From Microlunatus panaciterrae (GTDB lineage: Bacteria; Actinomycetota; Actinomycetes; Propionibacteriales; Propionibacteriaceae), in contig NZ_JAFBCF010000001.1 in assembly GCF_016907535.1 (NCBI RefSeq), positions 1-64,000 of the forward strand: a DNA stretch of 64,000 nt, in the 5' to 3' direction. Under the pieces are notes generated by a model, which worked only from the letters and a program-made list of their open reading frames with translations, ran no database searches and was not told the DNA's origin. The position numbers and the translations under genes are program-made. How positions within the stretch are numbered: the first letter of the stretch is position 1; the number at the start of each line of letters is the position of its first letter. Positions 1 through 64,000 of the stretch are shown here, one piece after another.

Positions 1-201
1 CTGAGCTCCGTCGACATGGCGGCCATGTGCAACCCTCCGCTGACCACTGTGACCGCCCCCGGCATCGAGCTCGGCCGCCTCGGCATGGCGTCACTACTCC
101 GCCAGCTGGACGGGGACGCCCCGCTCACCCCGGTCCTGCGGACCGGCGCACTGGCCGTGGGTGAGTCGACCGGGCCGGTGCGCCAGAGGGCGGCATGCTG
201 A
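1..201 (+). CDS. LacI-family transcriptional regulator, C-terminal end (partial)
   Basis: The first frame is open from base 1 to a TGA at 199-201 and is cut by the window edge. The visible 66 residues read like the end of the periplasmic-binding-protein-like effector domain of LacI/GalR regulators: an LTTV...P..ELGR..MASLLRQLDGD segment followed by a beta strand ending in a VGEST-like motif. In this family that region forms the last part of the sugar-binding lobe. It overlaps the start of the amidase, so the two were probably co-transcribed. The DNA-binding half is outside the window, so the effector cannot be inferred. Confidence 0.75.
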   Translation: MSSVDMAAMCNPPLTTVTAPGIELGRLGMASLLRQLDGDAPLTPVLRTGALAVGESTGPVRQRAAC

Positions 202-1466
202 TGGCCTCGCCGCGCTCCCTGGTCGCTGACGTGTCGGCGCTGCGGGCTGGTGCGCTGGATCTGGGACGCCATCTCGCCGACACCTGCGACAGGATCGATG
301 CGGCACAACCCGCGCTGCACGCCTTTGTGCCGGAGGCCGACCGACGTGGTCGTCTCGCCGCTGCGCTGTCCGCCGAGCAGACGCGCACCCCGTTGGCCGG
401 AGCGATGGTCGGCGTGAAGGACATCATCCGGGTTGCCGGGCTGACGATGACCGCCGGATCCCAGCTGCCACCCGAGCTGTTCGCCGGGCCACAGGCGGAC
501 GTGGTGAACCGACTGGTGGCCGGGGGGGCGCTCGTCGCGGGTGCGACGGTGACCGCCGAGTTCGCAGTGGCCGCTCCTGGCCCGACCACGAATCCGCACG
601 ATCGACGACACACCCCCGGCGGGTCCAGCAGTGGATCTGCCGCGGCCGTCGCGGCCGGGTTGGTGCCGCTGGCGATCGGCACCCAGACCGTCGGCTCGGT
701 CATCCGCCCGGCGGCGTACTGCGGGGTTGTGGGGTTCCGTCCGACCTACGGATCTCTGCCGGTTGACGGGGTGGTGGCCAACGCGCCGTCGCTGGACACG
801 CTGGGTGTGTTCACGGCTGACGTGGCCAGCGCTGTGCTGGCGGCCCAGGTGCTGCTCGAGGGGCTCGAGGTGCCGCTCTCCTCACGGCCACGGCTGCTGG
901 TCGCGACGGGCCGCTATCTCGATCAGGCCGACCCGGTGGCCCGCTCTGCCTTCGACGCACAGGTGGGCAGGCTGCGGGCGGCCGGCTTCTCGGTGTCATC
1001 GGCCGACCCGGTGGACGACCTCGACGCCCTGACCCGGCACCTGCTGGTGATCAACCGCTATGAGCTGGCGCAGGTGCACGCCGAGTGGTTCTCCGCCTTC
1101 GCCGACCTCTATCGGCCCCAGACCGCCGAGGCGATCCTCGACGGGCTCGCTACGAGCGCTGAGGTGTACGCCGAAGCCCGGCAGTATCAGCGCGCCTTCA
1201 CTGAGAGACTGACGGCCAGCCTCGCCGCTCACGACGCCGACGCCTGGCTGACTCCGGCTGCGACCGGGACGGCACCGAGGGGCCTGGAGAGCACCGGTAA
1301 CCCTGCGATGAACGTCCCGTTCAGCGTGGCCGGGGCACCGGCGATCACCATCCCCGCCGGCCGGCTCGGCAGGCTGCCACTGGGTCTGCAGTTGGCCGGC
1401 CGCCCCGGCGACGACGCGAGCCTCCTCGGAGGCGCGCTCACCGTCGAGGCAGCGCTCAGCGGCTAG
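195..1466 (+). CDS. Amidase signature family protein (GatA/AtzF-like amidohydrolase)
   Basis: A 423-residue amidase-signature enzyme hydrolysing an amide or ureido bond; the substrate is unknown. The catalytic Lys sits in GVKDII (about residue 75), the cis-Ser in the glycine/serine-rich GGSSSGSAAAVAAG stretch (about 142-155), and the nucleophilic Ser in TVGSVIRPAA. The length is slightly short of GatA (about 480), and no GatB/GatC lies nearby, so a metabolic amidase or allophanate-hydrolase-like enzyme is more likely than the Glu-tRNA amidotransferase. Two starts are possible: ATG 195, or ATG 201, which shares the A of the upstream stop (TGATG). Either gives tight coupling to the LacI-type regulator, suggesting a small catabolic operon continuing from upstream. 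Confidence 0.85.
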   Translation: MLMASPRSLVADVSALRAGALDLGRHLADTCDRIDAAQPALHAFVPEADRRGRLAAALSAEQTRTPLAGAMVGVKDIIRVAGLTMTAGSQLPPELFAGPQADVVNRLVAGGALVAGATVTAEFAVAAPGPTTNPHDRRHTPGGSSSGSAAAVAAGLVPLAIGTQTVGSVIRPAAYCGVVGFRPTYGSLPVDGVVANAPSLDTLGVFTADVASAVLAAQVLLEGLEVPLSSRPRLLVATGRYLDQADPVARSAFDAQVGRLRAAGFSVSSADPVDDLDALTRHLLVINRYELAQVHAEWFSAFADLYRPQTAEAILDGLATSAEVYAEARQYQRAFTERLTASLAAHDADAWLTPAATGTAPRGLESTGNPAMNVPFSVAGAPAITIPAGRLGRLPLGLQLAGRPGDDASLLGGALTVEAALSG

Positions 1467-1481
1467 GCGCCTGGGGTGGGC

Positions 1482-2072
1482 TCAGTGTGCCGGGTGCGGG
1501 GTGGTCAGGCGCCAGAACTTGAACGAGTCGTGGCCGAGCCCTCCGGCGACCAGGAAGATCGTCCCGACCACCAGCGTGGGTACGACGACCACACCGGAAG
1601 ATGTGGTCAGCATGTTCGCGAGGCTCGGCCCTTCGCCGCCGGAGAGCTCACCCGCGAAACCCAGCACAGTGGCCCCGAACTGGGCGAGGGCGAGCAGCAC
1701 CATCAGCAGGCCGGCCATGCTGGCCCGGTGCAGGCCGAGGAAGCCGAGCGACACGGCGAGAGCGAACACGCCGATCGCAGCCACGGGGCCGACCACGTTA
1801 GTGTTGATCAGCCTGAAGCCGGTGTTGAGGAGCGTGAGCACCCCGACGATCGCCGTGAGCCCAACGAACACCGGAACTGCCGGGTCTGGCCGCCAGAGTG
1901 CAAATGCACTCAGCGCGATCATGGGAACGGCCCAAGCCGCCGTGCTCCCGATTGCCGTCCATATGTCGAGATCCTCGAACGCGTAGCCGGCGACGAACAG
2001 CCCGCCGAGCAACCCGAACAGCGTCATCAACACGAATGCGATCCACCTCAGGACCTTCGCTGTGCCAGTCAT
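1482..2072 (-). CDS. Multi-pass membrane protein, unknown function
   Basis: About 196 residues with roughly six hydrophobic helices: an N-terminal segment beginning KVLRWIAFVLMTLFGLLGG, then segments near residues 40, 65, 95, 120 and 165. No catalytic motif is recognised. I prefer the ATG at 2072 because an AAAGGG Shine-Dalgarno-like sequence lies about 9 nt before it; ATG 2081 and GTG 2090 are in frame upstream. It converges with the amidase, leaving only 15 nt between the two stops. It could be a DUF-type integral membrane protein; nothing in the context gives it a role. Confidence 0.65.
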   Translation of the reverse strand: MTGTAKVLRWIAFVLMTLFGLLGGLFVAGYAFEDLDIWTAIGSTAAWAVPMIALSAFALWRPDPAVPVFVGLTAIVGVLTLLNTGFRLINTNVVGPVAAIGVFALAVSLGFLGLHRASMAGLLMVLLALAQFGATVLGFAGELSGGEGPSLANMLTTSSGVVVVPTLVVGTIFLVAGGLGHDSFKFWRLTTPHPAH

Positions 2073-2429
2073 GGCACTCATCCCTTTCACCTATGGCGGG
2101 GACGGCGCAGGCTGCGGACACGTTGTCTGCCAGAGCGCTCGTCCTCTATTCCACTGTCCAACCGTCGGGTCGGATGGAGTAGAGGCGGAGGTCCCGCTCT
2201 CCTCTCAGGACCGTCCCGTGCCGGCTGGAGGTCGGATGCAAGAAACCGACCAGTCATCGGTCGCGGGCAAGGAGGCCCCGCCTTGCGGGGATGCACCCTT
2301 CCCAACGAGTGGTCGATTTCTTGCGGGGTCCACTGACTCCCCGGTACGGAGCAGCCGAGGCACTCACACAACCTGCCGGGCACCTGCCTCTGGTTGCCCC
2401 ACCCGGAACGCACTTGGGATGCTTCGCAC
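2073..2429. other. Intergenic region between divergent genes
   Basis: About 350 bases separate the membrane-protein gene (minus) from the DinB-like gene (plus). I see no convincing gene. The notable content is the nested inverted repeat listed separately at 2238-2324. Short open frames here lack start signals and resemble nothing I recognise. Confidence 0.5.
2238..2324. repeat. Nested inverted repeat / structured element
   Basis: The outer arms GCAAGAAACCGACCA (2238-2252) and TGGTCGATTTCTTGC (2310-2324) are complementary at 14 of 15 positions. An inner hairpin GCAAGG/CCTTGC lies near 2267-2286. There is no T-run, so a simple terminator is unlikely. Alternatives are an operator pair, a structured leader for the downstream DinB-like gene, or a miniature-element scar. 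Confidence 0.45.
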
Positions 2430-2927
2430 ATGCCTTTGTTCCCGCCGTCATTCTCTGACAAGGTCATCGCTCAACCGGCTCGGGTTCAGTTCGAAGTGTT
2501 CCTCGATGAGCACCGTGGGGCACTCAACGGTTGCCTGGACGGGCTCACCGAGGAGCAGGCACGTCGGTCCTTGGTGCCGTCTAGGACAACGTTGCTGGGA
2601 CTCGTGAAGCACGCGACCTTCGTCGAGAAGGTCTGGTTTGACGAGGCCGTCACCTGCCGGCCCCGTTCGGAGATCGGCATTCCCGCAACACCGGACGAGT
2701 CCTTCATCCTCGACGATGAGGACACCATCGCCACTGTGCAGCAGGCCCACCGCGAGGCGTGCCAGGCATCGCGCCAGGCGACGTCGTCGCTCGGTCTGGA
2801 CGACATCATCCGGGGGAACAGACGTGGACCGTTGCCGCTGCGCTGGGTCTACCTCCACATGTTGCGCGAGCTCGCTCAGCACTGCGGGCACGCGGATATC
2901 CTGCGCGAGCAGCTGCTCAACGAGTAA
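2430..2927 (+). CDS. DinB/DUF664 family protein
   Basis: 165 residues from ATG 2430. The sequence fits the DinB-like four-helix metalloprotein fold (DUF664 branch). A helix with LVKHATFVEKVWF supplies the first His, and the C-terminal helix HMLRELAQHCGHADILREQL supplies two more His for a typical 3-His metal site. In actinobacteria some relatives are mycothiol-dependent enzymes, but no substrate can be assigned here. The upstream in-frame ATG at 2394 is less likely because the family starts near the PLFPPSFSDK segment. A second DinB-like protein lies 0.7 kb downstream. Confidence 0.8.
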   Translation: MPLFPPSFSDKVIAQPARVQFEVFLDEHRGALNGCLDGLTEEQARRSLVPSRTTLLGLVKHATFVEKVWFDEAVTCRPRSEIGIPATPDESFILDDEDTIATVQQAHREACQASRQATSSLGLDDIIRGNRRGPLPLRWVYLHMLRELAQHCGHADILREQLLNE

Positions 2928-2991
2928 CGTCCGCCGCTCGGCCTTGTCATCCGGGCCGGCCCGACACATCCTTGAAGCGAGGTGGTGAGTC

Positions 2992-3510
2992 ATGGACGCC
3001 GGCTTAGGGCTGATGGTCGTGCTGATGTTCGTCCTGCTGCCATGTCTTGTGCGGCCGCTGATGCTGCGGTCTCTCCGTCGCCTGGCTGAGCGCACCGAGG
3101 AATGGATGGCGGCGCGGGCGGCTCGGATCGTGCCGGTTGATCCTGAGCAGGAGAAACTGTGGCTGTGGTCCAAACGGTGCCGGCTGTCAGCCGCGCTCAG
3201 CCGAATCGAGCGTCTGCTGGCCACGGACGAGCACATGTCGGCCACCCGCCAGCTCGGTAACCGGCTGGCGCACGACCAGTTGGTGGACGAGCTTCGCCGC
3301 GTGCCCGACGTCTTCCCGTCCGGCGCGTACGCTCCCACCATCGACGTGTGGCAGGAGCCGGTCTTCGCCCGACGCTGGCAGCCATCCGTTCGGGAGCGGC
3401 GCGATCCAGATGACCGGTTCCCGGCGTGGTCCGTCACGGTGCCGGTCGGTTACGCGTCGAAGCCGGGTGAGGTGGAAGTGCTCGACATTGTCTGGAGTCG
3501 CCGGCGCTAG
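2992..3510 (+). CDS. Hypothetical protein with N-terminal membrane anchor
   Basis: 172 residues. An N-terminal hydrophobic helix (residues 5-24) is followed by a basic, helix-forming region and a C-terminal part rich in W and charged residues (VWQEPVF, FPAWSVTVPVG). ATG 2992 follows GCGAGGTGGTGAGTC, which offers a GAGGTGG ribosome site. I do not recognise a family. It is probably a small membrane-tethered cytoplasmic protein in the same transcription direction as the DinB-like genes, with its own short leader. Confidence 0.55.
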   Translation: MDAGLGLMVVLMFVLLPCLVRPLMLRSLRRLAERTEEWMAARAARIVPVDPEQEKLWLWSKRCRLSAALSRIERLLATDEHMSATRQLGNRLAHDQLVDELRRVPDVFPSGAYAPTIDVWQEPVFARRWQPSVRERRDPDDRFPAWSVTVPVGYASKPGEVEVLDIVWSRRR

Positions 3511-3631
3511 ACCGTCATCCCTGCTCACCGTGGGACTCGGTCCGCACGTCCCAACCGGGCTTCGTCGGATGTGCTGCAAGAACTCCGTCATCACCTGAAC
3601 AGGTGGCCCGGCTAGGTTTAGCCTGGCGGCT

Positions 3632-4408
3632 ATGAGCGACATGGACCTGACCGATCTCCGCGGCACGGAGTTCGTGGGCGCCGACCTGGCAGGGGCTCGC
3701 TTCACCACGGTGAACCTCGACGGGGCGACCTTTCGAGCGTGTGGCCTTGGACACGTCGTCATGCGTGGCGTCGAGATCCTCGACGCCACGATCGACGGTG
3801 AGATCCAGGGTCTCGTCATCAACGGGGTCGACGTCACGCCGTTGGTGGAGGCCGAGTTGGATCGACGTCACCCCGATCGGCCCAAGTTCCGGCCGACCAC
3901 CCCCGAGGGGTTTCGCCAGGCGTGGGACCTGAACGAGCAGCTCTGGGAGTCGACCGTCACGCGGGCGGGCAGGCTGCCTGTCGAGCTGCTGCATGAGTCG
4001 GTGGACGGTGAGTGGTCGTTCATCCAGACCCTGCGCCATCTCGCTTTCGCCACCGAGTCGTGGGTCGGCCGGGCTGTCCTGGGCGACCCCCACCCTTGGC
4101 ACCCGCTGTCGCTGCCCTGGGACCAGATGCGTCCACGGCCCGGGGTCCCGAATGACCGGGACGCGCGCCCTTCGCTGGAGGAGGCACTCGCTCTGAGGCA
4201 TGAGGCGATGGCGCTGATGCGAGGCGTGGTCGACCACCTGACCGAGGCACAGCTGGACAACCGCACCGAGCCGCTGGTCGGTCCCGGCTGGCCGGACGAG
4301 GGTGACACCTTTCTGGTCCGTGAGTGCCTCCTGGTGGTCTTGAACGAGGAGTGGTGCCACCGCATGTACGCCGAGCGTGACCTGGCCGTCCTCGAAACCC
4401 GGAACTGA
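3632..4408 (+). CDS. Pentapeptide-repeat plus DinB-like domain protein
   Basis: 258 residues in two parts. Residues 3-55 are pentapeptide-like repeats with the A(D/N)LxG spacing (DLRGTEFVGADLAGARF, NLDGATF). Residues 85-255 resemble a DinB_2-type helical bundle, with RHLAF and EEWCHRMYAERDL as probable metal-ligand helices. The combination is a known architecture in actinobacteria of unknown function. A -10-like TAGCCT (3619-3624) lies 7 nt before the ATG, so the mRNA is probably leaderless. The DUF1905 gene begins 3 nt after its stop, so the two form a transcription unit. Confidence 0.8.
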   Translation: MSDMDLTDLRGTEFVGADLAGARFTTVNLDGATFRACGLGHVVMRGVEILDATIDGEIQGLVINGVDVTPLVEAELDRRHPDRPKFRPTTPEGFRQAWDLNEQLWESTVTRAGRLPVELLHESVDGEWSFIQTLRHLAFATESWVGRAVLGDPHPWHPLSLPWDQMRPRPGVPNDRDARPSLEEALALRHEAMALMRGVVDHLTEAQLDNRTEPLVGPGWPDEGDTFLVRECLLVVLNEEWCHRMYAERDLAVLETRN

Positions 4409-4411
4409 CGC

Positions 4412-4702
4412 GTGGAATTCGTCTTCACCGGTCGAGTGATCGAATGGCGCGGGCCGTCGCCCTTCTACTTCATACCCGTGCCGGACAAGGAATCCTCCGA
4501 TATTCGCGAGGTGGCCGCCATCGCCACGTACGGTTGGGGCGTCATCCCGGTTGAAGCGCGGATCGGCGAGGTCGCGTTCACCACGTCCCTGTTCCCCAAG
4601 AACGGCGGTTACCTGCTGCCGCTCAAGGATGCCGTGCGCAGGCCGCAGGGCCTTTCGGTAGATGACCAGGTGCAGGTAGAGATGACTGTTCGCCTCACCT
4701 GA
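4412..4702 (+). CDS. DUF1905 domain protein
   Basis: 96 residues starting at GTG 4412, only 3 nt after the preceding stop. It matches the DUF1905 pattern: FxGxVIEW at the N-terminus, a central GWGVIPVEARIG, then FTTSLFPKNGGYLLPLKDAVR and a final VQVEMTVRL strand. The family is a small beta-barrel of unknown biochemical role, often next to YdeI-like or DinB-like genes, as here. Full length; nothing unusual in composition. Confidence 0.85.
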   Translation: MEFVFTGRVIEWRGPSPFYFIPVPDKESSDIREVAAIATYGWGVIPVEARIGEVAFTTSLFPKNGGYLLPLKDAVRRPQGLSVDDQVQVEMTVRLT

Positions 4703-4759
4703 GGGCCAGGTCAGAATTCGTCCCTGAGCGGTGATCGTCGGGTTCCCTATGCTGGCCTG

Positions 4760-5758
4760 ATGGTGTCGCAGGTGTTGAGTGGAACCGAACGGGCCGTCTT
4801 CTGCCTCAGCGATGTGGACCAGGTAGCACAGCTCGTGAGCGGGTACGTTGCCAGCCGGGCTGGCAGTGACGTCGCCGAGGTCCTGTTCCGCGCGGGTCGC
4901 ATCGACGCCGTCTGGGCGGTACGCACAACCGATGGACGCGACCTTGTGGTGAAGGCACATCGGGCGCCGGTGGACCTGCGGGCGCGGTCGGCGGCGGTTC
5001 GTGCTCAGCTTCTGCTCAACGCTGCGGGCTTCCCGTGCCCTGAGCCCGTGTCCGGGCCGGACCGGGTCGGCGATCTGGTGATGAGTATCGAGACTCTGAC
5101 CGCCGCAGGTGGTCCGGCCGATGGTCGCCAGCCGAAGATCAGGCGGGGGATCGCCCACGGCTTGAGCCAGCACATCGAGATCCTCGGCCAAGCCCCAGAG
5201 TTGATCGACCTGGCGGGCAGGGGGCCTGCGTGGTGTCGCTATCAGGGAGGCCCGTGGCCAACCCCTCACGACCCGATCTTCGATTTCACGTCGACCCCTG
5301 ACGGATACGAGTGGCTGGATGAGTTCGCTCGCGACGCGTCCCACCAGATCAGAGCCACGCGCGAGCCGGACGAAATCGTCGTAGGGCACGCCGACTGGTA
5401 TCTGGGCAACCTCCGATTTGAGGGCGAAGCGCTGGCAGCCACCTTCGACTGGGATGTTGTGGCCGACACCGAAGCCGTGATCGCAGGAATGGTCGCTGGC
5501 TCCTTCACAGCCAGCTCGACGAACGGCGCCGTCCTGCCGACTCCTGCTGACGCGGCTGCCTTCCTGACCGACTACGACGACACCCGAGCGCGGCCGTTCA
5601 CCGACCGTCAGCAGCAGTGTGCCGCAGGTGCGGCCGCCTGGGTGATCGCCTACAACGCACGTTGCGCAGTCAGCCTGCTGCAAGGCGTCCCGTTGCCCGA
5701 TTCGCCGGTGTTGCTGGCGCGCGATAGCGGTGAGGCCTACCTTCGGATCCGTGGGTGA
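4760..5758 (+). CDS. Aminoglycoside-phosphotransferase-family (APH) kinase-like protein
   Basis: 332 residues with the APH/choline-kinase fold. Visible elements are the ATP-binding Lys in DLVVKAH (about residue 60), the Brenner motif HADWYLGN (about 213-220) supplying catalytic Asp and Asn, and the metal-binding Asp in FDWDVV shortly after. The substrate is unknown; such stand-alone proteins may phosphorylate small alcohols, sugars or antibiotics. TATGCT (4748-4753) lies 6 nt before ATG 4760, indicating a leaderless transcript separate from the DUF1905 unit. Confidence 0.85.
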   Translation: MVSQVLSGTERAVFCLSDVDQVAQLVSGYVASRAGSDVAEVLFRAGRIDAVWAVRTTDGRDLVVKAHRAPVDLRARSAAVRAQLLLNAAGFPCPEPVSGPDRVGDLVMSIETLTAAGGPADGRQPKIRRGIAHGLSQHIEILGQAPELIDLAGRGPAWCRYQGGPWPTPHDPIFDFTSTPDGYEWLDEFARDASHQIRATREPDEIVVGHADWYLGNLRFEGEALAATFDWDVVADTEAVIAGMVAGSFTASSTNGAVLPTPADAAAFLTDYDDTRARPFTDRQQQCAAGAAAWVIAYNARCAVSLLQGVPLPDSPVLLARDSGEAYLRIRG

Positions 5759-5880
5759 TGTCGCGAGGATGGTGGGAAGTCCGCTGGGGTCAACGCCGGC
5801 CGATCCGGCCATCGACACCATGGACGCCGGGGTGCGCCGCGCGTATCGTGAAAAGCGATCAATCGGCGGGAGGATCCGAA

Positions 5881-6206
5881 TGAGCAACGATGCCATTCAC
5901 GCGGACGGAACGGCCGACGGCCCCGAACACGAAGGTCCGTCCCTCGGGATGGACACTCCCACCACGGTTCCACCACCGACCCTGCATGGTCCGGCCGATG
6001 ATCCGACAGGCAGTGGCGGAGATGGCCCGATCAGCGACGGCATGGCGGATGGCCCCCTGGACGAGACGGTCAACGCCGGGTTTGACGGGAGCCAGGACAC
6101 ACCAACTGCCGACGCCCAGAAGGGCGGCGCATCAGGTTATCAGCGTGAGTGGCAGGACGAGGGCGCCGACGGGCCCAACCCTGGCGATGCCGGCTCTGAG
6201 CGGTAG
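5881..6206 (+). CDS. Acidic, low-complexity hypothetical protein
   Basis: 108 residues, Gly/Asp/Pro/Thr-rich with repeated DGPxxDGMADGPLDE-like segments and no hydrophobic core, so probably disordered. ATG 5881 is preceded by GGGAGGATCCGA, a good ribosome site at normal spacing, which is the main reason to accept the gene. Similar short acidic proteins of unknown role are common in actinobacteria. No domain is recognised. Confidence 0.55.
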
Positions 6207-6257
6207 ACACCAGCAGCCGACCTGATCCACGCTGCTGACAACGCGACAGCCGCCGAC

Positions 6258-7430
6258 ATGCCGGAGCCGGGTCTGGTGAGCGCGACCGTTCTGGAACGCT
6301 GCACCCATCTGGATCGACAGACGTTCGCGGAGAGCGTGTGGAGTGTCCGGCCGAGCCTGTCGCACGCTGCGGAGCTCCCGGCGCCCGGATACTCGGATCT
6401 GTTCGGGATCAACCAAGCCGACCAGCTTCTCAGCAGGCAAGGGCTTCGCACCCCCTTCCTCCGCGCGGCCAAGGACGGAGTTGCGCTGTCCCCAGGGTCA
6501 ATAGCCGGGCCTGCTGGCGTCGGAGCTCAGATCTCCGATCAGGTCGATGACACCAAGGTGACGGGTCTCTTCGCGAGCGGTGCGACGATCGTTCTGCAGG
6601 GCCTGCACCGAACGCATCCTCCGCTTGAAGCATTTGCGCGTGGGCTGGCTGGCGAACTGGGGCACCCCGTCCAGGTGAACGCCTACATCACTCCACCAGA
6701 GTCGCAGGGGTTCAGTGCCCACTACGACACCCACGACGTTTTCGTCCTTCAGGTCTGTGGACGAAAGCGTTGGATCATTCATGAGCCGGTGATCGACTCT
6801 CCGCTTCCGCAACAACCGTGGCCGGCACGGCGTGAGGCCGTCGAGGCTGCCGCGTCGGCTGCGCCACATATGGAGGCGATCCTCGAGCCAGGTGACGCGC
6901 TCTATCTGCCGCGGGGATGGTTGCATGCTGCCGTCGCACTGGACCAGATCAGCATTCACCTGACAGTCGGCATTCACGTGTGGACCCGTCGGCACCTGGT
7001 CGAGCGCATTCTCGCCTCGGCCGGCGAGCGACAGCCCTTTCGTACCAGCCTTCCGATTGGCGTCGACTTCGGCGACCCGTCCACCTTCAAGGATGACTTC
7101 GCTGCGGTCGTCTCGGCGCTGCGCGCCGTTGCCGACGAGGCAGCAATGGACGAAGTCAGCGAGGCCTTGCGTGATCAGGTTGGGCGGTCCATGCGTCCCG
7201 AACCCATCGGACCAATCGCGCAAGGGCTGCTGGCTCACGAGGCCGGTCCCGACCTGGCCATTCGCTGGCGAGATGGCATCCGTCGTGATGCCCGGCCGTC
7301 GATCGACACCGACTGTGACCTGCGAGCACTGCAACGACTCTGTGCCGGCGGCACAGTGACAGCTGGCGAGCTGGGGCTGGCGACCGCCCGAGCGGCGCTG
7401 GCGGAAGGGCTCGTGGTGCCGTGTCCCTGA
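6258..7430 (+). CDS. Cupin_4 / JmjC-like 2-oxoglutarate-dependent oxygenase
   Basis: 390 residues. The double-stranded beta-helix core carries the Fe(II) HxD pair in AHYDTHDVFVLQV (about residues 155-158) and a distal His in LYLPRGWLHAA (about 220), followed by a helical dimerisation and winged-helix-like C-terminal region. This layout matches bacterial RoxA/YcfD-type ribosomal oxygenases that hydroxylate ribosomal proteins such as L16. By family I infer a protein hydroxylase; the target is not shown. Start choice is uncertain because no strong ribosome site precedes ATG 6258. It overlaps nothing and is probably monocistronic. Confidence 0.8.
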   Translation: MPEPGLVSATVLERCTHLDRQTFAESVWSVRPSLSHAAELPAPGYSDLFGINQADQLLSRQGLRTPFLRAAKDGVALSPGSIAGPAGVGAQISDQVDDTKVTGLFASGATIVLQGLHRTHPPLEAFARGLAGELGHPVQVNAYITPPESQGFSAHYDTHDVFVLQVCGRKRWIIHEPVIDSPLPQQPWPARREAVEAAASAAPHMEAILEPGDALYLPRGWLHAAVALDQISIHLTVGIHVWTRRHLVERILASAGERQPFRTSLPIGVDFGDPSTFKDDFAAVVSALRAVADEAAMDEVSEALRDQVGRSMRPEPIGPIAQGLLAHEAGPDLAIRWRDGIRRDARPSIDTDCDLRALQRLCAGGTVTAGELGLATARAALAEGLVVPCP

Positions 7431-7522
7431 CCGGCTGTCCTTGAGTGAGGGGTCTGCAGTCGTGCGGCCGGTTCTCACCAGTTCTCCACCGGCTGGGGGA
7501 CCAGTCCTGCGAAGATGGCCCG

Positions 7523-8227
7523 ATGCAGTCGATGACCGTTCCAGCCGACGATGGTGTCCCACTGCATGTCGGCATGACCGGCACTGGTCCGGCGGTGGTG
7601 GTCTTGTCCGGTGGTCCAGGCTGCGTCCACTACCTCGAAGATGATGCGCTGGCGCCGCGGGGTGCGCGCGCCTTCTATCCGGAGCCGCGAGGAGTCGGGC
7701 GATCCGGCGGAGGCCCGCATGACCTGCGCCGGGCCGTCGACGACTTGGAAGCTGTCCGCAAGATCAACAACATCCAACGATGGGTGGTCCTCGGCCACTC
7801 CTGGGGGTCCGATCTTGGGATTCGTTACGCCTTGGACCGTCCCGACCACGTGCAGGCAGTGGTCGGAGTGGCCGGCCATGGCCTGCACAAGGACCGAACC
7901 TGGTCTCAGGTGTACGAAGCCGCGAAGCACACCGAGGCCGACATCGTGATCGACTGGAGCCCCGATGTCCATGCCTCGCTGAACGAGTCCTTCTCGCAGT
8001 GGATCCACGAGAAGTCGTTGCTGCGTCGGTTGGCTGACACCACCATCCCGATGCACCTGATCGCCGCCGATGAGGACATCCGGCCGTCGTGGCCCCTCGA
8101 GCAGCTGGCCGCGCTTGTTCCGGATGGCCGCTTCAGCCGGGTGCCGGGCGTTCCCCACAACTTCTGGGCCACTCATCCTCGAACATGGGTGGAGGTGGTC
8201 AGCGAGGCCTGCAGCGACTACGCCTAG
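7523..8227 (+). CDS. Alpha/beta hydrolase (proline-iminopeptidase-like)
   Basis: 234 residues. It has an oxyanion GGPG motif near residue 30, the nucleophile elbow GHSWGS (about 91-96), an acid in AADEDIRPSW and a catalytic His in GVPHNFW near the C-terminus. It is shorter than canonical proline iminopeptidase (about 310) because the lid region between the nucleophile and the acid is reduced, so it may be an esterase or hydrolase of small substrates. I chose ATG 7523, in front of QSMTVPADDGVPLHV, because the family begins there; the upstream extension shows no homology. Confidence 0.8.
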   Translation: MQSMTVPADDGVPLHVGMTGTGPAVVVLSGGPGCVHYLEDDALAPRGARAFYPEPRGVGRSGGGPHDLRRAVDDLEAVRKINNIQRWVVLGHSWGSDLGIRYALDRPDHVQAVVGVAGHGLHKDRTWSQVYEAAKHTEADIVIDWSPDVHASLNESFSQWIHEKSLLRRLADTTIPMHLIAADEDIRPSWPLEQLAALVPDGRFSRVPGVPHNFWATHPRTWVEVVSEACSDYA

Positions 8228-8258
8228 CTCGCGTCCCTTCCTCGGAGGTCTGGTGGTG

Positions 8259-9142
8259 TCAGTGCTCGGGGATCGGTCGGCCGAACGCCTCGAGCGTGAT
8301 TGCCTGGGGTTCGGGGCCTCCGCGCTGGCCGGTGTCCAGGGCATCGATCGCTCCGAGTTCGGTGTCGGTGAGATCGAAGTCGAACACGTCGAGGTTCTCC
8401 GCCATCCGCTGCGGCTTGGTCGACTTCGGGATCACCGAACGGCCCTGCTGCAGGTGCCAGCGCAGCATCACCTGAGCCGGCGTCTTGTTGTGACCAGCCG
8501 CGATGTCGCCGATCACCGGGTCCTGCAGGGTGCTGGAGTGCTGGCCATCGCGATAGAAGGTGATGCCGCCGATCGGGGACCAGGCCTGGGTGACAATGCC
8601 GTGCTCAGCGTTCAGCGCCTGGACGTCGCGTTGCTGGAAGTAGGGGTGGACCTCGATCTGGTTCACGGCGGGCACCACAGTGGCCAGGTCGAGCAGACTG
8701 CTCAGGTGGTCGACCATGAAGTTGCTGACCCCGATGGCGCGGACCTTGCCCTGGGCGAGCAGGGTCTCCCGGCCCGGTAGGCCTGCAAGGTCGAATCGAA
8801 CTGAGACGGCAGCGCCTGATGCAGGATCAGCAGGTCAATCTGGTCGACACCCAGCTTCCGGGCGCTCTTGTCGAAGGCGTGCACGGTCTGGTCATAGCCA
8901 TAGTCGCTGATCCAGATCTTGGTCTCGAGGAACACCTCTGCCCTCTCCAGTCCAGAGGCGGCGACGGCCTCGCCGACCTGCCGTTCGTTGCCGTAGGCGG
9001 CGGTGTCGATATGGCGGTAACCCGCGGCCAGGGCAGCCGTGACCGCAGTTCGGGTTTCCTCCGGCGGGGTCTGGAACACGCCGAGTCCGAGCGCGGGCAT
9101 GGTCACGCCGTTGTTGAGGGTCATGGTCGAGACATCAGGCAT
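8259..9142 (-). pseudogene. Aldo/keto reductase (AKR5-like), frameshifted
   Basis: The N-terminal half (9142 down to about 8773) carries the AKR pattern with Asp/Tyr of the tetrad in HIDTAAYGNE, Lys in LETKIW and His in LLILHQALP. It then runs out of frame after TLQAYRA. The C-terminal half continues in another frame as ETLLAQGKVRAIGVSNFMVDHL and on through VNQIEVHPYFQQ, MLRWHLQQGRSVIPKS to residue ends near 8259. One missing base near 8770-8773 explains the break. The first motif also lacks one residue between the catalytic Asp and Tyr compared with relatives (DTAAxYGNE). It is either a recent pseudogene or a sequencing deletion in a GC-rich run. Confidence 0.85.
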
Positions 9143-9371
9143 CGGGTACCTCTGGTTTCTCTCGGCACGGGCCGAGTGATCGGTGAATCGGTGGTCAGGG
9201 CATGGGAGGGCTGCGTGTGCGAGGTCAACCGCCTCAGTCGTCGGCGGAGCTGGTCGGTGACGATCTCACCCTGATCGCCTACACCGCAGAGCCGGGCAAA
9301 GGAGAGATACGGCGGCCGGGAAGCCGCTCGAATCTGTGGTCAGGTCACCGCGGGAGCGACAAGATAGAGGC
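9143..9371. other. Intergenic region between divergent genes
   Basis: About 230 bases between the aldo/keto reductase (minus) and the CMD-like gene (plus). I see no gene or clear regulatory palindrome; promoters for both flanking genes must lie here. Confidence 0.4.
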
Positions 9372-9962
9372 ATGTTCATCGAGACGATCCCCGAGGACGC
9401 CGCCGAGGGCCCCCTCGCCGAGTTCTACCAGCTGCAGAAGGGAGTCTGGGGCTTCCTTCCCGACTTTGCGACCGCCTTCTCGACCCGACCGGAGATAGCG
9501 ATGGCCTGGAGTGTCTTGAACAAGACGGTGCGCGACGGGATGGACCGCCGCCGTTTCGAGATCGCCACTATCGGCGCCGCCCGGGCGTTGCGCTCGACGT
9601 ACTGCACCGCTGCCCACTCGAAATTTCTGCGTGACGCATGCGGCGACGAGCCCACCATGATCGCTATCGCGGAGGACCCGAGTGGTGGCCGCCTGAATGA
9701 TCAGGATCGCGCTGTCTATGAGTTTGCTGCTCGGGTGGCAAAGGATGCAGCGTCGATCGAGCAGAGCGACGTCGACCGACTGCGGGAGCTGGGGCTCAGT
9801 GACCGCGACGTCGCGGATGTCGTCTTCGCGGTGGCAGCCAGGTGTTTCTTCACTCGTGTCCTGGACGGACTCGGGGCTCAGCTCGACGCCCAGACCGCCG
9901 CAACGTTCGCGCCGGAAATCCTCGAGACCATGGTGGTCGGACGCCCCGCAGGCGCACGCTGA
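9372..9962 (+). CDS. Carboxymuconolactone decarboxylase-like (AhpD-fold) protein
   Basis: 196 residues from ATG 9372. All-helical AhpD/CMD fold with the core helix RSTYCTAAHSKFL, where Cys and His occupy the usual CxxxH active-site positions, although the first Cys of the classical CxxC pair is missing. This matches the peroxidase-related branch rather than true AhpD. A second region (DRAVYEFAARVAKDA, LSDRDVADVVFAVAARCFFTRV) is the usual repeat helix pair. Likely role: a thiol-based antioxidant or an unknown enzyme. GATAGAGGC just upstream may serve as a ribosome site. Confidence 0.8.
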   Translation: MFIETIPEDAAEGPLAEFYQLQKGVWGFLPDFATAFSTRPEIAMAWSVLNKTVRDGMDRRRFEIATIGAARALRSTYCTAAHSKFLRDACGDEPTMIAIAEDPSGGRLNDQDRAVYEFAARVAKDAASIEQSDVDRLRELGLSDRDVADVVFAVAARCFFTRVLDGLGAQLDAQTAATFAPEILETMVVGRPAGAR

Positions 9963-9987
9963 ATGTTGGTCTCTGTCTACGGCTGCC

Positions 9988-11583
9988 TCAGGTGTGCTCC
10001 ACCGCTGCGGCCTCCACTGGGAGGGCAGCGGTGAACCTTTGGAGGAATGCGTCGAAGCCGACGACGTCGGCCCGGTCGGGTTGAACGGTCTCCAACTCGA
10101 TGGTGGCGAACACCTCGTCGTTCAGGAAGTCGGCGAGGGTCTGTTCTGGTTGCCGGGCGGTGAGGTAGGCGGCGAGGACGGCTATGCCCCAGGCGCCCCC
10201 CTCGGAGGCGATGTCGCCGACGGAGACGGGGGTGTCGATGGCGGCAGCCAGGAACCGTTGCCCGACTCCCTTGGTTTTGAACAGGCCGCCGTGGGCAAAC
10301 ATGGTGTCCAACTTGACGCCCTCCGCCTTCTGGAGGACGTCCATGCCGATCCGCAGAGTCGCCAGTGGCGCGAACAGCTGCGTACGCATGAAGGTGGACA
10401 GGTTGAACGCGCTGCCGGGGGCTCGCAGGAACAGCGGCCGGCCCTCCTCCATCCCGGTGATGGGCTCACCCGAGAGGTAGTTGAAGGCGACCAGACCGCC
10501 GCAGTCGGGGGCGCCCGTCAAGGCGGCGCGGAACAGGGTCTCGAAGATCGTGGCACCGTTGGTCTCGACGCCCAGGGCGGCTGCGAACTCCGCGAACAGG
10601 CCCACCCAGGCGTCCAGTTCGCTGGCTCCGTTGTTGCAGTGCACCATCGCCACCAGGTCTCCGGCTGGGGTGGTGACCAGGTCGAGCTCCTTGTGGGCGC
10701 GGCTGAGTGGATGCTCGAGCACGACCATAGCGAAGATGCTGGTGCCGGCGCTCACATTGCCGGTGCGAGGGGCGACGGAGTTGGTGGCCACCATGCCGGT
10801 CCCGGCGTCGCCCTCAGGCGGGCACATCGCCGCGCCCGGTCGGAGTCTTCCGCTCGGGTCCAGCAGTGTTGCACCGGCCGAGGTGAGCTCGCCCGCCGCT
10901 TCGCCGGCGGTTCGGATGGTAGGCAGCAGCTCGGACAGGGTGAGCTTGGCCCCGTTCTCGGCGGCGAGCTCCTCGAACTGACGGAGCATGCGCGCGTCGT
11001 AGTCGCCGGCGGTCACATCGATGGGGAACATGCCGCTGGCGTCACCGACTCCGATGACCTGCTGCCCGGTGAGCTGCCAGTGGACGTATCCGGCCAGGGT
11101 GGTCAGGTGGGCGATGCGCTCGACGTGGTCTTCCCCGTTGAGAATTGCCTGGTAGAGGTGCGCCACGCTCCAGCGATGGGGAATGTTGTACCCGAGCCGC
11201 TCGCTCAGGATCTCGGCGGCCGGGCCGGTATTGGTGTTGCGCCAGGTGCGGAACGGGGTGAGGAGCTCGCCGGCGGCGTCGAAGGCGAGATAGCCGTGCA
11301 TCATCGCCGACACCCCGAGAGCGCCGACCGAGGTGAGTTCGACGTCGTAGCGCTGGTGCACGTCGGCCGCAAGAGAGGCGAAGCACTCCTGCAGCCCGTC
11401 CCACACCGCCTCGAGGGAATAGGTCCAGAGCCGATCCACAAATTGGTTCTCCCAGTCGTGGCTCCCCGCCGCGATGGGCGCATGGTCAAGACCAGTCAGC
11501 ACCGCCTTGATCCGGGTTGACCCGAGCTCGATCCCGAGGGAGGTGCGGTTGTCGATGATGGCTGTGCGCATGTCGGTCGGCAT
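9988..11583 (-). CDS. FGGY-family carbohydrate kinase (ribulokinase/xylulokinase type)
   Basis: 531 residues. The N-terminal phosphate-1 loop is LGIELGSTRIKAVL (about 16-29), followed by VSAMMHGYLAFD and the FGGY-type GDASGMFPID. The C-terminal ATPase half has the adenosine-binding AHGGLFKT and SEGGAWGIAVLAA motifs. The family phosphorylates ketoses or polyols with ATP; the length is close to bacterial ribulokinase but the substrate cannot be decided here. On the minus strand TACCTT (11595-11590) sits 6 nt before ATG 11583, so the transcript is probably leaderless and the start well fixed. No isomerase or epimerase neighbour is present in this window. Confidence 0.85.
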   Translation of the reverse strand: MPTDMRTAIIDNRTSLGIELGSTRIKAVLTGLDHAPIAAGSHDWENQFVDRLWTYSLEAVWDGLQECFASLAADVHQRYDVELTSVGALGVSAMMHGYLAFDAAGELLTPFRTWRNTNTGPAAEILSERLGYNIPHRWSVAHLYQAILNGEDHVERIAHLTTLAGYVHWQLTGQQVIGVGDASGMFPIDVTAGDYDARMLRQFEELAAENGAKLTLSELLPTIRTAGEAAGELTSAGATLLDPSGRLRPGAAMCPPEGDAGTGMVATNSVAPRTGNVSAGTSIFAMVVLEHPLSRAHKELDLVTTPAGDLVAMVHCNNGASELDAWVGLFAEFAAALGVETNGATIFETLFRAALTGAPDCGGLVAFNYLSGEPITGMEEGRPLFLRAPGSAFNLSTFMRTQLFAPLATLRIGMDVLQKAEGVKLDTMFAHGGLFKTKGVGQRFLAAAIDTPVSVGDIASEGGAWGIAVLAAYLTARQPEQTLADFLNDEVFATIELETVQPDRADVVGFDAFLQRFTAALPVEAAAVEHT

Positions 11584-11850
11584 GGCTACAAGGTAGTAGG
11601 TGGCCTCCGTTCCAGGGGATGGGCCAGGCTAGCTTCGTCGGCCCGCCCACCGAGGCCCGATCCTCCGCCTCCTCGTGGTCACCGCCGTACACGACTTCGA
11701 CGCCGCGGAAGAGGCCCGCCTGCGTGGCAAAGAAGAAGGATGGCCGGAGACCGACCCGGGGATGCCGAAGAGGACCTCCGACCGCGGCGATGATTGCAGC
11801 CTTAGCGGCGGCCCCATCCAAGACTGACCTCGTACTGTGTGGTTGGCAAT
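11584..11850. other. Intergenic stretch with a possible gene remnant
   Basis: 267 bases between the sugar kinase and the P-loop kinase. On the plus strand, about 11656-11827 stays open with LRLLVVTAVHDFDAAEEARL, weakly like the first strand of a VOC/glyoxalase domain (LRLVVT..DFD.AL), but then loses similarity and lacks a start. I treat it as a possible decayed fragment only. Confidence 0.25.
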
Positions 11851-12351
11851 TCAGGTATGTATGATGGAGCTGTCGAATTGAGTTAATTCTGCTTTGTTTG
11901 GTCGCTCGAACCTTCGCCAGCACTTTTCCAATATCTCTTTGGTTATCGGCACCGTGTCAGGTGCTCCAGTAGCGTTTCGCAGCGCAAGCCGCCGCCATAG
12001 TTCGTCAAAGGACAGATCAAAGTAGTGTATTTCTATGGTCGCACCTAGCTTGCGTGCGACTTCTCGAAGTTCGTCGCGTTCAGCTCGCGTCCAGGTTCCA
12101 TCTTCTAGGATGATGCTCTGTCCGAGTTCGAGCAACTTCAAGCCATACTCATAGAGCCGGCGGTCAAGCCTGTGGCGAAATTCATCATCCCAGAAGTCGA
12201 CACCGAGAGCGGCGACCCATTCGTCGATATTCAGCCGGAAGGCACCGATCTCCTGCTCCAGTTGTCGGGCAAGAGTAGTTTTGCCAGACCCCGGTAGACC
12301 GCAAAAGATGATCAGTTGCGGGCGCCGAGCAGTATCGTTACCAAGCTTCAT
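11851..12351 (-). CDS. P-loop ATP-binding protein (small-molecule / zeta-toxin-like kinase)
   Basis: 166 residues. Walker A GLPGSGKTTLARQLE lies at about residues 18-32, followed by an NIDEW segment (Walker-B-like Asp) and a lid-like Arg-rich RRLALRN region. It belongs to the AAA_33/COG0645-type predicted kinases, which include phosphotransferases conferring antibiotic resistance and zeta-like toxins; no partner antitoxin is present. I favour ATG 12351, with GGAG about 8 nt upstream; GTG 12357 is the alternative. Codon use is clearly more AT-rich than the neighbours (ATT, AAG, TTT, GAA choices), and it lies next to a tRNA cluster, so horizontal acquisition is likely. Confidence 0.8.
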   Translation of the reverse strand: MKLGNDTARRPQLIIFCGLPGSGKTTLARQLEQEIGAFRLNIDEWVAALGVDFWDDEFRHRLDRRLYEYGLKLLELGQSIILEDGTWTRAERDELREVARKLGATIEIHYFDLSFDELWRRLALRNATGAPDTVPITKEILEKCWRRFERPNKAELTQFDSSIIHT

Positions 12352-12578
12352 AGTCACTTCTCCAAATCAACCGAGCAGTTGAAGGCCATGGGGAGGGGGT
12401 GCTGAACTCGGGGCATCCCCGGACCCAGCGTGCCCTTCAATTCTTCGTGGGCAGGTGCTCACGCCTGGTGCTCGGGCTCTGGAAGGCGCTTGCGTTCGTC
12501 CGCCAGGCTGGAAATGACCAGCAGGGGGGTGGTCGTTGAGTGACAATGCTCCCACTCCTGGCTCACTAGGGGTGGTGC

Positions 12579-12653
12579 TGGTGGGCGATACTGGGATCGA
12601 ACCAGTGACCTCTTCCGTGTCAGGGAAGCGCGCTACCGCTGCGCCAATCGCCC
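12579..12653 (-). tRNA. tRNA-Val (GAC)
   Basis: Reverse complement begins GGGCGAT and closes with ATCGCCC, discriminator A and an encoded CCA (12579-12581). The anticodon stem CTTCC/GGAAG encloses loop CTGACAC with anticodon GAC. The T loop TTCGATC is intact. Confidence 0.95.
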
Positions 12654-12654
12654 G

Positions 12655-12725
12655 AGGTGGAGACGGGATTTGAACCCGTGTACACGGATTTGCAGTCCGT
12701 TGCCTCGCCTCTCGGCCACTCCACC
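12655..12725 (-). tRNA. tRNA-Cys (GCA)
   Basis: Reverse complement acceptor GGTGGAG/CTCCACC with discriminator T. The anticodon loop CTGCAAA sits between ACGGA and TCCGT, giving GCA. CCA is not encoded. Only one base separates it from the tRNA-Val gene, so the two are processed from one transcript. Confidence 0.95.
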
Positions 12726-12772
12726 TGGTGAAGGGGGACCCTCCACAGTTGGTGTGGGCGAAACCCGCTCCG

Positions 12773-12845
<73 letters not shown>

Positions 12846-13037
12846 ATGCATCGTCGACTTCGGGCCTCGCGGCCCTCTGCATCAGGTGCGTCGAAAACCA
12901 TAGCCGAGTCTGTGGCAGACAACAAACCGGGTCCCGAAAAGCTTCCAGGTCACCGCACGCACCGGTCCGGCGGGCCGCCCCAGACCATCCGCTGGGCCGG
13001 GGGATCCGGGGGTGGCGGCGAGGGGCAAGATGGGCCC

Positions 13038-13901
13038 ATGGCAACCACCGTGACGTCCGCGGCACCGATCACCGACGAGCTGCGGGTCTGGCTGGACGGC
13101 CGGATCCAGCACGACCCGACCGAGCCGGCACTGTCCGTCCTCGACCACGGTGTCACCGTCGGTGACGGCGTCTTCGAGGCCCTCAAGGTCACGGCCGCCG
13201 GACCCTTCTCGGTTCAGCGGCACCTGGACCGGCTGACCCGGTCGGCGCGCGCGATGAACCTCCCCGATCCCGATCATGACCTGGTGCGGGATGCCATCAG
13301 CGCCGTGCTGGCCGGCCGCAGCTGGACCGAGGGGAAGGTCCGGATCACCTACACCGGCGGTCGCGGACCGCTGGGCTCGCAGCAGGCGTTCGGCCCGCCG
13401 ACACTGATCGTGGCCGCCGACGCGCGCGTCCTGTCCCGCCAAGGTGCCTCGATCGTCACCACCCCCTGGACCCGCAACACCCGCGGGGCCATGACCGGAG
13501 TCAAGACCACCTCGTACGCCGAGAACGTCCGGGGGCTGGCCTATGCCGCCGACCGCGACGCCTCCGAGGGCATCTTCATCAACACCGAGGGCCACCTGTG
13601 CGAGGGCACCGGCTCGAACATCTTCTGCGTCTTCGGCACGCGGATCGTCACCCCGCCGCTCTCGGCCGGGCCGCTGGCGGGCATCACCCGGGCGCTGCTG
13701 CTCGAATGGTGCGACATCGACGAAGCCGATGTGACGCTGGCCGAGGCACTCAGCGCGGACGAGGTGTTCCTCAGTTCCTCGCTGCGCGATGTGCAGTCGG
13801 TGGCCCGATGGGACGCGGTCGACTTCGGCCGGATCGGCCCTGTCACGCGGCAGGTGATCGACGTCTTCGCCCAACGGTCGACCGCCGACCTCGAGCCCTA
13901 G
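13038..13901 (+). CDS. Class IV aminotransferase / aminodeoxychorismate lyase
   Basis: 287 residues, PLP-dependent fold type IV. The PLP Lys is in GVKTTSYAEN (about residue 158) and the phosphate-loop/Glu motif is EGTGSNIF (about 195-202). N-terminal LDGRIQHDPTEPALSVLDHGVTVGDGVFE is typical of the family. The length and the SLRDVQSV ending suit 4-amino-4-deoxychorismate lyase (pabC, folate synthesis), but D-amino-acid or branched-chain aminotransferases share these motifs, so substrate is not certain. ATG 13038 follows a GAGGGGCAAG ribosome site. It lies between two tRNA clusters on opposite strands. Confidence 0.8.
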   Translation: MATTVTSAAPITDELRVWLDGRIQHDPTEPALSVLDHGVTVGDGVFEALKVTAAGPFSVQRHLDRLTRSARAMNLPDPDHDLVRDAISAVLAGRSWTEGKVRITYTGGRGPLGSQQAFGPPTLIVAADARVLSRQGASIVTTPWTRNTRGAMTGVKTTSYAENVRGLAYAADRDASEGIFINTEGHLCEGTGSNIFCVFGTRIVTPPLSAGPLAGITRALLLEWCDIDEADVTLAEALSADEVFLSSSLRDVQSVARWDAVDFGRIGPVTRQVIDVFAQRSTADLEP

Positions 13902-14045
13902 CAGAGGCCGTCGCGGCCCGCGAGTGTCGTGCCGGCGGCGACATCCCGACGAGGATCTCGATTCACCACCGCACCGGAGATGGGATATGCTCGGCGTCGC
14001 GTCGAAGGCCACGGTCAGCCGGGGTGCTCGGCGCGACCCAGCAGG

Positions 14046-14120
14046 GGGCGATTGGCGCAGTGGTAGCGCGCTTCGTTCACACCGAAGAGGTCACTGGTTC
14101 GAACCCAGTATCGCCCACCA
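14046..14120 (+). tRNA. tRNA-Val (CAC)
   Basis: Acceptor GGGCGAT/ATCGCCC, discriminator A at 14117 and encoded CCA 14118-14120. Anticodon stem CTTCG/CGAAG with loop TTCACAC, anticodon CAC. The body is nearly identical to the tRNA-Val(GAC) on the other strand, differing mainly in the anticodon arm. Confidence 0.95.
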
Positions 14121-14122
14121 GC

Positions 14123-14158
14123 CCGAGCCCTCGTTGTCATCCGGCAGCGAGGGCTCGG
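14123..14158 (+). terminator. Hairpin terminator after tRNA-Val(CAC)
   Basis: Perfect 11-bp stem CCGAGCCCTCG (14123-14133) / CGAGGGCTCGG (14148-14158) with a 14-nt loop, directly after the CCA end. A T-run is absent, as is common for high-GC actinobacterial terminators. Confidence 0.7.
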
Positions 14159-14198
14159 TGTCTAACCAGCAGATTTCAGCACGGAAAGGAAAGCCATC

Positions 14199-16205
14199 GT
14201 GTCCAGCATGTCGATCACCCTGGTTCGCGCCGACGCGTCGCAACAGCAGGTGCTGGACACGACCACGACCGGTCTCGATCTCTTCGGTGACGACCGCACG
14301 GTCGTCGCCGTCCGGGTCAACTCCGAGGTCCGGGACCTCCATCTGCCGCTGTCGGACGGCGACGTGGTGGAGCCCGTCCTGGTGGGCTCGCCCGAGGGAC
14401 TGAGCATTCTGCGGCACTCCACCGCGCACGTACTGGCCCAGGCGGTCCAGGCCGTCCAGGCCGACGCCAAGCTCGGCATCGGACCGCCGGTGACCGACGG
14501 CTTCTACTACGACTTCGAGGTCGCTGAGCCGTTCACTCCCGAGGACCTGTCCGCGCTGGAGAAGGTGATGCAGCGCATCGTCAAGGAGCGGCAGCGGTTC
14601 CGCCGTCGGGTGGTCAGCGACGACGAGGCCCGCACCGAGCTCGCCGCCGAGCCGCACAAGCTTGAGCTGATCGGACTGAAGAGCACCGCCAACGCCGACG
14701 ACGGCTCCGACGTCGAGGTCGGCGCTGGCGAGCTGACCATCTATGACAACCTCCGTCGCGACGACTCGGTCGCCTGGAAGGACCTCTGCCGGGGGCCGCA
14801 CGTGCCGCACACCGGTTACATCAACGCCTACGCCTTGACCCGAACCTCGGCGGCGTACTGGCGCGGTGACCAGCGCAACCAGCAGCTGCAGCGCATCTAC
14901 GGCACGGCCTGGCCGAGCCGTGACGAGCTCAAGGCCTATCAGCGCCGGATCGAGGAGGCGGCCAAGCGGGACCACCGCCGGCTCGGTCAGGAGCTCGACC
15001 TGTTCTCGTTCCCCGACGAGCTCGGCTCCGGTCTGGCGGTCTTCCATCCCAAGGGCGGCGTGCTGCGGAAGGTGATGGAGGATTACTCCCGGCAGCGGCA
15101 CGCGGAGGCGGGCTACGAGTTCGTCTACACCCCGCACATCACCAAGGGGCACCTGTTCGAGACCTCCGGTCACCTTGACTGGTACGCCGATGGCATGTTC
15201 CCCCCGATGCACCTCGACGCCGAGTACAACGAGGACGGAACGGTCCGCAAGCCCGGCCAGGACTATTACGTCAAGCCGATGAACTGCCCGATGCACAACC
15301 TGATCTATCGGAGCCGGGGCCGCTCCTACCGCGAGCTGCCGCTGCGGCTGTTCGAGTTCGGCTCGGTCTACCGCTACGAGAAGTCCGGCGTGGTGCACGG
15401 TCTGACCCGGGTGCGTGGGATGACCCAGGACGACGCGCACATCTACGTCGCCGAGGAGCAGGTCGAGGACGAGCTGAAGAAGCTGCTCACCTTCGTGCTC
15501 CAGCTGCTGAAGGACTACGGGCTCGACGATTTCTACCTGGAGCTGTCCAGCAAGAACCCGGACAAGTTCGTCGGTTCGGACGAGATCTGGGAGCAGGCCA
15601 CCGCAACCCTGGAGCGGGTGGCCCTTGAGTCCGGTCTCGAGCTGGTGCCCGACCCGGGAGGCGCGGCCTTCTACGGGCCGAAGATCTCCGTCCAGGCCCG
15701 GGACGCGATCGGTCGCACCTGGCAGATGTCGACCATCCAGCTCGACTTCAACCTGCCGGAGCGGTTCGAGCTGGAGTACCAGTCGGCCGAGGGCGCACGC
15801 AAACGGCCGATCATGATCCACCGGGCCCTGTTCGGCTCGATCGAGCGGTTCATCGGCGTGCTGATCGAGCACTACGCCGGCGTCTTCCCGCCGTGGCTCG
15901 CGCCCGTCCAGGTGGTCGGGATCCCGGTGGCGGGGGAGTTCGACGCCTACCTGCAGGGGATCGCCGACCGGCTCCGGCAGGCCGGGGTGCGGGTCGAGGT
16001 GGACACCAGCGATGATCGGATGCAGAAGAAGATCCGTACCGCCCAGAAGTCGAAGGTGCCCTTCATGCTGATTGCCGGTGGCGACGACCAGGCGGCCAAC
16101 GCCGTCTCGTTCCGTTACCGCGACGGGACCCAGAAGAACGGCGTGCCGATCGAGCAGGCGATCATCGAGATCGTGGACGCGATCAACGACCGCCGCCAGG
16201 TGTGA
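14199..16205 (+). CDS. thrS: Threonyl-tRNA synthetase
   Basis: 668 residues, full length. It charges tRNA-Thr and has all bacterial domains: TGS (about 1-62), the N2 editing domain with H73xxxH77 and a downstream CRGPH motif, the class II catalytic core and the C-terminal anticodon-binding domain from about residue 565. Zinc/threonine ligands are visible as NCPMH (Cys about 363), DDAHIY and MIHRALFGS. Motif 2 is [19 protein letters not shown]. The start is GTG 14199, with AAAGGAAAG 7-15 nt upstream. It heads the operon thrS-HIT-pgsA-acyltransferase-pimA, the same order as Mycobacterium Rv2614c-Rv2610c. A second, short ThrRS lies at 46.7 kb. Confidence 0.97.
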
Positions 16206-16861
16206 GCGTGCCGTCCCCCAACGACCAGCCGCGTCCTGAGACCGCCACAGTGCCTCCCGAGCCTGTCGCTCCGCGCCCTGAGCCTGTCGCTCCGCGCCCT
16301 GAGCCTGTCGAAGGGCCCATCGGTGGTGAGGACCCGAGAGCGCTGGCTGGGGTGCCGGACTCGTTCGAGCGGCTGTGGACCCCCCACCGGATGGTCTACA
16401 TCCAGGGCGAGAACAAGCCGGCGGGCGATGACGAGCAGACCTGCCCGTTCTGCCGGATCGCCGCACTGCCCGACCGGGAGGGCCTGATCGTGCATCGAGG
16501 CCGCTACGCCTATGCGGTGCTGAACCTCTACCCGTACGCCCCGGGCCACCTGCTGATCTGCCCGTACCGGCACGTGGCCGACTACACGGAGCTGACCGCG
16601 GACGAGACGACCGAGGTGGCCGACCTGACCCAGCAGGCGATGGTGGTGCTCCGGCGTGCCAGCGGACCGCACGGCTTCAACCTGGGTATGAACCAGGGCG
16701 CCGTCGCCGGAGCGGGGATCGCCGCCCACCTGCATCAGCACGTGGTGCCGCGCTGGGCGGGGGACATGAACTTCCTGCCGGTGATCGGTCAGACCAAGGC
16801 GCTCCCGCAGCTGCTCGATCAGACCTGGCAGCTGGTCCACGACGCCTGGCGGGAGTCCTGA
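16202..16861 (+). CDS. HIT-family protein (Ap4A phosphorylase-like)
   Basis: 219 residues. The histidine-triad signature HLHQHVV is at about 180-186, with a CPFC zinc pair at about 81-84 and the family motif [18 protein letters not shown]. The order next to thrS and pgsA corresponds to Rv2613c, described as an Ap4A phosphorylase, so nucleotide-phosphate cleavage is a reasonable inference. GTG 16202 overlaps the thrS stop. Residues 18-38 are an unusual [19 protein letters not shown] repeat: the DNA here is the dispersed CCTGAGCCTGTCGAAGG element read in frame. The domain itself starts after it, so the insert is probably a flexible tail. Confidence 0.9.
16257..16317 (+). repeat. Dispersed CCTGAGCCTGTCG element inside the HIT gene
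   Basis: Three tandem copies of a GCCTGAGCCTGTCG-like sequence, spaced 21 nt, the last extending to CTGTCGAAGGGCCC. The spacing is a multiple of three, so the copies translate as the PEPVAPR repeat at the N-terminus of the HIT protein. The same motif forms intergenic clusters at 25.6, 31.0, 39.3-39.7 and 46.3 kb. Confidence 0.8.
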
Positions 16862-16883
16862 TGCCAGGCACGGAGCCGTCCGG

Positions 16884-17504
16884 ATGCTAGAGCGCTTCCG
16901 CGGGGCCTGGGCCGCCATGCTCACTCCGGTGGCCAAGCTCCTGCTGCGGCTGGGCATCTCACCCGACCTGGTGACCTTGGGTGGCACCGCCGGGGTGGTA
17001 CTGGCCGCTGCGATCTGCCTGCCGCAGGGCTGGCTGTGGCAGGGCGCCCTGATCATCACCCTCTTCGTGATCTCCGACAGCATCGACGGTCAGATGGCCA
17101 AGCTGAGCGGTCGGCAGAGTCGCTGGGGTGCCTTCCTCGACTCCAGCCTGGACCGGCTGGGCGATGGTGCGGTATTCGCCGGTGTCGCGCTGTGGTTCGC
17201 CGGACCGGGAGACTCGGTGCTGTGGGCCGGGGTCGCATTGTGGGCCCTGGTCTGGGGGCAGGTGACCCCGTACGTCAAGGCGCGGGCCGAGAGTCTGGGC
17301 TACACCGCCAACGGGGGTCTGGCGGCGCGGGCCGACCGGATCCTGATCATCCTGCTCGGCTTGCTGCTCGGTGGCCTGGGAGTTCCGTACGCCATCGAGG
17401 TCGCCGTCACCCTGTTGGCTGTGGCCAGCACGGTGACCGTGCTGCAGCGGATGCTCAAGGTGCGCCGGCAGGCCACCGGCAAGGACCATGTCGAGCCTGC
17501 GTGA
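16884..17504 (+). CDS. pgsA1: Phosphatidylinositol phosphate synthase (CDP-alcohol phosphatidyltransferase)
   Basis: 206 residues, integral membrane. The CDP-alcohol phosphotransferase motif DG(x2)A...G(x3)D(x3)D is seen in SIDGQMAKLSGRQSRWGAFLDSSLDR (long motif; key residues Asp/Gly at about 71-72 and Asp at about 89 and 93). Five to six hydrophobic helices. The genetic position after the HIT gene and before PatA/PimA matches mycobacterial PgsA1, which joins CDP-diacylglycerol to inositol-phosphate, the first step of PI and PIM synthesis. Its 3' end overlaps the acyltransferase gene by 17 nt. Confidence 0.9.
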   Translation: MLERFRGAWAAMLTPVAKLLLRLGISPDLVTLGGTAGVVLAAAICLPQGWLWQGALIITLFVISDSIDGQMAKLSGRQSRWGAFLDSSLDRLGDGAVFAGVALWFAGPGDSVLWAGVALWALVWGQVTPYVKARAESLGYTANGGLAARADRILIILLGLLLGGLGVPYAIEVAVTLLAVASTVTVLQRMLKVRRQATGKDHVEPA

Positions 17505-18423
17505 GGCTCTGGTCAGGACGGTCTACCAGGTGGGCTGGCGGGTCGGCTCCCGGGTCCCGGCGCCTGTCCAGAGGGTGATCATGAACGCCGGCGCCCGGCT
17601 GGCCACCTGGCAGAACGGCCCTCACCTGCGCCAACTCCGGCACAACCTCACCGTGGCTGCCGGCGCTCCGGCCACCGACGCGCTGGTCCGTGACGCGGTC
17701 AGCTCCTATCTGCGCAACCTGATCGAGATGCTGGCGCTGCCAGGATGGGGACCGGCCGAGATCCGGCGACGGGTGACCACCTCGGCGGAGCAGCCGCTGC
17801 GAACCGCCTACCAGACCCAGGGGGCGGTGGTGGCCCTGCCGCACAGCGGCAACTGGGACCTCGCCGGCGCCTGGGCGTGCCTGACCGGCATGCCGGTCAC
17901 CACCGTGGCTGAACGACTCGCGGACTCGGAGTTCAACGCGTTCACCAACTTCCGCCGTCGGCTCGGGATGGAGGTGCTGGCCAACACCGATCCGGCGGTG
18001 ATCGCCAAGCTCGGCTCGGCCATCAATGACGGTCGGCTGGTCTGCCTGGTGGCCGACCGGGACCTGACCGGCAGTGGCGTGCCGGTCCGGTGGGGGGACA
18101 CCATGATCACGATGCCGGCCGGTCCGGCCATGGTCGCTCGACGCACCGGCGCGGCCCTGGTGCCAGCCGTCTGCCAGTTCACCACCGCCGGAATGAAGAT
18201 CATCTTCGGTCCACCGGTCCAGCCGCGGCCGGGCCGGACAGGCCTGGTGGAGATGACCCAGCAGGTCGCTGACTTCTTTGCGGCCCGGATTGCCGAGCGA
18301 CCGGCCGACTGGCACATGATGCAGCCGTTCTTCGAGCGGCGCCGCGTTGAACCGCGCAAGCCCCACACGCACGATGGAGCGCGGGGAGTGGCCTCGACAG
18401 GAGAGGGGACCGTGGCACCATGA
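17488..18423 (+). CDS. patA: Phosphatidylinositol mannoside acyltransferase (LPLAT family)
   Basis: 311 residues. The acyltransferase catalytic HxxxxD motif is LPHSGNWDLAGAW (about 111-116), with further LPLAT blocks VADRDLTGSGVPV and PAGPAMVARRTGAALVPA. In Mycobacterium the homologue Rv2611c acylates the mannose of PIM1/PIM2 on the cytoplasmic face. Location between pgsA1 and pimA supports the same role. It shares ATGA with pimA, so translation is coupled. Confidence 0.9.
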   Translation: MSSLREALVRTVYQVGWRVGSRVPAPVQRVIMNAGARLATWQNGPHLRQLRHNLTVAAGAPATDALVRDAVSSYLRNLIEMLALPGWGPAEIRRRVTTSAEQPLRTAYQTQGAVVALPHSGNWDLAGAWACLTGMPVTTVAERLADSEFNAFTNFRRRLGMEVLANTDPAVIAKLGSAINDGRLVCLVADRDLTGSGVPVRWGDTMITMPAGPAMVARRTGAALVPAVCQFTTAGMKIIFGPPVQPRPGRTGLVEMTQQVADFFAARIAERPADWHMMQPFFERRRVEPRKPHTHDGARGVASTGEGTVAP

Positions 18424-19610
18424 GGGTCGGTCTGGTCTGTCCCTACTCCTTCGACTCCCCGGGCGGAGTCCAGAACCACGTGCTCGGGCTGGCCGACTTT
18501 CTCACCGCGGCCGGGCACGATCCGTACGTCCTGGCGCCCGGGGAATGTAGCCCGGCCGCCGCAGCCCAGCTGGATCCGGCCCGATTCACCTCGGCAGGGG
18601 CCACCGTGCCGGTGCCCTACAACGGCTCGATTGCCCGGGTGAACTTCGGGCCGTTGAGCGCGGCGAGGGTGCAGCGGTGGCTGCTGCGCGGCGACTTCGA
18701 CCTGGTGCACATCCATGAGCCGATCACGCCGAGCATCTCGGTGCTGACGCTGTGGGCCAGTGATGTGCCAGTGGTGGCGACCTTTCACACCGCCACACCC
18801 CGGTCCCGGTCGATGCAGCTGGCCCGCAGCGCGTTGCGCCCGGCGATCGAGAAGATCGACGCCGGGATCGCCGTCTCCGAGGCGGCCCGCAGGGTGGTCG
18901 TGCAGCACCTCGGCCGTGACGCCCTGGTGGTCCCGAACGGGTTCTTCTTCGACGACTTCGCCCGGCCCGAGCCCGCCGGACCGTGGCGCGGGGGTGAGCA
19001 TCCCCGGTTGTCGTTCCTGGGCCGGTTGGACGAGCCGCGCAAGGGGCTCGACGTCCTGCTGGAGGCACTGCCGGAGCTGCTGTTCCGGATACCCACCCTG
19101 GAGGTTGTGGTCGCCGGCCAGGGTGGTCGCACCCTGCCGGCCGGCTGCCGATCGGTCGGCGCCGTCAGCGACGTTGACAGGGTTGACCTGCTGACCACGT
19201 CGGACGTCTTCGTGGCCCCGCACACCGCCCGGGAGAGCTTCGGCATCGTCCTGCTGGAGGCGATGGCCGCGGGTGCGCCGGTGGTGGCCTCCGACCTCCC
19301 GGCGTTCGTGGACCTGCTGCAGTCGGGGCGACAGCACGGACCTCCACTGGGGGTGACCTTCCGGACGGGCGACCCGGCGGCACTGGCGGACGCCGTGGCG
19401 ACGGTGCTGGCGCCGGCGGACGGTGAGACCCGCAGAGCCACCGCGATCCGCGCCCGGCAGGCCAGCCGGCGCTACGACTGGAGCGTTGTCGGTGCGGAGA
19501 TCCTCCGGGTCTACGAGACGGTTCGCGCGGCGGCCCAGCCGGCCCTGAGGACAGCGGCGCCGACGGCCGCACGCCGCCGCATGACGGGACGGCACGATGA
19601 ATCCGCCTGA
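18420..19610 (+). CDS. pimA: Phosphatidylinositol alpha-mannosyltransferase (GT4)
   Basis: 396 residues. N-terminal Rossmann half with PYSFDSPGGVQNHVLGLADFL, and C-terminal half with GRLDEPRKGLDVLLEAL and the EX7E retaining-GT motif in ESFGIVLLEAMAAGAPVVASD. PimA transfers mannose from GDP-mannose to the inositol 2-OH of PI, starting PIM/lipomannan synthesis. ATG 18420 overlaps the previous stop. The operon order thrS-HIT-pgsA1-patA-pimA makes the assignment strong. About 15-20 residues longer than the mycobacterial enzyme, with an Ala/Arg-rich tail. Confidence 0.92.
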   Translation: MRVGLVCPYSFDSPGGVQNHVLGLADFLTAAGHDPYVLAPGECSPAAAAQLDPARFTSAGATVPVPYNGSIARVNFGPLSAARVQRWLLRGDFDLVHIHEPITPSISVLTLWASDVPVVATFHTATPRSRSMQLARSALRPAIEKIDAGIAVSEAARRVVVQHLGRDALVVPNGFFFDDFARPEPAGPWRGGEHPRLSFLGRLDEPRKGLDVLLEALPELLFRIPTLEVVVAGQGGRTLPAGCRSVGAVSDVDRVDLLTTSDVFVAPHTARESFGIVLLEAMAAGAPVVASDLPAFVDLLQSGRQHGPPLGVTFRTGDPAALADAVATVLAPADGETRRATAIRARQASRRYDWSVVGAEILRVYETVRAAAQPALRTAAPTAARRRMTGRHDESA

Positions 19611-20187
19611 GCTCAATCCCCTTGAGATCCTCGGTGCCGTCGTCCTGGTGCTGCTCGCACTGGGATGGCGGTTGTCGTGGCTGGCGACCCGGCTCGACCG
19701 CGCCCATGCCCGGACCGAGCGGACCTGGGCGGTGCTTGACGCGGCGCTGGTGCGCCGCGCCCAGCGTTCGATCGAGGCGGCAACCGCCCCCGAGATCGAC
19801 CCGGCCAGCACGCTGCTGGTCTGCGACGCGGCCGTGGGCGCGCTCGAAGCCGACCGTCGAGACACCCGCGAGGCGGCCGAGAGCACCCTCAGCCAGGTGC
19901 TGGCCGCTGCCGCGCTGCCCGGCCTGGACCGCGCGGTCGAAAACGTGACCATCGCCCGACGGATCCACAACGACGCTGTCGCCACCGCCCGCGCGCTGCG
20001 CCGACGCCGGACGGTGGCTCTGTTCCGGCTGAGCGGCCATGCCTCCGAGCCGGATCCATTCGAGATGGCGGACCTGCCGTCGGCGCCGGCTCCGGCCGCC
20101 TCTATCGACCCTTCCACCGGTCGGCAGCCGAGCCCGTCGGTGCAGGAAGGGCCTAGGCTGGAGCGGTGGAACCGACCGGCGAGATGA
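19597..20187 (+). CDS. LemA-like membrane-anchored protein
   Basis: 196 residues. An N-terminal transmembrane helix (about 10-25) is followed by a coiled-coil region. TWAVLDAALVRRAQ and ARRIHNDAVATARALRRR...FEMAD resemble the LemA pattern (W..LD..L.RR ... AR..YN.AV......FE), although central LemA residues are weak. It occupies the position of Rv2609c (a NUDIX protein) in Mycobacterium and so appears to be a replacement. It overlaps pimA by 14 nt. The promoter of the next gene lies inside its 3' end (TAGGCT at 20154-20159). Function is unknown. Confidence 0.65.
   Translation: MNPPELNPLEILGAVVLVLLALGWRLSWLATRLDRAHARTERTWAVLDAALVRRAQRSIEAATAPEIDPASTLLVCDAAVGALEADRRDTREAAESTLSQVLAAAALPGLDRAVENVTIARRIHNDAVATARALRRRRTVALFRLSGHASEPDPFEMADLPSAPAPAASIDPSTGRQPSPSVQEGPRLERWNRPAR
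20154..20165 (+). promoter_or_regulatory. Leaderless promoter (-10) for the pgsA2-DUF881-gcvH region
   Basis: TAGGCT ends 6 nt before GTG 20166, the geometry of a leaderless actinobacterial mRNA. It lies inside the coding end of the LemA-like gene, so the downstream operon has its own entry. Confidence 0.6.
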
Positions 20188-20813
20188 CTGCAGCCTCACC
20201 AGGCCCCAGCTATGACACCGATCGGGTCTGGACGCTGCCGAACGTGCTGAGCATGCTCAGGCTCGCCGGCGTACCGCTGCTGCTCTGGCTGGTCCTCGGG
20301 CCGCATGCTGATGTGATCGCGGTCCTGGTGCTGATCGTGGCCGGCTTCACCGACTGGCTCGACGGTTTCCTCGCCCGGCGGTGGAACCAGCGGTCACGGC
20401 TCGGCCAGATGCTGGACCCCGTCGCCGACCGCTTCTACATCCTCGCCACCCTGATCGGGCTGGCCGTACGCGAGATCATCCCATGGTGGCTGGTGATCAT
20501 CCTGGTGGCGCGCGATGTCGTGATCGCCCTGCTGGTGCCGATCCTGGAGACTCGCGGCTACTCGTCCCTGCCGGTGCACTTCCTCGGCAAGGCCGCCACC
20601 TTCAACCTGCTGTACGCGTTCCCGCTGGTGCTGCTCGGCGCCGGCGACTCGACCTTCGCCATGGCCGCTCGGGTGCTCGGCTGGGCGTTCGCCATCTGGG
20701 GGACTGGGCTCTACTGGTGGGCCGGCTGCCTCTACATCCGCCAGACGTACACCCTCGTCCGCACCCTGCCCCGGGTGGAGAGGCATCCCCAGCACCGCCT
20801 CGAGGCGCGATGA
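20166..20813 (+). CDS. CDP-alcohol phosphatidyltransferase (PgsA2-type)
   Basis: 215 residues from a leaderless GTG. The phosphotransferase motif is DWLDGFLARRWNQRSRLGQ then MLDPVADR (metal-binding Asp at about 60, 63, 81 and 85). About six membrane helices. In Mycobacterium the equivalent gene (Rv1822, pgsA2) is followed by DUF881, small basic protein, DUF881 and gcvH, exactly as here. The reaction is probably phosphatidylglycerol-phosphate or cardiolipin-type synthesis from CDP-diacylglycerol, but the acceptor alcohol is unproven. It shares ATGA with the next gene. Confidence 0.88.
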   Translation: MEPTGEMTAASPGPSYDTDRVWTLPNVLSMLRLAGVPLLLWLVLGPHADVIAVLVLIVAGFTDWLDGFLARRWNQRSRLGQMLDPVADRFYILATLIGLAVREIIPWWLVIILVARDVVIALLVPILETRGYSSLPVHFLGKAATFNLLYAFPLVLLGAGDSTFAMAARVLGWAFAIWGTGLYWWAGCLYIRQTYTLVRTLPRVERHPQHRLEAR

Positions 20814-21667
20814 GCTCGTCGAAGACGAAGTCGCCGGTGCGGGCGGACCAGTCCGCGACGCCTCAGCAGCAGGGCCGGCGGCCGGACGCCAGCATGGACC
20901 TGCTGAACCAGATCATGCGTCAGCCGCTGGACCCCGACTACGCCCGGGTGGCGGCCCAAGGGGCTCCACCGCCCCGGCTGCGCTGGCCACTGGCGATCAT
21001 CGCTGTGGTGATCGGCGCCATGTTCGCGGTCTCGGCCCTGCAGACCACGCGATCCGCCCCCGTGATCGCCGGCGAGCGGCAGGAGCTGATCAGCAGAATC
21101 CGCAACGCGGAGACCGAACAGGACACGCTCCGAGCCAAGGTCACCGCGCTGTCCAATGACATCACCCGGCTGCGGGGCTCGGCTCTGGGCAACGACAGCG
21201 CCTCTCGTGAGCTGGAGGGCCGGATCAACGTGCTCGAGCCGAGCGTGGGCAGCGTTGCGGTGACCGGGCCAGGTCTGGCGATCGTCGTCGACGACGGCCC
21301 GGACCAGGGCAACGACCGGGCCAGGGTCGCTGACACCGACCTGCAGATCCTCGTCAACGGGCTGTGGATCGCCGGTGCGGAGGCGGTGGCCATCAACGGT
21401 CACAGAATCTCCAACCTCACCGCCATCCGTGGTGCCGGCGACGCGATCACCGTGGACTACCGGTCACTGACCCGGCCCTATCGGATCGAGGCGATCGGGG
21501 ATCCGAAGACGCTTCAGGCCGACTATGTAGAGTCTTCCGGAGGCGCATGGTGGAACCTGTTGGAGCAGAACTATCAGATGAGGCATGAGATCACCGACGT
21601 GAAAGAGCTCACCCTCCCGGCGGACCCGGGCATGGTGCTGCGCTATGCGCGGAAGGCCGGCTCGTGA
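20810..21667 (+). CDS. DUF881 family membrane protein (first copy)
   Basis: 285 residues. A basic cytoplasmic N-terminus (1-55), one transmembrane helix (about 60-80), a coiled coil (about 88-125) and a DUF881 domain with SVAVTGPGLAIVVDDGP, LQILVNGLWIAGAEAVAINGHRI and IEAIGDPKTLQADY. The family is widespread in actinobacteria and Firmicutes, paired with the small basic protein and often near division or wall genes, but biochemistry is unknown. The order corresponds to Rv1823. Coupled to both neighbours by ATGA overlaps. Confidence 0.9.
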   Translation: MSSSKTKSPVRADQSATPQQQGRRPDASMDLLNQIMRQPLDPDYARVAAQGAPPPRLRWPLAIIAVVIGAMFAVSALQTTRSAPVIAGERQELISRIRNAETEQDTLRAKVTALSNDITRLRGSALGNDSASRELEGRINVLEPSVGSVAVTGPGLAIVVDDGPDQGNDRARVADTDLQILVNGLWIAGAEAVAINGHRISNLTAIRGAGDAITVDYRSLTRPYRIEAIGDPKTLQADYVESSGGAWWNLLEQNYQMRHEITDVKELTLPADPGMVLRYARKAGS

Positions 21668-21996
21668 TTCCGCTGCTCGGGCTGATCGTCGGCATCGTGT
21701 TGGGATTGCTGCTGGAACCGACGATCCCGCAGGGGCTCCAGCCCTATCTGCCGATTGCGATCGTGGCCGCCATGGACGCCCTCTTCGGGGCTTTCCGGGC
21801 GTACCTGGAGGGCAACTTCACCGACAAGGTGTTCGTCGTGTCGTTCATCTCCAACGTGCTGATCGCCGCAGCGATCGTCTACGTCGGCGACCAGATCGGC
21901 GTCGGCTCGCAGCTGTCGACCGGCGTGGTCGTGGTGCTGGGCATCCGCATCTTCACCAACGCAGCCGCTATCCGTCGGGCCCTCTTCCATGCCTGA
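21664..21996 (+). CDS. sbp: Small basic protein (DUF1290)
   Basis: 110 residues, three or four membrane helices. LGLIVGIVLGLLLEPTIP begins at residue 3 and the family core IAIVAAMDALFGAFRAYLEGNF is intact, ending in GIRIFTNAAAIRR. It corresponds to Rv1824 and always travels with DUF881 proteins. It starts at GTG 21664 inside the previous stop region. Its last codons CAT GCC TGA contain ATGCCTGA, the same octamer that starts the next DUF881 gene beyond the repeat array, showing that the two genes overlapped before the array arose. Confidence 0.9.
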   Translation: MIPLLGLIVGIVLGLLLEPTIPQGLQPYLPIAIVAAMDALFGAFRAYLEGNFTDKVFVVSFISNVLIAAAIVYVGDQIGVGSQLSTGVVVVLGIRIFTNAAAIRRALFHA

Positions 21997-22186
21997 GCTG
22001 AGAGGCGCTCCGCGCCATGCTGACCTGTCAGGCGCTCCGCGCCATGCTGACCTGAGAGGCGCTCCGCGCCATGCTGACCTGAGAGGCGCTCCGCGCCATG
22101 CTGACCTGAGAGGCGCTCCGCGCCATGCTGACCTGAGAGGCGCTCCGCGCCATGCTGACCTGAGAGGCGCTCCGCGCCATGCCTGA
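21989..22186 (+). repeat. Seven-unit 27-bp tandem hairpin array between sbp and DUF881
   Basis: The core GGCGCTCCGCGCC begins at 22004, 22031, 22058, 22085, 22112, 22139 and 22166, exactly 27 nt apart. Each core is a GGCGC/GCGCC hairpin with a three-base loop. Only the unit 1-2 junction differs (CTGTCA instead of CTGAGA). The array is bounded by the octamer ATGCCTGA at 21989-21996 and 22179-22186: the first overlaps the sbp stop, the second is the start of the next gene. One plus-strand frame stays open across it (RGAPRHADL repeated) but it is probably not a real protein. Confidence 0.9.
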
Positions 22187-23249
22187 TCCCCAGGGCGTTC
22201 CCCGACCGCGCCACGCCGCCTCACCACCACCGGTGCGCGGCTCAGCGCGCCGGCGCTTCCAGCGCCAGCAGCGGATCCGGCAGGCCCAGACCCAGCAGAG
22301 TCCCTCGGAACAGTCTGCCCAGACCGCACAACGGACCGACGAGACCAGTGCGGTCGAGCCCACCGCCGTACGGCCGGTGCAACCAGGCCACTCGCGTGAG
22401 CCGGTGCGGGCGATCGAGACGGACGACGAGACCCAGCCGGAGGTCGTCGACACCGAGGTGGGCGCGGCTGCCGTCGAGGATGACGAGTCGGCCGGCCACC
22501 CTGCGCCGTCATCGGATCGTCGGTCTCGGGTCTGGCGGTCGCTGGTCCACCCCGGCCGCGGCCAGGTGATCGCTGCGGTGATGCTGTTCGTCGTCGGTAT
22601 GGCCGGTGTGATGCAGATCCGCGTCAACCACGCCGACGACACCTACGCCAACGCCCGCCGAGAGGACCTGATCCAGCTGCTGGACGGCCTCGGTCAGGAG
22701 TCTCGGCGGCTGGAGTCGGAGATCGCCGATCTGGAGAAGACCAGAACCAACCTCGTCTCCGGCGCCGACACCGAACGGGTGGCGCGACAGGAGGCCCAGC
22801 GGCGGATCGAGGTGCTGTCCATCCTTGCCGGCACGATGCCGGCCGAGGGACCGGGGATCAAGATGACGATCACCGATCCCCAGGGCAAGGTCACCGCCGA
22901 CAACCTGCTCGATGCGGTCGAGGAGATGCGGGATGCCGGTGCCGAGGTGATCGAGTTCAACAACTCGGTACGGGTGGTCGCCTCCACCTGGTTCGGCTCC
23001 GACTCGAAAGGGTTGATCGTCGACGGTCAGCACCTCAGCGGACCGATCGTGATGGAGGTGATCGGGGACCCGCACGGGCTGGAGGAGGGGGCCCGGTTCC
23101 GAGGCGGCATCGTGAGCGAGATCACGGGCCCCAAGATCGGCGGCGAGGTGGAGATCAGCCAGGCCAAGAAGATCACCATCCAGTCCTTGCACACCCCTTC
23201 GAAGAATCAGTACGCTCAGCCCGCATCGCCACCACCGACGCCTCGGTGA
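22179..23249 (+). CDS. DUF881 family membrane protein (second copy)
   Basis: 356 residues, corresponding to Rv1825. A long, polar, probably disordered cytoplasmic N-terminus (1-125) is followed by one transmembrane helix (VIAAVMLFVVGMAGVMQIRV, about 129-147), a coiled coil (about 165-200) and a DUF881 domain (AEGPGIKMTITDPQGKV, AEVIEFNNSVRVVASTWF, VMEVIGDPHGLEEGARF). ATG 22179 lies at the end of the tandem hairpin array, so its translation initiation region is unusual: no ribosome site is seen other than array sequence. Function unknown; probably envelope-associated with the first DUF881 protein and Sbp. Confidence 0.88.
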   Translation: MPDPQGVPRPRHAASPPPVRGSARRRFQRQQRIRQAQTQQSPSEQSAQTAQRTDETSAVEPTAVRPVQPGHSREPVRAIETDDETQPEVVDTEVGAAAVEDDESAGHPAPSSDRRSRVWRSLVHPGRGQVIAAVMLFVVGMAGVMQIRVNHADDTYANARREDLIQLLDGLGQESRRLESEIADLEKTRTNLVSGADTERVARQEAQRRIEVLSILAGTMPAEGPGIKMTITDPQGKVTADNLLDAVEEMRDAGAEVIEFNNSVRVVASTWFGSDSKGLIVDGQHLSGPIVMEVIGDPHGLEEGARFRGGIVSEITGPKIGGEVEISQAKKITIQSLHTPSKNQYAQPASPPPTPR

Positions 23250-23314
23250 GCACCCCCGCAGCTGGAGGACACACGTGCCGCGGCTGACCGTCCCAAGGCA
23301 GCAAAGGAGATCTG

Positions 23315-23701
23315 ATGTCCGAGTATCCCGAAGACCTGAAGTACACCAGCGAGCATGAGTGGGTGCGTAGCGGCAACGGCTCGGTCGTCCGCATCGGCAT
23401 TACTGAATATGCCGCCGAGCAACTGGGAGACATCGTCTACGTCTCGCTACCGGCCGTCGGTGATACCGTGGCAGCCGGAGACGCCTGTGGGGAGCTGGAG
23501 TCCACCAAGAGCGTCTCGGACATCTTCTGCCCGGTCAGCGGGGTGGTCGCCACGATCAACAGCCAGCTCGACGCAAACCCTGAGACAGTCAACGCGGATC
23601 CCTACGGCGACGGCTGGCTGTTCGAGGTCGAGATGGCAGAGGAAACCGACCTCGACGACCTGCTCGATGCCGACGCCTACGCCGAAGAAGTGGGGGCCTA
23701 G
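23315..23701 (+). CDS. gcvH: Glycine cleavage system H protein
   Basis: 128 residues. The lipoyl-attachment Lys65 is in ELESTKSVSD, with the family N-terminus YTSEHEWV. It carries the aminomethyl group between P, T and L proteins. A strong AAAGGAGATCTG ribosome site precedes ATG 23315. It is followed by a terminator. gcvP is 3.1 kb downstream under its own glycine riboswitch; gcvT is not in this window. Confidence 0.96.
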   Translation: MSEYPEDLKYTSEHEWVRSGNGSVVRIGITEYAAEQLGDIVYVSLPAVGDTVAAGDACGELESTKSVSDIFCPVSGVVATINSQLDANPETVNADPYGDGWLFEVEMAEETDLDDLLDADAYAEEVGA

Positions 23702-23737
23702 CCGGACCGGTCTCCCGTACCGGCTGCTTTTCTTGCG
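23700..23737 (+). terminator. Rho-independent terminator after gcvH
   Basis: GC-rich hairpin (ACCGGT/ACCGG, or AGCCGG/CCGGCT as the outer alternative) followed by TGCTTTTCTT, immediately after the gcvH stop. Confidence 0.65.
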
Positions 23738-23746
23738 GAGAGAGCC

Positions 23747-23752
23747 TAAACT
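23747..23752 (+). promoter_or_regulatory. Putative -10 box for garA
   Basis: TAAACT, 45 nt before the garA ATG and just downstream of the gcvH terminator, fits a sigma-A -10 box with a transcript start near 23759. Confidence 0.4.
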
Positions 23753-23797
23753 CTCCCTCACATCTTGAGTCTTTGATCTTCGAGGAAGCCGAACCCG

Positions 23798-24316
23798 ATG
23801 CCCTATTGCCCTAACTGTGGTCACGACAACTCTGCCGACAGCAAGTTCTGCTCGCAGTGTGGTGCCCAGTTGCCCAAGGCGGCCGCGGAGCCGGAGCGCG
23901 TTCCGACCGGAGACACCACGAAGACCATCCCGGCCGCCATCGGCGCCGAGGAACGCGAGCTCGAACCGTTGTCGGCGGAGGACGAGGCAGCCGTCAACGC
24001 GCTGCCGCAAGGCTCGGCGCTGCTGATCGTGCAGCGCGGGTCCAATGCCGGCAGTCGCTTCCTGTTGAACTCCGACGTGGTGACCGCCGGACGGCACCAG
24101 TCCTCCGACATCTTCCTCGACGACATCTCCGTCTCCCGTCGGCACGTCACCTTCACCCGTACCCCAGAGGGCGTGATGTTGAAGGACTCGGGCTCGCTGA
24201 ACGGGACCTACGTCAACCGCCAGCTGGTCGACCAGTGCCTGCTGCACCACGGTGACGAGGTGCAGATCGGCAAGTACCGGCTGGTCTACTTCGCCAGTCA
24301 CCAGGGCACAGACTGA
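23798..24316 (+). CDS. garA: FHA-domain signalling protein GarA with N-terminal zinc ribbon
   Basis: 172 residues. Residues 1-24 form a CxxC...CxxC zinc ribbon (YCPNCGHD, FCSQCGAQ). A phospho-site-like GDTTKTIP follows (Thr40, 41, 43), equivalent in position to the PknB/PknG-phosphorylated Thr pair of mycobacterial GarA. The FHA domain (about 75-165) has TAGRHQSSDIFLDDISVSRRHVTF and GSLNGTYVN. In Mycobacterium GarA inhibits 2-oxoglutarate dehydrogenase and glutamate dehydrogenase and is switched off by phosphorylation; the same is inferred here from sequence and gene order (Rv1827). The zinc ribbon is an addition relative to mycobacterial GarA. Confidence 0.9.
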   Translation: MPYCPNCGHDNSADSKFCSQCGAQLPKAAAEPERVPTGDTTKTIPAAIGAEERELEPLSAEDEAAVNALPQGSALLIVQRGSNAGSRFLLNSDVVTAGRHQSSDIFLDDISVSRRHVTFTRTPEGVMLKDSGSLNGTYVNRQLVDQCLLHHGDEVQIGKYRLVYFASHQGTD

Positions 24317-24333
24317 GGGAGACCACCCACCCG

Positions 24334-25017
24334 ATGGCAGCCAAGTCAACCCAGCGCAGTATCGGGCAGGTGTTGGCGACCCTGAAAAACGAGTTTCCCG
24401 ACATCTCCATCTCCAAGATCAGGTTCCTGGAGAGCGAAGGTCTCATCACACCGGAACGGGCGCCGTCGGGCTATCGGCGATACTCACCCGACGACGTCGA
24501 GCGGCTCCGCTACATCCTGTCGGTGCAGAAAAACAACTACCTGCCGCTGAAAGTGATCCGCGAGCACCTGGACCTGATGGACCGCGGGATGGCGCCGCCG
24601 GCCCTGGAGCCTGGGCGCCCGGCGACGCCACCGACCCAGCTGGTCAGCGCAGCCAAGCCTGCGCAGGCTCCACTCCGGTTGTCGCGGGAGAGTCTGCTGG
24701 AGGCGAGCGGGCTGACCGACGCGGCCTTGGAGGATCTCGAGCGGACCCAGATCGTCTCCACCCGCCGCGGCACGGCCTATTACGGCCGGGAGGCGCTGGC
24801 GATCGCGGTCGCGGCCAAGAGGCTGGCCGAGTATGGCATCGACACCCGCCACCTGCGGGCGTTCAAGATGTCGGCGGACCGCGAGGTCGGCCTGGTGGAG
24901 CAGGCCATCGCCCCGCATGTGCGGCGCGCCAAGAGCAACCGCGACGTCGCTGCCGAGGTCACCCAGCTGGTGATCAGCTTCCACGCAGCGCTGGTGCGCA
25001 CGGCCATGGACCGCTGA
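24334..25017 (+). CDS. ftsR: MerR-family regulator FtsR (Rv1828-like)
   Basis: 227 residues. The MerR winged HTH is at about 8-75 (SIGQVLATLKNEFPDISISKIRFLESEGL, with the SGYRRYSPDDVERL wing). A proline-rich linker and a C-terminal domain follow with EDLERTQIVSTRRGTAYYGREAL and ERxxGLVEQAI-like helices. Corresponds to Rv1828 and to FtsR of Corynebacterium glutamicum, an activator of ftsZ. It is 17 nt behind garA. Unlike metal-sensing MerR proteins it has no Cys effector site. Confidence 0.88.
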   Translation: MAAKSTQRSIGQVLATLKNEFPDISISKIRFLESEGLITPERAPSGYRRYSPDDVERLRYILSVQKNNYLPLKVIREHLDLMDRGMAPPALEPGRPATPPTQLVSAAKPAQAPLRLSRESLLEASGLTDAALEDLERTQIVSTRRGTAYYGREALAIAVAAKRLAEYGIDTRHLRAFKMSADREVGLVEQAIAPHVRRAKSNRDVAAEVTQLVISFHAALVRTAMDR

Positions 25018-25086
25018 TCGAGGCACTTTCTCGACCAGTACGAGGCTGGGTCTTGTGGGCCCGCACCAGCGAAGTAGTGTTGCCTT

Positions 25087-25566
25087 ATGCGTGAACTAGA
25101 TGTGGTTGGCGTGCGGGTGGAAATGCCCTCGAATGCTCCTATGGTGCTGCTCCGTGAGGTTGGTGGGACCCGCTATCTGCCGATCTGGATCGGCGCCGGG
25201 GAGGCTTCGGCGATCGCCAACGCTCAGGAGGGCATCGTCCCGCCCCGGCCGTTGACGCATGATCTGCTGGTGGACACGCTGAAGAGCCTGGGCCACAAGC
25301 TAACCGAGGTCCACATCACCGAGTTGGACGGTGGCACCTTCTATGCGGTGCTGCTGGTCGACGGGATCCAGGTGAGTGCCCGTCCATCCGATGCGATCGC
25401 GCTGGCCCTGCGGGTGGGCTCGGAGATCTACTGCGCAGAGGATGTGCTCGACGAGGCCGGGATCGAGGTCCCGGAGGAGGAAGAGGACGAGGTCGAGAAG
25501 TTCCGTGAGTTCCTCGACCAGGTGAACCCCGACGACTTCGTCACGGGGGAGGAACCCCAGCAGTAG
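25087..25566 (+). CDS. Bifunctional nuclease family protein (DUF151)
   Basis: 159 residues. The DUF151 core is visible: VGVRVEMPSNAPMVLLREVGGTRYLPIWIGAGEASAI, then HDLLVDTLKSLG, ITELDGGTFYAVLLVDG and ARPSDAIALALRVGSEIYCAEDVLDEAGI. An acidic tail follows. It corresponds to Rv1829. Members have been reported to have RNase/DNase activity in plants; the bacterial role is unclear. TAGTGT (25075-25080) lies 6 nt before ATG 25087 and TTGTGG 16 nt further upstream, so it has a leaderless promoter of its own. Confidence 0.9.
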   Translation: MRELDVVGVRVEMPSNAPMVLLREVGGTRYLPIWIGAGEASAIANAQEGIVPPRPLTHDLLVDTLKSLGHKLTEVHITELDGGTFYAVLLVDGIQVSARPSDAIALALRVGSEIYCAEDVLDEAGIEVPEEEEDEVEKFREFLDQVNPDDFVTGEEPQQ

Positions 25567-25572
25567 TCGAAC

Positions 25573-25623
25573 CCCGCTCTGAGCCTGTCGAAGAGGCACG
25601 CGCTCTGAGCCTGTCGAAGAGCT
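25573..25623. repeat. Dispersed CTGAGCCTGTCGAAGAG element, two copies
   Basis: Two direct copies of GCTCTGAGCCTGTCGAAGAG separated by about 29 nt, right behind the DUF151 stop. Same family as the clusters at 16.3, 31.0, 39.3-39.7 and 46.3 kb. Confidence 0.8.
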
Positions 25624-25885
25624 TCTCAGTAGCACTGACCCTGATCGATTTAAACCCCCTGGTCAGAGCACACTCTCAACTTCCCATTGAGGCTGTAGGC
25701 GCCGATCTGAACCGACGAGCAGGTCTCAGGGAAACCTTGAGACATCGCGAATTCCTGTCAAGCCCCGTCCGGCGTGTCGTTGACCCTCGGCTGAGGCGCG
25801 TCGTAGCGTGACCGATGTAATCCCCTTGTTGGAATTACGCCCGAGGAACTCCCGAGCACTATTTCCCTGATCGCCGGAGGCACGC
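25624..25885. other. Promoter region upstream of MerR gene
   Basis: About 260 bases without a gene. Contains TTGACC near 25781 with TAGCGT about 20 nt downstream as a possible promoter, and the palindrome listed at 25817-25838. Nothing else recognised. Confidence 0.4.
25817..25838. promoter_or_regulatory. Candidate operator palindrome upstream of MerR gene
   Basis: GTAATCCC-N6-GGAATTAC, an inverted repeat matching at 7 of 8 positions per arm, 48 nt before the GTG start of the MerR gene. Its size and position suit autoregulation by the MerR protein, but this is inference. Confidence 0.4.
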
Positions 25886-26476
25886 GTGAGCAACACAGAC
25901 AAGTCGTCCATCAGCTCGTCGGATGCCGTCCAGCCGCACGTCGACGCTCAGGGTCTGCTGTTCGAGGGCGACTTCTCGCCCATGCCCAGCGACCTGGGCT
26001 TCCGCGGACCGGTGGCGTGCAGCGCTGCGGGCATCACCTACCGGCAGCTGGACTACTGGGCGCGTACCGGTCTGGTCACGCCCGGGGTGCGCGGCGCCAC
26101 CGGTTCGGGCACCCAGCGGCTGTACAGCTTCCGTGACATCCTGATCCTCAAGGTGATCAAGCGGCTGATCGACGCCGGCATCTCGCTGCAGCAGATCCGC
26201 GCCGCCATCGAGCATCTGCGGGCCCGCGGGGTGGAGGACCTGACCCAGGTCACGCTGATGAGCGACGGGGTGTCGGTCTTCGAGTGCACCTCCGACGACG
26301 AGGTGATCGACCTGCTGCGGGGCGGCCAGGGCGTATTCGGCATCGCCCTCGGTGGAGTCTGGCGCGACATCGAGGGCACTCTGGCCGACCTGCCGGCCGA
26401 GAAGGCCGACGTGGTCGAGCCGCAGCCCGCCGGTGACGAGCTGTCGCAACGCCGACGGGCGCGCGCCGCCGGCTGA
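25886..26476 (+). CDS. MerR-family regulator (Rv1830-like)
   Basis: 196 residues. GTG 25886 has GGAGG at a spacing of about 7 nt. A 40-residue polar N-terminus precedes the MerR HTH (GFRGPVACSAAGITYRQLDYWARTGLV, SGTQRLYSFRDILILKVIKRLIDAGISLQQIRAA). The C-terminal part (DGVSVFECTSDDEVIDLLRGGQGVFGIALGGVWRDIEGTL) is conserved in the Rv1830/McdR group, which has been linked to cell-division or growth control in mycobacteria. No metal-binding Cys cluster. gcvP follows with a riboswitch between. Confidence 0.88.
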   Translation: MSNTDKSSISSSDAVQPHVDAQGLLFEGDFSPMPSDLGFRGPVACSAAGITYRQLDYWARTGLVTPGVRGATGSGTQRLYSFRDILILKVIKRLIDAGISLQQIRAAIEHLRARGVEDLTQVTLMSDGVSVFECTSDDEVIDLLRGGQGVFGIALGGVWRDIEGTLADLPAEKADVVEPQPAGDELSQRRRARAAG

Positions 26477-26525
26477 CCAGGCCTGCACATCGCGGGCGCG
26501 GTTCTCGGCGCTCGCCGCGTCTCGG

Positions 26526-26531
26526 CTAGAG
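26526..26531 (+). promoter_or_regulatory. Putative -10 box for the glycine-riboswitch transcript
   Basis: TAGAGT about 20 nt before the aptamer start; expected for the gcvP leader transcript. Confidence 0.5.
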
Positions 26532-26548
26532 TGTTCCTGCTGCACCAC

Positions 26549-26704
26549 GGTGCGGGAGAGTTCAGCGGAGCGCTTCCGAGCGGTCGTGGCTGGCGCCGAA
26601 GGGGCAACATCCCCGGAACCTCTCAGGCACCCAGAACCGCACCGTGAGCATCGGTTGATTCGATGCTGGCAACTCTGGAGCCACCGGTGACAGAGGGGGA
26701 GTGC
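26549..26704 (+). promoter_or_regulatory. Glycine riboswitch upstream of gcvP
   Basis: Conserved aptamer blocks in order: GCGGGAGAGTTC, GGCGCCGAAGGGGCAAC, GGAACCTCTCAGGCACC, a long P3b hairpin AGCATCG/CGATGCT, then GGTGACAGAGGGGG. I read one aptamer rather than a tandem pair. The glycine riboswitch normally turns on glycine-cleavage genes when glycine is high, which fits gcvP 85 nt downstream. The expression platform was not resolved; a GTCGGACACCGGCG segment and GC-rich hairpins follow. Confidence 0.9.
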
Positions 26705-26788
26705 GTTGTCGGACACCGGCGAGCGGAGCTGTGGTGCCGCTGATGTCTTCGGCCGCGCATCTCGTCCCGATCCGGAAAAGAGCTGGCC

Positions 26789-29665
26789 ATGACGGGCACC
26801 GACCTGACCCACGCACCCTTCGCCTCCCGACATATCGGACCGCAGCCCGATGAGCGGGACAAGATGCTCGCGGCCCTCGGCCTGCAGAACCTGCAGCAAC
26901 TGGTGGACGAGTCGATGCCGCAGTCGATCAGGATGACGCAGCCGCTCGACCTGCCGGCTCCCATGACGGAGTTCGAGACCCTGGCGCGGCTCCGCGAGCT
27001 CGCGGCGCAGAACCGGGCGCTGACACCGATGATCGGTCTCGGCTACCACGGTACGGTCACACCGTCGGTGATCAGGCGCAACGTGCTGGAGGACCCCGCC
27101 TGGTACACGGCGTACACCCCCTACCAGCCTGAGATCAGCCAGGGCCGGCTGGAGGCGCTGCTCAACTTCCAGACCGTGGTTGCGGACCTGACGGCCCTGC
27201 CGACGGCCGGTGCCAGTCTGCTGGACGAGGGCACGGCGGTGGCGGAGGCGATGACGCTGGCCCGCCGGTCGGTGAAGACCGGATCGGTGCTGCTGCTCGA
27301 CGCCGACACGTTGCCGCAGACGATCGGTGTCGTGCGCACCAGAGCCGCCGCACTGGGTCTCGACGTCGTCCTGGCGGAGGGTCCGTTGACCGAGGCACTG
27401 GACGAGGTCGACGCGTTCGCGGTGCTCGTCCAGACCCCCGGGGCCAGCGGTGCTCTGCTGGGCACTGAGGAGCTTCGCGCCATCGCCGACAAAGCGCATG
27501 GTCGCGGCGCGATGGTGATCGCCGCCTGTGACCTGCTGGCGCTCACCCTGGTCACGCCCCCTGGAGAGTGGGGAGCGGACGTGGCGGTCGGCTCGAGCCA
27601 GCGGTTCGGGGTCCCGCTGTTCTATGGCGGCCCGCATGCGGGTTTCATCTCCGTCCGAGCCGGACTGGAGCGGTCTCTGCCCGGCCGGTTGGTCGGGGTG
27701 TCCAGAGACGCCGACGGCGCCACCGCCTTCCGGCTCGCCCTGCAGACCCGCGAGCAGCACATCCGCCGGGAGAAGGCCACCTCCAACATCTGCACCGCCC
27801 AGGTGCTGCTGGCGGTGACCGCGAGCATGTACGCCGTCTACCACGGACCCGCCGGGCTGCGGGCCATCGCGGCAGCGTTGCACGACGCCGCCGCGAGCTT
27901 GGCGGGCGACCTGGCGGCCGCGGGTGCCGAGATTGTCCACCAGAGTTTCTTCGACACCGTGCTGGTGAGGGTTCCCGGACGGGCGGAGGACATCGTCGGT
28001 GCGGCACACGAACTCGGCGTACACCTGCGCTTCGTCAACGCCGACCACGTCGGCATCTCCGTCGGTGAGGACGCCACCACCGACACCCTCGAGGCGGTAC
28101 GCCGAGCCTTCCGCGCCGACGGCCAGGCGGGGGACTCGCTCGGTGACCTCGCCGGCAGCGAGCGCCACAGCTCTTACCTCACCCATCCGGTCTTCAACAC
28201 CCATCACAGCGAAACCGCGATGCTGAGGTATCTGCGAGCTCTGTCCGATCGGGACTTCGCCCTGGACCGGGGGATGATCCCGCTCGGGTCGTGCACGATG
28301 AAGCTCAACGCGACCACCGAGATGGAGCCCATCTCCTACCACGGCTTCGCCAACCTGCACCCGTTCGCGCCGGTCGAGGACGCTCGGGGCTACGCCACCT
28401 TGATCGACTCGCTCGAGGAGTGGCTGGCCGAGGTGACCGGCTATGCCCGGGTATCGATCCAGCCGAACGCCGGCAGCCAGGGCGAACTCGCCGGCCTGCT
28501 GGCGATCCGGGCGTACCACCGGGCCCGCGGCGAGGAACAGCGCACCGTCTGCCTGATCCCGTCCTCGGCGCACGGCACCAACGCCGCCTCGGCGGCGATG
28601 GCGGGGATGAGGGTGGTGGTGGTCAAGGCGACCTCCGACGGCAGCGTGGACCTCGACGATCTGCGGACCAAGATCGAGACCCACCGGGAGCGGCTGGCCG
28701 CGATCATGGTGACGTACCCCTCGACGCACGGCGTGTTCGAGGAAAGCATCACCGAACTCTGTGCGCTGGTGCACGAGGCCGGGGGACAGGTGTACGTCGA
28801 CGGGGCGAACCTGAACGCGCTGCTCGGCTTCGCCCAGCCCGGCAAGTTCGGCGCGGACGTGAGCCATCTCAACCTGCACAAGACGTTCTGCATCCCCCAC
28901 GGCGGCGGCGGTCCGGGGGTGGGCCCGGTCGGCGTGGGCGAACACCTGGTGCCCTATCTCCCGAATCATCCGCTGCTGGCCGAGGCCGGCCCTCAGACCG
29001 GTGTCGGCCCGATCTCTGCAGCGCCATACGGATCGGCCGGCATCCTGCCGATCAGCTATGCCTATATCGCGATGATGAGTACGGACGGACTGGCGCAGGC
29101 GACCCAGCACGCGCTGCTGGCCGCCAACTACATCGCCCGGCGGCTTTCCGACTCTTATCCGGTGCTCTACTCGGGCCGCAACGGCTTCGTCGCCCACGAG
29201 TGCATCCTGGACCTGCGGCCGCTGACCAAGACGAGCGGAGTCAGTGTGGACGACGTGGCCAAACGGCTGATCGACTACGGTTTCCATGCCCCGACCATGA
29301 GCTTCCCGGTGGCAGGGACGCTGATGGTGGAGCCGACAGAGTCGGAGAACCTCGAGGAGCTGGACCGCTTCTGCGACGCCATGATCGACATCAGAGCCGA
29401 GATCGCCAAGGTCGAGGCGGGGGAGTGGCCGCGCGATGACAACCCCCTGGTCAACGCCCCGCACACCCAGGCGCGGGTCACCGCCGACGAGTGGACCCAC
29501 CCCTACGGACGCCGGCTGGCCGCCTTCCCGACCGGATTGCACACCGGCCCGATCGAGGCCCGCGGCGCCGACAAGTACTGGCCGCCGGTGGCGCGGATTG
29601 ACAGCGTCTTCGGTGACCGGCATCTGGTCTGCTCCTGCCCACCACCCGAGGCCTTCGAAAGCTGA
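26789..29665 (+). CDS. gcvP: Glycine dehydrogenase (decarboxylating), P protein
   Basis: 958 residues, full single-chain GcvP. The PLP Lys698 is in [19 protein letters not shown]. Other signatures are [12 protein letters not shown] near the N-terminus, GLGYHGT, and [12 protein letters not shown]. It decarboxylates glycine and passes the aminomethyl group to GcvH (gene 3 kb upstream). Controlled by the glycine riboswitch just upstream; ATG 26789 lies 85 nt after the aptamer. The position at the end of the Rv1822-Rv1832-like module matches Rv1832 (gcvB). Confidence 0.97.
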
Positions 29666-29736
29666 TGGTCGATCACGCACCCCGAGCCTGGGCGTTCTCG
29701 CGCCCTGAGGCTGGGCGTCCTCGCCCTGATCTCCTG

Positions 29737-29814
29737 GCTACCCTCCGGCCTGCTCCAGTTGGGCAGTCCGTCCAGCTGGCGGGTGATCTCTTCCTCGGTC
29801 AGCTTCCGGGTCAT
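29737..29814 (-). pseudogene. 4a-hydroxytetrahydrobiopterin dehydratase N-terminal remnant
   Basis: On the minus strand, MTRKLTEEEITRQLDGLPNW then SRPEG resembles the first helix and loop of pterin-4a-carbinolamine dehydratases (LT..EI...L..LP.W). The similarity ends near 29737, and the expected F..F...HHPD half is absent. It is therefore a short 5' remnant, cut by sequence that continues into low-complexity repeats behind gcvP. Confidence 0.55.
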
Positions 29815-29873
29815 GCGTCTCAGCCAAGTACCGCGAACACCGGGTGTCAAGGATCCCGCCCTAAGGTGACCGG

Positions 29874-30977
29874 GTGACTGCTCTGCTGCTCAACGCCGCT
29901 CTCAGTGAGTACGCCGGGCGGGTGGGCGTGATCGTCCCTTTCCTGCTGTTCATCACGGTGGTGGCGGAGCTCGCGGACCGGATCGGTGTGTTCGATGTGA
30001 TCGCGCACCGAGCAGCCCGGCTGGCGCGCGGATCCGTACTCGCTCTCTGGCTGCTGGTGGTGCTGATCGCCACCTTGGCCACCATCGTCCTGTCGCTCGA
30101 CACGACGGCGGTGCTGCTGACTCCTGTGGTGCTGGCCGTCGCCGCGCAGCTGGGTCTCGACCGGGCCGTCTTCGCCTACACCGCGGTCTGGCTCGCCAAC
30201 ACCGCATCGCTGTTGCTGCCGGTGTCGAACCTGACCAACCTGCTGGCCTGGCAACGCCTTCAGCTGCACTCTGCCGCCTTCGCCGGGCTGATGTGGCCAG
30301 CCGCACTGGCGGTGCTGCTCGTGACCATCGGGACGCTGGCGCTGCTCTTCCGTGGCCCGCTGCAGGGACGCTACCTGCTCGGGGACCAGCCGCAACCGGA
30401 TGACCGGATCCTGCTGGTGTCCGCCATCGTCATCTGCGCCCTGCTCGGTCCCGCCTTCGTACTGACCGGCCACGTGGTGCTTTCCGCCGGTCTGGGCGCT
30501 CTCGCGATGGTCGCGTTGTGCCTGATCCGGCAGCGGGCCCTGCTGGGCTGGTATCTGGTGCCCTGGAAGCTGATGCTCGGTGTCGCCGTTCTGTTCGCCA
30601 TCGTGCAGGTGGCTCATCAGTACGGTCTCGGCGCCCTGCTGAGCGCGGCATCGGGGTCAGGTGAAGGCCCGATCGCTCTGCTGCGCCTGGTCGCGGTGTC
30701 TGCTCTGGGGGCGAACCTCGTCAACAACCTTCCTGCCTATCTCGCCCTCGAGCCGGTCATCGACGGGTCGCTGCAGCGGGCCTCGGTGCTCCTCGTCGGG
30801 GTAGGTGTTGGACCGCTGCTGACGCCATGGGCGAGCCTGGCCACCCTGTTGTGGGCCGGCCGGTGCCGCGCCGCAGGGGTGAGCGTGGACTGGCGTCGGT
30901 TCGCCCTGCGCGGCGCGGTGCTGGTCCCCGTAGCGCTGGTCGCCGGCACGGCCGCCCAGATCCTGGTGCATCACTGA
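29874..30977 (+). CDS. SLC13/ArsB-like membrane transporter
   Basis: 367 residues with about ten transmembrane helices. Signature-like regions are SLDTTAVLLTPVVLAVAAQLG and, in the second half, ALGANLVNNLPAYLAL, typical of the ion-transporter (ArsB/NhaD/SLC13) superfamily re-entrant loops. The substrate cannot be read: arsenite, Na+/H+ or dicarboxylate are all possible, and no ars genes lie nearby. TAAGGT (29862-29867) is 6 nt before GTG 29874, so the mRNA is leaderless. Confidence 0.8.
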   Translation: MTALLLNAALSEYAGRVGVIVPFLLFITVVAELADRIGVFDVIAHRAARLARGSVLALWLLVVLIATLATIVLSLDTTAVLLTPVVLAVAAQLGLDRAVFAYTAVWLANTASLLLPVSNLTNLLAWQRLQLHSAAFAGLMWPAALAVLLVTIGTLALLFRGPLQGRYLLGDQPQPDDRILLVSAIVICALLGPAFVLTGHVVLSAGLGALAMVALCLIRQRALLGWYLVPWKLMLGVAVLFAIVQVAHQYGLGALLSAASGSGEGPIALLRLVAVSALGANLVNNLPAYLALEPVIDGSLQRASVLLVGVGVGPLLTPWASLATLLWAGRCRAAGVSVDWRRFALRGAVLVPVALVAGTAAQILVHH

Positions 30978-30983
30978 GCCGTA

Positions 30984-31099
30984 CGCCCTTCGACAGGCTC
31001 AGGGCGCGGAGTGGGAGGGCTCAGGGCGCGGAATGGCCCTTCGACAGGCTCAGGGCGCGGAGTGAGAGGGCTCAGGGCGCGGAGTAGGAGGGCTCAGGA
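30984..31099. repeat. Dispersed CCCTTCGACAGGCTCAGGG cluster
   Basis: Two full CCCTTCGACAGGCTCAGGGCG elements (near 30987 and 31033) interleaved with three shorter GGGCTCAGGGCGCGGAGT half-copies. It lies between the permease and BrkB genes; the half-copies look like partial tandem expansions. Confidence 0.85.
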
Positions 31100-31126
31100 C
31101 AGGCATTGCTGGATATGGTGTTTCTC

Positions 31127-32257
31127 GTGATCGACTGGTTGAAGGCGCTCAAGGACAAACCCGCTATCGCGCATCTGCTGCGTGCGGGCCAGCGGTTCGC
31201 CGGCAGGATGGGCGACCAGTTCGGAGCCGCGATCACCTACTTCTCCGTGCTGGCCATGGTGCCGATCATCATGTTCGCCTTCTCCGTCACCGGCTTCATC
31301 CTGGTGGAGCTGCGTCCTGAACTGCTGGACGCGCTGGAGAAGCAGCTGAGCAATGCGCTGGGCGGGTCGGGCCAGGGCGCCAACGCCAAGATCATGAGCG
31401 TGATCGACAACGCGCTGCGCAACTATGCGGCGATCGGCATCATCGGCCTGTTGTCGGCCATGTACTCAGGTGCCGGCTGGGCGGGAAACCTGAAGAACGC
31501 GGTCCGGGCCCAGTGGCGACAGGACTTCGATCTGCAGGTCAAGAAGGAGAACGTCATCGTCTCCACACTGAAGAACCTCGGAATCCTGCTGGGCCTGCTG
31601 CTGGCCGTGGCGATCACCTTCGGCCTGGCGTCGGTGTCGACCTCACTGACCGACAACATCCTGGGCTGGCTGGGGATGACGGGGGTGCCGTGGCTCGCGC
31701 TGGTCCTGCGGCTCGTACCGATCGCTGTCTCGCTCGGGGCCGGCTGGTTGCTCTTCATGTACCTCTACCTGGTGTTACCCGAGACCCGGGCGCCCTGGCC
31801 CGCGGTCCGGCGTGGGTCGTTGCTGGGCGCCGTTGGCTTGATCGCGCTGCAGTACCTCGCCAGCTTCCTGATCGGTCGTTTCACCACCGACCCCGCGGCC
31901 GGACTGTTCGGTCCGGTCATCGTCCTGATGCTGTTCTTCAACCTCTTCGCCCGGCTGATCCTCTTTGTCGCCGCCTGGATCTCCACCGCAGAACCCGCCG
32001 GTGGGCGAGCGGGGGGACCTGTCGCAGAGGCGACGACCGCCGCACAGGGCGCCGCTGCCGCTCGCGCTCGGTCCGCCGTCGAGGCCAAGGCGGCAACGCC
32101 GGTGCTGGTGCCGCGACAGGTGGCGGTGCGGTCGGTGCGGGTGGGGATGGGAGCGGGCTACGTCGCCGGCGCCGCGACCGGTGTGGGTCTGGGGGCCATG
32201 ATCGCGGCCTTCTTCGCCAGGGTCGCCGCCCGGCGTCGCGAACGGAACCGGGACTAG
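31127..32257 (+). CDS. YihY/BrkB-family membrane protein
   Basis: 376 residues from GTG 31127. Six transmembrane helices in the YihY/virulence-factor BrkB pattern: QFGAAITYFSVLAMVPIIMF near residue 30, GAVGLIALQYLASFLIG near 235, and a C-terminal GPVIVLMLFFNLFARLILFVAAW. The cytoplasmic tail is Ala/Arg-rich and ends with one more hydrophobic helix. TATGGT (31114-31119) is 7 nt before this GTG, supporting a leaderless start here rather than the TTG 31106 farther upstream. The family is of uncertain function, not an RNase as once annotated. Confidence 0.82.
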   Translation: MIDWLKALKDKPAIAHLLRAGQRFAGRMGDQFGAAITYFSVLAMVPIIMFAFSVTGFILVELRPELLDALEKQLSNALGGSGQGANAKIMSVIDNALRNYAAIGIIGLLSAMYSGAGWAGNLKNAVRAQWRQDFDLQVKKENVIVSTLKNLGILLGLLLAVAITFGLASVSTSLTDNILGWLGMTGVPWLALVLRLVPIAVSLGAGWLLFMYLYLVLPETRAPWPAVRRGSLLGAVGLIALQYLASFLIGRFTTDPAAGLFGPVIVLMLFFNLFARLILFVAAWISTAEPAGGRAGGPVAEATTAAQGAAAARARSAVEAKAATPVLVPRQVAVRSVRVGMGAGYVAGAATGVGLGAMIAAFFARVAARRRERNRD

Positions 32258-32289
32258 CTCACAACGAGCCGTCCCGGTCCCGGTCGGAG

Positions 32290-33510
32290 TCAGTGAGCGG
32301 CGGCAGCGGGCGTGGCCTGCTGGCCGATACCGGCCAGCAGGTCGGTGTACCAGCCCTGGGTGATGTCGAACGGCTTGCCGCCGGCGATTCGGGAGAACTC
32401 GATGGCGCGCAGCTCGTCGCCGTTCTCCTCGTCGTGGCCGATCACGCCGGACTCTCCGCGCAGGGCACAGTCGACGGCCAGGTCCGTCATCGAGTGGATC
32501 AGATCGAGGTCGGCGCGGTTCGCCGCGGCAGACCGGGAGAAGTAGCCGGACTTCTGGACCATCACCTTCTCGGCCGACAGCCGCTCGGCGAACTGGCGAC
32601 CGAACCAGGCGCCCGGGTTGATCTTGTCGATCCGCACATGCCCGAACGGATCTCGGTCGACCTCTTCCCCCGACTTCTCCAGCTCCGCCACTATGGCGTC
32701 CAGACCGGCACCTTCGGAGATGAACAGGTTCACCGAGCCCACCGTGTCCATCACCGTCGCCAGCCGCGCTGCCTCGGCCTCGAGGTCGAACTTCGCCTCC
32801 GGCACATAGACGCCGTGCACTTCCCAGGCCTCCCGGCTCAGCCCGATCTCGGGCAACCAGGCGCGGGTGTCCAGCCAGTCCCGGTACGCCTTTGCGGTGG
32901 CCGCGGTCAGCCAGCCGCAGTGCCGGCCCATGACCTCGTGCACGATCAGCATCCGGGAGCCCGAATTGTGCTCGCCGATGATGTTCTGGGCGAACCGGGC
33001 GCCCTGCTCCGCGGCGGTCCAAGCCCCCAACGACTGCCTGATGGGCACAATGTCGTTGTCGATGGTCTTGGGCAGACCCACCACGGTCAGGGCGTAGTCG
33101 TTCTTGGCCAGGAACGCGGCCAGGTCGGCGGCGGTCGTGTTCGTGTCGTCGCCGCCGATGGTATGCAACACATCGACGCCGTCCGCGGTCAACCGGTCAG
33201 CCGCAGCCTGGAGCGGGTCCACCCCTTCGGGCACCAGGCCACGCTTCACCAGGTCGGCCGCGTTGGTGAGCTTCACGCGCGAGTTGCCGATCGGGGAGCC
33301 GCCGAACTGGTGCAGCACAGCCGCCTGCTGCCGAACCGTGTCGGTCACCGTCAACGAGTCACCGGTCAGCAGCCCCTGATAGCCGTAGCGGTAGGCGATG
33401 ATCTCCACCTGGGGAGCCACCTCGCTGTAGCGCTGGATCAAGCCGCCGATGGCGGACGAGAGGCAGGGGGCAAAACCCCCGGCGGTGAGCAGAGCGACTT
33501 TGGTAACCAT
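32290..33510 (-). CDS. pfp: Pyrophosphate-dependent 6-phosphofructokinase
   Basis: 406 residues. The GGDDTNT motif (Gly119, Gly120, Asp121, Asp122) and PKTIDND (147-153) are those of PPi-using rather than ATP-using PFKs, which have GGDGS at the first site. It interconverts fructose-6-phosphate and fructose-1,6-bisphosphate with PPi, reversibly. Length matches the characterised Propionibacterium freudenreichii PPi-PFK. ATG 33510 is preceded by GGGAAGG. It stands alone, convergent with the BrkB-like gene. Confidence 0.93.
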   Translation of the reverse strand: MVTKVALLTAGGFAPCLSSAIGGLIQRYSEVAPQVEIIAYRYGYQGLLTGDSLTVTDTVRQQAAVLHQFGGSPIGNSRVKLTNAADLVKRGLVPEGVDPLQAAADRLTADGVDVLHTIGGDDTNTTAADLAAFLAKNDYALTVVGLPKTIDNDIVPIRQSLGAWTAAEQGARFAQNIIGEHNSGSRMLIVHEVMGRHCGWLTAATAKAYRDWLDTRAWLPEIGLSREAWEVHGVYVPEAKFDLEAEAARLATVMDTVGSVNLFISEGAGLDAIVAELEKSGEEVDRDPFGHVRIDKINPGAWFGRQFAERLSAEKVMVQKSGYFSRSAAANRADLDLIHSMTDLAVDCALRGESGVIGHDEENGDELRAIEFSRIAGGKPFDITQGWYTDLLAGIGQQATPAAAAH

Positions 33511-33607
33511 GGACCTTCCCTGTTCGATCAGCAGTGGTGCTCACCAGCGTAGGGGAGAGCCGGCGGTGGCTGACAGCCAGAAGGCTCCCATCCATACTGC
33601 GGACCGC

Positions 33608-34063
33608 TCAGTAAGCCCGGCGCGGTTCCAGGTTCACAGCTCCGGGCCCGTACCGACTCAGGACGTCCTCGGGGTTCTGCAGCGAGCAGCGCTTCAGGCT
33701 GAGGCAGCCACAGCCGATACAGCTGTCCAGCTGGTCACGGAGGCGCGTCAGCCGCTCGATCTGCTCGTCGATGCGCGGCCGCCAGTCACGCGACAGCCGG
33801 GCCCAGTCCGCCTTCGTGGGCGTGCGGTTGCCGGGCAGGCCGGCCAGAGCGGTGGTGATCTCGTCCAAGGAGAGACCCACCCGCTGAGCCGAGCGGATGA
33901 AGGCGACCCGGCGCAGCGTGGACCTCTGGTAACGACGTTGGTTCCCGGCAGTCCTGGTCGACGTGATCACACCCTGTGCCTCGTAGAACCGCAGCGCCGA
34001 CGGCGCCACCCCAGAACGACTGGACAGCTCGCCGATGGTGATCAGGTCGGACTTGTTCAGCAT
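33608..34063 (-). CDS. soxR: Redox-sensitive MerR-family regulator SoxR
   Basis: 151 residues from ATG 34063. MerR HTH (ITIGELSSRSGVAPSALRFYEAQGVI) and a C-terminal [2Fe-2S] cluster motif CIGCGCLSLKRC, the hallmark of SoxR. The family senses redox-active compounds and activates one or a few target genes. TATCCT (34076-34071) sits 7 nt before the ATG, giving a leaderless autoregulated transcript with a candidate operator in the spacer. The divergent MgtC-like gene might be a target, although SoxR targets are usually oxidoreductases or exporters. Confidence 0.92.
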   Translation of the reverse strand: MLNKSDLITIGELSSRSGVAPSALRFYEAQGVITSTRTAGNQRRYQRSTLRRVAFIRSAQRVGLSLDEITTALAGLPGNRTPTKADWARLSRDWRPRIDEQIERLTRLRDQLDSCIGCGCLSLKRCSLQNPEDVLSRYGPGAVNLEPRRAY

Positions 34064-34082
34064 GGAAACCAGGATACCCATA

Positions 34083-34100
34083 GTTGAAGCCAACTTTAAC
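34083..34100. promoter_or_regulatory. Candidate SoxR operator
   Basis: The imperfect dyad GTTGAAGCCAACTTTAAC lies 7-24 nt upstream of the soxR -10 box, where MerR-type operators sit between -35 and -10. Its complement GTTAAAGTTGGCTTCAAC shares about 10 of 18 positions with the enterobacterial SoxR box, as recalled. Confidence 0.45.
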
Positions 34101-34164
34101 GTTGCGGGCTCGTCCCGTGACGCCAGCCGGGCTAGAGTGAACCGGACAGGGAGGGGGTCGCCGC

Positions 34165-34896
34165 ATGAGTTGGCAATTCTTCACCGACACGACGACCAGC
34201 CAGCTGGAGCTGCTCGGCATCGCCTTCGTACTCTCGGCCGTCATCGGCTTCGAGAGACAGTTCCACCGGAAGGCTGCCGGGCTGACCACTCATGTGCTGG
34301 TGGCCATGGGGTCCGCGACATTCACGCTGATCTCTGCATACGGGTTCGCCCACCTGCTCGGTCCCACCGTCAGGCTGGATCCGTCGCGGATCGCCGCCCA
34401 GGTCGTCTCGGGCATCGGCTTCCTCGGTGCCGGGGTGATCTTCATGCGGCGCGACATCGTACGAGGGCTCACCACGGCGGCATCGATCTGGGTGGCGGCA
34501 GCGGTGGGGATGGCTTGCGGCGCCGGGATGCCGCTCCTGGCGATCGTCGTCACCGGACTGCATCTGTTCCTGCTGCTGGTGCTCTCTCCGCTGGTGTCGC
34601 GGCTGCCTGACCGTGATCACAAACGCCTGGTCCACATCACCTATCTCGACGGTGAAGGGGTGCTCCGCCAACTGCTGGCCACGGCGACCGAGATGGGTTA
34701 CGTCGCCTCGATTCTCAGCAGCCGGTCCTTCAGCGGCAGTGACGGGCGCCCCGAGGTCACCTTGCGGGCCCGCTTCCGGGGCCGGCCGCCGGTGTCGGAG
34801 CTGATCCTGGCGCTGACGGCCGTTCAGGGGGTGCTTCAGGTCCGGAGCGGTGGCGAGGATCTCGAACGCGAGGAGGACGACGAGGACGAGGACTAG
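34165..34896 (+). CDS. MgtC/SapB-family membrane protein
   Basis: 243 residues. Four N-terminal helices carry the family core: LGIAFVLSAVIGFERQFHRKAAGLTTHVLVAMG and ASIWVAAAVGMACGAGMPL, followed by a soluble C-terminal domain (about 150-235) with an ACT-like HITYLDGEGVLRQLLATATEMGYV. MgtC proteins inhibit F1F0 ATPase and matter for Mg2+ limitation in pathogens; the role here is unknown. ATG 34165 follows GGGAGGGGG, and TAGAGT (34133-34138) is the likely -10 box. Confidence 0.85.
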   Translation: MSWQFFTDTTTSQLELLGIAFVLSAVIGFERQFHRKAAGLTTHVLVAMGSATFTLISAYGFAHLLGPTVRLDPSRIAAQVVSGIGFLGAGVIFMRRDIVRGLTTAASIWVAAAVGMACGAGMPLLAIVVTGLHLFLLLVLSPLVSRLPDRDHKRLVHITYLDGEGVLRQLLATATEMGYVASILSSRSFSGSDGRPEVTLRARFRGRPPVSELILALTAVQGVLQVRSGGEDLEREEDDEDED

Positions 34897-35039
34897 CCAC
34901 CGCCGGCACCATCGAGACCCGGGAAGCCCGGCTGAGGAGCGGCCATGCCCGTGCCACTGCCGAACTGGAGCTGCACTCGTGCCGCCCCGGCAGGAGCGAA
35001 CGGCTCCATCTCGCGGGCGGCACCCGAGATTCAGGTGGG

Positions 35040-35182
35040 AACCGTCCGAGATCACAGGGGCAATCGCCTTCCTGGCCTCCGATGATGCATCATGGGTCAC
35101 CGGCGTCACATTGCCCGTCGACGGCGGTGCGCTCGCCGGTCCCCGGCACCTTCTCAGCCAGCTCACCGAAAGAGGGCCCTGA
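35040..35182 (+). pseudogene. Short-chain dehydrogenase C-terminal remnant
   Basis: Translation PSEITGAIAFLASDDASWVT then GVTLPVDGGALAG matches the last helix and strand of SDR proteins ((E)IA.AIAFLASDDAS.VTG..LPVDGG). Upstream of about 35040 no SDR similarity remains and there is no Rossmann GxxxGxG start. Its stop overlaps the start of the next gene (TGATG), so the remnant is the tail of a lost operon partner. Confidence 0.65.
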
Positions 35183-35502
35183 TGTCTCCTTCACCCGTTG
35201 TCGTGATCGCCACCTTCGAGGCCGCCGAGGGACGGCTGGACGATCTTCGCCAGGCACTGGTGGAGGCCATCCCCGCGGTGCACGCCGAGCCCGGTTGCCA
35301 GCTCTATGCCATCCACGACGCCGACGACTCGAGGATCTACATGATCGAGAAGTGGGACAGCCAGGCCGACCTCGACCGGCACGCCCAGGGCGAGGCGGTG
35401 CAGGAGCTGCGTGCCCTGGTGGCCGGAAAGACGACCAACCCCGCCCCGCTGATCCTCCTCAGCCCCATTCCGGCGGGAACCGCCGAACAGGGTCAGCTCT
35501 AG
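35182..35502 (+). CDS. ABM-domain quinol monooxygenase-like protein
   Basis: 106 residues, YgiN/ABM dimeric alpha-beta barrel. Patterns: VVVIATFEAAEGRLDDLRQAL, EPGCQLYAIHDADDSRIYMIEKWDSQADLDRHAQG, the usual conserved Glu/Trp/His segment. Such proteins oxidise quinols or act in polyketide tailoring. ATG 35182 overlaps the stop of the SDR remnant, so this may be the surviving member of a decayed oxidoreductase operon. Confidence 0.85.
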   Translation: MSPSPVVVIATFEAAEGRLDDLRQALVEAIPAVHAEPGCQLYAIHDADDSRIYMIEKWDSQADLDRHAQGEAVQELRALVAGKTTNPAPLILLSPIPAGTAEQGQL

Positions 35503-35635
35503 CAGCCGTCGGCCGGACGGCAGGAGATCGGGGCCGGCAGCATCAGAGCCCTGGCGCCACTGCGTCCGCGGTGGTGACGGTCAAATACGTCGAGTCGTGG
35601 TGGCCACCCCGGGCGCTGGGCCCTAGGCTCGGGGG

Positions 35636-36256
35636 ATGGCGAGATACTTCGACGTCCACCCGGTCAATCCGCAGCGGCGTGCGATCAGCCAGGTCGTCGA
35701 CCTGGTCCGAGCCGGCGGCCTCATCGCCTACCCCACCGACTCCTGTTACGCGTTGGGCTGTCAGCTGGGCAACCGGGAGGGGCTGGACCGGATCCGCGCC
35801 ATCCGGCAACTGGACGACAAGCACCACTTCACGCTGGTGTGTCGGGACTTCGCCCAGCTGGGCCAGTTCGTGCACATCGACAATGACGTGTTCCGTAGCA
35901 TCAAGGCCGTCACCCCGGGCAGCTACACTTTCATCCTGCCAGCGACCAAGGAAGTGCCACGGCGACTGATGCACCCCAAGAAGAAGACGGTGGGGGTCAG
36001 GATCCCGGACCACGTCGTGGCTCAGGCCATCCTGGCCGAACTGGGGGAGCCGCTGCTCTCCAGCACCCTGCTGCTGCCTGACCAGGAGGAGCCGTTGACC
36101 CAGGGTTGGGAGATCAAGGAACGGCTGGATCTGCTGGTGGACGCGGTGATCGACTCGGGCGACTGCGGCTCCGAGCCCACCACCGTCGTTGATTTCTCCT
36201 CGGGCGAGCCGGAGATCGTGCGCCGAGGCACCGGGGACCCGTCCCCGTTCGAGTGA
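35636..36256 (+). CDS. YciO/YrdC/Sua5-family protein
   Basis: 206 residues. The YrdC fold is indicated by GGLIAYPTDSCYALGCQLGN and IRAIRQLDDKHHFTLVCRDF, then TVGVRIPDHVVAQAILAELGEPLLSST. The family includes L-threonylcarbamoyladenylate synthase (TsaC/Sua5), which makes the tRNA t6A precursor; the D-DKHHFTL variant and short length point to the YciO branch, whose role is less certain. TAGGCT (35624-35629) is 6 nt before ATG 35636: leaderless. Confidence 0.85.
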   Translation: MARYFDVHPVNPQRRAISQVVDLVRAGGLIAYPTDSCYALGCQLGNREGLDRIRAIRQLDDKHHFTLVCRDFAQLGQFVHIDNDVFRSIKAVTPGSYTFILPATKEVPRRLMHPKKKTVGVRIPDHVVAQAILAELGEPLLSSTLLLPDQEEPLTQGWEIKERLDLLVDAVIDSGDCGSEPTTVVDFSSGEPEIVRRGTGDPSPFE

Positions 36257-36337
36257 GCCTTCCGCGGAAGGTACGCGAGCGGCGTTCTCGAGCCTGACCT
36301 CAACGTCGTGCCAGCCCGGTACCAAGGCGGCTAGGGG

Positions 36338-37273
36338 CTAGGGCCCGACCGGTCGGGTGTAGGCGAGGTTGTTCGCGGTGTCGGCGACCAGCTGTCCGAC
36401 CAACATCACCGGACAAGGTGCCTGCAGCATGACCGCCGTCGCCACCGGGCCGGTACGGATGCTGATCGGGTCCGCCGACGTGTGTGAACCCACCACCATC
36501 AGGTCGGTCGGTCGAGCCTCCCGCACGAGCGACTCCACCGCCTCGGCATCCAGATAGTGCAGCGTCACTGACACCCGAGGGTAGGCGCGTTCGATGTCCG
36601 TCACGGCCCGCAGCACGTCTGCGCGGTCGGGCGGTACCGTGCGCGATTGGGCCGCGAGCGATCGCACCGGGTTGGCCGTGACCACCGACAGTGACGCCCT
36701 ACGCATGCTCGCCTCCGCCGCTGCCGCGGCCAACGCGATCTGACTGACCTCGCTGCCGGACCAGCCCACCACCACCCCCGATGGCTTGGCTGACAGCTCT
36801 GGTGGTCGGCTGACCAGGACGACCGGACACCGTGCGTGCACCGCTACCCGGTTTTCGATGGCGCCGAGTGCCCCATGGGCCGCCGGGGACTTGGTCCGGT
36901 CGACGCCGAGCACCAGCAGAGCCGCGGTGCCGGTGAGTCGGATCAGCTCGTCTCGGACCTGCCCCCCGAGCAGCTGGGTGGTGACCGCCACCGAGGGCCG
37001 TCGGCTGGAAGCGGCCTGAGCCGCCTCGGCCAACAGATCGTCACAACACTGGTGGTCAGCGCCTTTCCCGGCTGACTGAGGGGCATGGACGTGCACGATC
37101 TCCAGAGGGCTGCGCCGGAGGTGGGCCTCATCCACGGCCCAGAGCAGCGCGGCCCGCGAGACCTGGGAGCCGTCGATGCCGACGGCGACCGACCCCGCCC
37201 AAACCGGCGACGCAGGCGTTTCCTGCCATCCGCTGGGGTGCGGGTGACTTCTCCACGTCAGCCTGGTGGTCAT
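36338..37273 (-). CDS. Tandem universal stress protein
   Basis: 311 residues with two USP domains (about 28-155 and 165-300). Each shows a beta-alpha start (SVAVGIDGSQVSRAALLWAVDEA; GVVVGWSGSEVSQIALAAAAAEA) and a terminal strand (CPVVLVSR; CPVMLVGQ). The second has the GSHTS...G ATP-loop-like motif; the first is more degenerate. Members bind ATP and are often hypoxia- or stress-induced in actinobacteria. It lies directly behind the PPOX-like gene (TGA-C-ATG), so they are coupled. Confidence 0.88.
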   Translation of the reverse strand: MTTRLTWRSHPHPSGWQETPASPVWAGSVAVGIDGSQVSRAALLWAVDEAHLRRSPLEIVHVHAPQSAGKGADHQCCDDLLAEAAQAASSRRPSVAVTTQLLGGQVRDELIRLTGTAALLVLGVDRTKSPAAHGALGAIENRVAVHARCPVVLVSRPPELSAKPSGVVVGWSGSEVSQIALAAAAAEASMRRASLSVVTANPVRSLAAQSRTVPPDRADVLRAVTDIERAYPRVSVTLHYLDAEAVESLVREARPTDLMVVGSHTSADPISIRTGPVATAVMLQAPCPVMLVGQLVADTANNLAYTRPVGP

Positions 37274-37274
37274 G

Positions 37275-37715
37275 TCAGCTCGGAAGAACCCGCCGACCGC
37301 TGAGGTCGGCTAGGGGAATCTGGAGGAAGAGGTCGCGCAGACCTTCCGGCCACGGGTCGGGTGTCTCTTCGATGGTGAGAGCCCGCAGTTCCTCGACCGT
37401 CACCGGCTCTGCCAGTCCGGTGACCAGCACGCTCCAGCCGCCATGGAAGAACTCATCGATCTCGTCGACCTCAAACGCCACCATCCGAGCCCGGGAGTAG
37501 CGTCCCGGCTCGCGCTCCGGGTCCGTGCGAAAGATCAGGCTGAGGTCGGTGACAACGTAGTTCATCGGCACCACTCTGGGTCCATTCGGACCGTTGTACG
37601 CGAGCCGCCCGACATGTTTGGCGCCGAGCAACTCCAGGCACTCCCGCCGGGTGAGCTCATCCAGGTGTGCCCCCCGCGCGAGCTTCTCCCACCAAGCCTT
37701 CGGCGAAGTTGTCAT
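37275..37715 (-). CDS. PPOX/FMN-binding split-barrel protein (first)
   Basis: About 147 residues of a pyridoxamine-5-phosphate-oxidase-like flavin or F420-binding split barrel: CLELLGAKHVGRLAYNGPNGPRVVPMNYVV, LSLIFRT, MVAFEVDEIDEFFHGGWSVLVTGLAEPV. AAGGAGG precedes the start region; ATG 37715 or 37727 are possible, the latter too close to the ribosome site. Together with USP and the next PPOX gene it resembles dormancy-regulon sets of actinobacteria. Confidence 0.82.
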   Translation of the reverse strand: MTTSPKAWWEKLARGAHLDELTRRECLELLGAKHVGRLAYNGPNGPRVVPMNYVVTDLSLIFRTDPEREPGRYSRARMVAFEVDEIDEFFHGGWSVLVTGLAEPVTVEELRALTIEETPDPWPEGLRDLFLQIPLADLSGRRVLPS

Positions 37716-37739
37716 CTGAATCACCATCCTCCTTGATCT

Positions 37740-38174
37740 TCAGTCGCGGCGGAAGCCGTGGATAACGCGCAGCGGAAGGCCGATGTAGCTGGTCGATATT
37801 CCAGCGGGCCAGATCTCGGGCTCCTGGGTCATCCCCAGCAGCCGGGCCTCAGCAACCGTCAGCCGGGCCGCGGTGCCACGGACCTGCACCGTCCAGTGGG
37901 CCTCCTCAGAGACTCCGGTGCCATCCACCTCGAAGAGCACCTCGTTTCCCGGCGCGTATTGCGTGACCTCGTTGTAAGCGGCCGTTCTGATGATGATGTG
38001 GGTCGGGGTGGTGACGTAGTGCACCGGCAGCATCCGCTCACCTCGCCCGGTCAGATAGACCAGACGTCCTTCGCAGCGTGCCTTCAGCAGTGCACGACAA
38101 CTTTCCTCGTCCAGCCTCTGGCCATGCTGCTGCGCCTGCCGCAGTGTCTCGGTCATCCGTGTTGTGGTGAGCAT
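37740..38174 (-). CDS. PPOX/FMN-binding split-barrel protein (second)
   Basis: 144 residues from ATG 38174, which has an excellent GGAGGTGG ribosome site. Same fold as the next gene downstream: ALLKARCEGRLVYLTGRGERMLPVHYVTTP, IIIRTAAYNEVTQYAPGNEVLFEVDGTGV, HWTVQVRGTAARLT. Upstream open sequence to 38480 is antisense to the aldo/keto reductase and not coding. Two such genes with a tandem USP suggest a low-oxygen or stress operon. Confidence 0.85.
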   Translation of the reverse strand: MLTTTRMTETLRQAQQHGQRLDEESCRALLKARCEGRLVYLTGRGERMLPVHYVTTPTHIIIRTAAYNEVTQYAPGNEVLFEVDGTGVSEEAHWTVQVRGTAARLTVAEARLLGMTQEPEIWPAGISTSYIGLPLRVIHGFRRD

Positions 38175-38269
38175 GTAGGTCGCCACCTCCTGGACTCCAC
38201 TGTGATCGAACGGCAGCCGAGAGCCCAGAGGCTTTGCACCCACTGACCTGGGACCAAAGTCCCCGGGGC

Positions 38270-39220
38270 TCAGGAAGGCGGTTCGAGCCAGTGCTCGGGG
38301 GCGGGTGCCAGCTCCTCCAGGGCCGGCCACAGATCCGCCGGGATGCTGAGCTCTGACCACTCCACCGCCTGCTGCAGCGAGTCGACGGTCGAGGCTCCGA
38401 CGACGGTGCTGTGGATACGCGGCTCGCGCATGGAGAACTGGAGCGCAGCGGCTCCGAGCGGGACGTCGTGTTCGGCGCACAGCCGCGTCATGGCAGCGAC
38501 GCTGCTCAACACTTCGGGTGCGGCTGGGCCGTAGCAGTACAGACCGGCGAACCTTGGGTCGCCGGTCAGGATGCCGCCGCCGTAAGGTGCCGCGTTCGTG
38601 ACGCCGAGACCGAGCTCGGCCGCCCGGTTCAGCAGGATGTCGGCGGACCGGTCGACCAGGGTGAAGCGGTTGTGAGTGATCAGCGTGTCGAAGACGCCCA
38701 GGTCGAGATAGCGCAGGATGGTCGGGGCGTGCCCACCGGAGATGCCGATCCAGCGGGCCAACCCGCGCTCCTTCATCTGGCGCAGCGCCTCGACTGCACC
38801 GCCCGGTCCGCTGAGCTCGTCGAAGTCGGCCAGTTCAGGATCGTGCAGGAAGAGGACGTCGATGGTCTCCAGGCCGAGCCGGTGACGGGACTCCTCGAGC
38901 GATCGCCACATCCTCTCGGCCGAGAACGATCCGGTGTCGAGGTCGCGGTCCAGCTTGGTCTGGATGACGAGCCCCGGCGGCGGACCGCCCAGCGCCGCCA
39001 GAGCACGACCGATCAGCGCCTCGGCGCGCGAACCGCCGTACTCGTTGGAGGTGTCGATGAAGTTGATGCCCGCCGGTCGCTCTGTGAGCACCTTCTCGGC
39101 GAGCGTCAGCAACCGTCGGTCCCGCTGTTGATCATCTTCCCCCGGCTTCGGCGGCCCCCAGGAGGACGTGCCGATGCACAATGCTGAGACTTCCAGGCCG
39201 GTACGGCCATAGCTGACCAT
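38270..39220 (-). CDS. Aldo/keto reductase (D-threo-aldose dehydrogenase-like)
   Basis: 316 residues from ATG 39220, with GAGGAGG 7 nt upstream. TIM-barrel AKR with the tetrad Asp and Tyr in FIDTSNEYGGSRAE, Lys in VIQTKLDRD and His in FLHDPELADF. GGGILTGDPRF and a C-terminal NADP-region VVGASTVDSLQQAVE are present. Closest general type is the sugar-dehydrogenase AKR branch. The open frame runs on upstream through the repeat cluster at 39.3-39.6 kb, but that part is translated repeat. Confidence 0.88.
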   Translation of the reverse strand: MVSYGRTGLEVSALCIGTSSWGPPKPGEDDQQRDRRLLTLAEKVLTERPAGINFIDTSNEYGGSRAEALIGRALAALGGPPPGLVIQTKLDRDLDTGSFSAERMWRSLEESRHRLGLETIDVLFLHDPELADFDELSGPGGAVEALRQMKERGLARWIGISGGHAPTILRYLDLGVFDTLITHNRFTLVDRSADILLNRAAELGLGVTNAAPYGGGILTGDPRFAGLYCYGPAAPEVLSSVAAMTRLCAEHDVPLGAAALQFSMREPRIHSTVVGASTVDSLQQAVEWSELSIPADLWPALEELAPAPEHWLEPPS

Positions 39221-39267
39221 GAAGATCCTCCTCGGGGCGACTTCCCCTGATCGTAGTGCCGTCGCGC

Positions 39268-39600
39268 CACGTGTCCTGAGCCTGTCGAAGGAACGTGTCC
39301 TGGGCCTCTCGAAGGACCAGAACGGAGGCCCTTCGACAAGCTCAGGGCACGGAAACAAGCTCAGGACGCGCGCACCACGTGTCCTGAGCTTGTCGAAGGA
39401 CGAGAACGGGTGCCCTTCGACAAGCTCAGGGCACGGAAACAAGCTCAGGACGCGCGCACCACGTGTCCTGAGCTTGTCGAAGGACGAGAACGGGTGCCCT
39501 TCGACAAGCTCAGGGCACGGAAACAAGCTCAGGACGCGCGCACCACGTGTCCTGAGCTTGTCGAAGGACGAGAACGGGTGCCCTTCGACAAGCTCAGGGC
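39268..39600. repeat. 84-bp tandem repeat of dispersed palindromic elements
   Basis: Four units in 84-bp register: the segment GCCCTTCGACAAGCTCAGGG recurs at 39328, 39412, 39496 and 39580. Each unit holds one CCTGAGCTTGTCGAAGG and one inverted CCTTCGACAAGCTCAGG, so every unit can form a strong hairpin. The last three units are essentially identical. The cluster lies upstream of the aldo/keto reductase start and downstream of the MFS stop. Confidence 0.9.
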
Positions 39601-39722
39601 ACGGAAACAAGCTCAGGGCACGGAAACAAGCTCAGGGCACGGAAACAAGCTCAGGGCACGGAAACAAGCTCAGGGCACGGAAACAAGCTCAGGGCACGGA
39701 AACAAGCTCAGGGCACGAAAGG
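39590..39722. repeat. 19-bp tandem repeat, seven units
   Basis: AAGCTCAGGGCACGGAAAC recurs every 19 nt at 39590, 39609, 39628, 39647, 39666, 39685 and 39704, identical apart from the last bases. It derives from the end of the 84-bp unit and stops 2 nt before the MFS gene stop codon. Confidence 0.92.
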
Positions 39723-39723
39723 C

Positions 39724-40980
39724 TCAGGACGCCTCGACCCGCGCAGGCTTCATCCGGGCGAAGATCAGCGTGATGGGGACAGTGACGACGGCCGACGCCA
39801 GAAGGGTGGTCCGGACCGATGTCCGGTTTCCCAGCAGACCCAGGGGAGGACCGCCGACGACCTGCCCGATCGCGTTCGCCTGACCGTTCATGGAAAGTAC
39901 GGTGGCACGGACGTGTGACTCGACGTTGCGGTTGAGCCAGGCCGCCTGGATCGGAATCGCCACCGCCTCGGCGGCGCCTTTGACCCAGAGCGCTGCAAGC
40001 GCGAGCCAGAGGTTGCCCGAGAGCGCCAAGCCGACAATGCCCGCCGTTTGCACCGCGCTCAGCAGAGCCAGCAGGCGGCGGGGGTGCAGCGCGCTCACGC
40101 GCGCCGGACTGATCCGGTTGACCGCGAGCGACGCCAGCAACGAGACGAGGGTGCCCACCAGCGAGAAGACGGCGAACCACACGACAGGCTCGTGGCTCCC
40201 GAACAGGGTAGGCAACGCGAAGTCCTTCAGTATCCGTACGGTCCAGAGCCGGTCGAAGGCCTCACTGGCCAGACCGGCGATCAGACTGATCAGGAAAAGC
40301 GATCGGACGACGGCGCGACGCCGCACCAAGGCGAGACCGCCGACGAAGCTGCGGCCCATCGCCTCGAAGCTGTCGCGCTCGTGGCGAGGGACCGGGTGGA
40401 AGTGATCCTCCGGCATGGTGAGGACCAACCATCCCGCGAGAAGCAGGAAGCCGGCCCCGGACAGCACCATCGGAGTCCGGATGTCGACGATGCCCAGCAG
40501 GCCTGCGGCGACAGTGCCGGCGAAGGTGGCCCCGAGGCTGATCTGCTGGGCCCGTGTGAAGACGGGCGCCATCTCTTCTGCGCCCTGCTCGTCGGTGATC
40601 CAGGCTTCAGTGGCTCCCGACGTGAAGGTGTAGCCGACACCCCAGATGAGCTGAACCGCCAGCATCGCTGCGAAGGTCGGCACCATCCCCTGGAGCAGGA
40701 AAGCACACCCGATCAGCACGAGGCCGATGAGGATCGAGAGCCGTCGACTGTGCAGGTCGGCGACGATGCCGGTCGGGATCTCGAAGAGGAAGCAGGTCAC
40801 CTCCAGCACGGTGCCGACGAGGACCATCTGGAGCGGATCCAGACCGACGACGGTGACCATGTAGACGAGGTTGACGGTGAACGTGAGCGCATAGAGGAGG
40901 GTCGAAGCGGCGGTCAGGATGAAGAAGCTGGGTACGGGCGCGACAGGACGTCGGGCGTGCACCAGCAGAGTCGTGAGCAC
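39724..40980 (-). CDS. MFS transporter
   Basis: 418 residues, twelve helices. The loop 2-3 motif is recognisable (EIPTGIVADLHSRRLSILIG, a G-x-x-x-D-x-x-x-R-R type signature). The family exports drugs or metabolites; substrate unknown. GTG 40980 is preceded by CAGGAGA. The 3' end is directly flanked by the 19-bp repeat array, so expansion of that array would quickly reach the coding sequence. Confidence 0.88.
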   Translation of the reverse strand: MLTTLLVHARRPVAPVPSFFILTAASTLLYALTFTVNLVYMVTVVGLDPLQMVLVGTVLEVTCFLFEIPTGIVADLHSRRLSILIGLVLIGCAFLLQGMVPTFAAMLAVQLIWGVGYTFTSGATEAWITDEQGAEEMAPVFTRAQQISLGATFAGTVAAGLLGIVDIRTPMVLSGAGFLLLAGWLVLTMPEDHFHPVPRHERDSFEAMGRSFVGGLALVRRRAVVRSLFLISLIAGLASEAFDRLWTVRILKDFALPTLFGSHEPVVWFAVFSLVGTLVSLLASLAVNRISPARVSALHPRRLLALLSAVQTAGIVGLALSGNLWLALAALWVKGAAEAVAIPIQAAWLNRNVESHVRATVLSMNGQANAIGQVVGGPPLGLLGNRTSVRTTLLASAVVTVPITLIFARMKPARVEAS

Positions 40981-41314
40981 GTCAGGTTCTCCTGAGAGGT
41001 CGAGGCGCAGAGGAAAGCGGCCGCGATCGGTCGCAGCCGGTCACGTGACGTGCGCATGGGCCCCAGACCCGTGCCATCGTGGTGACGCTCGGGGATAGCT
41101 GTTGCGGGCGCACGCTTTCAGGATGAGGCTGACATGGCGCTCAAACTACCCGTGCCCGCTGCCGGTTCGCCAGGCATTTTCTTTACCCATCCGCGTCGTG
41201 AGCAGTGTTACCGCGTCGTGAGCCGGTGTAACCGCGTCGTGAGCCGGTCGAACGACCTCCGCCCGCGTGGGTCGTTAGCGGGCAGGACGCGCGGCGTGCA
41301 ATAGGCTGCTGCGG
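40981..41314. other. Intergenic region with short direct repeats
   Basis: About 330 bases between the MFS gene (minus) and the mraY unit (plus). No gene recognised. CCGCGTCGTGAGC occurs three times at 41191, 41211 and 41232 (20-21-bp spacing), partly as CCGCGTCGTGAGCCGGTGTA; binding sites or a small tandem repeat are both possible. Confidence 0.5.
41302..41307 (+). promoter_or_regulatory. Putative leaderless -10 box for the small ORF and mraY
   Basis: TAGGCT, 7 nt before the ATG of the small upstream ORF, the same geometry as several other promoters in this window. Confidence 0.45.
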
Positions 41315-41413
41315 ATGAAACGGACTGGGCAGGTACCGAGGCGGCTGGCGTGCGACAGGCGGCCGCACAGGCTGTCATCGCCTGAGGTCACCGGCGTGGG
41401 CTCGCTGCGGTGA
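41315..41413 (+). CDS. Small Arg-rich upstream ORF coupled to mraY
   Basis: 32 codons, basic (many Arg), starting [19 protein letters not shown] and ending in GSLR. The stop overlaps the mraY start as GTGA (mraY GTG 41410, stop TGA 41411-41413), and the ATG stands 7 nt after a -10-like TAGGCT. This geometry suggests a leaderless uORF that delivers ribosomes to mraY. No family is recognised; it could be only a translational leader. Confidence 0.45.
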
Positions 41414-42513
41414 TCGCCCTCCTGATCGGCGGCGGCTTTTCGCTCGCCTTCACCCTGCTCTCCACGCCGCATTTCGTCCGGCTCTTCCGCCGACTCGGCT
41501 GGGGACAGATGATCCGCGTCGACGGCCCCACCACGCACCAGACCAAACGCGGCACGCCGACCAAGGGCGGCCTCATCTTCGTCACCGGCGCCGTGCTGGG
41601 CTACTTCCTGGCTCATTTGATCGCGCGTGGCACGCCGGTGACCGCGAGTGGGTTGCTGGTCATGCTGATGATGGTCGGGCTCGGGGTGGTCGGCTTCCTC
41701 GACGACTTCGCCAAGACACGCAAACAGCAGAGCCTCGGACTGGGTGGCTGGCAGAAGGTGGCCGGTCAGGTGGTCGTGGCGACCGCGTTCGCGCTGCTGG
41801 CTCTCCAGTTCCGCGAGGCCGGCACCGGGCTGACCCCGGCTTCCACGGCCATCTCGGTCGTACGTGACGTCGACTGGCTCGACTTCGTCCGGTTGGGCAC
41901 CGTGGTCGGGGTCACGTTGTACGTCGTCTGGGTCAACCTGCTCGTGGTCGCCACCTCCAACGCGGTCAACGTCACCGACGGCCTGGACGGCTTGGCGACC
42001 GGGGCGACGATCCTGGCCCTGTCGGCGTTCATCTTCATCGCGTTCTTCCAGTTCAAGGAGGCCTGTCACAACCTCCCGGCGGCCGACCCGATGCTGTACA
42101 AGTGCTATGAGGTCCGCGATCCGCTCGACCTGGCGGTGGCGGCCACCGCCCTTGCCGGCAGCCTGCTCGGGTTCTTGTGGTGGAACGCACCGCCAGCGCA
42201 GATCTTCATGGGGGACACCGGCTCGCTGGGTCTCGGTGGAGCGTTGGCAGCACTGGCCGTACTCACCCGGACCGAGCTGCTGCTGGTGCTGGTCGGAGGC
42301 CTCTACTGCATCATCACCGGCTCCGTCATCGTGCAACGTGCCTATTTCAAGCTGACCGGTGGTCGGCGGATCTTCCTGATGAGCCCGATCCACCATCACT
42401 TCGAGCTCAAGGGCTGGGCGCAGGTCACCATCACCATCCGGTTCTGGATCATCGCCGGCCTGTTCATGGTTGCCAGTGTCAGTGTCTTCTATCTGAGCTG
42501 GCTGGGCGCCTGA
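41410..42513 (+). CDS. mraY: Phospho-N-acetylmuramoyl-pentapeptide transferase (MraY), outside the dcw cluster
   Basis: 367 residues, ten membrane helices. Motifs: [28 protein letters not shown], the catalytic Asp region [25 protein letters not shown], and the C-terminal [12 protein letters not shown] with the MraY-specific HHH. It transfers phospho-MurNAc-pentapeptide to undecaprenyl phosphate to make lipid I. All signature residues seem present. Unlike the usual location it has no mur or fts neighbours: MFS lies upstream and the riboflavin operon downstream. It may be a second MraY or a relocated sole copy. GTG start, coupled to the small upstream ORF. Confidence 0.9.
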
Positions 42514-42529
42514 CGCGTTCTGCGTGACA

Positions 42530-42535
42530 TACTGG
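42530..42535 (+). promoter_or_regulatory. Putative -10 box for the riboflavin operon
   Basis: TACTGG, 6 nt before the first base of the FMN aptamer. Confidence 0.4.
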
Positions 42536-42541
42536 TGCCAC

Positions 42542-42666
42542 GTGCTCCGGGGTCGGTGTAATTCCGAACCGGCGGTGATAGTCCGCGACCCGGCCGCAGC
42601 CAGCGGCCGGTTGACCTGGTGGAACTCCAGGACCGACGGTGAAAGTCCGGATGGGAGGCAGCACGC
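42542..42666 (+). promoter_or_regulatory. FMN riboswitch (RFN element)
   Basis: Classical RFN blocks in order: GTGCTCCGGGGTCGGTG, AATTCCGAACCGGCGGTGATAG, GTCCGCGACCC, a variable arm, GGTTGACCTGGTGGAACTCC, GACCGACGGTGAAAGTCC, GGATGGGAGGCAGCACG. It binds FMN and switches off riboflavin genes, here ribD-ribEBA-ribH. Confidence 0.97.
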
Positions 42667-42667
42667 G

Positions 42668-42713
42668 CGCAGGCCCGTCAGGGCGGCCTTGGCCGCTGTG
42701 GCTGCCTGCGTTT
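42668..42713 (+). terminator. Riboswitch expression-platform terminator
   Basis: CGCAGGC (42668-42674) pairs with GCCTGCG (42704-42710) around an inner GCGGCC/GGCCGC helix and is followed by TTT, directly behind the aptamer. Consistent with transcription termination when FMN is bound. Confidence 0.65.
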
Positions 42714-42819
42714 GGTGGCGCATGCGGCGACCACCCGCGGTCCGATTCTCGGACCCGGGCCCCGCACTGAGTCCTGATTGACGCCCCGGAGCTCGCCACC
42801 GACGAGCACGAGGGGCAGG

Positions 42820-43893
42820 ATGAACGACCGGATCGACCGACACCCAGACCAGCGGTGGATGCGTCGCGCCCTCAAGCTGGCCGCCCTGGGGCCGCTGGGC
42901 GATCCGAACCCGCGGGTTGGAGCCGTCATCGTCGATGCCGCTGGTGACCTGGCGGGTGAGGGCTTTCACCGTGGCGCAGGTACGCCGCACGCCGAGGTGG
43001 AGGCGCTGGCGTCCGCAGGACGACGAGCCATCGACGGCACCGCCTACGTCACGCTGGAGCCCTGCAACCACACCGGCCGCACCGGGCCCTGCGTACAGGC
43101 CCTCATTGGCGCGGGAGTCTCCCGGGTCGTCTACGCCCAGCCGGACCCGAACGCGACAGCGTCCGGCGGTGCGGCCACCCTCCGAGCAGCGGGCATCGAG
43201 GTCGAGGAAGGGGTGCAGGCGGCAGCGGCCGAGCAGCTCAACGCGGAGTGGACCTTCGCTCTCCGGCAGGGACGGCCCTGGGTGACCTGGAAGTTCGCCG
43301 CCACCCTTGACGGACGCTCGGCTGCCGCAGACGGGAGCAGCCAGTGGATCACCGGTCCCGACGCGCGCGCCGACGTGCATCTCCTGCGTGCCAGAGCCGG
43401 GGCCATCCTGGTGGGGACCGGTACGGCCCTCCGCGACGACCCGTCGTTGACAACGCGACTTCCTGACGGTTCGCTGCAGCAGCGCCAACCGCTGCGGGTG
43501 GTGATGGGTCGTCGACGGCTGCCCGACGGCGCCCGGGTGTTGGACAACAGCGCCCCCACCCTTCTGGCTCAGCAGCAGGACCCTGCCCTGACGCTCCAGC
43601 AGCTCGCTGTCCGCGAGATCCGACATGTCTGGCTGGAGGGCGGCCCGACCCTGGCTGCCGCGTTCGTCGCCGCGGGCCTGGTCGACGAGGTCGTCGCCTA
43701 CCTGGCACCCGCACTCCTGGGTGCCGGACCGCCAGCAGTCGGTGCTCTCGGCATCCACAGCATCGCTCAGGCGCTGCGACTGCATCCGTACGACGTCACC
43801 ACCATCGGTCCAGACATCCGTGTCCGGGCCACCACCCACGCTCCCAGCCCACGCAGCACCGAACAGGAAGGCCCAGGATGTTCACCGGAATAG
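42820..43893 (+). CDS. ribD: Bifunctional riboflavin deaminase/reductase
   Basis: 357 residues from ATG 42820 (GAGGGGCAGG upstream); TTG 42778 would add a non-conserved tail. The deaminase half has the zinc motifs HAEVEAL and PCNHTGRTGPC. The reductase half has PWVTWKFAATLDGRSAAADGSSQWI and HVWLEGGPTLAAAFVAAGLVDEVVAYLAP. It carries out two successive steps of riboflavin synthesis from the GTP-derived pyrimidine. It overlaps the fusion gene downstream by 16 nt. Confidence 0.95.
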   Translation: MNDRIDRHPDQRWMRRALKLAALGPLGDPNPRVGAVIVDAAGDLAGEGFHRGAGTPHAEVEALASAGRRAIDGTAYVTLEPCNHTGRTGPCVQALIGAGVSRVVYAQPDPNATASGGAATLRAAGIEVEEGVQAAAAEQLNAEWTFALRQGRPWVTWKFAATLDGRSAAADGSSQWITGPDARADVHLLRARAGAILVGTGTALRDDPSLTTRLPDGSLQQRQPLRVVMGRRRLPDGARVLDNSAPTLLAQQQDPALTLQQLAVREIRHVWLEGGPTLAAAFVAAGLVDEVVAYLAPALLGAGPPAVGALGIHSIAQALRLHPYDVTTIGPDIRVRATTHAPSPRSTEQEGPGCSPE

Positions 43894-45746
43894 TCGAGGA
43901 GCTCGGCGAGGTCATCTCAATCGAGCACGGAACCGCATCAGCCGTGATCCGAGTCCGTGGCCCGCTGGCCATCAGCGATGCCTCGCCCGGCGCCTCGGTG
44001 GCGGTCAACGGCGTGTGCCTGACCGTGGTCGACCACGATGCCGAGACCTTCGGCGTCGATGTGATGGCCGAGACGCTGAGCCGCAGCAGCCTCGGTGCCC
44101 TCCGTCCCGGTGATCCGGTCAACCTGGAGCGCGCGATGGCGGCCACCGGCAGGTTCGGTGGCCATATCGTCCAGGGTCATGTCGACGGCACAGCCGAGAT
44201 CGTCGCGCGGACTCCTGGGGACCGGTGGGAGGTCGTGCGGTTCAGCCTGCCTGCCCAGCTGGCCCGGTATGTGGTCGAGAAGGGTTCGATCACCGTCGAC
44301 GGCGTGTCGCTGACGGTGTCCGCAGTGGATGACCGCACCTTCGAGGTGTCATTGATCCCCACCACCCTCGCTGTGACCACCCTGGGCCGCAAAGCCGTCG
44401 GCGACCCGGTCAATCTCGAGGTCGACGTGGTCGCCAAGTACGTGGAGCGGCTGCTTCCGCCTCCAGTCGGCCCGGTCGCTCCTGGAGCCCCGGCAATGAT
44501 CAGGGGAGCGGCGGCCTCGCAGCGCCCGCTCGCCGAGGTCGAGGAGGCGCTGGACGCGCTGCGTCGGGGTCAGCCGGTGCTGGTCACCGACGACGCCGAC
44601 CGGGAGAACGAGGGTGACGTGATTCTGGCGGCGGACACCCTGTCGCCGCAGTGGATGGCGTGGACCATCCGCCACTCGTCGGGCTACGTCTGTGCTCCGA
44701 TGACCGGCGTCAGGGCCGACGCTCTTGGACTGCCACTGATGGTTCCGGACAACCGGGACCCGCTGCGTACCGCCTACACCGTCACCGTCGACGCCAGCGC
44801 CGGGGTCACCACCGGGATCAGCGCTGCCGACCGGTCCCGGACCATCAGCGACCTCGCCCGACCGGGTGCGGGTCCTGACGACTTCATCCGACCCGGTCAC
44901 GTACTTCCGCTGCGGGCCAAGGACGGCGGGGTGCTGGAGCGCGCCGGACACACCGAGGCGGCGGTGGACCTGTGCCGACTGGCCGGGCTCACTCCGGTCG
45001 CCGCGATAGCCGAGCTGGTCCACGACGACGGGACCATGATGCGCCTTCCTGCGGTGCTCGAACTGGCGGCCGCACACCACCTGCCCGTGATCACGATCGA
45101 GCAGCTGATCAGTTGGCGGCAACGCCATGACCGGGTGGTCCGGACGGCGCAGACCCGGCTGCCGACGCAGCACGGAACGTTCACGGTGCTGGGTTATCGG
45201 GACCTGTGGACCGGTGCTGAGCATGTGGCGTTGATCAGCCCGCACGGTTCGGACGGTCCGGCACCTCTGGTGCGGCTGCACTCGGAGTGCCTCACCGGGG
45301 ACGTTTTCGGGTCCCAGCGCTGCGACTGCGGGCCGCAGCTGGAGCGCGCGATGGCGCAGATCGGCGCGGAACCGGGCGTGATCGTCTATCTCCGTGGCCA
45401 CGAGGGACGTGGCGTCGGCCTGCTGAACAAGCTGGAGGCGTATGCCCTGCAGGACAGGGGCTTTGACACGGTCGACGCGCAGAGCGAGCTGGGCTTGCCC
45501 ATCGACGCCCGTGAGTACGCCGCCGGCGCTGCCGTGCTGCACGACCTGGGTCTGTTGTCAGTCCGCCTGCTCACCAACAACCCGGTCAAGGTGCAGGCGC
45601 TGCGTAGCCTCGACGTCGAGGTGGTGTCCGTCGAGCGGATCGCCGTGGTCCCGAGCGAGGACAACGCCGCCTATCTGCGCACGAAACGGGACCGGATGGG
45701 ACATGACTTGATGATCGACTATGAGGACCAGCGGGCCCCGGTATGA
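43878..45746 (+). CDS. ribE-ribBA: RibE-RibB-RibA triple fusion: riboflavin synthase, DHBP synthase, GTP cyclohydrolase II
   Basis: One uninterrupted 622-codon frame with three enzymes. Residues 1-200 are riboflavin synthase alpha chain: [29 protein letters not shown], with the internal duplicated repeat [22 protein letters not shown]. Residues about 217-415 are DHBP synthase: [45 protein letters not shown]. Residues about 425-620 are GTP cyclohydrolase [20 protein letters not shown] zinc Cys set and [20 protein letters not shown], then [11 protein letters not shown]. An internal ATG at 44496 lacks a ribosome site. RibBA fusions are common; addition of RibE in one chain is unusual. Junction [14 protein letters not shown] is a Pro/Ala linker. 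Confidence 0.92.
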
Positions 45747-45783
45747 CGACCATGCTCGACTCCACAACGAGAGGAAGAAGATC

Positions 45784-46251
45784 ATGAAGGACGGGTCGCC
45801 CGTGATCACGGTCGACGGAAGCGGCTTGCGGGTGGCTGTGGTGGCAGCCTCGTGGCACGCCACGATCATGGACGGGCTGATCGACGGTGCCCGGCGGGGC
45901 TTGGCCGACGCCTCGGTGACGGACGTTGATCTTGTCCGGGTACCAGGAACCTTCGAGCTTGCGGTGGCCTGCGCCCGGCTCGCCCCCCGCTATGATGCGC
46001 TCGTCGCCCTGGGAGTGGTGATCCGCGGCGGTACGCCGCACTTCGAGTACGTCTGCCAGTCGGCGACGGTCGGCCTGACCGAGGTCAGCGTCAGGTCCGG
46101 TATTCCGGTCGGATTCGGCGTGCTCACCTGTGACGACGAGCAGCAGGCCCTGGCCCGGGCCGGGATTCCGGGTTCCAGTGAGGACAAGGGGTATGAGGCG
46201 GCCACTGCGGCGGTCGCCACCGTCACGGCGCTGCGGGCGGTTCTCGAGTGA
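45784..46251 (+). CDS. ribH: 6,7-dimethyl-8-ribityllumazine synthase
   Basis: 155 residues. Catalytic His is in [11 protein letters not shown], and [15 protein letters not shown] and [16 protein letters not shown] are intact. It condenses the RibBA product 3,4-dihydroxybutanone phosphate with the RibD product; the lumazine feeds RibE. ATG 45784 follows AGAGGAAGAAG. It is the last gene of the FMN-riboswitch operon; repeats follow. Confidence 0.95.
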
Positions 46252-46254
46252 CCG

Positions 46255-46490
46255 CCCTTCGACAGGCTCAGGATGCGTCACCCTTCGACATACGCGCTCG
46301 GAGCTTGCGTACGCGCTCTGAGCTTGTCGAAGAGCTGTGAGGATGCCGAACGGCAGCGTGTGGTTGCTCAAACCCCATTTTTGCAGCCACACGCTGCCGC
46401 ACGAGCGGATGCGCCCCTTCGACAGGCTCAGGGCGCGTCACCGTTCGAGTCACGAGCGGCCTTCCGCGCCCTGAGCTTGTCGAAGGGCAG
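46255..46490. repeat. Dispersed CCCTTCGACAGGCTCAGG cluster behind ribH
   Basis: At least four copies or half-copies in both orientations (46255, about 46318, 46412, 46479), with CGCTCTGAGCTTGTCGAAGAG and CCCTGAGCTTGTCGAAGGG. A separate long hairpin lies inside the cluster (46351-46399). Confidence 0.85.
46351..46399. terminator. Long hairpin with 13-bp perfect arms (terminator or REP-like)
   Basis: CGGCAGCGTGTGG (46351-46363) pairs perfectly with CCACACGCTGCCG (46387-46399). Inside the loop TGC/GCA can extend it and a CCCCATTTTT tract is present. It could end the riboflavin operon from the plus strand, or be a repeat element inserted into the cluster. Confidence 0.6.
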
Positions 46491-46565
46491 TTCCGGCACG
46501 CTCTCGCCGCGGACGGCGGATCTGCGCTGATGGAAAACACGTACTGCCACAGGTCGGTGGCGCGC

Positions 46566-46571
46566 TACAGT
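46566..46571 (+). promoter_or_regulatory. -10 box of the leaderless Thr attenuator transcript
   Basis: TACAGT, 6 nt before the ATG of the Thr leader peptide, so transcription is predicted to start at or next to that ATG. Confidence 0.55.
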
Positions 46572-46577
46572 GCAGAC

Positions 46578-46631
46578 ATGCATGCTGCACAGGTCACGAC
46601 GACGCTAGGACGACTCCGGCGTTCTGACTGA
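46578..46631 (+). CDS. Thr leader peptide of ThrRS-paralogue attenuator
   Basis: 17 codons, MHAAQVTTTLGRLRRSD, with three consecutive Thr codons (ACG ACG ACG at 46596-46604). A -10-like box 6 nt upstream predicts a leaderless mRNA. The Thr run lies next to and over the left arm of a 9-bp hairpin (CAGGTCACG/CGTGACCTG), and a terminator-like hairpin follows the leader stop by 20 nt. This is the layout of an amino-acid attenuator: ribosome stalling at Thr codons when charged tRNA-Thr is scarce would alter folding and permit read-through into the synthetase paralogue. Inferred from sequence only. Confidence 0.65.
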   Translation: MHAAQVTTTLGRLRRSD

Positions 46632-46640
46632 CGTGACCTG
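46590..46640 (+). promoter_or_regulatory. Attenuator hairpin overlapping the Thr codons
   Basis: CAGGTCACG (46590-46598) and CGTGACCTG (46632-46640) are perfectly complementary over 9 bp. The left arm ends inside the first Thr codon, so a ribosome stalled there would block this pairing. Confidence 0.6.
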
Positions 46641-46651
46641 ACACGACGAGC

Positions 46652-46687
46652 GAGCTCCGGGAGATCGAACCCCGGGGCTCTCCGTTT
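46652..46687 (+). terminator. Attenuator terminator hairpin
   Basis: GAGCTCCGGG (46652-46661) pairs with CCCGGGGCTC (46671-46680) through ten pairs, one a T-G wobble, with a nine-base loop, followed by TCCGTTT. The left arm CCGGGAG could alternatively pair with CTCCGG at 46614-46619 (one bulge), a possible antiterminator. Confidence 0.6.
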
Positions 46688-46729
46688 GCCCGGCCGGTCT
46701 CCCGCCTCGCAGAAACTGAGGTGGTTGAC

Positions 46730-47953
46730 ATGAAAAATGATCATCGAGAGCTCGGCCGCGAACTGCACCTGTTTGCCACTTCGCCGCTGGTCGGCTCGGG
46801 CCTGCCGCTATGGCTCCCTGACGGCGCCGTCATCCGAGGGGAGCTGGAGAAGCTGGCCGCCGAGGAGGCTGAACGCTCGGGTTGTCGTCGCGTCTACACC
46901 CCCGTCATGGCCAAGCGTGAGCTGTACGAGCGTTCCGGACACTGGGACAAGTTCTCCGCAGACATGTTCCCGGTGATGAACGTCGGGGGCGAGAGCTTCG
47001 TGCTCCGGCCGGCGAACTGCCCACATCATGCAATGGTCTACGCCGCGCAGGGTCGCAGCATCCGTGATCTGCCGTTCCGCCTGTCCGAGGTCGGCTCGAT
47101 GTTCCGCAGCGAGCTGTCGGGTGTCCTCAGTGGCCTGGCTCGGGTGCGGCAGATCAACCTGGACGACGCCCATGTCTTCTGTGCCCCCGAGCAGGTCGCG
47201 GGAGAGGTGGTGCTCGCCCTTGAGGCGATCCAGCGCTGCTATCGGCTGCTGGGTCTGGAGGTGTCCTACTACCGGCTGTCACTGGACGGGCCGGGCGGTG
47301 GCTTCCTCGGCACCCGGGCCCAGTGGGACGATGCAGAGGCACAGCTGCGCCGGGCCCTCGACCAGCTTGAGTTGCCGTATGTGGCAGCACCTGGAGAGGC
47401 GGCGTTCTACGGGCCGAAGATTGACGTTCAGGTGCTCGACGGGCAGGGTCGGGAGGAGACCTTGTCGACCGTCCAGCTGGACTTCAACCAGCCCGAGCGC
47501 TTCAACCTGGAGTACGTCGGATCCGACGGCGGACGGCACCGCCCGGTGATGATTCACCGCGGTCTGCTCGGATCGATGGAGCGGATGACCGCACAGCTGA
47601 TCGAACGCTTCGCGGGCAGGATGCCTCCGTGGCTGTCACCGGTCCAGGTCCGGGTGCTGCCGGTATCAGCGTCTCAGCAGAACGTCGCCGAAGGGTTGGC
47701 CAACCGACTCCGGCAACGGGGGATCCGGACCGAGCTGTCCTCCGACGGCTCGCTTGGTGCCCGGATCCGTGCCTCCCGGCTGCAACGCGTTGCCTACCTG
47801 GCCATCATCGGGGCTGAGGAAGCGAGGGCCGACACCGTGAATGTCGTGTTGCCGGCGCTGGAACAGAGGGGATCGCTGGCCGCGGTGGACTTCGTCGAGA
47901 AGGTCAGCTCCGAGGTGGCCGAGCGCGTCCAGCAGCCACGGCCGCTGCCGTGA
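46730..47953 (+). CDS. Short threonyl-tRNA synthetase paralogue lacking TGS and editing domains
   Basis: 407 residues from ATG 46730 (TGAGGTGG ends 5 nt before). It aligns with thrS from its catalytic core: DHRELGRELHLF (versus [12 protein letters not shown]) through the anticodon-binding domain, with no TGS or N2 editing part. Zinc-type ligands are kept (NCPHH, DDAHVFC, MIHRGLLGS). But residues conserved in the full enzyme differ: [17 protein letters not shown] becomes VLSGLARVRQINLDDAH, and [13 protein letters not shown] becomes GREETLSTVQLDF, losing a His and two Gln near the Thr pocket. It may be an inhibitor-resistant, starvation-induced or altered-specificity synthetase. Preceded by the Thr attenuator. 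Confidence 0.9.
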   Translation: MKNDHRELGRELHLFATSPLVGSGLPLWLPDGAVIRGELEKLAAEEAERSGCRRVYTPVMAKRELYERSGHWDKFSADMFPVMNVGGESFVLRPANCPHHAMVYAAQGRSIRDLPFRLSEVGSMFRSELSGVLSGLARVRQINLDDAHVFCAPEQVAGEVVLALEAIQRCYRLLGLEVSYYRLSLDGPGGGFLGTRAQWDDAEAQLRRALDQLELPYVAAPGEAAFYGPKIDVQVLDGQGREETLSTVQLDFNQPERFNLEYVGSDGGRHRPVMIHRGLLGSMERMTAQLIERFAGRMPPWLSPVQVRVLPVSASQQNVAEGLANRLRQRGIRTELSSDGSLGARIRASRLQRVAYLAIIGAEEARADTVNVVLPALEQRGSLAAVDFVEKVSSEVAERVQQPRPLP

Positions 47954-48019
47954 GGGACTTCTCGGCGGGCTGACGGCAGCGCAGCGGGGAAGAATCGGGG
48001 CCTGAGTAGGATCGGGGCG

Positions 48020-49213
48020 GTGAACGAGGCCTACGTCTATGACGCGGTGCGGACGGTCTTCGGGCGCCACGGCGGCGCGCTGGCCGGAACTCGGCCAGAC
48101 GACCTGGCCGCGCACGTGCTCAAGGCTCTGGTTGACCGCTCGACCGACCTCGACCCGTCCCGACTGGATGAGGTGATCCTCGGCAACGCCAACGGGGCCG
48201 GGGAGGAGAACCGCAACGTCGCCCGGATGGCCGTGCTGCTGGCGCAGCTGCCGGTGGAGGTGCCTGCGACGACGGTCAACCGGCTCTGCGGCTCCAGCCT
48301 GGATGCAGTGATCATCGGTTCCCGACAGATCGCGACCGGTGAGGCGGACCTGGTGATCGCTGGTGGCGTCGAGTCGATGAGTCGTGCGCCGTGGGTGCTG
48401 CCGAAGACGGAGAAGCCCTATCCGGCAACGGACCTGACGCTCACCTCGACCTCGATGGGATGGCGGCTGGTCAACCCGGCCATGCCCAGGAGATGGACCG
48501 TGACCCTGGGGGAGGCGACCGAGCTGCTGCGCGAACGCCATGGCATCAGCCGAGAACGGCAGGATGCCTTCGCGCAACGCTCACACCGGCTGGCCCATCA
48601 GGCGTGGCAGAGCGGCTGGTACGACGACCTGATCGTCGAGGTTCCCGGCGTGGAGCTCGCCCGTGACGAGTCGATCCGGCCGGACACGACGCTGGACCGG
48701 TTGGCGGCGCTGGTCACCGTCTTTCGTCCGGCCGCCAATGGCGGCACGGTCACTGCGGGCAACGCGTCACCGCTCAGCGACGGCGCCTCCGCTGTGCTGC
48801 TGGGCAGCGAGGAAGCCGCCGCCCTCACCGGCCGGTCGCCGTTGGCCCGGATCGCCGGCCGGGGCGCCAGTGCGCTCGAGCCCGACCATTTCGGCTATGC
48901 CCCGGTGGAGGCGGCCCGGATCGCCCTGCGGCGGGCCGGCATCGGCTGGGACGATGTCTCCGCGGTCGAGCTCAACGAAGCCTTCGCGGCGCAGTCGCTG
49001 GCCTGCCTGGACGCGTGGCACATCGACCCCGAGATCGTCAACACTCATGGCGGCGCTATCGCGATCGGCCATCCCCTTGGTGCGTCGGGCACGCGTATCG
49101 TCGGTACCCTCGCCCGCCGCTTGCAGCGCTCAGGCGGACGCTGGGGTGTCGCCGCGATCTGTGTGGGCGTAGGGCAGGGGCTGGCTGTGGTCCTCGAGAA
49201 TGTGACGCAGTAG
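48020..49213 (+). CDS. Thiolase (acetyl-CoA acyltransferase / PcaF-like)
   Basis: 397 residues. Nucleophilic Cys in VNRLCGSSLDAV (about 92), His in NTHGGAIAIGHPLGASG (about 353) and the second Cys in AAICVGVGQG (about 384), all correctly placed. Typical of 3-ketoacyl-CoA thiolases including 3-oxoadipyl-CoA thiolase. TAGGAT (48006-48011) is 8 nt before GTG 48020, so probably leaderless. No beta-oxidation partner gene is adjacent, so pathway is unknown. Confidence 0.9.
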   Translation: MNEAYVYDAVRTVFGRHGGALAGTRPDDLAAHVLKALVDRSTDLDPSRLDEVILGNANGAGEENRNVARMAVLLAQLPVEVPATTVNRLCGSSLDAVIIGSRQIATGEADLVIAGGVESMSRAPWVLPKTEKPYPATDLTLTSTSMGWRLVNPAMPRRWTVTLGEATELLRERHGISRERQDAFAQRSHRLAHQAWQSGWYDDLIVEVPGVELARDESIRPDTTLDRLAALVTVFRPAANGGTVTAGNASPLSDGASAVLLGSEEAAALTGRSPLARIAGRGASALEPDHFGYAPVEAARIALRRAGIGWDDVSAVELNEAFAAQSLACLDAWHIDPEIVNTHGGAIAIGHPLGASGTRIVGTLARRLQRSGGRWGVAAICVGVGQGLAVVLENVTQ

Positions 49214-49248
49214 TTTCCGACGCCACTCCACCGCGTCGGTCCGACGTC

Positions 49249-49686
49249 TCAGCTGTGGTGTGCGGGCACCGGCGGCGCCGGCGCCTGTGCGCCAGGCCCT
49301 GTCACAACCGCCGGGGCGGGCCGCGTTCCGTCCGGGCCAGCGATCACGTAGGCGATCATGGCGACGAAGCCGAGACTGAACAGGCCGGTCAGCAGCAGCA
49401 CCAGAAACCAGGCCTTGTCGTCGAGCTGCGCTGTGTTCAACACGGCACCGACCCAGGCGACGAATTGCGCGATGGCCGCGCACACCATCACCAGAACGGC
49501 GATCCCAGCCAGGCCGATCATGGTCCAGCCGAACGGACCGGACTTGATCCCCACGACGTCTGGACCGTTCATGACGAAGCTGTCCTGCCAGATCGCCAGG
49601 CCGCCGGCGACGAGGAACAGGACGCCGGCACCGACCAGGGCGATCAGGCTTCCGACGAACAACTTCACGATCAATGGCTTATCCAT
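49249..49686 (-). CDS. Small multi-pass membrane protein
   Basis: 145 residues with four hydrophobic helices (FVGSLIALVGAGVLFLVAGG, WTMIGLAGIAVLVMVCAAIAQF, AWFLVLLLTGLFSLGFVAMIAYV) and a Pro/Ala/Gly-rich C-terminal tail. ATG 49686 is preceded by GAGGTGGAGGGG. No family recognised; similar small proteins are common in actinobacteria. It lies downstream of the histidine kinase on the same strand, 86 nt away. Confidence 0.65.
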   Translation of the reverse strand: MDKPLIVKLFVGSLIALVGAGVLFLVAGGLAIWQDSFVMNGPDVVGIKSGPFGWTMIGLAGIAVLVMVCAAIAQFVAWVGAVLNTAQLDDKAWFLVLLLTGLFSLGFVAMIAYVIAGPDGTRPAPAVVTGPGAQAPAPPVPAHHS

Positions 49687-49772
49687 GAGAATCCCCTCCA
49701 CCTCCCATGCTGCGTGGCTGACCCTCGAGGAAACCAGGGACGTTGGTCCTGTCCGGTCGGGATCTGCGCTGG

Positions 49773-52091
49773 TCAGCCGAGCAGGGAGCCGATGGTGTCC
49801 GAAGGTGACTTCTTCTGCACCTCGGGCACGTGCGCCGTCCACCGAAGGTGCGTACCCCCTTGGGCTGGTCGTCGCAGGTCAAGACTGCCGCCATGGCGTT
49901 CGGCGCGCTCGCGCATATCGAACAGCTCTCCGTGCGCGACCGAGGGTGGAATCCCGCATCCGTCGTCTGTGACATCGAGGGTGACCACTGGGTCGAGGAA
50001 GGAGAGCGCGATCGTCATGGAGCTGGCCCGCGAGTGCCGGGCCGCGTTCGTGATCGCCTCGCGTACGACAGCGACGACATCATCGGCGAGCTCGGTCGGC
50101 ACCTGCTCGATCGGGCCTGAGAACTGGATCTCGGAATGAAGCCCGGGTGCTGTCGTCTCTTCGTCGAGTACGAAGAGCAGCCGCTGTTTGAGTCCTTCGG
50201 GTTGGTGCGGCATCGGATGCAGCTGGTAGATGGTCGCCCTGATCCGACGGATGGTGTCGTCGAGCGCCTTCACATAGCCACTGATCCGACCCCGCTGCGA
50301 CTCGTCCAGTCCTTCGATCATCCCCTCCAGTCCCATACCCACCGCGAACAGCTCCTGGATGACGTGGTCATGCAGGTCCGAGGCGATCCGGTCATGGTCC
50401 TCGACCATGGTCAAGAACTCGTGTTCGGTTCGGGCCCGGTCCAGCTCGAGAGCCAGACCGGCGTGGGCGGCGAAACCCGAGAGCAGTTCCTTGTCCGTCT
50501 GGGTGAATGGCGCGCGGCCGGCGAGCCGACTCACCGACAGCACGCCACGGATCTGCCCGTCGGGTCCGGTCAGGGGCACGCCGACAACCGCTCCGAGGCC
50601 GACTCCGATAGCCTCCTGGCCCTTAGCGAAATCTGCAGCATAATCACTGCTCAGCTGAGCTCGGCCCGTTCGGATCACTTCGGCTGCCATCGTGTGGGCA
50701 CTGTCGACCACCCGACCCGACATGGCCGCCAATGCGCCTGCGGATGCCTCGACGCTCAGTTCGTGGTCACTCACCGGCATCACCAGCGTCGCCGAGTCCG
50801 CATCGGCACCGCGCAGCGCATAACGCAGAACGACGTCGAGAGGGCGCTCTGTGGTGCCGGCGAACAGCTGCTGTGTCAGCGCTGTCGACGCCGACAGCCA
50901 GTGCCGCTGCTGCTGGGTCTCCAGATAGAGCCGAGCGTTGGTGATGGCACTTCCGGCGGTTGCGGCCAGCGCGGTCAGCAGCTGCTGGTCGTCGCTGCTG
51001 AAGGTCCCTTTGACGCTGTCGGTCAGATAGAGGTTGCCGAAGGTCTGGTTCCGGACCTGAATGGGAACTCCGAGGAAGCTCGTCATCCGTGGGTGGTGCT
51101 CGGGAAAGCCTGCAGCGGCGGGATGAGCGTTCAGATCGTTCAGCCGGACCGGGCCGGGGGAGTGGATCAGTAGCCCCAGAATGCCCTTGCCCTCCGGCAG
51201 GACACCGATGCGCTCGACCAGCTCCGGGGGCATCCCGTCATGGACGAACTGTTCCAGCTTTCCGTTCGGGCCGATGACGCCCAGCGCCGCGTACCGCGCC
51301 TGGACGAGCTCGCGTGCAGCCACCACGATGTGGCGCAACAGCGCGGGCAGGCTGAGATCGCTGACGATCTTGGCGTTGGCGCGCAGCAGGCTGCGGAGTC
51401 GGCCCTGGGCTGCCAGCACATCTTGAGCTCGAGCCGTCAGCTGGCCGATGACCTCCTCCAACTCCAGCTGCGGCACGTCGGGGAAGGTCAGCGTCAACGC
51501 CTCGTCAGCGGTGTCCCAGGGGGCACCGAAGGCGGACGGAGGCGGTGGTGACACGACCGGTGCCATCGAGGCGGCTGGTGCCGGCTCTGTCCGCGGGACG
51601 ATCCGGTCCGCCATAGTCAGCGTCAACGTCACCATCGCGCCGAGGCAACGGCCCTCGTCGTCCATCCTGGACGAGACCAGCATGTCGAAGCGCCGGGCAA
51701 GCTCGGGGCTGTCGCAGCTGATGGTCAGTCCTCGCGGGACCGCGAGATTGCCCCCGATGGCGGACCTGATCGCCTCAACGACCAGCTGGACCTGCGGATC
51801 GTCGCCAGCTGCCGCGCAGACCTCCAGGTACGACATGCCAACACCGGTGCGCGCCGGGTCTCCGTCGTTGTCCCCGCAGAACTGGCGCCAGGCCGCATTG
51901 ACGGAGACGATCACCCCTTCGCGATCGAGGATCGCCACCTCGGCCCCGGCACCCTCCGGTCGGCCGCCCGCCCCCGAGGTCGACCCCTCGCGTTCTCCTG
52001 CACCTGCATCGGCTAGAGCCATCGCCACCCCGGTCAGCCAGCTTCCCACGCGGTTCGCGGATGATCCGGTGACTGCCAAACACACCGGCAC
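49773..52091 (-). CDS. PAS-GAF-GAF sensor histidine kinase (DevS/NarL-type)
   Basis: 772 residues. A PAS domain (about 45-150, EVAILDREGVIVSVNAAWRQF), two GAF domains (about 245-385 and 405-545), a HisKA_3 dimerisation helix with the phospho-His near 573 in ASDLHDHVIQELFAVGMGLEG, and an HATPase_c domain (VREAITNAARHSRA, DDGCGIPP, MRERAERHGGSL). This is the DevS/DosT architecture, where GAF-A binds haem and senses O2/NO; the haem ligand could not be confirmed. GTG 52091 or ATG 52022 are possible starts. No response regulator is adjacent. The stress genes at 36-38 kb could be targets, by inference. Confidence 0.88.
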   Translation of the reverse strand: MPVCLAVTGSSANRVGSWLTGVAMALADAGAGEREGSTSGAGGRPEGAGAEVAILDREGVIVSVNAAWRQFCGDNDGDPARTGVGMSYLEVCAAAGDDPQVQLVVEAIRSAIGGNLAVPRGLTISCDSPELARRFDMLVSSRMDDEGRCLGAMVTLTLTMADRIVPRTEPAPAASMAPVVSPPPPSAFGAPWDTADEALTLTFPDVPQLELEEVIGQLTARAQDVLAAQGRLRSLLRANAKIVSDLSLPALLRHIVVAARELVQARYAALGVIGPNGKLEQFVHDGMPPELVERIGVLPEGKGILGLLIHSPGPVRLNDLNAHPAAAGFPEHHPRMTSFLGVPIQVRNQTFGNLYLTDSVKGTFSSDDQQLLTALAATAGSAITNARLYLETQQQRHWLSASTALTQQLFAGTTERPLDVVLRYALRGADADSATLVMPVSDHELSVEASAGALAAMSGRVVDSAHTMAAEVIRTGRAQLSSDYAADFAKGQEAIGVGLGAVVGVPLTGPDGQIRGVLSVSRLAGRAPFTQTDKELLSGFAAHAGLALELDRARTEHEFLTMVEDHDRIASDLHDHVIQELFAVGMGLEGMIEGLDESQRGRISGYVKALDDTIRRIRATIYQLHPMPHQPEGLKQRLLFVLDEETTAPGLHSEIQFSGPIEQVPTELADDVVAVVREAITNAARHSRASSMTIALSFLDPVVTLDVTDDGCGIPPSVAHGELFDMRERAERHGGSLDLRRPAQGGTHLRWTAHVPEVQKKSPSDTIGSLLG

Positions 52092-52161
52092 CGGTCACCT
52101 CATTGACACTACTCCGGCGGGGGGAGGGTGAGAAGGGTTGCTCACGTCACCGACGCGGGGG

Positions 52162-53505
52162 TCAGGCGCCCAGGGAGGTCCAGGTGCGCCGGTCGACCAC
52201 CCCGGTCACCTTGAGATGGTGCCTCTTCTGGTACTTGCGTACCGCGGACCGGGTCTGCGGTCCGAACCATCCATCCGCGGTGATCCGCAGCTTCTTCTGC
52301 AGCGCCTTGACCGCGGCACCCCGCGAGCCGATCCGAAGGACGGTCTTCTTGTACTTGGTCAGCGGGCTGGTCTTCTTGGCGGCCGGCTTCGGCTTGGCCG
52401 CCGGCTTCGGCTTGGCCGCCGGCTTCGGCTTGGCTGTCGGAGCAGGCGAGGGCCTAGGCGCCGGCTTGGCGCTCGGGGGAGGAGTCGGCGCTGGCTGCGG
52501 AGCGGTCGCGACCGGCGCCGGCTGAGGAGCCTGGGACTTCAACAGCGCCCGCCAGGTCTCCACGTCGACGACGCCGGTGGCCGGCAGTTGGTGCGCAGAC
52601 TGCCAGCCCTTGACTGTGGCCGCGGTGACGGGGCCGTAAATCCCGTCGGCGCCGGTGCCGACAACACTCTGCACAGCCTTGACCACGGGACCCGTCGAAC
52701 CGGTGCGGAGCTCCATCCCCGAGAACGTGGTCAGCGTCCTCAGCGTGGAGGAGGCTCCAGCCGGCGCCTGGACGCGGGGGTAGTCGGCACACGGAGTCGT
52801 GTTCATGGCACGGTAGGGAGCCGCCCAGTTCAGGTCGGAAGGTCGGCAGGGACCGTACTCGGTGACGGCCACCTTCTTGCTCCAGAAGGAGGTCCGGCCC
52901 ATGGCGCCTGCCCAGCTCAACGAGATGTGGATGTGGTTGCGGTGGCAGGCCGAGTCGTAGCCGATCTCAGGGTGTGAGGCGCAGTTGGAGTAGGCGCGCC
53001 AACCCTCAGCGGCTCGATAGGAGCCCCAGATCTTGTTGTTCCAGATCACGTACATGACGCCGAGCCGACGAGCATTGGCGTAGGTGTTGCCCGCCTTGTC
53101 AGCCGCAAAAAGCCAGCTGAGCACCGCCTTGGCCTGCGCGGCCTGCTTGGGATCCCGGACGGAGTTCATCCAGTCGATGGCTCGCCCGTCATAGTGCTCG
53201 GTGGTGGGCAGCGGGTCGACTCCGCAGGTGCGCGTGATGCCGTAGCTGGTGCCGGGATAGGTGGACGTCAGCAGCTTGGCGAGCTTGGTGGCCCCCGGCT
53301 TGGCTGTCGGGTCGCACGAGTTGGCAGGCACGTAGCCGGCCAGCTGCTCGATGCCGCTCGGCAGCCCGGTTGCTGTGGCCGGGGCAGGCGCTGTCACGGT
53401 GGCGGCGGTGGCGGTCACCGGGGCGGCGAGAAGGCCGACGGACGCAACTGCGGCGAGCAGCGCGGTGGCGAATCGGGTGCCTCGGGCGCGGAGGGCTGTG
53501 GTCAT
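52162..53505 (-). CDS. Secreted peptidoglycan-binding protein with ARB_07466-like domain
   Basis: 447 residues from ATG 53505. A Sec signal peptide (FATALLAAVASVGLLAAPVTATAA) is followed by a His/Asp domain (EHYDGRAIDWM, CHRNHIHISLSWAG) resembling M15/D,D-peptidase-type zinc sites, then a first peptidoglycan-binding domain (about 280-330), a Pro/Ala/Lys linker made of AKPKPA repeats, and a second peptidoglycan-binding domain (VLRIGSRGAAVKALQKKL) to the end. Probably a wall hydrolase or wall-bound enzyme. GTG 53532 is an alternative start that would lengthen the signal. Confidence 0.85.
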   Translation of the reverse strand: MTTALRARGTRFATALLAAVASVGLLAAPVTATAATVTAPAPATATGLPSGIEQLAGYVPANSCDPTAKPGATKLAKLLTSTYPGTSYGITRTCGVDPLPTTEHYDGRAIDWMNSVRDPKQAAQAKAVLSWLFAADKAGNTYANARRLGVMYVIWNNKIWGSYRAAEGWRAYSNCASHPEIGYDSACHRNHIHISLSWAGAMGRTSFWSKKVAVTEYGPCRPSDLNWAAPYRAMNTTPCADYPRVQAPAGASSTLRTLTTFSGMELRTGSTGPVVKAVQSVVGTGADGIYGPVTAATVKGWQSAHQLPATGVVDVETWRALLKSQAPQPAPVATAPQPAPTPPPSAKPAPRPSPAPTAKPKPAAKPKPAAKPKPAAKKTSPLTKYKKTVLRIGSRGAAVKALQKKLRITADGWFGPQTRSAVRKYQKRHHLKVTGVVDRRTWTSLGA

Positions 53506-53680
53506 GACGGTTCTTTCGACAGGAGAGGTCACTCCACGCCGGACAGACGTGGGTGGCGCGTACGGCCCCCGAGGCTGAGAGGATCATAAGGCTAAACTTG
53601 CCTAAACTGCAATCCTGCGTATTCCGCGCCAAACCGACGGCGAAGAGGGCGAGGGGATCCCGCGCGATAACCTGATCGGC

Positions 53681-54388
53681 GTGCTCACTGCGTTGACCTG
53701 GGGTTCGGTCGCTGCCGTCTCGTTGGTGCTCGGTGCCTTCCTCGGTCTCGGCCGCAAATGGCCCGCCGGCGCCGTGGGCGGCGTGCTCGCCTTCGGGGCG
53801 GGAGCCCTGATCTCCAGCGTCGCCTTCGAGCTGGCCCAGGAGGGGCTGCGGCTGGGCAGTCCGGTGTCGGTGGCGATCGGGCTCGCCGTCGGTGCGCTCA
53901 CGTTCTTCTGGGCCGACAAGTTGGTGGAGCGGATCGGCGGCCGGTCAGGCGGTGGAGCCGCCGGCCTTCCGCTGGCTCTGGGAGCGCTGCTGGACGGGAT
54001 TCCTGAGCAGGCGGTGCTGGGTATCGGGCTGGCAGCCGGACATGGCGTCAGCGTTGCCCTGCTGGTGGCCATCTTCGTCTCCAATGTGCCCGAGGCGGTG
54101 GGCTCCGCCAGCGACATGCGCCAGGCCGGCAAGTCCGCCCGTTCGGTGGTGGGGTTGTGGGTGGTGGTGGTCGTTGTCTGCACGATGGCCACCGTCGGTG
54201 GCTATGCGCTGGCGGATGTGACGGGCGGCGAGCTGAAGGCGGGGATCGACGGCTTCGCCGCAGGTGCTCTGCTGGTCATGCTGGTCGACTCGATGATCCC
54301 CGAGGCCGCGAAGAAGGCGGGCAACAAGGCCGGTCTAGCCACCGTTCTCGGTTTTGCCGTCGCGGCTGCGCTGTCCAACCTGTCCTGA
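53681..54388 (+). CDS. ZIP-family metal transporter
   Basis: 235 residues, eight helices. The TM4-TM5 metal-site region shows ALLDGIPEQAVLGIGLAAGHG and ALLVAIFVSNVPEAVGSA, with the paired E/N/H-type residues expected of ZIP proteins but His of the canonical HxxxE replaced by D-G-I-P-E-Q, so metal preference is uncertain (Zn, Fe or Mn). TAACCT (53668-53673) is 7 nt before GTG 53681: leaderless. GH127 follows 12 nt after its stop. Confidence 0.82.
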   Translation: MLTALTWGSVAAVSLVLGAFLGLGRKWPAGAVGGVLAFGAGALISSVAFELAQEGLRLGSPVSVAIGLAVGALTFFWADKLVERIGGRSGGGAAGLPLALGALLDGIPEQAVLGIGLAAGHGVSVALLVAIFVSNVPEAVGSASDMRQAGKSARSVVGLWVVVVVVCTMATVGGYALADVTGGELKAGIDGFAAGALLVMLVDSMIPEAAKKAGNKAGLATVLGFAVAAALSNLS

Positions 54389-54400
54389 GGAGTGCATTCC

Positions 54401-56317
54401 ATGATCACTGCATCATCCAGATCGGCCCGCCGGAGGCCATTGGCGCTCACCGCTGTAGACATCGACGACGACTTCTGGGCCCCGCGCCGCGCACTGATCC
54501 GTACCGCGACGCTGCGGCAGCAGGAACATCAGCTGCGGACCGGCGGCCAGTTCGAGGCGCTCAAGCTCAGCTGGCGACCGGGTGATCCGGGCGAGCCGCA
54601 CATCTTCTGGGAGAGCGACGTCGCCAAGTGGATCGAGGCGGCCAGCTACTGCCTGGCCACCACCGCAGATCCCGACCTCGAGGCGGCCGTCGACGAGGCG
54701 ATCGAACTGCTGGCAGGAGCGCAGCAGGACGACGGCTATCTCAATGTGTACTTCACCGTGGTCAAGCCGGGGGAGAGGTTCACCGATCTGCGTGACGCAC
54801 ACGAGCTCTACTGCGCCGGGCACCTGATCGAGGCGGGCGTAGCGCACTTCGAAGCCACCGGGAAGACCCGGCTGCTGGACATCGTCCGCCGCTATGCCGA
54901 CCTGATCGATGCCGTGTTCGCCCCGGACGGTCCTTGCGCGGGTGGTTACGACGGGCACCAGGAGATCGAGCTCGCGCTGGTCAAGCTCTACCGGGTCACG
55001 GGGGATTCGAGGTACCTGGTCCTGAGCCGGCGGCTGATCGATGCGCGGGGAACCCAGCCGTTCTACTTCGAGCTCGAGGAACAGCGGCGCGGCACGCCCG
55101 GTTACTTCGGACCCGTCTTCCCGCAGCGGCCACGGCAGGCGCAGCGGTTCCGCGAGTACAACCAGAGCCACCGTCCGGTCGTCGAGCAGGATGCGGTGGT
55201 GGGTCACTCCGTGCGGGCGATGTACATGTGCTCGGCCATCACGGATCTGGCGGCGGAGACGGGTGATCCGGCCTTGGCTGAGGCCGTCAGCAGGCTCTGG
55301 GAGGACGTCACCGAGCGGAAGATGTACCTCACCGGTGGGCTCGGTTCGGATCCGTCCATTGAAGGCTTCGGGCCCGCCTACGACCTGCCGGACGAGCACG
55401 GATACGCCGAGACCTGCGCGGCCATCGGACTGGTCCAATGGGCGCAGCGGATGGCCAACGGGCGCGCCGACGGCCGCTATGTCGACGTGCTTGAACGCGC
55501 CCTCTACAACGGCGTCCTCAGTGGAGCTTCGGCGGACGGCACCAGCTATTTCTACGGCAACCCGCTGGCCAGCAGCGGTGACGTGCACCGGCACGAGTGG
55601 TTCGGCGTCGCCTGCTGCCCGCCCAACCTGGCGCGGCTGCTCAGCGAGCTGCAGCGCTATGTGTATGCCCAGGGTGACGGCGAAGCTGTGGTGAACCTCT
55701 TCGTCCAGGGCGAGGCGCGCTTCAGCACCAGCAGCGGCACCTTCGTCGTACGGCAGCAGAGCCGCTATCCGCGCGACGGTGTCACGAAGATCATCATCGA
55801 GCCGGCGGTCGACGGACAGCGACATGTCCTTGCGGTCCGGATCCCCGGCTGGAGCCGGCCGACAGCCACGCTGAACGGTGCAGAGCTGCCGCTCACCCTT
55901 CGTGACGGCTATCTCGTGCTGGAGCGGGACTGGGCCGGGGGAGACACCGTCGACATCGACCTGGGGATGGGCATCCGGCGGACCTGGGCCCACCCTCGGG
56001 TCGCCTCGGCCGCCGGCAAGGTGGCCCTGGAACGTGGCCCGATCGTGTTCTGCCTCGAAGGAGTTGATCATGAAGAGCCGGTGCGGGGGATCGTTCTGGA
56101 CAGGAGCGCGGAGTTGACCGAGCGTCCCGACCCGAGGACCGGTGTGGTGAGCGTGCACGGTACGGCGCACGCAGACCACGCGGTCACCGACGAGCTCTAC
56201 AGCAGTCGGCCACCGTCGCAGGTCGAGGTCGAGCTCACCGCGGTCCCGTACTTCTCCTGGGCCAACCGTGGCCAGAGTGATATGACGGTGTGGATCAGGG
56301 AGAACCTCGGGCGTTGA
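54401..56317 (+). CDS. GH127 beta-L-arabinofuranosidase-like glycoside hydrolase
   Basis: 638 residues. Signature segments are FEALKLSWRPGDPGEPHIFWESDVAKWIEAASYCLA near the N-terminus, the zinc-thiolate site built from Glu/Cys in YAETCAAIG and Cys-Cys in GVACCPPNLARLL, and C-terminal beta-domains. GH127 removes beta-L-arabinofuranose from plant glycans and uses a Cys nucleophile held by Zn. No signal peptide is visible, so it is probably cytoplasmic and acts on imported oligosaccharides. ATG 54401 is preferred over GTG 54392. Close to the ZIP gene. Confidence 0.9.
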   Translation: MITASSRSARRRPLALTAVDIDDDFWAPRRALIRTATLRQQEHQLRTGGQFEALKLSWRPGDPGEPHIFWESDVAKWIEAASYCLATTADPDLEAAVDEAIELLAGAQQDDGYLNVYFTVVKPGERFTDLRDAHELYCAGHLIEAGVAHFEATGKTRLLDIVRRYADLIDAVFAPDGPCAGGYDGHQEIELALVKLYRVTGDSRYLVLSRRLIDARGTQPFYFELEEQRRGTPGYFGPVFPQRPRQAQRFREYNQSHRPVVEQDAVVGHSVRAMYMCSAITDLAAETGDPALAEAVSRLWEDVTERKMYLTGGLGSDPSIEGFGPAYDLPDEHGYAETCAAIGLVQWAQRMANGRADGRYVDVLERALYNGVLSGASADGTSYFYGNPLASSGDVHRHEWFGVACCPPNLARLLSELQRYVYAQGDGEAVVNLFVQGEARFSTSSGTFVVRQQSRYPRDGVTKIIIEPAVDGQRHVLAVRIPGWSRPTATLNGAELPLTLRDGYLVLERDWAGGDTVDIDLGMGIRRTWAHPRVASAAGKVALERGPIVFCLEGVDHEEPVRGIVLDRSAELTERPDPRTGVVSVHGTAHADHAVTDELYSSRPPSQVEVELTAVPYFSWANRGQSDMTVWIRENLGR

Positions 56318-56406
56318 GGTGCTCCGGAGCAGCGACGACTGTCGGTGGTTCGGGCTAACGTGGTCACGGTGGCAAGAGTCCCGCCCCAGCAGCAGAGGAG
56401 AACGTC

Positions 56407-56961
56407 ATGACCACCCTGCCAGATCGCCCCAACAGCGCCCTGCTCGTGATCGACGTGCAGAACGGCGTAGTGGCCGAGGCGCACCAGCGCGATGCGGTCG
56501 TCGCCAACATCGGGACGCTTGTGCTCAAGGCACGCGGAGAGGGGACGGCGATCGTCTGGGTCCAGCACTCCGACGAGCAGCTGGAGAAGGGGAGTGATGC
56601 CTGGGAGTACGTCCCGGAACTGCCCCGTGGGGAGTCAGAACCGTTGGTGCACAAGACCTACGGCGACTCCTTCGAGGACACCGACCTGGAAGGGGTGCTA
56701 GCCCAGGCGGGAGTTGGGCACCTGGTGGTGACCGGCGCGCAGACGGATGCCTGCATCCGGTCCACGATCCATGGCGCCTTCGCGCGCGGCTATGACGTGA
56801 CGCTCGTCGCAGACGCGCATACGACGGAGGACCTGAGTGCCTGGGGCGCTCCGCCGCCAGACCAGGTCATCGCCCACACGAACCTCTATTGGCGCGAACA
56901 GTCCGCGCCCGGACGCACCGCCAGCGTCGTGGAGACCAAAGACGTCACGTTCAGCGGCTGA
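56407..56961 (+). CDS. Cysteine hydrolase (isochorismatase family)
   Basis: 184 residues. Catalytic Asp in LLVIDVQNG (about 17), Lys in VHKTYGDSF (about 83) and Cys in QTDACIRSTIHGAFARGYDVTLV (about 117). Family includes nicotinamidases and isochorismatases; no salicylate or siderophore genes are close, so the substrate is open. ATG 56407 after GCAGAGGAGAACGTC has a good ribosome site. Confidence 0.88.
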   Translation: MTTLPDRPNSALLVIDVQNGVVAEAHQRDAVVANIGTLVLKARGEGTAIVWVQHSDEQLEKGSDAWEYVPELPRGESEPLVHKTYGDSFEDTDLEGVLAQAGVGHLVVTGAQTDACIRSTIHGAFARGYDVTLVADAHTTEDLSAWGAPPPDQVIAHTNLYWREQSAPGRTASVVETKDVTFSG

Positions 56962-56992
56962 CCTGCACACTGCCCGGGTGAGAGGAAACTCG

Positions 56993-57562
56993 ATGCCAGA
57001 ACTGTTGGTGGACTTCATCACCTCGCTCGACGGCTACGGCTCGGCAGAAGGTTGGCCGGGCTACTGGGGCCTCGAGGGACCCGAATACCTGGCGTGGCTC
57101 GACCAGTCGCCGGAACGCGACTACACCATCTTGATGGGGGCAACGACGTATCGCCTGATGTCGGGCTTTGCGGCCACAGCCGACGCCGCGAGCCTCGCGC
57201 AGCTCACCGAAATGTCCAAGGTCGTGTTCTCCTCGAGCCTGACCGAGCCGTTGGCATGGGCCAACACGCGCCTGGTGAACGCTGAAACCGTCGAGGCCGT
57301 GCGGTCGCTGAAGGCCTCGGGAGGCACCCGTGGCTTGCGCACCATCGGCAGCCTCAGCTTGTGTCGGTCGTTGCTGAAGGCCGGCCTCGTCGACCGATTC
57401 CGGGTGGTCGTCTTCCCGGTCATCACCGGAAGCACCGGGCGTGAGCGGATCTACGACGGCTATCCCGACGTCGGCCTGGAGATGGTCGCCAGCCGTACCT
57501 TCGACGGCCGGCTCCAGCTGCTCGAGTACGTGCCGACAGTGCTCACCGGTCCGCCGGGATGA
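56993..57562 (+). CDS. Dihydrofolate-reductase-like protein (RibD C-terminal domain)
   Basis: 189 residues. Pattern of the RibD_C/DHFR-like family: LLVDFITSLDGYGSAEGWPGYWG, DYTILMGATTYRLMSGF, VVFSSSLTEPLAWANTRL, RTIGSLSLCRSLLKAGLVDRFRVVVFPVITGSTGRERIYDG. Probably an NADPH-dependent reductase of unknown substrate. ATG 56993 follows GAGAGGAAACTCG. It overlaps the phosphotransferase by ATGA. Confidence 0.87.
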   Translation: MPELLVDFITSLDGYGSAEGWPGYWGLEGPEYLAWLDQSPERDYTILMGATTYRLMSGFAATADAASLAQLTEMSKVVFSSSLTEPLAWANTRLVNAETVEAVRSLKASGGTRGLRTIGSLSLCRSLLKAGLVDRFRVVVFPVITGSTGRERIYDGYPDVGLEMVASRTFDGRLQLLEYVPTVLTGPPG

Positions 57563-58581
57563 GGGCAGCAGACATCGAGGAGGTGAAGTCAGCGGCGTTC
57601 GCCTTCGGCCTCGGCGACCTCACCCAGCGCCCCAGAGCCGTCGCCCAGGCCTGGTCGAACGTCGTGTATCGGGTCGACACCACGAAGGGGACCTTCGCGA
57701 TCAAGCTCTTTGCTCCTGCCATGTCCCATGCTCAGCAGCGACGGCTCCGCCGCGGAATGGCGCTGGAGAGGCGTGTCCTCGAAACGGGCCTGATCCCGGT
57801 GCCCGCACCGGTCCTGCGGCAAGGCGATTGGATCGTTGAACTCCCAGGCACCACCGAACCGCGGCTCGTGCGCAGCCACGAATGGGTCTTCGGAGAACCG
57901 GCTCATCGACCGCTAGATCATGCTCTGATCGAACAAGCTGGCACCTATCTCGGTCGACTTCATGCCATGCACCACGTCGCCGGAGACACCTCCCAACTGC
58001 CACACCTCGACCTCAATCGCTGGAACCGGGCCGTGCAGTCAGCAACTCAGCATGGCCACCGATTTGCTGCAGACCTGAGCCACCTCACACCGCTCGTACA
58101 GTCTCTGGCGGCCGACCTCGACGAGCTTCGCCGACAACGACGGCCCATGCGACTGAGCCACGGCGACTATGACCCGAAGAACACGGTGATCTCCGAGGCT
58201 GGCCAGCTCGTGGTCACCGACTGGGACTATGCCGGCCCAGTCCTCGCCGACGTCGAGCTCATTGTGAGCGCTACGTCGTTCGCCGAGACCGACGACGCCG
58301 TGCTGGACTTCGTTCTGGCCTACCGTGCGGCCGGTGGCGACGCACTGCATGCCGACTCACTCGCGATGACGGCGGAGCTGGCCGACCTCGACTGGCTTCT
58401 CCGCAACGTCGAGGCATCATCTCGGCCGGACCAAACCGAGACGATTCACGAACGAACAGTCCGAGACCTCATCGCCAGCCTTCCTGCTGACGTGGAGAGT
58501 CTCCGGGCCTGGCCCAGTCGCCTCTCCAACGCAGTCGGCGCCGGGCCACCTAGCCGCTGCACCAGACAGCCCACCCAATGA
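57559..58581 (+). CDS. APH-family phosphotransferase
   Basis: 340 residues. ATP-binding Lys in FAIKLFAPAMSHAQ, Brenner motif RLSHGDYDPKNTVIS (His/Asp/Asn) and metal Asp in VTDWDYAGP. Homoserine-kinase/choline-kinase-type fold; small-molecule target unknown. Middle gene of a three-gene coupled set, sharing ATGA on both sides. Confidence 0.86.
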   Translation: MRAADIEEVKSAAFAFGLGDLTQRPRAVAQAWSNVVYRVDTTKGTFAIKLFAPAMSHAQQRRLRRGMALERRVLETGLIPVPAPVLRQGDWIVELPGTTEPRLVRSHEWVFGEPAHRPLDHALIEQAGTYLGRLHAMHHVAGDTSQLPHLDLNRWNRAVQSATQHGHRFAADLSHLTPLVQSLAADLDELRRQRRPMRLSHGDYDPKNTVISEAGQLVVTDWDYAGPVLADVELIVSATSFAETDDAVLDFVLAYRAAGGDALHADSLAMTAELADLDWLLRNVEASSRPDQTETIHERTVRDLIASLPADVESLRAWPSRLSNAVGAGPPSRCTRQPTQ

Positions 58582-59009
58582 CCAGACAGACGATTTCCTC
58601 ACCGCTCCCAAGCGATAAGGCAGTCCTCGAGTCTGTCTTCGCCATTGACCAGATCGCGTCAAGGGGAGACCTCGGAAGGCAGTCCGAGCTGCGCACGGCT
58701 CTTCGCGAGGGCCGCCTTCGCGTCGCCTGGCGCGACTCGACGCCCGTTGGTTACTACGTGCTCGCGCCCTGGTGGTTTGGTGCCAGCTTCCTCCAACTTC
58801 TCTATGTTGACGCGAGGCATCGCCGCTCTGGCATTGGGCACGAGCTGATCGACGACGCCAGACGCCGGGTCAGTGGTCGACTGTTCACCTCAACCAATCA
58901 GTCGAACGCACCCATGCAGGCCCTGCTGGAGTCCGTCGGATGGCTAAGCTGTGGCCGCCTTGAAGGCCTGGACGAGGACGACCCCGAACTGTTTTACCGA
59001 ACCGGGTAG
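58578..59009 (+). CDS. GNAT-family N-acetyltransferase
   Basis: 143 residues. The acetyl-CoA-binding motif is LQLLYVDARHRRSGIGHELIDDARR (R/Q-x-x-G-x-G/A region RRSGIG), with a first-strand VAWRDSTPVGYYVL. Terminal part TSTNQSNAPMQALLESVGWLSCGRL is typical. Acceptor unknown. Its start lies in the APH stop (ATGA), so it belongs to that operon, which resembles small resistance-type operons. Confidence 0.86.
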   Translation: MTRQTISSPLPSDKAVLESVFAIDQIASRGDLGRQSELRTALREGRLRVAWRDSTPVGYYVLAPWWFGASFLQLLYVDARHRRSGIGHELIDDARRRVSGRLFTSTNQSNAPMQALLESVGWLSCGRLEGLDEDDPELFYRTG

Positions 59010-59780
59010 TGTCCACCCGACAACGACGAAGATGCGTGTCGGGTGACCGGGCCGGAGAGCCGGGGCGGGGGTTACCGCCACTGTGCCGCGCCGCCTGCCA
59101 GCCGGAGCGGGACCGACCCGATGGAAAGGGCATAGGGAGCAGCCGTGATTACGGCCGGAGGCGCTCCTGCCGCCGCTTCGGCCGGGGTGGCCAGATTCCA
59201 CCAAGGGTGCGATGGCAGCTGCCGCCCCGGGACGTCAAACATCAGTTCGAGGAAACGTAGCGCCGTCCCTGACGGCGAGGCGTCTGGCTCGATCTGCAAA
59301 GCTGTAGAACACCATGGCTGCGGTCGCAGAGACGTCCTCCGGAGAGCCCCATCCCATGCCGACCTTCTCCAGATCTTGCCCTTGTTCGGTTGTCAGGAAG
59401 TCGTTCAGCCCGGCGCGCCCCACCTGTTGGACGCCGGACGTCTTCCGTGTACATGAGCTGGATGATCCACCGCCGGAGCGGAACGACCGTACTCTCCGCA
59501 AGCGTAGTTCGCCGCGGCGACCAACGTGGGGAAGGTGCCCTGAGGTGGAACGCCGTGATCCAAAGCACTTATTTCATTCTGAGTATTAGCGGCTACAGCT
59601 CGTTGAAAAGAACCCGTCCAAATTGGCTTTCTCCGATAGGCATGGGTAGCCGAATGATGATATAATTGGCTCTACCAGGCTCCATGGTTATAACTACTGA
59701 CCTTCCTGATTAGTCTTGATTTTCCCCTGTTGGCACATGAGAATGTTCTTGCGGATTAATGGGGCGAAAGGTACCGAGCC
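59010..59780. other. Long stretch without a recognisable gene, GC drops toward its end
   Basis: About 770 bases. Short minus-strand frames between 59070 and 59570 (for example one with GMGWGSPEDVSATAAMVFYS) hint at eroded coding sequence but change frame repeatedly, and I do not recognise the family. From about 59570 the sequence becomes clearly AT-richer, with TATAAT at 59661 and ribosome-site-like GAAAGG just before the next gene. Probably a decayed gene followed by a promoter region of acquired DNA. Confidence 0.45.
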
Positions 59781-61036
59781 ATGGATCACCGATCAGGCTT
59801 GCAACTAAGTGAAGATTTCTACCGTGAGGCAATCCGGCCACTACTCACGAAGGCGTTCCCAGGTCTTCGGCACGCGGCCGCACTCATGGGTCGAGGATCT
59901 GAGGTGCTGGGCTTCGACGACACTATGTCCACCGACCACGATTGGACAGCTCGCGTCGTACTTCACCTCGATAACGCGGACTCAGAGATTGTCGGCACGT
60001 TGCAAGAAGAACTTGCCGGCAGCATGCCCCCTAGGTATGGAGGTGTTCCGACCAACGTGGAAGTTGCGACCGTTGCCGACTACTTCCAAACACAACTCGG
60101 ACTGGACATCTCTCAACAATGGGACGCCTACGACTGGATCAGCCTGGCCGAGCATCGGCTGTGTGAGATCACCAGTGGGGCAGTGTTCCACGACGAGGTA
60201 GGTCTGCACGACATCCGGAAACGCTTGAGCTATTACCCGCGCGACGTCTGGTACTACCTGCTCGGCGCAGCATGGTGGCGGGTGCACCCCGAATTGAATC
60301 TGGTCGGCCGGACCGGGTACGTCGGCGACGATGTTGGCTCATCGCTCATTGCAGCAGAGATGGTCTCGGCACTGATGCACTTATCGTTCCTTATCGAACG
60401 ACGTTACGCCCCGTATCGCAAATGGCTCGGCACCGCGTTCGCACGGCTCCAAATAGCCAGCAACCTGTTGCCCAAACTACAACAGGTGCTGCGTAGCCAG
60501 ACCTGGCAGGAACGCGAGCAGGCGCTGACCGCCGCTTACTCGATCGTCGCCGAGGCGTGCAACGACCTGAGACTCACTGACGCCGTGCCGCTGAAGCACA
60601 CGCGCATGTGGCAGCGTCCCTTCACTGTGTCCTGGGCGGACTTCCCGACAGCACTCACCGCCCAGATCCAAGACCCGACAACTCGGGCGTTCGCAACCAA
60701 CTGGTCAACGGCCAGCGGGGTCGACCAGGTGCGTGAAATTCTCTGGACCCCCCGCGGGCGTCCTGCTGTGCGCCAATTGGCCGCCAATTGGCTGCCAATC
60801 GGCGATGAAGGCCTGCCAACACGGCTGACTCGTCGATGCTGGCCCAGTGGTGGAGGAGCTTCGCCGGTTGCTTCATCTGTTGCAAGAGGCGGACCGCGAG
60901 TTGACATAATGTCGCTTATCGGACAACCAGATCGAGACAAGAGACCTGCACCTACAGACCAGCCCGACCACCGTATTGACCGCAACCAGTTCCAACCTCC
61001 TGGTCATCTCGCTCTTGGTGGATCTACTGGACTCGG

Positions 61037-61052
<16 letters not shown>
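59781..61052 (+). CDS. DUF4037 domain protein
   Basis: 423 residues. N-terminal nucleotidyltransferase-like segment ALMGRGSEVLGFDDTMSTDHDW (GS..DD..S.DHD), then helical DUF4037 signatures YYPRDVWYYLLGAAWWRV and FLIERRYAPYRKWLGTAF. The family sits in nucleotidyltransferase-fold proteins of unknown substrate. Relatives normally end after about 330-340 residues; the Pro/Gly/Arg-rich last 80 residues here look like read-through, so the original stop may be lost. GAAAGG precedes ATG 59781. Its end overlaps the UvrA-like gene end by 16 nt, convergent. Confidence 0.78.
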
Positions 61053-63421
<2,369 letters not shown>

Positions 63422-63452
63422 GCGCGGGTGACTCTGTCGGCAGCAGACACCG

Positions 63453-63809
63453 TCATCGGTCCTGGAGCAGCCCGAGGACATTGCCGTCGGGGTCGGTGAC
63501 GGTGGCCACCATTCGGCCGCCGCCGACGTCATGCGCAGGCTCCTTCACGGTGGCCCCTGCGGCGGTCAGCTCGGCCAGTTTTGCCTCGAGGTCCGCAACG
63601 TGCCAGTAGGCGACTGGTGAGGTCATCTTCTGAGGCCCACCGCCGGGTACCAGGCCGATGTGCTGGCCTTCGGCGTCGAAGCCGACGTAGTAGGGGCCGT
63701 CGGCCTGTGGCGCCACCCCCAGCAGGGCGGAGTACACCCGCTTGGCCGCCGCCAAGTCGGATACGGGATGCAGCACGGTCTTGATTCCCTGGGTCGAAGA
63801 GCCGGTCAT
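63453..63809 (-). CDS. VOC (glyoxalase/bleomycin-resistance) family protein
   Basis: 118 residues from ATG 63809, with CAGGAG 7 nt upstream. One VOC beta-alpha-beta-beta-beta module: KTVLHPVSDLAAAKRVYSALLGVAP, YYVGFDAEGQHIGLVPGG, AYWHVADLEAKLAELTAAGATV, ATVTDPDGNVLGLLQ. Small metalloprotein, enzyme or drug binder. It precedes the UvrA-like gene by 31 nt. Confidence 0.88.
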   Translation of the reverse strand: MTGSSTQGIKTVLHPVSDLAAAKRVYSALLGVAPQADGPYYVGFDAEGQHIGLVPGGGPQKMTSPVAYWHVADLEAKLAELTAAGATVKEPAHDVGGGRMVATVTDPDGNVLGLLQDR

Positions 63810-63925
63810 CGTCACTCCTGACTGCCGGTGGTGATGTCCATGATCGCCACTCTAGCCGCGGCCCGCGGACTCCCGCTTCTCGAATCCTGATCGATTCTCG
63901 ACCATCCAGCTACGCTGGGCTGAGC

Positions 63926-63979
63926 GTGCGCATGGGGTCCGGACCACAGGTGGGATCCAGACCCCACAGCCAGGCGCAC
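63926..63979. other. Nested inverted repeat at the window end
   Basis: Outer arms GTGCGC (63926-63931)/GCGCAC (63974-63979) and inner TGGGGTC (63933-63939)/GACCCCA (63960-63966) form a two-step hairpin. TACGCT at 63911-63916 could be a -10 box starting transcription near it, suggesting a structured RNA leader or small RNA whose gene lies beyond the window. Confidence 0.35.
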
Positions 63980-64000
63980 CCATCCAGTGAGGGTCTGCGA

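Follow-up and report, generated by a model that had tools for sequence, protein, structure and literature searches.

Introduction

The common view is that two genes whose stop and start codons overlap are rigidly tied, and the described system closest to the locus studied here is termination-reinitiation coupling at −8 overlaps (ATGNNTGA), whose start/stop layout is found at each edge of the tandem array reported below. In the excerpted text of PMC10666635, reinitiation is very strongly distance-dependent, with a spacing of about 20 nt almost abolishing coupling, and the −8 overlap is given as the third most common across prokaryotes and as less efficient than shorter overlaps. The available sections of a review (PMC12548453) cover both reinitiation and RNA-unfolding models; they cite one study in which spacings up to +25 nt caused no loss of coupling and coupling became weaker at overlaps beyond −4, and a second in which structure immediately past the upstream stop lowered coupling. 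The accessible part of PMC6728339 argues that de novo initiation can be prevented by local structure at a start, which leaves that start to coupled ribosomes alone.

The window analyzed here is a stretch of 64,000 nucleotides at the start of the single-contig genome of Microlunatus panaciterrae (4,068,014 bp; assembly 99.78% complete, the one assembly of the species analyzed). A search of the literature on repeats and duplication at coupled genes found no tandem array bridging an overlap among titles and abstract starts, which is not proof of absence; the DUF881 literature, covered in the same way, held nothing on this junction, and a search for DUF1290 literature found none. Judging from sequence, we hold with slightly better than even confidence that the array arose by recent tandem expansion at an ancient −8 overlap (ATGCCTGA) and acts as a translation relay from sbp through a short frame (orf65) to DUF881.

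Results

Architecture of the array between sbp and DUF881

Pfam and open reading frame analyses gave the gene order CDP-alcohol phosphatidyltransferase, DUF881, sbp (DUF1290), DUF881, gcvH and FHA-domain protein; we take Rv1823 and Rv1825 to be the names of the mycobacterial counterparts. The first two joints of the operon are 4-nt overlaps (20813/20810 and 21667/21664). The sbp product ends in ...RALFHA*, much like its relatives, and the start of the second DUF881 gene is the counterpart of the sbp-overlapping start in relatives. The features of the junction are listed in Table 1.

Table 1 Features of the sbp/DUF881 junction in the window
Feature	Coordinates	Strand	Remarks
First DUF881 gene	20810..21667	+	PF05949, E 1.5e-36; 4-nt overlap (GTGA) with sbp
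sbp (small basic protein, DUF1290), 110 aa	21664..21996	+	PF06947, E 4e-34
Left octamer ATGCCTGA	21989..21996	+	sbp stop codon and orf65 start codon; −8 overlap
orf65, 65 codons, MPELRGAPRHA(DL..RGAPRHA)n	21989..22186	+	Proposed translation relay, left octamer to right octamer
182 bp between octamers: seven 27-bp units, the first in a 28-bp setting	21997..22178	+	
Seven GGCGC-TCC-GCGCC inverted repeats, 13 bp each	22004..22178	+	Starts at 22004, 22031, 22058, 22085, 22112, 22139, 22166
Six inner ATG codons, DUF881 frame	22017..22154	+	22017, 22044, 22071, 22098, 22125, 22152
SD-like GAGAGG	22162..22167	+	11 nt before DUF881 ATG; last two G inside last hairpin
Right octamer ATGCCTGA	22179..22186	+	orf65 stop codon and DUF881 start codon; −8 overlap
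Second DUF881 gene, 356 aa	22179..23249	+	PF05949, E 1.8e-29

Tandem Repeats Finder described the array as head-to-tail, near-identical units with a period of 27 bp, 7.2 copies and 96% matches (21987-22182). The 13-bp core GGCGCTCCGCGCC occurs seven times in it at a spacing of exactly 27 bp, against a mean of 1.05 matches in shuffles of the window even with one mismatch allowed; across the 4,068,014-bp genome it was found eight times on the forward and never on the reverse strand, that is, once beyond the array, and the reversed-pattern control was found once. A search of the whole genome returned no second match to the array at E <= 0.001. Units 3-7 are identical, unit 2 carries two base differences (TGTCAGG), and unit 1 begins differently (CCTGAGCTGAG). 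The initial annotation had placed the octamer ATGCCTGA at both edges of a seven-unit array, as the end of sbp on the left and the start of DUF881 on the right. Our coordinates agree, with 21989-22186 running from the first base of the left copy to the last base of the right one; the octamer is confined to these two edges, and the inner units read ATGCTGAC.

In the DUF881 frame, five inner units carry an ATG-CTG-ACC-TGA mini-frame (22044-22163), and 15 nt separate each stop from the ATG that follows. Three-frame translation showed that the last five inner ATGs open only MLT* in this frame, and such mini-frames are possible decoy starts.

The −8 overlap is ancestral

To describe the history of the junction, 198 genomes of the family were searched; 130 had an sbp match, and 124 were used, the window included. 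The six left out were G112 (contig end), G022, G023, G074 and G075 (match one residue short) and G124 (stop inside the match). Throughout the surveys, position and length decided whether a downstream gene was called DUF881, the requirement being a frame of at least 120 codons (at least 70 in a survey of 98 junctions described below) or one open to the end of the stretch, with a Pfam check for the window and five relay loci. A long frame lies directly at −8 on the sbp stop in 119/124 family genomes, so the overlap layout of a coupled pair is conserved across relatives. The remaining five comprise one −4 overlap, two relays (the window and G005) and two genomes (G012 and G031) whose downstream frames are apparently broken. 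In these last two (loci L012 and L261) the DUF881 frame seems to be broken by an indel soon after its start; G012 had been classed as 'none' and G031 as 'relay -8>-4', and on this reading neither was counted as a relay.

The overlap octamer is ATGCCTGA in 107/124 and GTGCCTGA in 6/124 family genomes, a conservation that may partly reflect the conserved sbp end. In a first survey, which shares loci with the family survey, 88/90 loci could be classified (all except L022 and L091), and in 76 of the 88 the next long frame starts five bases before the sbp stop, giving the same 8-nt overlap. The nearest relative by sbp, G016 (94% protein identity), has the plain overlap. None of the 197 other family genomes matched the array at E <= 0.001, at most four candidates being scored per genome among the matches shown. 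The order of events, overlap first and array later, is thus well supported. This bears out the earlier proposal that the genes once overlapped by eight bases and that the array grew there while duplicating the octamer, and neither an old octamer-free spacer nor an equal copy number in distant species was seen.

The overlap was doubled and encloses an open frame

Within the octamer, a start codon (ATG) is followed two frames on by a stop codon (TGA). When it is copied at a distance d, the left frame runs into DUF881 if d is 0 mod 3, stops on the right TGA if d is 1 mod 3, and misses both if d is 2 mod 3. The octamer-to-octamer distance in the window is 190 bp (7 x 27 + 1). Since this distance from left ATG to right ATG is 1 mod 3, the left frame, orf65, terminates at the right TGA and overlaps the DUF881 start by 8 nt. 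The stop/start overlap of a coupled pair therefore occurs twice, at 21989-21996 and at 22179-22186, and sbp, orf65 and DUF881 form a chain with a −8 overlap at each joint, though sbp and DUF881 lie 182 nt apart. The initial annotation had described the overlap as separated by the array; what it missed is that the overlap was doubled, not lost. The orf65 frame is the only one of the three that is open throughout the array, but an open frame alone is weak evidence, as any given frame also stays open in 83% of cases when the units are shuffled.

A functional orf65 peptide was also considered. Pfam gave only weak, short matches (Pentapeptide at its cut-off of 20.2, two others below theirs), and the codon use of orf65 is unlike that of a gene, with a GC3 of 0.57 against 0.80-0.91 in 13 neighbouring genes, in which AGA makes up 8/296 Arg codons. 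Given this codon use, at most the frame and not the peptide would be under selection; the candidate was rejected, and the peptide is probably without function.

Does the extra base in the 190-bp distance reflect a one-base sequencing error or a fresh indel? The true distance would then be 189, and the array would be an in-frame N-terminal extension of DUF881, as in M. speluncae, where an in-frame array (21-bp units, VPEDKGS repeats) occupies the same junction. The first unit of the window is 28 bp, where the others are 27, which would fit. However, the extra base lies within the left octamer, at the conserved sbp end of relatives, so that deleting it would abolish the sbp stop, and the assembly is a single 4.07-Mb contig of the completeness given above. 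We regard an error or indel as highly improbable.

Relays and octamer copies in relatives

Among 98 junctions surveyed, nine lacked a direct overlap with a long downstream frame, and seven of these nine have a start at −8. In six of the seven, the short frame so opened closes over the downstream start in an exact −8 overlap. This frame has 65 codons in the window, 6 codons in G005 (MPETHA*), 7 codons each in L152 and L155, 16 codons in L038 and 18 codons in L153. The other three of the nine are L065 and L089, without a start on the sbp stop, and L012, the same as G012, whose downstream frame is broken. G005 is another Microlunatus, L038 is Mumia xiangluensis, and L152, L153 and L155 belong to the Mumia genus (g37, including G258, placed as M. 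quercus); the downstream gene is DUF881 by Pfam in all five relay relatives.

The right octamers of the Mumia loci differ (ATGAGTGA, ATGGCTGA, GTGGCTGA), and the end-to-end distances of 16, 16, 43 and 49 are all 1 mod 3 despite their differing lengths. Diverged ends and varying frame lengths are expected if the layout, not the letters, is kept. In L153 this junction contains an independent tandem array (16 bp x 3.3, locus positions 1821-1874) of the octamer ATGCATAG, which gives the 18-codon frame. The distance from the first octamer copy to one of the inner copies is 17 bp (2 mod 3), and the end-to-end distance is 49.

Copies of the octamer within 120 nt past the sbp stop were found in 6/90 loci, against 0.39 expected from the same loci; the copy in the window lies farther away and is not among the six. 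A pattern scan of the order hit 5/391 genomes, all five at the sbp/DUF881 joint, with none for the reversed-pattern control, and a scan of the class, which shares some genomes with it, hit 1/394, a Mumia genome already in the order scan. The end-to-end distances are 13 (G005), 16 (G010), 31 (M. quercus) and 190 (window), all 1 mod 3, and 12 (L073), 12 (G397), 15 (L097) and 21 (M. speluncae), all 0 mod 3 and thus in-frame extensions. The link-breaking class, 2 mod 3, is absent among these eight, for which the chance is (2/3)^8 = 0.04 when every case is treated as independent; relatedness may make this untrue of G005/G010 and of the Mumia species.

Across the relay loci the gap between sbp and DUF881 ranges from 5 to 182 nt. 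In G005, L152 and L155 only 5 or 8 nt separate the sbp stop from the DUF881 start, so a direct restart is possible and a relay would be unneeded there. G010 has a direct −4 start, and in M. quercus a TTG at −4 could serve as a direct start; together with the plain direct overlap of G369 (L151, Mumia genus), the M. quercus case indicates that a bridge is not universal in Mumia.

Repeat-built N-termini of the second DUF881 protein were seen elsewhere. In M. speluncae (L028 and L075) a 21-bp x 4.9 in-frame array supplies several candidate GTG starts and an N-terminus made of VPEDKGS repeats. Six further loci (L062, L070, L074, L077, L081 and L103), five from Nocardioides and one from an actinobacterial MAG, have a Lys/Ala-rich N-terminus with KRTAAKRTPAKK-type repeats, which we take to resemble histone-H1-type tails.

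Hairpins and initiation signals

Each unit forms a small perfect hairpin, as had been noted, with a 5-bp stem and a 3-nt loop (−7.1 kcal/mol bare, −8.6 kcal/mol with flanks). The initial annotation had further suggested that these hairpins may affect coupling, mRNA stability or translation of the second DUF881, and one explanation of the array is accordingly that its stems act on mRNA stability, on attenuation or on how accessible the DUF881 start is, with the number of units setting the level. There are seven perfect stems, and the last ends directly before the DUF881 ATG. Against a special structural role, the fold of the array RNA is no more stable than those of dinucleotide shuffles (z +0.96; 168/200 at least as stable), and in its minimum-energy form (−73.6 kcal/mol, compared with −58.9 kcal/mol for a fold into seven local hairpins) stems of different units pair with one another. 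No terminator (stem plus T run) or promoter match was found at 21500-22500, and no Rfam family scored above its gathering threshold, one sub-threshold match lying outside the array (22247-22269, minus strand, E 0.82). The hairpins as terminator, attenuator or known RNA were thus rejected or left unsupported by the shuffles and by these searches. Since the array is neither unusually stable nor matched by a terminator, promoter or Rfam family, the hairpins are better read as a property of the unit than as evidence of a structured regulator; the array is also unmatched in the 197 other family genomes, and we consider a regulatory hairpin array very unlikely.

The chief rival of the relay is independent initiation, because the last unit carries the SD-like GAGAGG. 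Here the array would have given DUF881 its own ribosome-binding site, the last unit admitting new 30S subunits independently of sbp, and orf65 would be incidental. Most units read GAGAGG, hairpin, ATG, with CTGTCAGG in unit 2. The GAGAGG before 22179 pairs with what we take to be the anti-SD core at −5.8 kcal/mol, within the range of the pgsA-like gene, DUF881a, sbp and garA (−5.5 to −5.9 kcal/mol), whereas the start at 21989, where the ancestral upstream sequence is kept, reaches only −2.5 kcal/mol. On the other side, the spacing of 11 nt to the ATG is long, the final two G of the motif are part of the 5-bp hairpin next to the ATG, similar motifs precede the six inner ATGs, whose frames close early, and the relays of Mumia and G005 exist without this array. 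Taken together, independent initiation is an unlikely account, although one that deserves real weight beside the relay.

Origin of the repeat unit

The genome contains 153 near-copies of CTCCGCGCCCTGAGCCTGTC (89 + 64, at most two mismatches; control 0), belonging to a dispersed repeat that we call REP-like, our own name. Thirty copies read with their flanks share the conserved part CGCGCCCTGAGCCTGTCGAAGGGC, and some stand in tandem. Tandem runs of this repeat, in the CGCGCCCTGAGCCTGTCGAAGGGC and CTTCGACAAGCTCAGG forms, were also seen in the window at 16259-16310, 30985-31098 and 39269-39717. CTTCGACAAGCTCAGG is the form at 39293-39617, and no paper with it was found in the open-access literature searched.

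Unit 2 aligns to the dispersed repeat as CTCCGCGCC(ATG)CTGA-CCTGTC--AGG. Depending on the reference form and the kind of shuffle, unit 2 has a p value of 0.0005-0.016, and unit 3, which represents the commoner form, one of 0.0005-0.08; these values are too favourable since the comparison was chosen after inspection. Of 4000 random 27-mers of the window, 4 score as high as unit 2, and the repeat itself may account for some of them. Within three mismatches, 24 bases of the unit lie at only the seven array places in the genome, not at many places, and a 24-base stretch of the array had no exact match in viral contigs. As another origin we considered the 5' end of DUF881, where MPELRGAPRHA resembles MPDPQGVPRPRHA; the DNA match past the octamer is weak (shuffle p 0.049), and 2610/63730 other window positions align equally well. 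The dispersed-repeat origin scores better than this, though chosen after inspection, and we give an even chance to the unit being a degenerate copy of the dispersed repeat that was caught at the octamer and then amplified, the alternative being slippage at the joint. In M. endophyticus (L016 and L030), the repeat-like CCTGAGCTTGTCGAAGG lies in frame within the first 25 DUF881 codons, so a dispersed-repeat form enters this region in another species too.

Either origin could also have produced a neutral minisatellite, that is, a dispersed-repeat copy or slippage expanded in a tolerant spot, with the geometry due to chance, coupling reduced or lost, and lower DUF881 harmless. The many genomic near-copies, some in tandem, and the similarity of unit 2 (less so of unit 3) would fit such an account, as would the gene-unlike codons of orf65, the 83% chance of an open frame, and the other tandem repeats found after the sbp stop in many relatives. 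It sits poorly with the exact −8 overlap kept at both edges, with the relay geometry that recurs in Mumia in diverged sequence, and with the direct overlap kept at 119/124 family junctions, which suggests that coupling matters. We judge neutrality less probable still than independent initiation.

Discussion

We propose that the expansion copied the overlap itself, so that sbp now ends on one ATGCCTGA and DUF881 begins on another. In the relay, a ribosome finishing sbp would restart at once on orf65, cross the seven units, melting the hairpins en route, end on the right octamer and then restart on DUF881 by termination-reinitiation. The last hairpin abuts the DUF881 ATG and would therefore impede new ribosomes there, and a ribosome translating orf65 would melt it. 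As spacings of about 20 nt nearly abolish coupling in the excerpted text of PMC10666635, a plain 182-nt spacer should uncouple the genes, and a ribosome carried on orf65 would be the simplest way for DUF881 to stay coupled. From the letters of the locus we predict that ribosomes translate orf65 and that the output of DUF881 depends on this.

A copied octamer would keep the genes linked in two of three cases, since 0 mod 3 lengthens the second protein and 1 mod 3 makes a bridging frame. With the joint itself copied, the geometry suggests that it survived a 182-bp insertion. If this is true, operons could take up repeats and small insertions without being uncoupled, some short 'intergenic' frames would be ribosome conduits rather than peptide genes, and the sbp/DUF881 junction, with its range of gaps, would offer a natural series for how far and by what route ribosomes pass on. 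More broadly, and tentatively, as an extension we think rather doubtful, ATGNNTGA overlaps may be duplication-tolerant joints at which arrays grow in operons as ribosome bridges that can vary in length by whole 27-bp units, possibly tuning the sbp:DUF881 ratio, the Propionibacteriales junction being a natural series from 6 to 65 codons.

Compared with known systems, the window differs from ordinary −8 coupling (ATGNNTGA) in having two overlaps in series with a repeat-built frame between them. The dispersed REP-like repeat (CTCCGCGCCCTGAGCCTGTCGAAGGGC) shares CTCCGCGCC and CTGA.CCTGTC with unit 2 and also forms tandem runs, and the unit differs from it by a three-base insertion and several deletions. 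M. speluncae (L028/L075) also has an array at this junction, with the overlap octamer GTGCCTGA inside its units, but these 21-bp units keep 0 mod 3, so that DUF881 is lengthened and no separate frame is made. In Mumia (L038, L152, L153 and L155), a short frame likewise has −8 overlaps on both sides, that of L153 being built by a 16-bp array, and these relays differ from the one proposed here in length (7-18 codons), in sequence and in gaps (8-41 nt).
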